A stretch of 20,335 nt of DNA. It comes from a virus. The notes beneath the pieces are model-generated. The model did no database searches. It was not told where the DNA came from and saw nothing but the letters and a program-made list of their open reading frames with translations. This document shows positions 1 to 20,335 of the stretch, piece by piece (positions within the stretch are counted from its first letter, which is position 1; each line of letters starts with the position of its first letter). Location: the IMG/VR virus record IMGVR_UViG_3300025769_001111, positions 1 through 20,335 of that record; one strand, given 5' to 3'. The position numbers and the translations under genes were made by a program.

Positions 1-211
1 TAATTTCAATGTTGATGGCTTCTAGCCAATCAGAAGGTACTGATAAATATTGTCCGTCTGCTGTAGCGGTTGCTCGCTTAATCATTTCTTTAACTCTAAG
101 TTTACGATTAAGTTCAGCTTCAGTATTGTCAATAAATATATCTATTTCAGAAGTTAAATCTGATCTGTTTAGATAATTAGCTATGTTAGTTTTAAGCTCT
201 GCGTATGTCAT
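1..211 (-). CDS. Head-to-tail adaptor protein, SU10-type (partial, C-terminus beyond window)
   Basis: This reading frame is open from an ATG at 211 to the left edge, giving 70 residues that start MTYAELKTNIANYLNR. The N-terminus is rich in short helices and continues with a TEAELNRKLR segment and a VPSDWLEA segment. That pattern is typical of adaptor (connector) proteins of SU10-like and related podoviruses, which sit under the portal and join head to tail. The start overlaps the stop of the upstream gene as ATGA, so translation is probably coupled. Its place two genes after the major capsid gene fits an adaptor. The family assignment is from memory of the N-terminal pattern, and the C-terminus is missing. 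Confidence 0.72.
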   Translation of the reverse strand, partial: MTYAELKTNIANYLNRSDLTSEIDIFIDNTEAELNRKLRVKEMIKRATATADGQYLSVPSDWLEAINIEI

Positions 212-498
212 AGTTTACCTTGCCATGTTCTAAAGACTTTGTTATCAGAATTATTTAACCACTTCTTCCATTCTTTCATGTCATTCGCCCAGCCCTCTCT
301 ACAGGCTCTCTGATAGATCACCAAGGGCACTTCTGCAACATGACGTAAATCTTTACCTGGTTTATTGTCTGCTAATACTTTGCAGTGCTCTATAACCGGA
401 GCAACATCTTGGGTGGTGTGATAAATAACTTTATCATCCTCTGTAGCAAACTCGTTAGTAAAACCAGTTTTGTGATCAATAATTGTTCGTCTAGCCAT
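208..498 (-). CDS. Small conserved phage protein between capsid and adaptor, function unknown
   Basis: This gene encodes 96 residues with no membrane segment. The N-terminus (MARRTIIDHKTGFTNEFATE) reads like a short extended region. It is followed by a helical part and a Trp-rich C-terminal end (WANDMKEWKKWLNN, then FRTWQGKL). Short proteins ending in a similar W-x-x-W-L-N-x-x-D and FRTW-x-G pattern recur in marine phages next to the capsid and adaptor genes, as far as I recall, without a known function. The 3' end overlaps the adaptor start (ATGA) and the 5' end overlaps the preceding small gene by 8 bases. A minor structural or assembly role is inferred from position only. Confidence 0.75.
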   Translation of the reverse strand: MARRTIIDHKTGFTNEFATEDDKVIYHTTQDVAPVIEHCKVLADNKPGKDLRHVAEVPLVIYQRACREGWANDMKEWKKWLNNSDNKVFRTWQGKL

Positions 499-703
499 AT
501 TGTTTTATTAAAAAATCCGTGACTTTAATTTTATCATTGATTTCGGCAATTTGCTTAACAATATCGTCTAGGTATTGACTATAACTTGTGTGTTCTGGAA
601 TTGATGTTGGATTGTTTAGATATATTTCTAAATCTAAAGTAAGTTTTGAAAGCTCTCCATTTAAGCTTTCTTGATAAGCTTTTAGTATGTCTTGCTTATT
701 CAT
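491..703 (-). CDS. Small hypothetical helical protein downstream of the capsid gene
   Basis: I place the start at ATG 703, giving 70 residues beginning MNKQDILKAYQESLNGELSK. An in-frame ATG at 733 has an AGGA close by, but using it would put the capsid terminator hairpin inside the coding sequence and add an odd GLDFLAPFF stretch. The site at 703 has no clear Shine-Dalgarno sequence, because the terminator's T-tract lies directly upstream, so the choice is not settled. The protein is predicted to be mostly helical (LTLDLEIYL, then DDIVKQIAEINDKIKVTDFL) and resembles the small coiled-coil proteins often found between capsid and connector genes. The function is not recognised. Confidence 0.6.
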   Translation of the reverse strand: MNKQDILKAYQESLNGELSKLTLDLEIYLNNPTSIPEHTSYSQYLDDIVKQIAEINDKIKVTDFLIKQYG

Positions 704-731
704 AAAAAATGGGGCCAGAAAATCCAGCCCC
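704..731 (-). terminator. Intrinsic terminator after the major capsid gene
   Basis: Read on the minus strand, the RNA forms GGGGCUGG, a 5-nt AUUUU loop, then CUGGCCCC. This is an 8-bp stem with two G-U wobbles in the middle, followed by a single A and six U residues. In the plus orientation the wobbles become A-C mismatches, so the hairpin is directional and serves leftward transcription. It lies 13 bases after the capsid stop codon and immediately before the next start at 703. Partial termination here would make capsid message more abundant than the downstream connector genes. Confidence 0.75.
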
Positions 732-743
732 ATATCCTAATAA

Positions 744-1679
744 TTAGGAAGTGCTTAAGTCTGCAACAACACCATGAGCAGCTTCGTTGGACACTTCTAG
801 TCCATACTCAACTACGATCATTTTTGTTTGTGCGTCTCCAATAGTAGCAATATCTACTGTTTGGAAATTTCTTAAGTAAGCAACTTTTGCAAAGTCAGGA
901 TCAACTAGAAGAAGTGATCTTTCTCTTGATCTGTTTGATGGAACGATTTTGAGTTCACCAAAGTCAGATGAATAGATAGATACTGAAGCTTCTACAGTGT
1001 CTGCATCTACAAATTGTCTAGCAGATGATCTACCTGTGAAACCAGAGATAACTTGTTTGTTATGTGGTCCACAAATAGCCAATGATGGCTCACCACCATT
1101 AGAGAAAGCTAGTTCAAGTACGTCTTTAAGAAGAGTTTCAGTAAGAGCTCTCTGAGTACCATCGGTAGGCGCTGCACCTGATCCAGTTGAAGCACCACCA
1201 GTTCCTCTTGAATCGTTTGAAGTGATCCAAGATTCAAAACCACCAGTTACACGAGCAGTTGTCGCATTACCAGTTGTTTTAGCACCCTTTTGACAAAGAG
1301 CCTCTTCCATGTCTCTCTTAAGAGCTTTAGACATAATAGCAAGCTGGTGAGCCATTTCTGATCTCTTACCTGCTGGGTCTGAACTCTCTTGAGAGCCTGT
1401 TACTGTTGCATCTCTTTTTGAGATCATACATACGTTGCTCGCTCTTACAGTAGCGGTTGAAGATGATCTTGAAAGTTCAAAACCTTCTAGTTCACCACTT
1501 GCGCTTGGTGTAGGAAGCGATTCTGTTTGCCAATCAAAAACTACGTTTTTGACGTTTCGTGTGCCTATTGACGACATAAAAGGAGTCTGCATAGGAGAGA
1601 TATTGTAAATTATGTTACTTAGGTCCTCTCTGTCAGCAGTCGCTGTGTATGTGTCAAAGGCGTTTGTTACCTTAGCCAT
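744..1679 (-). CDS. Major capsid protein, SU10-like HK97 fold (DUF5309-type)
   Basis: The 311 residues match in length and pattern the SU10 major head protein family, formerly DUF5309. The N-terminal stretch (DREDLSNIIYNISPMQTPFMSSIG) is the family's opening motif, and GTRNVKNVVFDWQTESL follows. A central region after residue 100 holds SEMAHQLAIMSKALKRDMEEAL, the expected long spine helix. The C-terminal part contains a strand-rich segment with DPDFAKVAYLRNFQT and EYGLEVSNE. It assembles into the icosahedral shell. An AAGGA lies about nine bases before the ATG. The gene directly follows the scaffold-like gene and is followed by a strong terminator, as expected for the most abundant structural protein. 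Confidence 0.9.
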   Translation of the reverse strand: MAKVTNAFDTYTATADREDLSNIIYNISPMQTPFMSSIGTRNVKNVVFDWQTESLPTPSASGELEGFELSRSSSTATVRASNVCMISKRDATVTGSQESSDPAGKRSEMAHQLAIMSKALKRDMEEALCQKGAKTTGNATTARVTGGFESWITSNDSRGTGGASTGSGAAPTDGTQRALTETLLKDVLELAFSNGGEPSLAICGPHNKQVISGFTGRSSARQFVDADTVEASVSIYSSDFGELKIVPSNRSRERSLLLVDPDFAKVAYLRNFQTVDIATIGDAQTKMIVVEYGLEVSNEAAHGVVADLSTS

Positions 1680-1692
1680 TGTTATTTCCTTT

Positions 1693-2700
1693 TTAAATTA
1701 TTTGTTCAAATACACTAGCCGCATCCGAAGCTTTTCCAGATTTGGCCAACCTTTGTTTTGCTTTTTTAATAGCGCTTGTTGTCTTAGGAACATTTGCAGC
1801 ACCAGGTCTAGCTACTCGGCTTTTAGCCTTTTGCACTGGTTTCTTTTTAACTGCTTCGTTAGCTTGGTCATAAAGCCATGCGTTTCTTGCCATAAGTAAA
1901 ATCCTATAGTCATACACTTGGCCCATTTCCTCGGGTGAAAAGCCTAGTTTATTGACTCCATAATCAACGATAGCCCTTTCTTCGGTTGCCTTGATTGTGT
2001 CGTCCTTCCACTCAGGAATAGACTCTAACAATTTTTTTCTGCCTTCTTGAACAACTTCAGCAAGCTTTTCCTGTTGTTCTTGGAATTGTTTTTGCTGTAG
2101 CTCTTCTTTTTGTTTTTTGACAGATTGGATTGTTTTTTGTCTTTCATTCCACTTGTCACGCTCAGTTAGGTAAGCAATCGGATCAACCTCTCTGAGGCCT
2201 TCCCAATCCGGTTCTTGCTCAAAACCCTTGGTAAGCATTTGTTCCATTTGTGGTAACAAGTCACCATAAATAGCATCTTTTTCCGCTAACTCGTTTTGTC
2301 TTTGTTCTACTTCTTTTCGCAGAGTTGACAGTTCTTGAGTCTTGCGTGTGTAATCTCGCTGTCGAGAGTATCCGTTCACTAATTCATCAAGCGTGACCTC
2401 TAGTTCTTGACCATCCACTTTAACTGAGTGGAGGGTGGGTTGCTCTTCTTCAGAAACTTCTACTTGTTCCTCGTGAGAATCTAATTCTTCTTCATCGACC
2501 TCGGCTTCTTCATCCTCAGCAACGTCTTCTTCAAGCTCTGCTGCTTCAGGTAATTCATCTTCTTCGATGACTTCTTCTACTACTTCTGTTGTGACTGCCT
2601 CTTCGACCTTATCCTCTTCGGGGGTCAAGAAACTTTCAAACGCCGTAGTAGCAAGCTCTCGGTCAGTTTGTAAAGCAGTCGGTTTTCCGTTATTGCTCAT
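1693..2700 (-). CDS. Acidic scaffold-like head assembly protein
   Basis: The 335-residue protein has a strongly acidic first third (runs of E and D at about residues 30-85). A small structured segment follows (about 90-125: HSVKVDGQELEVTLDELVNG, then YSRQRDYTRKTQEL). A long coiled coil spans about 120-225 with many E, K and Q residues, and the C-terminal tail is basic (KKKPVQKAKSRVARP and KKAKQRLAKSGKA). An acidic N-terminus, a central coiled coil and a basic capsid-binding C-terminus describe phage scaffolding proteins. The position directly before the capsid gene agrees. TAGGAG lies eight bases before the start. No protease gene is seen nearby, so scaffold exit would have to occur without one or with one encoded elsewhere. 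Confidence 0.82.
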   Translation of the reverse strand: MSNNGKPTALQTDRELATTAFESFLTPEEDKVEEAVTTEVVEEVIEEDELPEAAELEEDVAEDEEAEVDEEELDSHEEQVEVSEEEQPTLHSVKVDGQELEVTLDELVNGYSRQRDYTRKTQELSTLRKEVEQRQNELAEKDAIYGDLLPQMEQMLTKGFEQEPDWEGLREVDPIAYLTERDKWNERQKTIQSVKKQKEELQQKQFQEQQEKLAEVVQEGRKKLLESIPEWKDDTIKATEERAIVDYGVNKLGFSPEEMGQVYDYRILLMARNAWLYDQANEAVKKKPVQKAKSRVARPGAANVPKTTSAIKKAKQRLAKSGKASDAASVFEQII

Positions 2701-2730
2701 ATAAATACTCCTATATTGTATTTTTATAGT

Positions 2731-2759
2731 ATTTTATATGAATTATTTATAAAAGTGAA
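2731..2759 (-). promoter_or_regulatory. Candidate sigma70-like promoter before scaffold and capsid genes
   Basis: On the minus strand TTCACT (2759-2754) is followed after 17 bases by TAAAAT (2736-2731) in a very AT-rich 63-bp gap between the 87-aa gene and the scaffold gene. It is one of the few real gaps in the otherwise tightly packed late operon, and transcripts would carry the TAGGAG site of the scaffold gene. A separate promoter here would boost scaffold and capsid. AT-rich phage DNA often yields chance matches, so this is moderate evidence. Confidence 0.45.
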
Positions 2760-2763
2760 AGAT

Positions 2764-3027
2764 TTAGCCTACGCTTCTAATCTTATTTATGTGGGCTTTT
2801 GTGAGTTTGCCTTTCTCTGCAATGATTCTAAGATGTTTTTCTATCTCAGGTATTAATAAAATTGATCTATGTAAGTCCTCTCTGATATTCACATCTTTTA
2901 TATCACGAGAGTTTAACCAATGCGCTACATATTCTCTTTTAAGGTTTTCTATTGCATCCTTAAATACGTCTGAGGTTAATATTTGTTCGGCTTGTTCAGC
3001 CTTGACGACTTCTTCGTGTGTTGGCAT
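2764..3027 (-). CDS. Small conserved phage protein, helical, function unknown
   Basis: The 87 residues are predicted all-helical: a first helix AEQILTSDVFKDAIENLKRE, then YVAHWLNSRDIKD, then REDLHRSILLIPEIEKHLRIIAEKGKL. Similar small proteins with a VFKDAI..L+.EY...W pattern and a LH..I..I..I..HL..I...GK pattern occur in head gene clusters of many podoviruses, from memory without a known function. The start codon directly abuts the stop of the upstream 273-aa gene (TAA then ATG). The gene is the last before the gap with the scaffold promoter. A role in head assembly is inferred from position only. Confidence 0.72.
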   Translation of the reverse strand: MPTHEEVVKAEQAEQILTSDVFKDAIENLKREYVAHWLNSRDIKDVNIREDLHRSILLIPEIEKHLRIIAEKGKLTKAHINKIRSVG

Positions 3028-3849
3028 TTATACTAAATTTATTAAGCTTGGCGGTACAAATCTTCTACTACCAGTAACGATTGGAGAAACAATTTCTTCT
3101 GTTCTTACTTGAGGCATGCTCAATAAAGATGGTACTGGTGGAGGTGTGAATACCGGCATAGGCATTTGTTGAACTGGTGGAGTTGGTTGTGTAATAGGCA
3201 TTGGTAATGGTGTTGGTATGCCTGGGATTGAAGGTATAAATTGTGATGGAACTGTTCCTGGAGCTTGAGGCATTACAGGGGCTTGCATAACAGGAACTTC
3301 TCGACCCGCCCCGGTTTTAGCAAGACTTTCAAGTTGTGCAAGCTCAGATTCTCTTTCTAAATCACGTTCTTCTTGTTTAAGTAATTCTAAATCTTGTGCT
3401 GTTGGCTCTACACCCATAACTGGAGATTTACCAGAAATTAAATCTCTCAAGAAATCAAAGTCAGGTTTAAAATCTTGTGGGGGTGTTTGTCCAAAGATGG
3501 TTGGCTCTGGTGTACCAGCCGGTGCAAATGGCATTTGATCTTCCATAATCAACTCTTCGCCCATAGATGGCGCTTCTGGCATAACAGGCACTGGGCCTTC
3601 AGACCTAAATCTGTTTAGTTCATCAAGTTCAGATTGTGTAATACCCATTGGATATTCAGGACTAAACATCATGCCTTCTTGAACTACATCTTCGAAAGGC
3701 ATACCGCCAGCTATTGATCTAGCATATTCAAACCCACTTGAATAAGTAGGGTCTGTTTGCGGTGTTGAACCTATACCGGTTCCTTGACCCATCATGTTTT
3801 GTAGGGCCATTAATCTTTCTTTCAGTGATTCTATGTAATCTTTATCCAT
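3028..3849 (-). CDS. Proline- and methionine-rich protein of unknown function
   Basis: The 273 residues fall into a short N-terminal helix (MDKDYIESLKERLMALQNMM), a Gly/Ser/Pro-rich low-complexity middle, a charged helix (about 150-180: AQDLELLKQEERDLERESEL), and a C-terminal half dominated by Pro, Met and Gln (PGIPTPLPMPITQPTPP and similar). No catalytic motif, signal peptide or membrane segment is seen. Proline-rich tails of this kind occur in virion linker, decoration or internal proteins, but I do not recognise a family. Its start overlaps the stop of the coiled-coil membrane protein as TAATG, linking the lysis genes and the head genes into one message. Confidence 0.75.
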   Translation of the reverse strand: MDKDYIESLKERLMALQNMMGQGTGIGSTPQTDPTYSSGFEYARSIAGGMPFEDVVQEGMMFSPEYPMGITQSELDELNRFRSEGPVPVMPEAPSMGEELIMEDQMPFAPAGTPEPTIFGQTPPQDFKPDFDFLRDLISGKSPVMGVEPTAQDLELLKQEERDLERESELAQLESLAKTGAGREVPVMQAPVMPQAPGTVPSQFIPSIPGIPTPLPMPITQPTPPVQQMPMPVFTPPPVPSLLSMPQVRTEEIVSPIVTGSRRFVPPSLINLV

Positions 3850-4088
3850 TATTTCGTAATTAGTTTATCTATTTTAGCATCAAGTTTGTCTATTTTGTCT
3901 ATTAATCTTTGAAACTCTATTGTGTGCTCATTTCTTGTTAAATAATCTCTAGCCACCTCTTCTCTGGTTTTGTTAACCAAAATATCAACACGTTTAATTT
4001 CTGTTTCGTTTTTTCTTATGCCATAAACTAGAGGAGCCAAGATCAAGGTTACTATGATGTTCCAAACAATGTAACCTGAAATCTCCAT
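3849..4088 (-). CDS. One-TM coiled-coil protein, possible lysis accessory (i-spanin-like)
   Basis: I place the start at ATG 4088, two bases after the endolysin stop and eight bases downstream of a GGAG. Longer forms would run backwards through the endolysin gene. The 79 residues contain one membrane segment near the N-terminus (about residues 5-22: GYIVWNIIVTLILAPLVYG). A charged region and a coiled coil follow, ending DKIDKLDAKIDKLITK. This topology matches inner-membrane spanins and several small phage proteins next to endolysins. The neighbour suggests a lysis role. No lipoprotein (o-spanin) partner was found in or around the gene, so the spanin call is tentative. Confidence 0.68.
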   Translation of the reverse strand: MEISGYIVWNIIVTLILAPLVYGIRKNETEIKRVDILVNKTREEVARDYLTRNEHTIEFQRLIDKIDKLDAKIDKLITK

Positions 4089-4089
4089 A

Positions 4090-4470
4090 TTAGTAACTCC
4101 AAATCCAAGGTCTTGGTCTGTAGTTTTTTTGCACTGAGGTATCAAGATGTATAAATCGACTGTCGCCTTTTTGGTTGACTCCAATACCTGTGAAGCCGTA
4201 TTTAGGAGCCTTTTCTATAATCTCGTAGGCTTTAGACCCTCTTACTCCAATATCGGCTGCTATGCCGTCTCTGTGAGCTCCAGGGTTTGTTTTTTTCTTT
4301 TCAATCGGATGATCTTTGCAACGATATCCAGAGGTAATTTTAAATGGGAATCCAACGTCTGATCTTAGTTTCTGTAACTTAGCAATAAAATCTTCGCTCA
4401 TGCCATGTTCGCCACAATGCTGGCATGCAAATTCATTTTCGTTAAAGTTCGGATAATCGTCCCAGTTCAT
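4090..4470 (-). CDS. Endolysin, peptidase M15-type (L-alanyl-D-glutamate or D-Ala-D-Ala peptidase)
   Basis: The 126-residue protein is a single-domain zinc peptidase. Visible motifs are SGYRC at about 47-51, GAHRDGIAADI (H66 and D73 as the zinc-ligand H-x6-D pair) and RFIHLD (H108, the third ligand). The length and the N-terminal F-x-C-x-x-C-G segment (Cys16, Cys19) match the M15_3-like endolysins of phages and gene transfer agents, which cut the peptide part of peptidoglycan. There is no signal peptide, so export would rely on the holin encoded just upstream. It overlaps no neighbour but sits two bases from the next start. Cleavage specificity cannot be read from sequence. Confidence 0.88.
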   Translation of the reverse strand: MNWDDYPNFNENEFACQHCGEHGMSEDFIAKLQKLRSDVGFPFKITSGYRCKDHPIEKKKTNPGAHRDGIAADIGVRGSKAYEIIEKAPKYGFTGIGVNQKGDSRFIHLDTSVQKNYRPRPWIWSY

Positions 4471-4473
4471 TGC

Positions 4474-4650
4474 CTAATTATCGTAAATGCATGAAACAAA
4501 AGCAACCAGTTCACCTATAACTTTTAACTCTGGGTTCATTTTTTTTGCTTTTGCCTCTGCTTCTTTAAATGAGTTGGCAATAATATTGCCGCCATCAAAG
4601 ATTTTAACTTTATTATCAGAGGTAGTTACTTTTATCTCGGTAAGATAAAT
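4474..4650 (-). CDS. 58-aa phage protein apparently starting at ATT, overlapping the holin stop
   Basis: A 58-codon frame fills the space between holin and endolysin genes. It reads (M)YLTEIKVTTSDNKVKIFDGG, continues NIIANSFKEAEAKAKKMNPE, and ends LKVIGELVAFVSCIYDN. In-frame TAA codons lie just upstream and no ATG, GTG or TTG is available near the 5' end. The holin stop TAA shares its last A with ATT, giving TAATT where neighbours show TAATG. The holin's own last codons supply an AAGGA at normal spacing. The sequence (strand, FDGG, then an F-x-EAE-x-A-K-K helix and IGEL) looks like small phage proteins I remember, all of unknown function. Either ATT is a rare start or one base was misread. 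Confidence 0.68.
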   Translation of the reverse strand: MYLTEIKVTTSDNKVKIFDGGNIIANSFKEAEAKAKKMNPELKVIGELVAFVSCIYDN

Positions 4651-5126
4651 TATTTCTTTTCCTTATTACTTGATCCAAAGTAAAACGATATAACTGCTGA
4701 AGCTATACCTGATAGATAACCAAGAATAAGCATGACGATATCGTCTGAACTATCATCTATTGGATAGGCTGTAATCATAAAGATATAACCAATAAAACCA
4801 ACCAAGGTTAATGATCCTAAAAACTTAGGTGTCCAATCACCACTAAACTTTTCTCTAGCGTGTTGGGTGTCCTCAGTTTCTAAAGAATAAATATCTATCT
4901 CAAACTGTTTCATTTGTAATTGAAAATCTTTTTCTGCTTTTTTAAGTTCAAGCATTTGCTCGGCTGTAAGATTATTAATTGCTTTTTCTATTTCTACAGG
5001 AGAGTTTTTTACACCTAAGACTTGAGATAGTATTTGACCAGCTTGACCACCCAAAGGGCCACCAATCGCTGCGCCGAGTGTCGGTGCTAGGCTAGTTACC
5101 AGATTCTTTATTTTGTTTAGTTTCAT
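4650..5126 (-). CDS. Holin of the 3TM (GTA-type) superfamily
   Basis: The 158 residues begin with a Gly/Ala-rich hydrophobic segment (about 10-37: LVTSLAPTLGAAIGGPLGG and on). A charged amphipathic helix follows (about 50-80: AEQMLELKKAEKDFQLQMKQ). A polar linker with ARE+FSGDWTP precedes two membrane helices (about 100-120, SLTLVGFIGYIFMI, and about 130-150, IVMLILGYLSGIASAVISFY), and the tail is basic (KEKK). This order, including the D-W-T-P before the first strong membrane helix and GSS at the end, is characteristic of the 3TM holin family. It would form the inner-membrane lesion that lets the M15 endolysin reach the wall. The AGGA upstream is too distant to help; coupling with the overlapping upstream gene is likely. 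Confidence 0.82.
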   Translation of the reverse strand: MKLNKIKNLVTSLAPTLGAAIGGPLGGQAGQILSQVLGVKNSPVEIEKAINNLTAEQMLELKKAEKDFQLQMKQFEIDIYSLETEDTQHAREKFSGDWTPKFLGSLTLVGFIGYIFMITAYPIDDSSDDIVMLILGYLSGIASAVISFYFGSSNKEKK

Positions 5127-5235
5127 TTTCTTTTAATCTTCTTTCCTGCATTAACAGTTTTAATTCATGCCAACGATAAAATGTTTTGTTAATGTGGTCC
5201 CAAAACAGACCTTTATTTTCGTTTGGCTTTTCCAT
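5092..5235 (-). CDS. 47-aa phage protein with FWD/YRWH pattern
   Basis: The reading frame from ATG 5235 gives 47 residues starting MEKPNENKGLFWDHINKTFY and continuing RWHELKLLMQERRLKENETK. The core F-W-D-x-I/V-N...Y-R-W-H-x-L-x-L-x-M-Q-E-R-R-L recurs in small phage proteins of unknown role, from memory. A single amphipathic helix is predicted. It overlaps the upstream 39-aa gene by 23 bases and the holin start by 35 bases, so it bridges the tiny-gene cluster and the lysis cassette. The regular codon pattern through the overlap and the recognisable motif support it as real despite its length. Confidence 0.6.
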   Translation of the reverse strand: MEKPNENKGLFWDHINKTFYRWHELKLLMQERRLKENETKQNKESGN

Positions 5236-5332
5236 TTTTGCTTTTAGATTTTTGCCTCTTAGTATTTTCTTCCATGTACTTGCTTAATTCAGCAAAGGTA
5301 TCAAATCTAATTTTTTTCTCAGGCTTACTCAC
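5213..5332 (-). CDS. 39-aa Lys-rich protein with GTG start
   Basis: The reading frame starts at GTG 5332, overlapping the stop of the previous tiny gene as GTGA. It encodes 39 residues: MSKPEKKIRFDTFAELSKYM, then EENTKRQKSKSKNGKAKRK. A short amphipathic helix (FDTFAELSKYMEENT) precedes a Lys/Arg-rich tail. The stop-start overlap and tight packing match the other genes here. Nothing identifies its function. The basic tail would suit binding to DNA or RNA or a minor head component. This is a moderate call because of the size. Confidence 0.55.
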   Translation of the reverse strand: MSKPEKKIRFDTFAELSKYMEENTKRQKSKSKNGKAKRK

Positions 5333-5475
5333 TTGTGTTTAGTTATAACTTCAAACTCAGCCGAAGTGGATGCTCCTTTGTGTGGTACAAACTTACCGTT
5401 ATTTTTCATCAATCTAAAAGTTTTACCGTCCTTCATAAAATGATAACCCTTTGGAGCTTTTACTTTTTTCTTCAT
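5329..5475 (-). CDS. 48-aa basic protein, function unknown
   Basis: The gene starts at ATG 5475, overlapping the previous stop as ATGA, and ends at TGA overlapping the next start. The 48 residues read MKKKVKAPKGYHFMKDGKTF, then RLMKNNGKFVPHKGASTSAE and FEVITKHK. The G-Y-H-F-M-K-D-G-K-x-F-R-L-M segment looks like a small beta-hairpin of the kind seen in short phage proteins. An R-L-M...G.FVPH+GA continuation supports selection on the protein. Charge is strongly positive. No catalytic residues or metal ligands are seen. Confidence 0.6.
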   Translation of the reverse strand: MKKKVKAPKGYHFMKDGKTFRLMKNNGKFVPHKGASTSAEFEVITKHK

Positions 5476-5591
5476 TTTCTTTTCTTCTTAGCCATTCTAA
5501 GTTTTTTGAAGTCAGCAGCCGTTATCTTTTTGCGTGGCGGGGCTATGCCTGCAAGTTTCTTTTGTTTCGCTGAATACTCTGAATATGGCAT
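5472..5591 (-). CDS. 39-aa conserved tiny phage protein (MPYSEYS...KITAADF type)
   Basis: The gene encodes 39 residues: MPYSEYSAKQKKLAGIAPPR, then KKITAADFKKLRMAKKKRK. The pattern Y-S-x-x-Q-K-K-L-A-x-x-A-P-P-R-x-K-I-T-x-A-D-F-K-x-L-R followed by a basic tail is one I recognise from many marine and other tailed phages, always as a tiny gene near the head module and without known function. It starts at ATG 5591 sharing bases with the previous stop (TAATG) and ends overlapping the next start (ATGA). The motif match makes this one of the firmest calls among the tiny genes. Confidence 0.72.
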   Translation of the reverse strand: MPYSEYSAKQKKLAGIAPPRKKITAADFKKLRMAKKKRK

Positions 5592-5668
5592 TACTTCTTA
5601 CCTTTTTTATAGCTTTTTTTCATTGGCTTTTTAACTGATTTCTTTTTTCCTTTGTGATACGGCGGCAT
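5591..5668 (-). CDS. 25-aa highly basic micro-protein
   Basis: This is a 25-codon gene: MPPYHKGKKKSVKKPMKKSY then KKGKK. Fourteen of 25 residues are Lys or Arg-like. Its ATG shares bases with the stop of the upstream gene (TAATG) and lies a few bases after a good GGAG, which is itself inside the end of that gene. Its own stop overlaps the next start. Short proteins of the form MP-x-x-Y/H-K-G-K-K... are common beside portal genes in marine phages, from memory. The composition suggests binding to nucleic acid or to the acidic interior of the head, which is inference only. Confidence 0.6.
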   Translation of the reverse strand: MPPYHKGKKKSVKKPMKKSYKKGKK

Positions 5669-5928
5669 TATTTTCTCCTTTTTCTATTTTGTTGAACTTT
5701 CTTCCATAAATCCTGGTCAGCCTTTCTTGCACCACCAGAACCAGAAGCAAATGATCTAGCTCTTGCAATACCCCATGAGATTGGAGTTTGACCGGGCCTT
5801 GAACCACTTGAGAAAAAAGCGCCTTGTCCTCTACGCATCACTTGTCTTAATATGCCAACCGGTACGTCATACTTATCGGACATATTTTTAAGTGTGGTTT
5901 TAGAACTATCTTTACTTTTTTTTGACAC
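5668..5928 (-). CDS. DUF5824-like phage protein
   Basis: The 86 residues contain the segment YDVPVGILRQVMRRGQGAFF, then SRPGQTPISWGIARARSF and GGARKADQDLW. The order (VPV-x-I-L+-V...RG...RPG-x-TP...W-x-x-A+-x-SF, then A-R-K-A-D-x-D-L-W) is that of a small family found in T4-like and many other phages, which I remember as DUF5824. No function is known. Tails at both ends are Lys/Arg-rich. The start is GTG at 5928, overlapping the previous gene by 17 bases; an internal ATG at 5883 is an alternative. The stop forms TAATG with the next micro-gene. Confidence 0.78.
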   Translation of the reverse strand: MSKKSKDSSKTTLKNMSDKYDVPVGILRQVMRRGQGAFFSSGSRPGQTPISWGIARARSFASGSGGARKADQDLWKKVQQNRKRRK

Positions 5929-6106
5929 TGTTCTTTCTCTGTTTGGTTATTTGATTCATTAGATATTCAGTCAGTTTACCCTCTGCATATAACCTAGCTG
6001 TGTTCTTTATTTCACGCTCTGTCTTTCTTTTATTCTTAGAGCCACGAACATATTTTACGGGAACACCGGCTTTGGTTTTTTTAACTTTGGGGAACTTACC
6101 TCTCAT
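5912..6106 (-). CDS. 64-aa basic phage protein, function unknown
   Basis: I start this gene at ATG 6106, which overlaps the stop of the upstream 33-aa membrane gene as ATGA, rather than at the TTG two codons earlier. The 64 residues read MRGKFPKVKKTKAGVPVKYV, then RGSKNKRKTEREIKNTARLY, and AEGKLTEYLMNQITKQR with a Lys-rich end. The pattern GVP-x-K-Y-x-x-G...R-x-x-E-I...T-x-x-L-Y-x-x-G+ matches small conserved phage proteins seen with DUF5824-like genes, from memory. The helical middle and basic ends suggest a small nucleic-acid-associated or head protein, which is unproven. Confidence 0.7.
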   Translation of the reverse strand: MRGKFPKVKKTKAGVPVKYVRGSKNKRKTEREIKNTARLYAEGKLTEYLMNQITKQRKNSVKKK

Positions 6107-6204
6107 AACCAACGATCTATTTTATCTTTGATGTAATCTTTGTGTTTGTCATAGACAAGGTAGCCTACGAGTCCCACAAGTAAAAGTATTGTTATTATTT
6201 CCAT
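6103..6204 (-). CDS. 33-aa single-pass membrane micro-protein
   Basis: The gene runs from ATG 6204 for 33 codons: MEIITILLLVGLVGYLVYDK, then HKDYIKDKIDRWL. One hydrophobic helix (residues 3-18) is followed by a charged amphipathic end with positive and negative residues. Its stop overlaps the next ATG (ATGA at 6106-6103), as with other real genes in this cluster. It fits in the otherwise empty 105-base gap between two larger genes. Small membrane proteins like this can assist lysis or block superinfection, but nothing shows which, if either, applies. Confidence 0.6.
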   Translation of the reverse strand: MEIITILLLVGLVGYLVYDKHKDYIKDKIDRWL

Positions 6205-6217
6205 AGTAGGATTATAC

Positions 6218-6469
6218 CTACCATTTCTTACAAGACCAATATCTAGCGCTTAGTTTGCTTGGGGGGTTGGTATCGCACTTATGTCTAGCACGAAAGGACT
6301 TTCTTCTTTCGGGATTGCTTTTTTTGATCCTCATATTTGGATCACCGAAACGAATTAATTTGATATCATCGCCATCTTTTGCAAGTACGGCAAATTTCTT
6401 AGACTTGCCCGGTGTTCTTTTGGGTTGGTTGTAGCGTTGAAATGTTTCGCCTCTGTACTTGATTGCCAT
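6218..6469 (-). CDS. 83-aa conserved phage protein (KKFAVLAKDGD...RARHKC type)
   Basis: The 83 residues contain KSKKFAVLAKDGDDIKLIRF, then GDPNMRIKKSNPERRKSFRA and RHKCDTNPPSKLSARYWSCKKW. The string K-K-F-x-V-L-A-K-D-G-D...L-I-R-F-G-D-P-N-M-x-I-K...P-x-R+K-S-F-x-A-R-H-x-C...A-R-Y-W-S-C is a strongly conserved small phage family in portal-proximal positions; I do not recall a function. Two Cys and a His near the C-terminus could bind metal, but three ligands alone are not convincing. TAATG overlap with the previous gene supports the start. Confidence 0.82.
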   Translation of the reverse strand: MAIKYRGETFQRYNQPKRTPGKSKKFAVLAKDGDDIKLIRFGDPNMRIKKSNPERRKSFRARHKCDTNPPSKLSARYWSCKKW

Positions 6470-6636
6470 TAGTGTATTGTTTTCTCCTCAAAGCTTAATA
6501 TCTGTGAGTCTTCATTGATTTGACCGCCAGACATTAAAATTAAAAGCTGGATCGCATGATCTCTATTTTTAGCTTTTATTTCTGTACCACAATACACCAT
6601 ATCGCCTTCTAAAACTTCAATATCATATAGTTTCAT
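6469..6636 (-). CDS. 55-aa small phage protein overlapping the portal gene end
   Basis: I start at ATG 6636, 14 bases inside the portal gene, giving MKLYDIEVLEGDMVYCGTEI, then KAKNRDHAIQLLILMSGGQI and NEDSQILSFEEKTIH. A GTG further upstream would add 19 residues read entirely from the portal gene in another frame, so I prefer 6636. The predicted fold is a strand, a strand, then the helix RDHAIQLLILMSGG, similar in shape to the 58-aa protein at 4474-4650, which may be a distant relative. The stop overlaps the next start as TAATG. Function unknown. Confidence 0.6.
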   Translation of the reverse strand: MKLYDIEVLEGDMVYCGTEIKAKNRDHAIQLLILMSGGQINEDSQILSFEEKTIH

Positions 6637-8776
6637 TGGCGTTTTTAAATAATCCCTGAGCTTGAGTTTTTGCAAGTGACCTGATTGATTCACGATCTCT
6701 CTCCATTAATGCGTTAATTTCTGCAACATTGACTTGTGCGCCGTACTTAGCATTAAGTTCAGCCGCTTTAAGTCTAATTTGCGCTTCTTCGATATCTCTG
6801 TTTCTATCATCGTCCATGATGATCTTCATTCTATCGGTTTCTGCATCAATGATAGCTTTCTGAGCTTGTACCTGAGCCTTCTGTGCTTCAGCTTGTGCAA
6901 GCATTTCAGCAGCATCCGGTTGTGGTGGTTGCGGAGGTATTGGTGCAACCTGAGTATTCATAAAGCTACTGACATCGTTGAAGCCTGCAAGCTCTATAAT
7001 CTTTGAAAGAGTGTTTGCATATTGTTGTAATGAAACCATTGGATTATTGACACCAAGGGTTTGTAAGATTTGTTCTTGCTTGCCTGCAAATGCGGTAAGC
7101 GCTTGTAGTTTTTCATTATCACTGGTTTTAGAAATAGCAACATTGATACTTAAATCTTTATCGCTGTCCCAATAACGTGGATCAACCGGAACAAATTTAT
7201 TGTTAAGTCTAAACATATCTTGAGCTTCTTGGTGTTTGATCACTAAGCCGTTGACTAGACCAAATAAATCTTTCATGCCTTCAGCAAAATGTCTGACAAT
7301 CAATTCAATTCTGCCTTGAGCGCCAGACATGGTAGCGGCAACCGCCGCCGCAGACGAAGATTGTAATGCATCGGCATTCAATCCGGCGGATGCCTTAGAT
7401 ACTCCTGTTCTATTTTCCTTAGCTTCATCAAGATAACCAAGGACCGGGAAAGCTTCACGCCCTACAAATGGAACCGTAAACGGTTGAACCATTCCAGGTG
7501 CTCGCATTCTAATGGGTTGTCCAATATCGGTGTTGAGTACGTCATCAATATTAACTTGGCCTTCAACAACACCCATTCTTGGGAATATTGAGTGACCGAG
7601 TGAGTCTAAAGTATCACGCATAATTTGTGACTTGGCTGCTTGAATCGGCATGAGGTAGTCTGCTGGACATGAACCGATTGAAGTGTGTGGCTCTGGGTCC
7701 GGACAAAACATAACAATGGGTAAATCGTCCCACTGCTCAACATTAATAATTTCAAGCGCATTCCCAAGCGTGCAAACACGGATGCGTTCATCAATGCCGT
7801 CATCGTCTAAGTCATAATAAAGATAATGCTCAACGTATAAAACTTGCTTGCCGCCGGTATCTCTTCTGTCGGTGGCAGTAATTTCTTCAAATGGGTTTCT
7901 GGCTTCTCTTTCTTCATAGCCATCGGTGTCGTAATAACCGCCACTGCCTGCGTATTGTTCTACTTCTTCTTGATCGTAGCCCATAGCAACCAAATCGCTT
8001 ACGGTTTTAATCATTCTATGTGCGACATACGGTGCCGTATTAATATCTCTAGCATTTCTTGAGATTAAGACTTCTTCCGGTGGTATGGATTCAATACATA
8101 CTTGGTCTTTGGCTTTAATTCTACGAATGGTTAAGTCATAAGAAGCTGGTTTTTCTTGAGTAATCTCTTCGTTTGTTTGTGGGTCAATGATGGTTATGGT
8201 TTCCATCGTGACCGATTCTTTAACAATCTCTACGTTTTCATCAAGTACGAGTGCTTGGTAGGATAAAGGATCAATATTGGTATATTCATGCGTGCTTGCT
8301 GAGATCGAATCGTCCCAGAATGCTTTTACAAATCCAGTTTTACGGATTAATGCATCTTTAAACACGTCATACATAACCTTAAATCCATCATTTTTTTGAG
8401 TAATGACGTGATTAATGTAATCGGTTTGTTGTTCGGCTACAGGAATGTCTTCTGGACCGTTAGGTACAAATTCTACGATTTTTTTAGTGCCAAAAAAGGT
8501 ACGCATGATGGAGGGGAGCATGAAGAGCACGCTGTCACGCACATCTGTAGAGACGTATTCGCTTTGTAGCGAGGATACTGATGATGGCTCGTCTCCAAGA
8601 TAATAACGTGTTGCATCAGCACGCTCCTCTCCAATCTGATCAATGAAGTCTTGAGCATCATCGAGTTCACTTTGCAGTATCCCTTGCAATTCGATGACTT
8701 TCTCGCCTGTATTTACTTTTTCTTCTTGGTTTTCGACTTCAAGATCAGAGTAACCGTCTTTTTTTTCTTCCTGCAT
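6623..8776 (-). CDS. Portal protein, P22-type
   Basis: The 717-residue protein is the dodecameric head vertex through which DNA enters and leaves. It has the family layout: a charged N-terminus, then ADATRYYLGDEPSSV and QSEYVSTDVRDSVLFMLPSI (about 55-95). A long body follows with YYDLDDDGIDE near residue 300, an acidic loop like those in P22-type portals. The stretch GVSKASAGLNADALQSSSAA (about residue 455 on) is very characteristic. The C-terminal third is Ala/Gln-rich coiled coil (AEAQKAQVQAQKAIIDAET), as in the barrel or crown region. It lies four bases after the large terminase gene, and AGGATAATTT ATG gives a usable ribosome site. Confidence 0.93.
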   Translation of the reverse strand: MQEEKKDGYSDLEVENQEEKVNTGEKVIELQGILQSELDDAQDFIDQIGEERADATRYYLGDEPSSVSSLQSEYVSTDVRDSVLFMLPSIMRTFFGTKKIVEFVPNGPEDIPVAEQQTDYINHVITQKNDGFKVMYDVFKDALIRKTGFVKAFWDDSISASTHEYTNIDPLSYQALVLDENVEIVKESVTMETITIIDPQTNEEITQEKPASYDLTIRRIKAKDQVCIESIPPEEVLISRNARDINTAPYVAHRMIKTVSDLVAMGYDQEEVEQYAGSGGYYDTDGYEEREARNPFEEITATDRRDTGGKQVLYVEHYLYYDLDDDGIDERIRVCTLGNALEIINVEQWDDLPIVMFCPDPEPHTSIGSCPADYLMPIQAAKSQIMRDTLDSLGHSIFPRMGVVEGQVNIDDVLNTDIGQPIRMRAPGMVQPFTVPFVGREAFPVLGYLDEAKENRTGVSKASAGLNADALQSSSAAAVAATMSGAQGRIELIVRHFAEGMKDLFGLVNGLVIKHQEAQDMFRLNNKFVPVDPRYWDSDKDLSINVAISKTSDNEKLQALTAFAGKQEQILQTLGVNNPMVSLQQYANTLSKIIELAGFNDVSSFMNTQVAPIPPQPPQPDAAEMLAQAEAQKAQVQAQKAIIDAETDRMKIIMDDDRNRDIEEAQIRLKAAELNAKYGAQVNVAEINALMERDRESIRSLAKTQAQGLFKNANETI

Positions 8777-8779
8777 AAA

Positions 8780-10312
8780 TTATCCTATTCGTATGATACG
8801 AGATTTTATATCCTTTCTGAAATTATACCCAAAATAATTTGATCCACCACTAAAACTTGATGCGCTGCTTGCCATGGTGAGGGCAAGTGCATCTGCTTTA
8901 TCGGGTGATTTCACACCTCTTTTCTTCATTTCTTCTTTAGACTCTATTTTTATTTTTCCACTTGAAGTATATTTATAGCTAGGTGCAGCCAATTCTGCGA
9001 CAAGCTCGTCATCATTTGGTAAACGGCAGTCACGCTGCACCAGCCAATCCTTCATATCAAACCAAAGTTGTGCTCTCAAGTTTAAATAGTTCTTTGATGT
9101 GGATGGTGACTCAGAAACATTGACTCCTCTTACCGGTAGATTTAGCTCGTTGAGTCTGTCGACCACTCCCGAACCAATACCAATAACATCAATCAATATT
9201 TCAGTTGGTTTTTCTATGGCGGTTGCATCATCATACAAGTGCTTGACCGCACCGCAGAGTTGCATAAGGTCCATTGATCTAAATGTTTTCACTTCAAAGA
9301 CTGTATTACCTTGACGGATGCATAGCGCAGAGTTATCTCCACCAAATCTAGCAACATCAAGACCCCAAACAATCGGCTCGCTTGCTGTTAGTGTTACTTC
9401 ACGATCTACAGCAGCCCGTATCAACTCCATCGGGATAACAGCATCATCGTCTATTCTGGGGAATTCACCCAATACTTCGACACGGGCTACAGTAGAATCT
9501 TCTCCGTATTGTTCTAACATTTTTTGAAACAGTTCTTTATCAGTGCCCTCTACAGAACGGGAGTCAATCTGCATGGTTTTCCAAAATGCACGCTTGCCAT
9601 GGAATGATTCGTAAAACGGGCCCGTATTTCTTCTTGGGTTTGAAAAGGTAAACCAATAACGATCTTTGGTAGGTTCAGAGAAGAAACCTTCAGATACCGA
9701 GTAAATAGGGTCTGGTATACCGGATGCCTCGTCCATAATTAGACAAACACCATAACTTGAGTGAATACCTGCAAATGCATCGGGATTTTCTTCAGACCAA
9801 AGCTGTGCTTGTGCGTAGTAATATCCTGTGTCTATTTTTAGGTCTCTTTCAAGCGCCTCTTGAAACCAAGCTGCTGGTTTTATGGTTGTTGCTGTTTTTG
9901 CATACCAATGAGAATTAATCGCCAAAGTAAGCCATTTACCTAATTCAGCCCATGTTCTACTTCTAAGCTGTTGTTCGGTGTTAGCCGTTACGATGATGGT
10001 TGAACCAAGTCTGGTAGATAACATCCATAAAATTAACCAAGAAACTAATGCGGACTTTCCAATACCACGGCCTGAAGCGATTGCCTGTCTGAACATTTCA
10101 GGCATATCACGAACTTGGTTTCTAGCAATATGGTCCCCAATATCTCTCAAAATTTTTTCTTGCCATGACCTTGGTCCATCAAAATCTTCAAGGGGGGTAC
10201 CTTCTTGTCCCCAGGGAAACACGAATTTTACAAAATTAAGAGGACTATCTTTGATATTCAATGACCATATCTCGGTCATTAATTCTTGTTCTTGTTTAGC
10301 TCCGTATTTCAT
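8780..10312 (-). CDS. terL: Terminase large subunit (ATPase and nuclease)
   Basis: The 510 residues carry both motor and nuclease signatures. Walker A is ASGRGIGKSAL (about 79-89) and Walker B is CLIMDEAS (190-197) with its catalytic Glu. The coupling segment is YWFTFSNPRRNTG (219-231). The RNase H-like nuclease domain shows GLDVARFGGDNSAL (D319, D326), then LIDVIGIGSGV (about 370), and a C-terminal SPDKADALALT supplying the third acidic group. It packages DNA into the prohead with the portal. No Shine-Dalgarno sequence precedes the ATG; the upstream sequence is a T9 tract then A5, so translation may start weakly or through unstructured AT-rich mRNA. The packaging type (cos or headful) cannot be told from these motifs. 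Confidence 0.95.
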   Translation of the reverse strand: MKYGAKQEQELMTEIWSLNIKDSPLNFVKFVFPWGQEGTPLEDFDGPRSWQEKILRDIGDHIARNQVRDMPEMFRQAIASGRGIGKSALVSWLILWMLSTRLGSTIIVTANTEQQLRSRTWAELGKWLTLAINSHWYAKTATTIKPAAWFQEALERDLKIDTGYYYAQAQLWSEENPDAFAGIHSSYGVCLIMDEASGIPDPIYSVSEGFFSEPTKDRYWFTFSNPRRNTGPFYESFHGKRAFWKTMQIDSRSVEGTDKELFQKMLEQYGEDSTVARVEVLGEFPRIDDDAVIPMELIRAAVDREVTLTASEPIVWGLDVARFGGDNSALCIRQGNTVFEVKTFRSMDLMQLCGAVKHLYDDATAIEKPTEILIDVIGIGSGVVDRLNELNLPVRGVNVSESPSTSKNYLNLRAQLWFDMKDWLVQRDCRLPNDDELVAELAAPSYKYTSSGKIKIESKEEMKKRGVKSPDKADALALTMASSASSFSGGSNYFGYNFRKDIKSRIIRIG

Positions 10313-10391
10313 ATTTTTAAAAAAAAATTAGTTCAAGTGTTTTTTCAGTGACACTCCCGACTTCAAATTTGACGTGGGGGTCATTTTTTTA

Positions 10392-10416
10392 AATGAGAAT
10401 AATTATCATTCTCATT
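10392..10416. promoter_or_regulatory. Fur-box-like dyad between terminase genes
   Basis: AATGAGAAT and ATTCTCATT form a perfect 9-bp inverted repeat around a 7-base centre. Read on the minus strand, positions 10413-10395 agree with 16 of 19 bases of the textbook Escherichia coli Fur box (GATAATGATAATCATTATC). It lies just after the small terminase stop in a 107-base gap before terL. No good promoter elements were found around it, and the stem is AT-rich with no adjoining U-tract on the minus side, so it is a poor terminator. The rest of the gap holds a T7 run, a TCAAATTTGA palindrome and the A9 tract before terL. Binding by Fur is only a guess from similarity. Confidence 0.4.
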
Positions 10417-10419
10417 CAG

Positions 10420-10926
10420 TCATTTTTTCTGTTTCTCCGGTTCAATTTCAATCATGCTTGCATGCATGCGGTCCGTTTGATTAGTTATCAAAGGGTCCGG
10501 GCTTTTATTACTAGCTTTTTTGGCGTCTATTATGTTTACGTTTGACGGCGGTTTGATTCTATCCTTAGCATCATTAATTATCTGATTTAAATTAATAGTA
10601 GTACTAGGTTCCTGTCTATCGCTCCATTGGTCCGGAGCTCGATTTTTCAAAAAAAAGATGGCGCTAGTTTCCTTTCCGCTCATTGCATTGTCAAAAAGTT
10701 TAGAGCTAACAGCATTGATTGCTTTTACTCTTCCCTTTTTTATTGCATGTTCAAAATGCTTATTAGCCCTTTTTTCTCTAGTTATTGTGCTTTGACTTAC
10801 ACCTAGCAGCAATGCGATCTGTTTTTCACTTAAACCATTCCCGGCGGCTTCCATGATCATTTTATAATCATCCTCGGTCAAGTCTTTAAGCTTTCTTTTT
10901 CTTCCGCTTGTGATTTCCTTGCTCAT
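10420..10926 (-). CDS. terS: Terminase small subunit
   Basis: The 168 residues have an N-terminal helix-turn-helix (about 15-55: LTEDDYKMIMEAAGNGLSEK, then QIALLLGVSQSTITREK). A helical oligomerisation region follows, containing KGRVKAINAVSSKLFDNAMS and GKETSAIFFLKNRAPDQWSD. The segment A-I-F-x-L-K-N-R-x-P-x-x-W+D/E is the hallmark of small terminase or phBC6A51-like proteins. The C-terminus is polar and probably disordered, ending in a basic EKQKK. It recognises the packaging site and guides TerL. The gene directly precedes terL. AAAGGA sits very close to the ATG (two or three bases), unusually short spacing. A (GCAT)n word at about 10460 lies in its C-terminal coding part. Confidence 0.85.
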   Translation of the reverse strand: MSKEITSGRKRKLKDLTEDDYKMIMEAAGNGLSEKQIALLLGVSQSTITREKRANKHFEHAIKKGRVKAINAVSSKLFDNAMSGKETSAIFFLKNRAPDQWSDRQEPSTTINLNQIINDAKDRIKPPSNVNIIDAKKASNKSPDPLITNQTDRMHASMIEIEPEKQKK

Positions 10927-10974
10927 AATCCTTTTACTATATAAATGTTGATTCTACATCTTTTTGCTTCTTTT

Positions 10975-11014
10975 TTCACAAATATGTTGACATATATATA
11001 ATATAGTATACTAT
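10975..11014 (+). promoter_or_regulatory. Promoter pair with 12-bp palindromic operator before plus-strand operon
   Basis: Two overlapping sigma70-like promoters point right. TTCACA (10975-10980), 16 bases and TATAAT (10997-11002) is close to consensus. TTGACA (10987-10992), 16 bases and TACTAT (11009-11014) has a perfect -35. Positions 11003-11014 form a perfect palindrome, ATAGTATACTAT, covering the second -10 and lying just after the first. That is the expected place for a repressor or activator site. The divergent 117-bp gap also faces the small terminase gene, for which I see only weak minus-strand promoter matches. Confidence 0.6.
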
Positions 11015-11043
11015 GTACATATAAACATTAAGGGAGCAAACAA

Positions 11044-11307
11044 ATGCAAACATTAAAACAAGAAGAGATTAGCAAATATTTTGAGCCGGCTGAAACTATG
11101 TCAATAGATATCACAGAAGAAGAAAGCCTTATTCTTTGGAATCTTTTAGAAAAACAGTTTCATTCATGCCAAACAAAATTCGATCACAACAAGATCACTT
11201 TGTTATTTGCAAAAATTATGCATAAATCATGCGAATTCGCCGGGACATTGGAAGAAGATGAAACACTTAAAAAAATGTATTGGAGATTAATAGCGGATTA
11301 TTCATAA
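11044..11307 (+). CDS. 87-aa hypothetical, first gene of plus-strand operon
   Basis: The 87 residues start MQTLKQEEISKYFEPAETMS. A long acidic helical stretch follows (DITEEESLILWNLLEKQFHS), then a Leu-rich helix (KITLLFAKIMHKSCEFAG) and an aromatic end (KKMYWRLIADYS). No domain is recognised and no membrane segment is seen. AAGGGAGCA lies at 11030-11038, five bases before the ATG, the first of a series of nearly identical ribosome sites. It is the first gene after the promoter and the only one separated from the rest by a large stem-loop, so it may be expressed more than the others. An early-phase role such as host takeover or counter-defence is possible but unsupported. Confidence 0.7.
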   Translation: MQTLKQEEISKYFEPAETMSIDITEEESLILWNLLEKQFHSCQTKFDHNKITLLFAKIMHKSCEFAGTLEEDETLKKMYWRLIADYS

Positions 11308-11311
11308 CCTA

Positions 11312-11353
11312 ACCACCATAAATAAGCCCCGTTTTATATGGGGCTTTGGTGGT
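11312..11353 (+). terminator. Two-tier stem-loop between first and second genes of the operon
   Basis: AAGCCCC (11324-11330) pairs with GGGGCTT (11340-11346) around a nine-base loop. Outside this, ACCACCA (11312-11318) pairs with TGGTGGT (11347-11353), with a five-base bulge TAAAT on the 5' side only. All 14 base pairs are perfect. The 3' side continues TATAACCATTTTATTTT, so there is no immediate U-tract. It could be an attenuator, partial terminator, RNase processing site or mRNA-stabilising end for the first gene. A strong intrinsic terminator is less likely. Confidence 0.5.
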
Positions 11354-11389
11354 ATAACCATTTTATTTTATATAAGGGAGCAAATAAAA

Positions 11390-11791
11390 ATGAAAATATC
11401 AGAAATGAAAAAAATAGTTAGAGACGGATATGACAGGTTATATTGTTTAACTTATCACCATCCGGATTATAGAGATAAGATTGTTAATCTTGAAAAGAAA
11501 TCCGTTAAAGATTGGCGAGAATCTACAGCCTACACATGGGATGTATCTGTTAAATGGCATCTAACCATTACCGAGGAAGCAAAATTCTTTGCTATCAAGC
11601 ACATATTAGAAGCCATGAAAAATGGACCTATTGATGTTAAATCAATAATCCATCTAAAAGAGTCTTATGTGTTGGCACATTCTGTTGTTGCTAATTACCA
11701 TGAAGAGCTAGAAAAAGCATTCCAGGGCTTTGACTTTGAATCATTTGATCAACTATCAAATAGTGATCTACATACAGATGTGGCGGCGTAA
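11390..11791 (+). CDS. 133-aa hypothetical protein
   Basis: This is the largest gene of the plus-strand operon at 133 residues. It begins MKISEMKKIVRDGYDRLYCL, has a His/Tyr-rich patch (TYHHPDYRDK), a Trp-containing stretch (VKDWRESTAYTWDVSVKWHL), and then mainly helices (ITEEAKFFAIKHILEAMKNG, and SYVLAHSVVANYHEELEKAF). The tail is acidic. I recognise no family. Two His residues in HHPDY plus a later AHS could be metal or catalytic ligands, but no known motif is complete. AAGGGAGCA at 11374-11382 gives it a strong ribosome site. Position in a block of small early-type genes is the only clue to role. Confidence 0.7.
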   Translation: MKISEMKKIVRDGYDRLYCLTYHHPDYRDKIVNLEKKSVKDWRESTAYTWDVSVKWHLTITEEAKFFAIKHILEAMKNGPIDVKSIIHLKESYVLAHSVVANYHEELEKAFQGFDFESFDQLSNSDLHTDVAA

Positions 11792-11793
11792 TA

Positions 11794-11946
11794 ATGAAAA
11801 AGCGCACATATAAAACCACTGTCAACGGCGTAAAGATTGAAAGCCATAAATTTAATACTTTTCTAGCGCTGATTAAATACGCTATGAAATGCCAACATAA
11901 CAACAAGCTGAGAAGCGATCAATTAAACTTTTTAAAAGGAGCATAA
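11794..11946 (+). CDS. 50-aa hypothetical protein
   Basis: The gene starts two bases after the previous stop at ATG 11794 and encodes 50 residues: MKKRTYKTTVNGVKIESHKF, then NTFLALIKYAMKCQHNNKLR and SDQLNFLKGA. A short beta-hairpin (TYKTTVNGVKIESHKF) followed by one helix is predicted; the protein is basic. The last codons (AAA-GGA-GCA-TAA) are also the ribosome site of the next gene, so the C-terminal K-G-A is probably fixed by regulatory rather than protein constraint. No own Shine-Dalgarno sequence is visible; coupling with the preceding gene is likely. Confidence 0.62.
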   Translation: MKKRTYKTTVNGVKIESHKFNTFLALIKYAMKCQHNNKLRSDQLNFLKGA

Positions 11947-11948
11947 AA

Positions 11949-12299
11949 ATGAAAACATTAATTAAAAGCCAGGTTATAAAATGTGAAACAGTAGACGGCG
12001 GCGGAATTCTTGTAGCTTTAGGGAATGATAGGTTTGCTAAGGATTTTGAAGAATTTGCTGACAATGATTATTGCAGCACCTTTAATAAGGATATGTTTGC
12101 TATTGATTGCGAGGTGACTAATTTTTTTGAATTTGGCGAATATGAAGAAATAAAAGAGCCTAGCGATTTAATAGGTAAGTCTGTTTATATACATGATGGA
12201 CCCCATGATGGACCGCCAACATGTGACGGCGATACCATAATAAACATTCAACTTATACAAGATGCTGAAAAATATTATAACTATTCAAAGGGAGCATAA
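11949..12299 (+). CDS. 116-aa acidic hypothetical protein
   Basis: The 116 residues begin MKTLIKSQVIKCETVDGGGI and contain an acidic middle (DFEEFADNDYCSTFNKDM and EFGEYEEIKEPSDLIGK). An unusual duplicated HDGPHDGPP motif follows at about 82-90, with CDGD shortly after. Overall charge is strongly negative. It ends YSKGA because the next ribosome site (AAGGGAGCA) is embedded in the final codons. Small acidic phage proteins may mimic DNA, but the HDGP repeat and several Cys could equally mark a metal site. No family is recognised. Confidence 0.68.
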   Translation: MKTLIKSQVIKCETVDGGGILVALGNDRFAKDFEEFADNDYCSTFNKDMFAIDCEVTNFFEFGEYEEIKEPSDLIGKSVYIHDGPHDGPPTCDGDTIINIQLIQDAEKYYNYSKGA

Positions 12300-12301
12300 A
12301 A

Positions 12302-12514
12302 ATGGAAAATTATATTGATATATATACTTGCGAGTATGTAACAAGCCATATAACCGGGGAATCTTCCTTAAAGATATCCGGATATATTCATTTCGATGGG
12401 ATAGAAATAGACCATAGTAACAATTATATAGGCTATGAATTAGAAGAAGCACGGGCAGCTTTTAAGAGTGAACTGAGAAGAAAAAAGAAAGAATATTTAA
12501 AAGGGAGCGAATAA
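12302..12514 (+). CDS. 70-aa hypothetical protein
   Basis: The gene encodes 70 residues: MENYIDIYTCEYVTSHITGE, then SSLKISGYIHFDGIEIDHSN, then a helical part YELEEARAAFKSELRRKKKE. The first 45 residues look like a four-strand sheet and the last 25 like one charged helix. No family is recognised. The last codons read LKGSE, again because the AAGGGAGCG ribosome block of the next gene overlaps the 3' end. It has its own ribosome block at 12288-12296. Confidence 0.68.
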   Translation: MENYIDIYTCEYVTSHITGESSLKISGYIHFDGIEIDHSNNYIGYELEEARAAFKSELRRKKKEYLKGSE

Positions 12515-12697
12515 ATGACTAATGAAGTAACCGTACACATTGACATTACCTTAGTTAATGATGGTAAAGAAATATTTAAAACCAATGCAGCATCATGCTT
12601 TAGTGATAGAACTAATCTAAAACTTCTTGAAGAGATAGACAATTATTATTATAAAAAAATGGAGCGAAAAAACTATGCAAAATATTACAGAAGATGA
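12515..12697 (+). CDS. 60-aa hypothetical protein
   Basis: The gene starts directly after the previous stop and encodes 60 residues: MTNEVTVHIDITLVNDGKEI, then FKTNAASCFSDRTNLKLLEE, and IDNYYYKKMERKNYAKYYRR. Two strands (VTVHIDITLV, KEIFKTNA) are followed by a helix and a Tyr/Lys/Arg-rich tail. Its arrangement resembles the preceding 70-aa protein, but I see no real sequence similarity. The ribosome block AAGGGAGCG is at 12501-12509. The 3' end overlaps the next gene by 23 bases. Confidence 0.62.
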   Translation: MTNEVTVHIDITLVNDGKEIFKTNAASCFSDRTNLKLLEEIDNYYYKKMERKNYAKYYRR

Positions 12698-12893
12698 AAA
12701 GTATCTAATAAACACATATAAAGAAGAGGACATTTTAACGGATGTATGGGATACATTAATGAAAAATACCATGTATAAGCCGTTAAATTTCTCAAAGATC
12801 AAAGAAGATTGCTTTTTGGACCTGGATAATAAATTAATTGAGTTAGGTAATTTTAAACTTTCAATTAAAAGGATTAATGAAGATGAAATGTAA
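12675..12893 (+). CDS. 72-aa acidic hypothetical protein
   Basis: The gene encodes 72 residues: MQNITEDEKYLINTYKEEDI, then LTDVWDTLMKNTMYKPLNFS and KIKEDCFLDLDNKLIELGNF. It is acidic and mainly helical with no known motif. The start overlaps the previous gene by 23 bases, and an ATGGAGCG (12659-12666) degenerate version of the shared ribosome block stands nine bases upstream, supporting the chosen ATG. The end overlaps the next gene by up to 17 bases. Confidence 0.62.
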   Translation: MQNITEDEKYLINTYKEEDILTDVWDTLMKNTMYKPLNFSKIKEDCFLDLDNKLIELGNFKLSIKRINEDEM

Positions 12894-13071
12894 AAAGATT
12901 TATATTAATAGAAAAGACAACTATGCAAACATTGAAACAGTTGATGAATTTGCAGAGGGGCGAAAGTACGCAAAAGAAATGCTTAATGAGTATCGTTTAA
13001 GCGATCCTTATGCACATTATTATATTAGTCAAAGACCATGTAAGGATTGGCTAGAAGATTTAAGAGACTAA
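12877..13071 (+). CDS. 64-aa phage protein with AKEMLNEYR...YYISQRPCKDW pattern
   Basis: The 64 residues contain NIETVDEFAEGRKYAKEMLN, then EYRLSDPYAHYYISQRPCKDW near the C-terminus. The layout, a regulatory-looking helix A-x-x-M/L-L-x-E-Y+ followed by Y-Y-x-S-x-R-x-C/T-K/R-x-W, matches a small protein type that I remember from many phage early regions, with unknown function. ATG 12877 and ATG 12883 are both possible starts; the longer is listed. The gene overlaps its upstream neighbour, consistent with coupled translation. It is the only member of this operon with a pattern I think is widespread. Confidence 0.7.
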   Translation: MKMKCKKIYINRKDNYANIETVDEFAEGRKYAKEMLNEYRLSDPYAHYYISQRPCKDWLEDLRD

Positions 13072-13076
13072 TAAAA

Positions 13077-13331
13077 ATGAAGTTTAATTATAAATACTTT
13101 GATGAACTAGGATTGACTAAAAAAGGCTATGAGAAGCTTACACAAGCCATAGAAACGGTTTTTTTAGAAGTCTTTACTAATGGGCTAACAGAAGAAGAAT
13201 TTTTAAAGTTTATAGAATTCTTAGAAAAGCAACAAAAGGGATTTTTGGGCATAGATGAAGAATTTTCAGAATTACCATTAATGTTTAAAAGTTATGTTAA
13301 TAAGTTATTTAATACCATCGAGGAACTCTAA
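13077..13331 (+). CDS. 84-aa hypothetical helical protein
   Basis: The start is placed at ATG 13077, six bases after the previous stop, rather than further upstream inside that gene. The 84 residues begin MKFNYKYFDELGLTKKGYEK. They are then helical with repeated Phe/Leu heptads (LTQAIETVFLEVFTNGLTEE, FLKFIEFLEKQQKGFLGIDE). No family is recognised and no membrane segment is present despite many Phe. Only one base separates its stop from the next ATG. There is no AAGGGAGC block in front of it; from this gene onward the operon appears to rely on coupling. Confidence 0.66.
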   Translation: MKFNYKYFDELGLTKKGYEKLTQAIETVFLEVFTNGLTEEEFLKFIEFLEKQQKGFLGIDEEFSELPLMFKSYVNKLFNTIEEL

Positions 13332-13526
13332 ATGGATATACGAAGAATAATGTTCAGCGATAGCGAAGAAGTGCAGCTTTTTTTAGATATCTTGCACGAT
13401 TACCGCCTAGGATATTTATATAAGAAATTTGAAGCTAAAACACTAACCGAAGAAGAGCAAAAGGAATTTAAGCTGCTTAAAAAGGTTTTAGAAAATATAG
13501 CTTTTAGTTATCAGCTAAAAGAATGA
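13332..13526 (+). CDS. 64-aa hypothetical helical protein
   Basis: The gene starts at the base following the previous stop and encodes 64 residues: MDIRRIMFSDSEEVQLFLDI, then LHDYRLGYLYKKFEAKTLTE and EEQKEFKLLKKVLENIAFSY. It is mostly helix with alternating acidic and basic residues, and has no Cys, His cluster or known motif. It overlaps the next gene by four bases (ATGA). The function is unknown; size and composition resemble many small early phage proteins that bind host enzymes, though nothing here proves that. Confidence 0.66.
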   Translation: MDIRRIMFSDSEEVQLFLDILHDYRLGYLYKKFEAKTLTEEEQKEFKLLKKVLENIAFSYQLKE

Positions 13527-13777
13527 CGTGTTTTTATAAGTCCGATTTACTCAATAAGGTTATTAAATGGGAATGGTCCGATAAGGACAAGCAATATTGG
13601 CTAACGTGGATACCAAAGAAAAGAGACCTAATAATACTAACTGAGCTAAACAAAGAAGATACTAAAACCGCTAAAAATGAATTATGGGACAACCTACAAG
13701 AAGCCCTAAACGATACTAAAGAACTAATAAGGAAAAAAAGGAAGTTAAATTATGCAAGAAGAAAACAACAAATTTAA
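13523..13777 (+). CDS. 84-aa Trp-rich hypothetical protein
   Basis: The start overlaps the preceding stop as ATGA. The 84 residues begin MTCFYKSDLLNKVIKWEWSD and continue KDKQYWLTWIPKKRDLIIL. A long amphipathic helix follows (AKNELWDNLQEALNDTKELI), and the end is very basic (RKKRKLNYARRKQQI). Five Trp in 84 residues is unusual for a small phage protein. The basic tail could bind nucleic acid. The 3' end overlaps the next gene by 26 bases. No family is recognised. Confidence 0.66.
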   Translation: MTCFYKSDLLNKVIKWEWSDKDKQYWLTWIPKKRDLIILTELNKEDTKTAKNELWDNLQEALNDTKELIRKKRKLNYARRKQQI

Positions 13778-13913
13778 ACATCAAGATGACTATTTCCAAA
13801 GGCAATTAGAAAAAGGCTTGCAAAGGGTTACTGTTTGGATTCCTAAAGGAACTAAACACCTGGTGCAGCTTTTTGCTAAAAACCTAAGAAAGGGCAACAA
13901 AGACAAGCTCTAA
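13752..13913 (+). CDS. 53-aa hypothetical, last gene of plus-strand operon
   Basis: The reading frame from ATG 13752 encodes 53 residues: MQEENNKFKHQDDYFQRQLE, then KGLQRVTVWIPKGTKHLVQL and FAKNLRKGNKDKL. The R-V-T-V-W-I-P segment followed by a helix resembles small phage ribbon-helix-helix-like proteins (R-V-x-V-x-V-P...L...A). That would make it a DNA-binding candidate. It ends at TAA 13911-13913, whose bases are shared with the TAG of the convergent winged-helix gene on the other strand. No terminator hairpin was found between the two operons. Confidence 0.62.
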   Translation: MQEENNKFKHQDDYFQRQLEKGLQRVTVWIPKGTKHLVQLFAKNLRKGNKDKL

Positions 13914-14344
13914 CGCTCTTCTTTCTCTATAAGGTACCCTAAGCCTACTAATAAGATATGCTTTCTAGTAGCGCCTAGGGACTTCTTAATAACTCGCCTT
14001 TCCCATTCCGGGACCAACCATATATATTTATGCTTCTGTAATGAGTCTATAGCCTTTCTAACACTACCACGGGATAAGCCCGTCATCTTGCCTAAATAAC
14101 TAAAACTATCCCTACAAGAAAAACTTGCAGCCCTATGCCTTTCCGTAATAGCCCAAAGTATTATTTTATCCCTACTACTTATATCGCCTTGCCCGCATGC
14201 ATGCCTAAACCACTTCCATGCATAGCCTTTTAACTTCTTATAATCGCTCATCCGTGCATGCACGTTAACATGCACGCATGCTGAATGCCGTGGGTCCTGT
14301 ATTTCCCCGGCTTCAATCCACCAAAAACGATCTTCTAATTCCAT
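13910..14344 (-). CDS. Winged-helix DNA-binding protein (replication initiator or regulator)
   Basis: The 144-residue protein has a Trp-rich N-terminal half (FWWIEAGEI, then KGYAWKWFRHACG). A helix-turn-helix follows at about 75-110: SFSCRDSFSYLGKMTGLSRG, SVRKAIDSLQKHKYI, with the wing LVPEWERRVIKK. A bacterial-like HTH after a YLGKMTGLSRGSVRKAIDSL pattern is typical of phage replication-initiation or plasmid RepA-like proteins and MarR-type regulators. The gene lies 80 bases from the 23-bp iterons, so it is the natural candidate to bind them. AAAGG lies six to seven bases before the ATG. A (GCAT)n word is at 14195-14204. Confidence 0.7.
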   Translation of the reverse strand: MELEDRFWWIEAGEIQDPRHSACVHVNVHARMSDYKKLKGYAWKWFRHACGQGDISSRDKIILWAITERHRAASFSCRDSFSYLGKMTGLSRGSVRKAIDSLQKHKYIWLVPEWERRVIKKSLGATRKHILLVGLGYLIEKEER

Positions 14345-14372
14345 AACTTACCTTTCCTAATAGTATTACTAA

Positions 14373-14400
14373 TTAGGCGTATGCGAAGCATTAAGCCTAA
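14373..14400. repeat. Inverted repeat hairpin between iterons and winged-helix gene
   Basis: TTAGGC (14373-14378) pairs with GCCTAA (14395-14400), and inside it ATGC (14381-14384) pairs with GCAT (14388-14391) around GAA. This makes a stem with a small internal loop. On the minus strand it would be in the 5' leader of the winged-helix gene, and no U-tract follows, so it is not an intrinsic terminator. It could form an RNA structure or a cruciform in the origin-like region. Only 28 bases are involved, so chance is possible. Confidence 0.4.
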
Positions 14401-14423
14401 TATTATTATTATTATGGATATAT

Positions 14424-14492
14424 GCACATATGGGTATACCATTATTGTACACACGGGTGTACTATTATTGCACATATGGGTGTACCATTGAT
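14424..14492. repeat. Three 23-bp tandem iterons next to an AT-rich tract; candidate origin or operator
   Basis: Three direct repeats at exact 23-bp spacing are visible: 14424-14446, 14447-14469 and 14470-14492. Each reads about G-Y-A-C-A-Y-A/C-Y-G-G-G-T-R-T-A-C-Y-A-T-T-R-W-T. Copy 2 contains a perfect dyad, GTACAC-ACGG-GTGTAC; copies 1 and 3 keep it partly. Immediately on the winged-helix side lies a TAATATTATTATTATTATTATG tract-like run (14399-14415), which would melt easily. Iterons next to AT-rich DNA between a helicase-primase gene and a DNA-binding gene is the usual arrangement for an initiator-dependent origin. An autoregulatory operator for the 144-aa protein is equally possible. Confidence 0.65.
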
Positions 14493-16360
14493 CAATCCCA
14501 CAAAATAGACTTTTGACCATCATAAACTTCTAAAATAGCATCTTTTCTAAAGAGCGTAATAAGGCTAGTATCAACTTCGCCGCTATTGGTTTTAACAATC
14601 CCCGCTTTAATAACTCTAAAGCGGTCTAAATCAACACCGTTTTCAAAACATATCTTTTCGGCTTCTTCTTCGCTTGATAGGAATAAACTAATAGCAAATC
14701 TAACTGAGTCTAATAATGAACTTGAGCCCCTTATTTGAGCCCTAGCGGTAATGGTATCGCTACCGCCTAATAGTGCCGTTTTATTCATATGGTGAACTGC
14801 CACCGTGGTGGCGCCTGTTTGTGCGCTGATCATGGTCATAAATTGACCCCATAATTGAGCGCTTTCTTGAGACGTGGTAATAGGCGCAGCAACAAAAGAC
14901 TGTATTGGGTCTAATACAACTAACTCTAAATTTGGAATGTTCTTAAGCTCTTCTAATAGCTCATGTCCTTGTTCAGTGATTCTAAGGCCCTCACGGTCTT
15001 CTCTAATAAGCGTAATAGGTTGCCCTAAGTCTGGTACCGGGACAATGTAAGAATCGTACTTAGAGTCCATACGCTTCTTGTACGGGTCTAATAGGTGAAT
15101 ACGTCTATTAATCTCTTGCGTATCGTCCTCGCTTGCAAGCATGCATGTATTCCCGTGCCGCTTAATCGCTTTACCTAACCAATCGCCCTCGCCGTTGCTA
15201 ATCTTCAAACATAGATCAAGCATAAGGAAGCTTTTTCCAATACCGCCTACGGCGGCTAATATGCCCGGTTTACCATGTTCGATAAATCTATCGACTAACC
15301 AGGCCCTAGGCTGAGGAGAGTCTTTAAAGTTTTTCGCACTATGCGATAAAACACCTAAAGCCCGGTTATGTATTTCTTTAGCTACTTGTTCTAAACCTTC
15401 TGATTTTGCAATGTCATTAAAATCACCTTTGTTAGAGGGCAATCGAGATAGCGCATTAGGGGTTGCTGATACTATCTCTCTTGCCTTTTCCTCTCCAACA
15501 TTGCTTTCATCATTATCAAAGCATATTAGAAACTGAGCTTGTGTAAATGACCTTAATTTAGTAACGGCGTTTAAACCAAAGTTAGCCGAAAAGACTACCG
15601 CCACCGGCAGCCCGCATGCTTGATGGATACTAATACCGGTAGCTAATCCCTCGCATATAACTAACTTATTTAAGGTATCTAAATCAGTAACATCAAAACC
15701 AATCGGGAAGAAGTTTCCGGACACTTCACCGCCGGATTTAAACCTTTTTGTGCCATCGGGTTTAATATATTGTAAAGATCGTATTATTTTTCTTCGTGAT
15801 AACCCATTATCACTACCCTTTATGATAGAATAGATGGGAATTAAAAGCGTATCACCTTTTAATTTCAACCCATTAACTATTTTAACTTGCTTATCATCGA
15901 GGTACTTATGCCAGGTAACATCTTCCGCTTCCTTAAACTCCGCTTCTACGCTTATAGCCACGTTTTCATATTTTTCATGTTTGGCTATCTCACCCCGCTT
16001 TTTAGCATCCTCAAGCTTGTCGTAAATAGCTCGCCGCTCTAAATCTGACAAAGTGTCAATTTTTTCATAGGATGTATATTTAAACTCGGCTCCGGTACGC
16101 CAATTACCATAGACACAAACAAAATGTTCGTCTAATTGATGGTAAATATACCAACCGGATTTTTCATTGCCTTTATCGCTTCTACCGCCTAAAGAGTCTA
16201 AAACTTGACATCGTGTCAATTTTCCAGATGTATCAATGGTATTAACAGATAAACCATTGGATTGCATTTCTGACATCAAGTCATAAACACTGCCAACACT
16301 GTCAAATTTAAGTGCTTTCTCTTTAGGTTTTAATTGATTAAATGTATTACTGTAATCCAT
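14492..16360 (-). CDS. Toprim primase plus RecA-like hexameric helicase (bifunctional replication protein)
   Basis: The 622 residues have a variable N-terminal region, then a Toprim domain: VICEGLATGISIHQACG (E237) and LICFDNDES (D282, D284), with GDFNDI after it. A RecA-type (RepA/AAA_25-like) ATPase follows: Walker A AAVGGIGKSFL (369-379), an ASEDD turn (about 409-413), Walker B LVVLDPIQSF (about 480) and AVHHMNK. This combination primes and unwinds DNA at the phage fork. No N-terminal zinc motif is seen, unlike DnaG-type primases, so primase activity may be reduced or supplied by the adjacent Cys-rich protein. GGAG lies seven bases before ATG 16360. Its stop touches the iterons. The gene contains two GCATGC words. 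Confidence 0.88.
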   Translation of the reverse strand: MDYSNTFNQLKPKEKALKFDSVGSVYDLMSEMQSNGLSVNTIDTSGKLTRCQVLDSLGGRSDKGNEKSGWYIYHQLDEHFVCVYGNWRTGAEFKYTSYEKIDTLSDLERRAIYDKLEDAKKRGEIAKHEKYENVAISVEAEFKEAEDVTWHKYLDDKQVKIVNGLKLKGDTLLIPIYSIIKGSDNGLSRRKIIRSLQYIKPDGTKRFKSGGEVSGNFFPIGFDVTDLDTLNKLVICEGLATGISIHQACGLPVAVVFSANFGLNAVTKLRSFTQAQFLICFDNDESNVGEEKAREIVSATPNALSRLPSNKGDFNDIAKSEGLEQVAKEIHNRALGVLSHSAKNFKDSPQPRAWLVDRFIEHGKPGILAAVGGIGKSFLMLDLCLKISNGEGDWLGKAIKRHGNTCMLASEDDTQEINRRIHLLDPYKKRMDSKYDSYIVPVPDLGQPITLIREDREGLRITEQGHELLEELKNIPNLELVVLDPIQSFVAAPITTSQESAQLWGQFMTMISAQTGATTVAVHHMNKTALLGGSDTITARAQIRGSSSLLDSVRFAISLFLSSEEEAEKICFENGVDLDRFRVIKAGIVKTNSGEVDTSLITLFRKDAILEVYDGQKSILWD

Positions 16361-16760
16361 CCAAGCTCTCCGAAAGGTCTTCTATGCTTCCGTTTTGGGC
16401 TTGGAGAGTTACATATTTAATGTAATTTAAGCAAATACTAGCAGCCACGTCTTCCCAATCCTCTTTGGACCAATCGGACAAGCTATAACTTTTATTATTT
16501 TTAGCTACTTCTAATATGCGTTCTTTGCTTTTGGTAAGTGAATGCGTTACGGCTGTTTTGTTTAATGTAATCGCTGTCAACTTTCTCTCTCCTCGTTCAA
16601 ATGCATGCATGTGTTTGTTAGTACAAAACGTGTATGCAGTTTCTTTTTCAGCATCTAATTTAAGTAAAGGCCCAGCCCCTAGTCCACAATATGCACAAAG
16701 ACTAGGCCTATTTGCGTGTAATTTATTAAAAGGGAATATTTTCGTCTGTGATCTCAGCAC
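16347..16760 (-). CDS. Cys-rich, zinc-ribbon-like small protein (DUF6511-like)
   Basis: The start is GTG 16760, preceded by GAGG nine bases away; no ATG is available before the first Cys pair. The 137 residues contain CAYCGLG near 22-28 and FCTNKHMHAFERG near 45-57, which can form a small Cys/His zinc site. A helical C-terminal half follows with WSKEDWEDVAASICLNYIKY. A Trp-x-x-x-[DE]-W followed by a helix resembles what I remember as DUF6511, usually in replication clusters. It overlaps both neighbours (35 bases with the SSB-like gene, 14 with the helicase-primase), so all three should be made together. It may supply the zinc-binding part that the primase lacks; this is inference. Confidence 0.65.
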   Translation of the reverse strand: MLRSQTKIFPFNKLHANRPSLCAYCGLGAGPLLKLDAEKETAYTFCTNKHMHAFERGERKLTAITLNKTAVTHSLTKSKERILEVAKNNKSYSLSDWSKEDWEDVAASICLNYIKYVTLQAQNGSIEDLSESLDGLQ

Positions 16761-17205
16761 TTTCCTTTACCTCTGGCGCTTTAACTGCATCCGCAACGGG
16801 ACGTATGTTAGAACATGATCGAGATTTACCGGAATAGCCTAAGTCTATATCCAAATATCCGTTTTCTTTCATTACTAGATCAACATTAATTGATTTACCA
16901 AGAAATTGATCGCTGCTGCTAACTGAATTAATACCCATAGCATTACCAATAGCACTAACAACTGTTTGTGTTTTGATTAATGCGCTGTCATCGCCTTTAT
17001 CAGCAAGCAAGATACCAACTTCCAACTGACTATTCTCAACTCTAAACTTGAGCTTATGCCATTGAAAGTCTTTGTAAGCATCCTTTTGGCTAACGATACC
17101 TTCATCGCAACCAACGTATTCAACATTATGTTTTCCTGGTAATACTGAATCCGGAAAGTTTTCCTTACTAAATTCAGTATTGTTTACTTGTGTATAATCA
17201 ACCAT
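16726..17205 (-). CDS. Single-stranded DNA-binding protein-like (OB fold, DUF669 type)
   Basis: The 159-residue protein has a strand-rich core (about 20-125: VLPGKHNVEYVGCDEGIVSQ, FQWHKLKFRVENSQLEVGIL, then FLGKSINVDLVMKENGYLDI). A disordered acidic tail ends in DENIPF. That tail closely copies the D-D-D-I-P-F tip by which bacterial SSB recruits partner enzymes. Phage DUF669-type proteins fold as OB proteins and bind ssDNA. The gene is next to Sak4-like, exonuclease and helicase-primase genes. AAGGAG with eight-base spacing precedes ATG 17205. Whether the DENIPF tail contacts host SSB partners or the phage Sak4 and exonuclease cannot be read here. Confidence 0.8.
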   Translation of the reverse strand: MVDYTQVNNTEFSKENFPDSVLPGKHNVEYVGCDEGIVSQKDAYKDFQWHKLKFRVENSQLEVGILLADKGDDSALIKTQTVVSAIGNAMGINSVSSSDQFLGKSINVDLVMKENGYLDIDLGYSGKSRSCSNIRPVADAVKAPEVKESAEITDENIPF

Positions 17206-17233
17206 TTTTTTACTCCTTATTTTTGATTATTGT

Positions 17234-17410
17234 TTAACCTGGGTCGTATGTATTGTAGTCTTCTAGCCATTCAACCATTTCGTCTAGCTCTCCAATAACA
17301 TTTGACAACCAATGACTTACCCCTTCAATCCTATGATGGTCTTCAGGGTCCTCAGATAATTGGCGGTCTAAAATAGACCGAGCCAATTTAACTTCATCAA
17401 CTAGATTCAT
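17234..17410 (-). CDS. 58-aa acidic helical protein, function unknown
   Basis: I start at ATG 17410, 14 bases inside the Sak4-like gene, giving MNLVDEVKLARSILDRQLSE, then DPEDHHRIEGVSHWLSNVIG and ELDEMVEWLEDYNTYDPG. A GTG at 17443 would extend it by 11 residues. It is acidic and helical with no membrane segment. Lying between the Sak4-like recombinase and the SSB-like gene, it may be an accessory recombination protein, but no family is recognised. Confidence 0.62.
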   Translation of the reverse strand: MNLVDEVKLARSILDRQLSEDPEDHHRIEGVSHWLSNVIGELDEMVEWLEDYNTYDPG

Positions 17411-18182
17411 CTTTAGCTTTTGCTTTAGACTCACTTGCTTCACCGATGATTGCTGATCTGATAACAGGCCAATCCATATCTAAGACTTCCGGTAGGTTGT
17501 ATCTATTTTTTGCAACCCAAGCCGGCTTCCATGTGGTATGACATATTCTTCTTTTGCTTGTTCGTGTTTTACTAACAAGTTTCCCGTTAGAACCTTTTTC
17601 TTGTGCTACGCCTGTTTCATAGGCTGCATAAAAACAAAAGTCAACATGCTCAAGCATTAACTCACCAACTTTTTTATCAAGCTTTAGCTCCCAACGGTCA
17701 TAACTTTCTCCTTCAGGTGGCTCAAATCTTTTTACTTGTGAATGAGCTAATTGTAGGATTGTCATTTTTCTTTCATCCCTAATTCTATTTAAGAGATCAA
17801 TATACTGTCTCCAAAACTTAAGAGATTCTGTGAAGCCCTTGCCGTAGCCTGCGCTCTCAATTGAGGCATAACCCATCTCTTTACATGTCTTGTCATGGCA
17901 AAGAGGCTGCAACCAATCTAAAGAATCTACAACAAGACTCTTATAATCGTGCTTTTCAGTTCTAATCTTTTCTAGGTTAGCCATAAAGTCATCCCAAGTA
18001 GTATTTTGTTCAGGCTTAATAGCATCAACTTGTATTTTTCCTAAGCCAGGCTCAGTTAACATAAAGATAGGTTTCGGCAAAGTAGAACCTAAGTGTGTTT
18101 TACCTACGCCGGGCCCGCCGTGCACAATACCAAGTGGCGGTCTTAATTCATGCTTGGTTGTTACGATATCTGCTAGTGACAT
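17397..18182 (-). CDS. Sak4-like ATP-binding single-strand annealing recombinase
   Basis: The 261 residues form a RecA-like core of the AAA_24 type. Walker A is HGGPGVGKTHL at 21-31, Walker B is SLVVDSLDWL at about 82-91, and TILQLAHSQVKRF at about 150-162 follows as the likely sensor segment. A polar C-terminus ends KAKAKDESS. Proteins of this family (often annotated phage nucleotide-binding protein) include Sak4, a single-strand annealing protein that works with SSB and exonuclease. The neighbouring Cas4-like exonuclease and SSB-like protein fit exactly. AAGGAG lies eight bases before the ATG, and the preceding stop overlaps the start (TAATG). The Sak4 name is by family resemblance only. 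Confidence 0.8.
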   Translation of the reverse strand: MSLADIVTTKHELRPPLGIVHGGPGVGKTHLGSTLPKPIFMLTEPGLGKIQVDAIKPEQNTTWDDFMANLEKIRTEKHDYKSLVVDSLDWLQPLCHDKTCKEMGYASIESAGYGKGFTESLKFWRQYIDLLNRIRDERKMTILQLAHSQVKRFEPPEGESYDRWELKLDKKVGELMLEHVDFCFYAAYETGVAQEKGSNGKLVSKTRTSKRRICHTTWKPAWVAKNRYNLPEVLDMDWPVIRSAIIGEASESKAKAKDESS

Positions 18183-18472
18183 TATTTGCTCTCCTTGATA
18201 ATTTTAGTTTCACCTTCTAATGATTCTTTAAGTTGATTAGTAATGATTTGTAAATACAACTCACACTTCTCAATCTCTAAGTTCATCTTTGCATCCGCAT
18301 CGGCTTTTTGATTTAAGAATTGTATTCTTTGATTTTCAACAAAGCCACGCTTATTGAATAATACAGATTGCTCCTCATTGAGTTCGCTTTCTTTATATTC
18401 TTTACCATCGGGACCAAAAGAAAAGGTTCTCTCCTCTTGCTCTTGCTCCACCTTCTTATTTTCTTCAGTCAT
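18182..18472 (-). CDS. DUF6447-like small coiled-coil protein
   Basis: The start is ATG 18472 with AAGGAG seven bases before it; an earlier in-frame start would lie deep in the exonuclease gene. The 96 residues begin with charged linkers (MTEENKKVEQEQEERTFSFG). Next comes PDGKEYKESELNEEQSVLFN, then a helical coiled coil (KRGFVENQRIQFLNQKADAD, AKMNLEIEKCELYLQIITNQ). The pattern D-G-x-E-Y...E-L-x-E-E-x-x...L...I-Q-x-L-x-x-x-x-A/E is one I remember as DUF6447, common in phage recombination clusters. Position between exonuclease and Sak4-like genes suggests a partner for one of them. Confidence 0.68.
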   Translation of the reverse strand: MTEENKKVEQEQEERTFSFGPDGKEYKESELNEEQSVLFNKRGFVENQRIQFLNQKADADAKMNLEIEKCELYLQIITNQLKESLEGETKIIKESK

Positions 18473-19202
18473 TTTCTTGCTCCTTTTGGTATTCACTGAA
18501 TTTTTCGCACACTGTTTTTGCATTGCATAATTTACAATGATCCCCCGGTACGAATTTAGGGGATTCTACAAGTGTGGCTTCGATTGCTGGTTTTAGCGTT
18601 TCTTCACCCCAACTTGCAAGATTATGTGCTGTAATGTCCCACGATCTTATAGGACCATCTTTGTGCCAACCTCTAGGTTGCACAATCGTTAGCTGTATGG
18701 TTTTACTCATGTCTGTGTAGCGATGCAATGCTCCAAGCCCATAAATCATCAATTGTGGATTATGTTCTACATCTATTGGAAACTTACCACTTTTTAAATC
18801 TATAACTTCCATCCGGTGATCACCAATAATAACTGCATCGGCTGTACCCCAACACTCGTCTGTAATGTGATCAATCGTAAATCTTTGTTCAATCAATAAT
18901 TTACCGTTTAATTCTTCAGTTCTTTTTCTAACATAATCAACATAGATGTTTGCAGTTTCTATCATTTCTTCATCTATCTCAAAAGTATGACCGTCAATAC
19001 TTTCTTCTCTACCAAGAAAATATGACTCCGGTGTCATACCATCAAGCCTATCTTTAAGTGTGACTTCAACAATGTTATGGATGGCTGTACCTACTGCGCC
19101 AGGTAAACCAATTTGGTATTCAATATCACGATTCATCATAGGTGCTGCCGAGCAAATCATGTTTGTTTTCGCCGAGCTAGGCGCAAAAAAAGCGTGTGCC
19201 AT
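18465..19202 (-). CDS. Cas4/DUF2800-like PD-(D/E)XK exonuclease with Fe-S cysteines
   Basis: The 245 residues show a PD-(D/E)XK nuclease. There is a His in GTAIHNIVE (H42), then CWGTADAVI (D122), then MEVIDLKSGK (D135 and K137). NPQLMIYGLGA (Q150, Y154) is the motif of the RecB-nuclease and Cas4 branch. One Cys near the N-terminus (C17) and three near the C-terminus in CKLCNAKTVC (C223, C226, C232) have the spacing of the 4Fe-4S cluster in Cas4 and AddB. It would resect 5' ends to supply single strands to Sak4-like annealing. The stop and start of neighbours overlap its ends (TAATG upstream, 8 bases downstream). Its polarity cannot be told from sequence. Confidence 0.83.
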   Translation of the reverse strand: MAHAFFAPSSAKTNMICSAAPMMNRDIEYQIGLPGAVGTAIHNIVEVTLKDRLDGMTPESYFLGREESIDGHTFEIDEEMIETANIYVDYVRKRTEELNGKLLIEQRFTIDHITDECWGTADAVIIGDHRMEVIDLKSGKFPIDVEHNPQLMIYGLGALHRYTDMSKTIQLTIVQPRGWHKDGPIRSWDITAHNLASWGEETLKPAIEATLVESPKFVPGDHCKLCNAKTVCEKFSEYQKEQEND

Positions 19203-19387
19203 TAGTTACTTATCTGTTTGTAGTTTTCGTTTTCCCACTCTTTAACTTCTTGTTGATCATAGAGTATCTTGCCACCAATAAGATAACAGTTAGGACCGTA
19301 TCCTTTTGATCGCCAGTTATTAAGTGTTCTTATAGATATTTTATATCGGCTCGCCAGTTCTTTCTGGTTCAAAAATTTATCTTCCAT
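19202..19387 (-). CDS. Small HTH protein, Xis/AlpA-like
   Basis: The start is ATG 19387 with AAGGA a few bases before it; longer forms add a hydrophobic run read from the promoter region. The 61 residues form an excisionase/AlpA-type winged HTH: EDKFLNQKELASRYKISIRT, then LNNWRSKGYGPNCYLIGGKI, then LYDQQEVKEWENEN. The order (L-x-x-K-E-L-A...S-x-x-T-L-x-x-W+x-x-G...P...G+K-I-x-Y...V-x-x-W) is diagnostic. It is the first gene of the leftward replication operon and overlaps the exonuclease start as TAATG. With an integrase 0.6 kb away, it may act as excisionase, as an operon regulator, or both. Confidence 0.78.
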   Translation of the reverse strand: MEDKFLNQKELASRYKISIRTLNNWRSKGYGPNCYLIGGKILYDQQEVKEWENENYKQISN

Positions 19388-19401
19388 AGCTTCCTTGAAT
19401 G

Positions 19402-19442
19402 TAGACAATAAGAATAATAATGCTAAAATTGCCATAACGCAA
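19402..19442. promoter_or_regulatory. Overlapping face-to-face promoters between HTH gene and DUF3310 gene
   Basis: On the minus strand TTGCGT (19442-19437), 17 bases and TATTAT (19419-19414) face the HTH and replication operon. On the plus strand TAGACA (19402-19407), 16 bases and TAAAAT (19424-19429) have a TGC just before the -10, making an extended -10. The two footprints overlap almost fully, so polymerase on one would hinder the other. The rightward transcript leads to AAGGAG five bases before ATG 19474. Confidence 0.5.
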
Positions 19443-19473
19443 CATTTTAAGGAAAAATAAAGAAGGAGTTTTT

Positions 19474-19743
19474 ATGAGTATAGATAATATTACGCCAAAA
19501 GAATGGAACAAGGCTAGGAAAGATGTTAGTTATGACCCGGTTCTAAAGCCTGAACACTACAACAAAGGTGATGTAGAAAGTTGGGACATAATCAAACAAC
19601 AAGTCGATGATTGGCCCTCCTATCTTGAAGCAAACGTACTGAAATATATTTTACGGTACAAGTGGAAGGATAGTAATTTACAAGACCTGCGTAAATGTAA
19701 GGTCTATTTAGAAAGACTCATCGAACATTACGAGGAGTTGTAA
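19474..19743 (+). CDS. DUF3310 protein (nucleotide kinase-like)
   Basis: The 89 residues hold the DUF3310 pattern: YDPVLKPEHYNKGDVESWDI, then FLE-like SYLEANVLKYILRYKWKD, then LQDLRKCKVYLERLIEHYEE. The key string P-x-H-Y...E-x-x-D/W...G/A-N-x-L/V-K-Y-x-L/I-R-Y-x-x-K...D-L-x-K-x-x-x-Y-L-x-x-L is characteristic. The family is common in phages of many hosts and sometimes labelled nucleotide kinase, but no kinase P-loop is present here and the role is not settled. It is the first of two genes pointing away from the replication operon, and AAGGAG with five-base spacing precedes it. Confidence 0.85.
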   Translation: MSIDNITPKEWNKARKDVSYDPVLKPEHYNKGDVESWDIIKQQVDDWPSYLEANVLKYILRYKWKDSNLQDLRKCKVYLERLIEHYEEL

Positions 19744-19754
19744 CGGAGAAAATT

Positions 19755-19958
19755 ATGAATTTTGCTGACTTTCAAGACCCATTACTTGAAAGAGCCGGGA
19801 AAAAAGCTATCTATGTAGATAGAGCACTGGTTCGTGAATTCAAAAAATTCTGTATTAGGAATAATAAAAGTTCTTCAAGTGTTGCTGAATATTTAATCAA
19901 TTTAGGTATTTACACACCTGATAACGAAAAAGTATCGCTTGATATAGAAAACGTCTAA
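19755..19958 (+). CDS. Possible ribbon-helix-helix DNA-binding protein
   Basis: The 67 residues contain a short strand followed by two helices: KKAIYVDRALVREFKKFCIR, then NNKSSSSVAEYLINLGIYT. That is the outline of ribbon-helix-helix (CopG/Arc-like) proteins, with I-x-V as the strand and the second helix S-S-x-x-x-E-Y-L. The N-terminal 17 residues are linker. The stop is directly followed by the stop of the integrase on the other strand. It could regulate the overlapping promoters upstream or integrase expression. The RHH call rests on pattern alone. Confidence 0.6.
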   Translation: MNFADFQDPLLERAGKKAIYVDRALVREFKKFCIRNNKSSSSVAEYLINLGIYTPDNEKVSLDIENV

Positions 19959-20335
19959 CTAAGCACTCATAATTAGTTTTTGTAGGTGCTTACCGATTTT
20001 TTGTGCGTTCTCTTCCGCCCTGCATGCATGCACATGTGCATATCTTTGTGTTGTCGCAATATCCCTATGACCCAATAAATTACCAACCTCTGACAGATTA
20101 ACGTTCTCCAGGGCCCAGGATGCATAGGAATGTCTTAAATCATGCAAGCGTAAGTCTTCGCAATCAGCCTCTTTTCTGATTGTATTCCATAACTTTTTAG
20201 GTGTTTTGATGCCGGTGATAGTAGAGTGTCGCTTCGGCAAGCTCCGCAAAATTTCAAGGAGCAAAGGTGTTAGATATAGATTACGATTCTCACCAAAGCG
20301 ATCTGTCTTGTGCTCCCTTATTATAATCTTATTAT
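19959..20335 (-). CDS. int: Tyrosine integrase, C-terminal part (N-terminus beyond window)
   Basis: The frame is open from 19959 to the right edge, so only the last 124 residues are present; the TTG at 20264 is not a true start. Visible catalytic elements are the Lys in EHKTDRFGENRNLYLTPL, the H-x-x-R box in LRLHDLRHSYASWALENVN, and the second His plus Tyr in NLLGHRDIATTQRYAHVHA. The first catalytic Arg should lie upstream, outside the window. The enzyme recombines phage and host attachment sites, showing a temperate lifestyle or descent. The C-terminus contains a long TGCATGCATGCA word at about 20021-20032. No att site could be identified. Its stop abuts that of the convergent 67-aa gene. 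Confidence 0.9.
   Translation of the reverse strand, partial: NKIIIREHKTDRFGENRNLYLTPLLLEILRSLPKRHSTITGIKTPKKLWNTIRKEADCEDLRLHDLRHSYASWALENVNLSEVGNLLGHRDIATTQRYAHVHACRAEENAQKIGKHLQKLIMSA

Follow-up and report, generated by a model that had tools for sequence, protein, structure and literature searches.

A chain of overlapping micro-genes next to a phage portal gene is a mosaic cassette that may encode internal-head proteins

What might a gap-free run of tiny genes between the portal gene and a holin-like gene contribute to a phage? The question is raised by IMG/VR virus record IMGVR_UViG_3300025769_001111, a marine phage, of which positions 1 to 20,335 (20,335 nucleotides) make up the window analyzed here. 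Eight overlapping micro-genes on the minus strand fill positions 5092 to 6204 of the window without a gap and are arranged head to tail, from 6204 down to 5092, in the order 33, 64, 86, 25, 39, 48, 39 and 47 aa (Table 1). The g33/g66 and g39b/g48 junctions are ATGA, the g86/g25 and g25/g39b junctions are TAATG, and the g48/g39a junction is GTGA, with longer overlaps between g66 and g86 (17 nt), g39a and g47 (23 nt), and g47 and the holin-like gene (35 nt).

Table 1. Location, size, charge and distinguishing traits of the micro-genes and their neighbors in the window
Feature	Coordinates	Strand	Length (aa)	Net charge	Remarks
g83	6218..6469	-	83	+17	phrog_7595 member
g33	6103..6204	-	33	0	hydrophobic stretch; near relatives only
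g66/64	5912..6106	-	64 from ATG 6106 (66 from TTG 6112)	+18	partner of g86
g86	5668..5928	-	86	+16	DUF5824 (PF19141)
g25	5591..5668	-	25	+12	48% Lys/Arg
g39b	5472..5591	-	39	+12	widespread family
g48	5329..5475	-	48	+10	
g39a	5213..5332	-	39	+9	GTG start; near relatives only
g47	5092..5235	-	47	+2	overlaps holin-like gene
Downstream phrog_1544 protein	4650..5126	-	158		holin-like by reading and position only
Upstream portal protein	6623..8776	-		-53	phrog_1216, E 1.6e-149
Head scaffolding protein	1693..2700	-		-33	followed by SU10-type major capsid protein
SU10-type major capsid protein	744-1679				

In order to evaluate whether such short frames are genes, their arrangement was compared with that of shuffled sequence. 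The linked same-strand ORFs of the chain (8 genes) covered 1113 of 1113 nt, versus a mean of 240 nt and a maximum of 547 nt in dinucleotide shuffles (n = 200), none of which reached the observed value; chain coverage on the opposite strand of the same region was 468 nt. In comparisons of the micro-genes and g83 with relatives, pN/pS was below 1 in all 27 of the informative cases. Because no shuffle matched the chain, pN/pS was consistently below 1 and the families are conserved, chance ORFs were rejected; for g83, g66, g86, g39b and g48 this explanation is already refuted. The micro-gene frames are conserved and appear to be under selection at the protein level. An earlier note on this DNA had described a chain of tiny overlapping genes, which was confirmed as eight ORFs. 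It had named as a refutation a lack of frame conservation in relatives together with absence from ribosome profiling; the frames are conserved, and the sequence part of that outcome is therefore not seen. Its expectation that gene callers miss genes of this size was borne out in CRP-901, which has no feature under its 48-aa homolog, but not in the cultured HTVC106P, in which the 42- and 47-aa homologs are already annotated.

The description of most of these genes as extremely basic applies to six of the eight, which, like g83, have a predicted pI above 10. The exceptions are g47 and the membrane-like g33, which were ruled out as members of the basic set by their net charges of +2 and 0. The set extends upstream to g83, which has a net charge of +17 and lies beyond the region that the note had described.

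g83 was found in 156 of 255 sequences (pN/pS, 0.05 to 0.34), g86 in 117, g66 in 110 and g39b in 106, although 80 of the g39b loci had been fetched with g39b itself. g48 was present in 33 of the 255, and homologs were also found in HTVC103P, HTVC104P, HTVC106P and CRP-901. g33, g39a and g47 were each detected in 7 sequences, and g25 was detected in 5, all near relatives, its selection signal consisting of only three differences in one informative relative.

Database matches were found for g83 and g86. g83 matched phrog_7595 (E 1.6e-22, positions 6 to 96 of 96), a family that also holds the g83 proteins of T4-like phages, MED4-184 and KBS-S-2A; compared with members elsewhere, g83 in the window heads a longer run of micro-genes. 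g86, predicted to be all-helical, matched phrog_28338 (E 3.2e-12) and, with 33.9 bits against a cut-off of 25, PF19141 (DUF5824), but only the second half of this 127-position model. g66 does not match the model, and the possibility that it represents the N-terminal half of DUF5824 was ruled out, as none of 12 members matched. There was no match to g39b in Pfam, PHROGs or NCBIfam and no significant match to g48 in the same databases (PHROGs rows at E 0.12 to 0.15 only), and an NCBIfam search with 10 proteins returned only one weak, unrelated row. Sequence searches of the PDB with g83, g86 and g66 gave nothing useful, and the best fold matches there (Foldseek E 0.6 for g83 and 0.95 for g86; VIA Z 2.0 and 3.8, respectively) do not establish a new fold. 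tblastn searches of phage records with g39b and g66 found no match; profiles built in this study matched HTVC106P gp29 (g39b) and MED4-184 gp41 and HTVC111P gp58 (g66).

The chain is a mosaic cassette, the families of which move together among phages with different neighbors. g83, g66, g86, g39b and g48 recur in reshuffled combinations, and the flanking genes differ from phage to phage. g66 lies alongside g86 in 78 of 80 loci fetched with g86, and the remaining two loci start at g86. In MED4-184, a Mu-F-like head gene and a gene that resembles a scaffold gene flank g66, g86, a 51-aa gene and g83, and in KBS-S-2A, g83 lies two genes ahead of the annotated coat gene. Among the papers listed in literature searches, no earlier account of the cassette or of an internal-head role was found; the cross-family multigene transfer described in PMC9599517 concerns mainly metabolic and curli genes, not the cassette families.

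Among the closest known systems are the T4 internal proteins IPI, IPIII and Alt, small late proteins that are located inside the head and carry a capsid targeting sequence. The IPIII leader has been fused to GFP to follow encapsidation and gp21-dependent processing (PMC9026906). Six of the eight micro-gene products, together with g83, resemble them in being small and basic. In T4-like phages, g83 relatives also share the T4-type MKxF leader and [LI]xE site. The same layout is seen in T4 IPI (NC_000866; MKTFKEF...STITE, then A), and cleavage of T4 Alt after ITE and LTE is reported in PMC5694885. Fetching with HTVC008M g83 and C48C1 g86 yielded 160 loci related to these T4-like marine phages, which were assumed rather than established locus by locus to be T4-like. 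In these, leader and protease-like site occurred together in 65 of 104 short g83 proteins versus 16 of 732 control ORFs (8 of 446 controls shorter than 200 aa), counts that are not independent, as the fetched sequences are mutually related. A CTS-like start alone was present in 76 of the 104, compared to 92 of the 732 controls. The 94 distinct T4-like g83 proteins with a recognizable YxG boundary had [LI]xE[AGS] no more than 8 aa before the boundary in 81 cases, against a background of 340 in 23,629 9-mers. The g86 leader pattern fitted only 9 of 64 short proteins; a looser, post hoc pattern fitted 33 of 38, and a site was seen in 30 of 38. g66, g39b and g48 had no match within the 160 loci.

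In contrast to the T4 internal proteins, the genes in the window have neither leader nor site. g83 in the window starts with MAIKYRG, without an N-terminal capsid targeting sequence, and the cut-like site was absent from the boundary in all 121 distinct non-T4 g83 proteins, including that of the window; in 83 of the 121, no more than 12 aa separate the start from the boundary, leaving little room for a site, so that the contrast rests mainly on the other 38. A gp21-type protease was found in HTVC008M, Melnitz-1 and C48C1 (three of three), and neither an S78 nor an S78_2 protease was found in any of eight records of the relatives of the window. The protease of these relatives may belong to another family, or the records may be fragments.

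Further evidence came from fusions. ICP1 gp125 and Vibrio phage 1.101.O gp105, the genes for which are located between portal and capsid genes, consist of Peptidase_S78_2 fused to the g83 domain and thus differ from g83 in the window in forming one polypeptide with the protease. A BFVD protein labeled XkdF also matched the g83 model. The GC190 cytidylyltransferase carries DUF5824 in HTVC008M and both the DUF5824 and g83 domains in Melnitz-1. GC190 was detected in purified S-SM1 virions, according to the proteomic results given in PMC3037559, and this is the nearest published case of virion detection. The S-SM1 member begins with a CTS-like leader; it was ruled out as a carrier of either domain, both being absent, and therefore the S-SM1 mass spectrometry bears only on an enzyme that carries the domains elsewhere. 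The cytidylyltransferase fusion could point to nucleic-acid binding instead of packaging.

With moderate confidence, and from sequence comparison, we favor the explanation that this mosaic cassette encodes internal-head micro-proteins, made leaderless in their released form, which would probably form an exchangeable set that travels with the viral DNA. This explanation is best supported for g83 and has fair support for g86 with its partner g66, the latter included because of its near-constant pairing with g86. It is weak for g39b, g48, g25 and g39a, which would belong by association only, and it leaves out g33 and g47. The suggestion in the earlier note that the proteins enter the head together with DNA is thus favored for g83, and less firmly for g86, by the leaders, protease-like sites and fusions to proteases seen in other phages, and through pairing for g66. 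Its second idea, that they may neutralize the acidic scaffold, would fit the charges (scaffold net -33); its third, condensers of host DNA, found no support in this analysis. Coupled translation from late mRNA would yield the leaderless micro-proteins, which the procapsid would take up through the acidic scaffold, through the portal or through DNA. Once incorporated, the modules would stay with the packaged DNA and perhaps exit with it at injection. Phages such as this one, with a scaffold and no detected S78-type protease, may thus produce the released form of the module from the outset.

A possible, if rather unlikely, alternative is that the proteins are assembly factors that attach to the portal, the terminase or the acidic scaffold, aid nucleation or packaging, and then leave. 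The genes sit between the portal and scaffold genes, the products of which have net charges of -53 and -33, and TerL directly follows the g66-g86 region in a cluster of 20 loci (median gap, -3 nt) and is downstream in a second cluster of 7 loci. However, the leader and cut-like site in 65 of 104 T4-like relatives suggest prohead entry and release there. Small phage proteins frequently act on the host, and late, unpackaged regulators that take over the host or bind nucleic acid, acting on the nucleoid, RNA polymerase or ribosomes, were also considered. The fusion of g86 and g83 to cytidylyltransferase in some phages is consistent with such a role, as are 18 loci in which the nearest large upstream gene encodes a DnaB-type helicase rather than a head protein, and the best Foldseek rows for g86, none significant, were ribosomal proteins. 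We consider regulators unlikely, given the fusions to prohead proteases, the leader and site, and the frequency of head or packaging neighbors (35 of 111 loci upstream and 36 of 111 downstream). The high charge might instead suggest that the proteins neutralize packaged DNA in bulk, as viral histones do, and basic DNA-binding proteins within chlorovirus virions are described in PMC3281028. At +10 to +18 each, however, thousands of copies would be required per genome of tens of kilobases, and the same paper notes a lack of evidence for any large contribution of basic proteins to the neutralization of phage DNA; on these two grounds bulk neutralization was rejected as the main role and is very improbable. 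Chance or non-coding open frames, which the shortness of the ORFs and the restriction of g25 to a few near relatives might suggest, have next to no probability given the shuffles, pN/pS values and conservation in many loci described above.

The internal-head explanation might extend beyond phages. g83 scored 21.3 bits, below the cut-off of 27.4, against PF19058 (DUF5754/Tlr6F), which was matched by 7 of 27 g83 family members with E values of at most 0.01. DUF5754/Tlr6F spans polinton-like viruses, virophages, giant viruses and some phages, and PMC4642659 describes a small protein that is conserved across viruses and of unknown function. It is conceivable, but doubtful, that the g83 domain represents Tlr6F/DUF5754 in phages, as one branch of that family, and that g83 and its companions are an old, exchangeable virion-internal set across tailed phages, polinton-like viruses, virophages and giant viruses, which would enter the head as free micro-gene products, behind a leader that the prohead protease cuts, or joined to that protease. 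Our estimate for this reading was lowered because the unrelated Phage_tail_tube_init model matched 5 of the 27 members at similar strength (best E, 1.7e-4). If true, it would provide the first function for Tlr6F.

For annotation, runs of basic genes of 25 to 90 aa close to head or packaging genes should be kept. If the internal-head explanation is correct, it would give a place in the virion to phrog_7595, DUF5824 and possibly Tlr6F, widespread families of unknown function, and to the short families g39b and g48, for which Pfam, PHROGs and NCBIfam offer no convincing match. There would then be three modes of delivery for one module: it can stand alone as a micro-gene, follow a leader as a protease substrate, or be built into the polypeptide of the protease.

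The overlaps that the earlier note described between the micro-genes were confirmed from ORF coordinates, and linked ORFs of the same strand spanned 1113 of the 1113 nt of the micro-gene stretch, a value never met in 200 dinucleotide shuffles (mean chain coverage, 240 nt; maximum, 547 nt). The description of most products as extremely basic held for six of the eight (net charge, +9 to +18; pI >10) but not for g33 (0) or g47 (+2). The product of g83, directly upstream, has a net charge of +17. Elsewhere in the window, a virus record of 20,335 bases, a minus-strand ORF near the end (19959-20264) looks like the C-terminal portion of a tyrosine recombinase, and this putative recombinase part would hint at a temperate phage.

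Gene order around the micro-genes in the window
Feature	Position	Strand	Product or family
TerL	10312-8780	-	
Portal	8776-6623	-	
g74, then g83	between portal and micro-genes	-	
Micro-genes (8)	downstream of g83	-	33, 64, 86, 25, 39, 48, 39, 47 aa
Putative holin-like gene	after micro-genes	-	158 aa; phrog_1544
M15 peptidase, then further genes	after holin-like gene	-	
Acidic scaffold and SU10-type major capsid protein	end of minus-strand gene order	-	

The micro-genes are genes. Conservation of their frames among relatives, on which the earlier note made its reading partly hinge, was found. Among the window and 80 IMG/VR loci fetched by the portal protein, many of these loci being contigs that stop before the micro-gene region, g83 was present in 53, g66 and g86 each in 15, g39b in 12, g48 in 11, g47 in 4, g39a and g33 each in 3, and g25 in the window only. 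In an enlarged set of 255 sequences, which includes near-duplicates and some loci fetched by g86 or g39b themselves, the corresponding numbers were 156 for g83, 117 for g86, 110 for g66, 106 for g39b, 33 for g48, 7 each for g39a, g33, and g47, and 5 for g25. When the window was compared with up to seven relatives, pN/pS was 0 to 0.61 and thus below 1 in all 27 informative comparisons (nine genes, g83 to g47, overlaps included), the g25 result consisting of three differences in one relative. The third codon position changed most in 25 of the 27, the exceptions being g39b versus locus L099 (a tie) and g47 versus locus L034. One locus (L097) was identical to the window across g83 to g47.

Comparison of loci showed the micro-gene set to be a mosaic cassette whose families travel together. 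Gene content between the portal and M15 peptidase genes differed between relatives, and the micro-gene families recurred, reordered, beside neighbors from 47 upstream and 33 downstream clusters. In the loci from L099 on, 111 large upstream and 111 large downstream neighbors were found, 35 and 36 of which, respectively, were of the head/packaging class; such a neighbor stood on one side or the other in 61 loci, as judged from the minority of clusters scanned. A DnaB-type helicase was the upstream neighbor in 18, and the remaining neighbors carry no class assignment. g66 was present in 78 of the 80 loci fetched with g86, and in the other two (L131 and L155) the edge of the contig falls at g86. 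With earliest starts assumed, g66 overlapped the start of g86 in 93 of the 109 loci holding both; the pair was more widely spaced in 10 and in reverse order in 6. At least one of g83, g66, g86, and g48 occurred in 43 of the 80 loci fetched by g39b. The g66-g86 pair of the window looks to have been exchanged as one unit, because its g86 is 41% identical to that of relatives L002 and L007 while g33 is 100% and 73% identical, respectively, and g48 is 92% identical to that of L007. Across window positions 5668-6106, g66 and g86 diverge more from L002, L007, and L099 than do the adjoining g33, g48, and g83.

Further small proteins were seen beside these families. A small basic protein of 51 to 60 aa, alike by eye, lies beside g66-g86 in MED4-184 (L085:4213-4365) and HTVC111P (L093:3577-3756), and HTVC106P gp25 and gp26 (L084:4797-5200) are more small Lys-rich, Cys-containing proteins adjoining a g83-g39b-g48 run.

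In HTVC008M, Melnitz-1, and C48C1, assigned to the Kyanoviridae (T4-like) in their records, the g83 and g86 domains are either built into other proteins or extended at the N terminus. HTVC008M encodes a cytidylyltransferase-like protein with C-terminal DUF5824 and, after it, g83 as a gene of its own; Melnitz-1 gp17 joins cytidylyltransferase, DUF5824, and g83 on a single chain; and in C48C1, g86 and g83 are distinct genes, each with a leader. Each of the three phages encodes a gp21-type protease. A further 160 loci, taken as T4-like wholesale, were fetched with HTVC008M g83 and C48C1 g86 as queries. They held 111 distinct g83 proteins, 94 with a clear YxG boundary. A prohead-protease-like site ([LI]xE[AGS]) lay within 8 residues ahead of the boundary in 81 of the 94 (for example, EITE/AEYQG), or in 86 with the first residue relaxed; the background rate was 340 of 23,629 9-mers. 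None of 121 distinct g83 proteins of other phages had the site at the boundary; 83 of them start within 12 aa of the boundary, so that the informative contrast is 0 of the remaining 38. In the 160 loci, an MKxFK-like start was present in 76 of 104 short g83 proteins and in 92 of 732 control ORFs, and leader and site occurred jointly in 65 of the 104 versus 16 of the 732 (8 of the 446 controls shorter than 200 aa). For g86 the evidence is weaker: the strict leader pattern matched 9 of 64 short proteins, and a looser, post hoc pattern matched 33 of 38, with the site in 30 of the 38. T4 IPI (NC_000866) has the layout of the g83 relatives, with an MKTFKEF start and STITE ahead of the A at residue 20. 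This agrees with the propeptides of 10 to 19 residues described for T4 internal proteins (PMC9026906), and T4 Alt is reported to be cut at ITE and LTE (PMC5694885). As judged from leader and site, a head-directed form of the modules exists in T4-like relatives.

Fusions point the same way as leader and site. ICP1 gp125 and Vibrio phage 1.101.O gp105, encoded between portal and capsid genes, join Peptidase_S78_2 to g83, with opposite domain order. Among predicted viral structures, the g83 model matched ICP1 ORF125 and an XkdF-labeled protein of an uncultured phage. CRP-823 gp40, a capsid protein by annotation whose gene is flanked by those for the portal and a second capsid-annotated protein, has a subthreshold DUF5824 match (22.2 bits). 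The cytidylyltransferase GC190 was reported from purified S-SM1 virions by mass spectrometry (PMC3037559). Its gene was identified from the S-SM1 record; the product falls into the PHROGs that contain the HTVC008M and Melnitz-1 proteins and starts with MKKFSAFLNEA. Both the g83 domain and DUF5824 were sought in GC190 and neither was found, so what its detection establishes is limited to the presence in virions of a carrier enzyme from the GC190 family. ICP1 virion proteomics is described as incomplete as of 2021 (PMC9040626). Capsid-targeting-like leaders were seen on cytidylyltransferase-like proteins of marine T4-like phages (L439:2757-3917 [S-SM1_190], L087:4864-6813, and L091:3040-4827), and the phages may deliver these enzymes to the host cell. 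The phrog_1530 label, "DNA methyltransferase," looks wrong; this family matches proteins made of S78_2 protease and g83 (L082:5458-6291 and L092:4782-5945; E value, 2e-56 or better).

In the phage of the window, too, the modules would be taken up into the procapsid. The start of the window's g83 (MAIKYRG) falls near the T4-like cut point (AEYQG), and a search for S78 and S78_2 family proteases found none in any of eight records (31,854 to 36,926 bases) from relatives of the window. On the simplest reading, a phage without an S78-type protease would produce the released form straight away; scaffold, portal, or DNA contact are candidate entry routes for leaderless proteins. The proposal that the micro-proteins go with DNA into the head is partly supported, by leader, site, and fusions in other phages; g39b, g48, g25, and g39a are placed in the internal-head set by association only. 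Of the other roles proposed in the earlier note, neutralization of the acidic scaffold would be a candidate, and condensation of host DNA found no support.

AlphaFold predicted strands followed by helices for g83 (pLDDT, 79.9) and an all-helical fold for g86 (pLDDT, 83.0); neither model had a good match among solved structures. g86 scored over the cutoff as a DUF5824 member. DUF5824-like matches also came from 181 records of Salinibacter ruber phages (OR896199-OR896349 and others; among 195 matches, 60 listed), which are far from marine alphaproteobacterial phages. g83 belongs to phrog_7595, and its likeness to DUF5754/Tlr6F is below the cutoff, with an unrelated tail-tube model scoring about equally in 5 of 27 members. 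A published account has Tlr6f conserved in almost every polinton-like virus and also present in several virophages, many giant viruses, and some phages, with no function assigned (PMC4642659). If g83 were the phage branch of DUF5754/Tlr6F, the present evidence would hint at the role of Tlr6F.

Follow-up and report, generated by a model that had tools for sequence, protein, structure and literature searches.

Morons of tailed phages are accessory genes that bring their own promoter and terminator, lie between conserved genes and deviate in base composition. The block described here shares with them the insertion between conserved genes and the deviating composition, but a moron is a single inserted gene, whereas here a whole cassette operon occupies a permanent slot. 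In cluster K mycobacteriophages, start-associated sequences (SAS, consensus GGGATAGGAGCCC (PMC3203893)) and extended SAS (ESAS) are repeated immediately upstream of many small variable genes. The SAS is conserved past the Shine–Dalgarno (SD) sequence and precedes different gene families in different genomes, the ESAS has an upstream inverted repeat later seen to hold a SigA-like promoter, and 25 of 66 genes tested in the cluster K phage Adephagia were toxic or inhibitory (PMC3203893; PMC11373665). The nin region of lambdoid phages is a mosaic array of non-essential genes, small and tightly packed, close to those for replication, and the Red/Rad52-like annealases of these phages recombine short diverged homologies (PMC3945230, PMC2327257). 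Pelagiphage Skadi and HTVC010P-type phages have a hypervariable region related to tail fibres and lectins (PMC10504331). Here we analyze a block of twelve small genes in a genome fragment (20,335 nt, hereafter the window, meaning the whole stretch analyzed) of what is probably a temperate, podovirus-like marine phage. On our best reading, the block would work like the cluster K start-associated sequences or the lambdoid nin region.

Gene content of the block

Twelve plus-strand ORFs of 50-133 aa are tiled with short gaps or overlaps at positions 11044-13913, and their neighbors to either side are all minus-strand genes, with the terminase small subunit (10420-10926) on one side and a replication-initiator-like winged-helix protein (13910-14344) on the other. 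GC content is 0.31 in the block versus about 0.39-0.42 in flanking genes (terL, portal, primase), and both AT skew and GC skew flip across it. The earlier note had described the block as twelve packed small plus-strand genes, AT-rich and opposed to the neighboring operons, and is borne out on each count.

Gene 1 (11044-11307, 87 aa) is identical in L003, the closest divergent relative (relatives are denoted by L numbers), and most relatives have another first gene. Gene 2 (11390-11791, 133 aa) is helical and has distant homologues in L099-L103 and in pelagiphage Skadi-11, where the homologue belongs to a block on the opposite strand, next to the terminase. Skadi is likewise a marine phage with a hypervariable region, although its published region is not an early small-gene block. 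The 3' end of gene 3 (11794-11946, 50 aa) encodes KGA together with the SD of gene 4 (11949-12299, 116 aa), an alpha/beta protein with homologues in L092 and L094-L098. Genes 5 (12302-12514, 70 aa), 6 (12515-12697, 60 aa), 7 (12675-12893, 72 aa) and 8 (12877-13071, 64 aa) follow. Gene 9 (13077-13331, 84 aa) most likely starts at the ATG at 13077 rather than at the TTG at 13047. Gene 10 (13332-13526, 64 aa) is similar to an ORF of L029 and L032 (tblastn E 0.001) that was assigned by eye to island family C6, with a weak profile comparison to that family. Gene 11 (13523-13777, 84 aa) is followed by gene 12 (13752-13913, 53 aa) of the 'GLxRxxxWIP' family, which several relatives carry at the initiator-side end or close to it and which is possibly a DNA-binding or antitoxin-like regulator.

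When the twelve proteins (all or ten of them) were searched against Pfam, PHROGs and NCBIfam, only gene 12 had a match below E 0.001, to phrog_11804, a family of unknown function, at E 1e-4. None of the proteins has a confident domain, in line with the earlier note, and the family searches gave nothing usable. For genes 2 and 4, single-protein scans recovered near-identical contigs only and were outperformed by alignments including distant homologues; annotated phage records gave no match to genes 12 and 4 at the thresholds used. The structure model of gene 2 (pLDDT 54.6) was too poor for a structure search, and that of gene 4 (pLDDT 80.2) had no PDB match, its one hit being an unnamed viral prediction (E 1.6e-3, TM 0.62). 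No sequence match to a characterised inhibitor was found among the twelve proteins, nor was one found by fold comparison, which covered gene 4. Profile comparison among island clusters revealed no convincing further relatives, no Rfam family was matched and no tRNA was detected. Pooled over eight genes, dN/dS against the closest relative is 0.09; for gene 4, comparisons with estimable dS give 0.16-0.28. Neither is near 1, and the frames are therefore real genes under purifying selection.

Start-associated sequence and upstream promoter-like sites

The sequence DGGAGCRWANAA is present in six copies in the 20 kb window versus 0.25 expected, each directly before a start on the plus strand, namely those of gene 1 (11032-11043), gene 2 (11376-11387), gene 4 (11937-11948), gene 5 (12290-12301), gene 6 (12503-12514) and gene 7 (12660-12671). 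It is absent elsewhere in the window, and since the pattern was written from these same six sites, only that absence is independent. The leader reaches past the SD core, and the ribosome sites that the genes had been thought to share thus prove a stronger feature than claimed. As in cluster K, a repeat extending past the SD is found at several starts (six sites); however, the sequences differ (GGGATAGGAGCCC there, DGGAGCRWANAA here), as do the hosts and the phages. At the level of exact matches the feature is not general, a 10-mer common to at least three leaders being found in only 3 of 34 islands.

Upstream of gene 1, two overlapping sigma70-like sites, TTCACA-16-TATAAT (11/12 matches, 10975-11002) and TTGACA-16-TACTAT (10/12, 10987-11014), mark one or two putative operon promoters (10975-11014, plus strand), and the palindrome ATAGTATACTAT lies within this segment. 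At the same place, matches of at least 10/12 are found in 29% of relatives versus 12% of shuffles, a modest excess. The promoter proposed earlier therefore has candidate sites before gene 1, but promoter-like matches are not enriched across the region (17 found versus 19 expected).

A covarying hairpin with a promoter-like edge

The gap between genes 1 and 2 contains a nested hairpin (type A; 11312-11359, plus strand) with an outer stem ACCAC/GTGGT and an inner GC stem. Its fold z-score is -5.5 to -5.6, and the nested hairpins scored -3.8 to -7.9 (15/15). Covariation was counted on hand-written arms of 12 elements because MAFFT misaligned the outer stem; 10 of the 11 tabulated pairs are standard in all 12, and 10 of 11 have changed on both sides. 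With a U-tract of only UUU before G or C, termination may be weak, making the hairpin a putative weak terminator. At its 3' edge, TGGTATAAC (11350-11358, plus strand) resembles an extended -10 element and might function as a promoter; its TATAA is unpaired, yet nearly invariant, and the -35 of this supposed second promoter is not conserved.

The hairpin pattern has 23 matches in the viral collection, all of them intergenic where the flanking ORFs are readable, and these lie 4-19 nt past a stop and 18-29 nt ahead of the next start. In relatives, the element is found between varying pairs of genes, and it also recurs in apparently unrelated phages, including contigs without a detectable homologue of this phage's genes. 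The L052 and L074 group has type B compound stems, up to three per operon. The 17-bp imperfect inverted repeat of the cluster K ESAS is absent here; the block instead has a nested hairpin of other sequence and geometry, strongly covarying, present once per operon in the window's group and placed just past a stop. Where the cluster K repeat holds a sigma-A promoter, TGGTATAAC fits an extended -10 with no conserved -35. Compared by eye with integrons, the 3' edge TATAACC is unlike the attC core GTTRRRY, and the sole integrase in the window is a phage-type fragment.

Turnover among related phages

The slot from the terminase small subunit to the replication initiator was compared in about 34 related marine phages, most of which have in it a mainly opposite-strand, lower-GC operon. 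Gene turnover is almost complete, with 278 ORFs falling into 139 clusters, 87 of them singletons, so that comparison of gene order, suggested in the earlier note as a check, reveals the same slot with nearly wholly different content. With its fixed slot, variable content and deviating base composition, the block fits an accessory variable island of moron-like kind. L003 retains genes 1, 2, 3, 5 and 9-12 at 96-100%, whereas genes 4 and 6-8 are replaced (gene 4 by two other genes) and others are inserted, each breakpoint being at a gene junction. We compiled 298 distinct contexts of similarity breakpoints between related islands; the close kinship of some relatives makes these contexts partly dependent on one another. 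A start codon is no more than 15 nt away for 76% of the left edges and 63% of the right ones, compared with 13% of random positions. The start-associated sequence, the covarying hairpin with its promoter-like element and the exchange at junctions constitute an architecture absent from the earlier note.

The islands of relatives also encode an MT-A70 DNA methyltransferase (L078), an HNH/endonuclease VII-type gene (L032) and, in several cases, one-helix membrane peptides (C1, C3). One PHROG match to the Srd/decoy-of-sigma70 family among these islands is a lead only, as the protein behind it was not located in three candidate sets.

Candidate genes for exchange in the window

On the minus strand, the window encodes a Sak4-like single-strand annealing recombinase (17397-18182; AAA_24, E 2e-41; phrog_124, E 7e-36), which is a candidate agent of cassette exchange, and, by family match, a DUF2800/PD-(D/E)XK exonuclease (18465-19202) that partners the annealase. 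A 159-aa protein (16726-17205, minus strand) without a family match is a probable single-strand binding protein (SSB), judging from its DENIPF tail. The likeness to the nin region thus comprises an array of small packed genes near replication genes, mosaicism and a phage-encoded annealing recombinase (Sak4-like, with exonuclease). By contrast, the block is on the strand opposite to the replication and late genes, the annealase is of the Sak4 type, and no homologues of nin genes (ninB/orf, ninG/rap and others) were found among the twelve by Pfam, PHROG and NCBIfam. An integrase fragment (19959-20333) and an excisionase-like gene suggest that the phage is temperate.

Alternative explanations

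It is possible, though doubtful, that this is an ordinary accessory region shaped by random illegitimate recombination and selection for intact genes, the leader being merely a good ribosome site and the hairpin merely ending transcription of gene 1 as an intrinsic terminator. Random joins with such selection would by themselves place breakpoints at gene ends, overlap of SD and stop is frequent in tight operons, and the shared 10-mer is confined to three islands. However, the leader in the window exceeds the SD core and is absent elsewhere in the genome fragment, the TATAA after the hairpin is nearly invariant though unpaired, and the hairpin element recurs in apparently unrelated phages at a fixed spacing to the next start. 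RNase III-type sites lie between T7 early genes, and the nested hairpins could similarly be sites of RNA processing or stability rather than a terminator with a promoter. We consider this unlikely: the intergenic position of the compound stems, with up to three per operon in the L052 and L074 group, and the weak U-tracts agree with processing, but a conserved TATAA past the stem is not needed for it.

An improbable alternative is that the prophage expresses the block as a lysogeny or immunity region, with functions such as repressor, antitoxins and superinfection exclusion. This would accord with the integrase fragment and excisionase-like gene, with the small DNA-binding or antitoxin-like appearance of gene 12 and with the one-helix membrane peptides of relatives, and the window yielded no other repressor. 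Yet Pfam, PHROGs and NCBIfam reveal no repressor-type helix-turn-helix among the twelve proteins and, the window being a genome fragment, a repressor may lie outside it.

Proposed role and implications

We favor, as the probable explanation, a hypervariable early accessory operon of exchangeable cassettes, whose cargo would most likely be proteins for host takeover and counter-defence. Near-complete content turnover in a slot usually marks accessory early genes that interact with the host. The earlier suggestion of a takeover or anti-defence block is supported insofar as this is a real, selected operon on its own strand in a high-turnover slot, but no member of the twelve resembles a characterised inhibitor; we infer such a role, helped only indirectly by the DNA methyltransferase and HNH/endonuclease VII-type gene in relatives' islands. 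In the proposed mechanism, the operon, probably early, would occupy the fixed slot between the terminase small subunit and replication initiator genes on the opposite strand. Each cassette would be a small ORF whose start lies inside a stereotyped leader, in this phage AAAGGGAGCATAAAAATG and its variants, often overlapping the preceding gene's stop. The hairpin with TGGTATAAC after gene 1 would likely act as a leaky terminator and a secondary promoter for the host's RNA polymerase, which would allow genes 2-12 to be dosed separately from gene 1. Because the leader and this punctuation would carry the expression signals, a cassette joined there could be expressed at once, and such joins could be the work of the exonuclease and Sak4 annealase that the phage itself encodes.

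A more far-reaching version, which we regard as distinctly unlikely, is that the leader and the hairpin-promoter constitute a platform for cassette exchange, whose junctions are kept in a dual role, as expression signals and as short homologies with which the exonuclease, Sak4 and SSB swap single small genes between phages of the same host. If true, this would be an integron-like reservoir without a dedicated integrase, and if the phage recombinase truly joins at these sequences, the trading of single early genes is directly testable. The slot itself is bounded and easily recognised in an abundant marine phage group and collects small genes under selection, and the start-associated leader together with the hairpin and TGGTATAAC provides a sequence handle to find such slots in other phages.

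Gene block and its setting

Reading the ORFs of the window bore out exactly the earlier note's description of twelve small plus-strand ORFs at 11044–13913 (genes 1–12), flanked on either side by minus-strand genes. GC content of the block is 0.31, as against 0.39–0.42 in the large flanking genes. Domain and family searches returned no confident domain in the twelve proteins, and the sole PHROG match, that of gene 12, is to a PHROG of unknown function. Gene 12 is convergent with the replication initiator gene, which it overlaps by 4 bases (13910–13913), and no terminator was found between the two. The ORFs were compared with those of contig L003, which stems from a different metagenome and whose terL is 99% identical to that of the window. 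The eight shared genes display 49 synonymous and 22 non-synonymous differences (352 and 1523 sites, respectively), giving a pooled dN/dS of 0.09. Furthermore, gene 4 has homologues in several other contigs (44–59% identity), and its dN/dS in pairs with the window for which dS is not saturated is 0.16–0.28. The twelve ORFs are real genes. Contig L002, identical to the window across the compared genes, is probably the same virus and contributes nothing to the selection test. The feature is real and was correctly described; the suggested role in host takeover, anti-defence or superinfection is still an inference.

The window, a viral record of 20,335 bases, encodes a terminase, portal, capsid protein, primase-helicase, integrase fragment and excisionase-like gene, and this gene content, the last two included, suggests that the phage is probably temperate. 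A second short plus-strand block (19474–19958) adjoins the integrase fragment and encodes one protein matching DUF3310 (E 1.5e-16) and another of 67 aa; related loci L014 and L018 have a DUF3310-like match between the primase and terS genes. The host is uncertain: there are links to pelagiphages, and one relative is located in a Pelagibacter MAG contig, but the GC content of the window phage (about 0.38) is above expectation for SAR11 phages.

As a phage region, the block itself is of a kind to be expected. Among described arrangements, the SAS/ESAS system of cluster K mycobacteriophages comes closest (PMC3203893). ESAS was later found to hold SigA-like promoters, and of 66 Adephagia genes assayed, 25 proved toxic or inhibitory (PMC11373665). 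The window block works alike, but sequence and inverted-repeat geometry differ, and therefore it is not a member of SAS/ESAS. The lambdoid nin region is the second analogue; no nin homologue was found among the twelve genes.

Turnover of the slot

The terminase search yielded 80 related loci, in 34 of which the slot between terS and the initiator gene could be delimited. Its content, the island, spans 0.9–3.6 kb and reads mainly on the opposite strand from both bordering genes; with a single exception, its GC content is below the locus mean. In four loci (L004, L005, L040 and L055), same-strand sequence fills part of the slot on the terS side; by eye, this part encodes the motif 'IIAGHGRVQAAQKL', which resembles ParB, and may also encode a DNA methylase. 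Turnover is extreme, with 278 ORFs falling into 139 clusters, 87 of them singletons. The families with the widest distribution (C0, C1, C2, C3 and C5) are small; gene 12 belongs to C5, which in several relatives lies at or near the initiator-side end. C1 (46 aa) and C3 (33 aa) are recurrent one-helix membrane peptides, noted in the islands of L004, L015, L019–L023, L036–L038 and others; within one branch, few island genes are as widespread, and both peptides may act in superinfection exclusion or in a holin-like manner. Searches with 112 island representatives matched, among others, an MT-A70 DNA methyltransferase and HNH/endonuclease VII, and gave a single Srd/sigma70-decoy match that could not be assigned to an island protein. 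Gene 2 has homologues (27–31% identity) in L099–L103 and in pelagiphage Skadi-11, where the homologue lies within an opposite-strand block adjoining the terminase; none of the other compared genes matches in the partial Skadi-11 genome.

Leaders and hairpin element

The window contains six copies of DGGAGCRWANAA, each directly before a start (genes 1, 2, 4, 5, 6 and 7), against a chance expectation of 0.25 for a pattern derived from these same six sites. It is absent before the 26 listed minus-strand genes and two other plus-strand genes of the window. The leader frequently overlaps the stop of the preceding gene, which gives the protein encoded upstream a KGA or KGSE terminus. In relatives, GAGGTAGCGTAATG-type junctions produce an EVA tail in 20 of 380 island proteins. 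Their leaders are alike in spirit, without identity to that of the window, and an exact 10-mer common to three leaders is found in only 3 of 34 islands.

Folding revealed a nested hairpin (type A) followed by TGGTATAAC between genes 1 and 2 (11312–11359; −25 kcal/mol, z about −5.5). About a dozen other loci among the related islands have this element, usually between the first and second genes, though both genes differ. Their inner stems are completely different, yet pairing is preserved: when 12 elements were tabulated by hand, 10 of 11 pairs proved standard in every element, and 10 of 11 had changes on both sides. TATAA lies outside the stem and hardly varies. Scanning the viral collection with the pattern yielded 23 matches against a roughly estimated 7 or so expected, most of them in contigs with this terminase. 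Wherever the neighbouring ORF is readable, the element starts 4–19 nt past the upstream stop and ends 18–29 nt before the next start. No homologue of the tested genes of the window phage was detectable in L104, L108, L112, L124 and L125, and the L104 primase is 47% identical to those of pelagiphages HTVC104P and HTVC103P. The hairpin with TGGTATAAC is present at L104:1964–2008, L124:10882–10925 and L125:1329–1372, where its distances to the stop and start codons are as elsewhere. We infer that the element is punctuation: it would terminate the first cassette leakily and supply the remaining ones with an extended −10 promoter; its U-tract is short and the −35 is not conserved. In the group of L052, L072, L074 and L078, an operon may contain as many as three hairpins of a second type, whose outer stems are A/T-rich. 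This type was also noted across the L051, L052, L069 and L072–L079 islands, with AATCTTA/TAAGATT or ACATA/TATGT as outer stem and AAGCGCA...TGCGCTT as inner stem, recurring behind up to three successive cassettes of one operon, each copy followed by a similar leader.

Probable cassette exchange

Alignment with the window shows that L003 has an insertion of one gene separating genes 2 and 3, two other genes in place of gene 4, two others in place of genes 6–8 and one gene added downstream of gene 12. All edges of similarity coincide with a start or stop codon. They lie a few bases beyond the ATG of gene 4, at the start of gene 5, directly past the gene 6 ATG, at that of gene 9 and close to the end of gene 12. 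L003:7083–7601, matched by phrog_10310 and phrog_5162, and L078:7454–7987 encode related proteins of 172–177 aa, which lie within swapped cassettes of two distant islands. In a set of 298 distinct edge contexts drawn from as many as 48 related islands, 76% of left edges and 63% of right edges have a start codon no more than 15 nt away, compared with 13% of random positions; as related islands are non-independent, this effect size outweighs any p-value. Left edges are concentrated between −11 and 0, right edges at +2, just beyond the ATG. Such breakpoints could also result from selection for intact genes, without any special mechanism.

In the proposed working of the block, a putative promoter (10975–11014) would be followed by gene 1, the punctuation and then genes 2–12. 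Expression signals would be located in the junctions, so that a swapped cassette would be expressed at once. The window phage encodes a Sak4-like annealase (17397–18182), a DUF2800/PD-(D/E)XK exonuclease (18465–19202) and, judging from sequence, a protein with a DENIPF end resembling an SSB tail (16726–17205). In HK620, Sak4 acts as an annealase and is stimulated by the SSB of that phage (PMC5928155); short homologies that have diverged are recombined by phage annealases (PMC3945230). These recombination genes link cassette exchange to a candidate mechanism. Start-codon breakpoints, together with a covarying punctuation element common to apparently unrelated phages, are worth pursuing.
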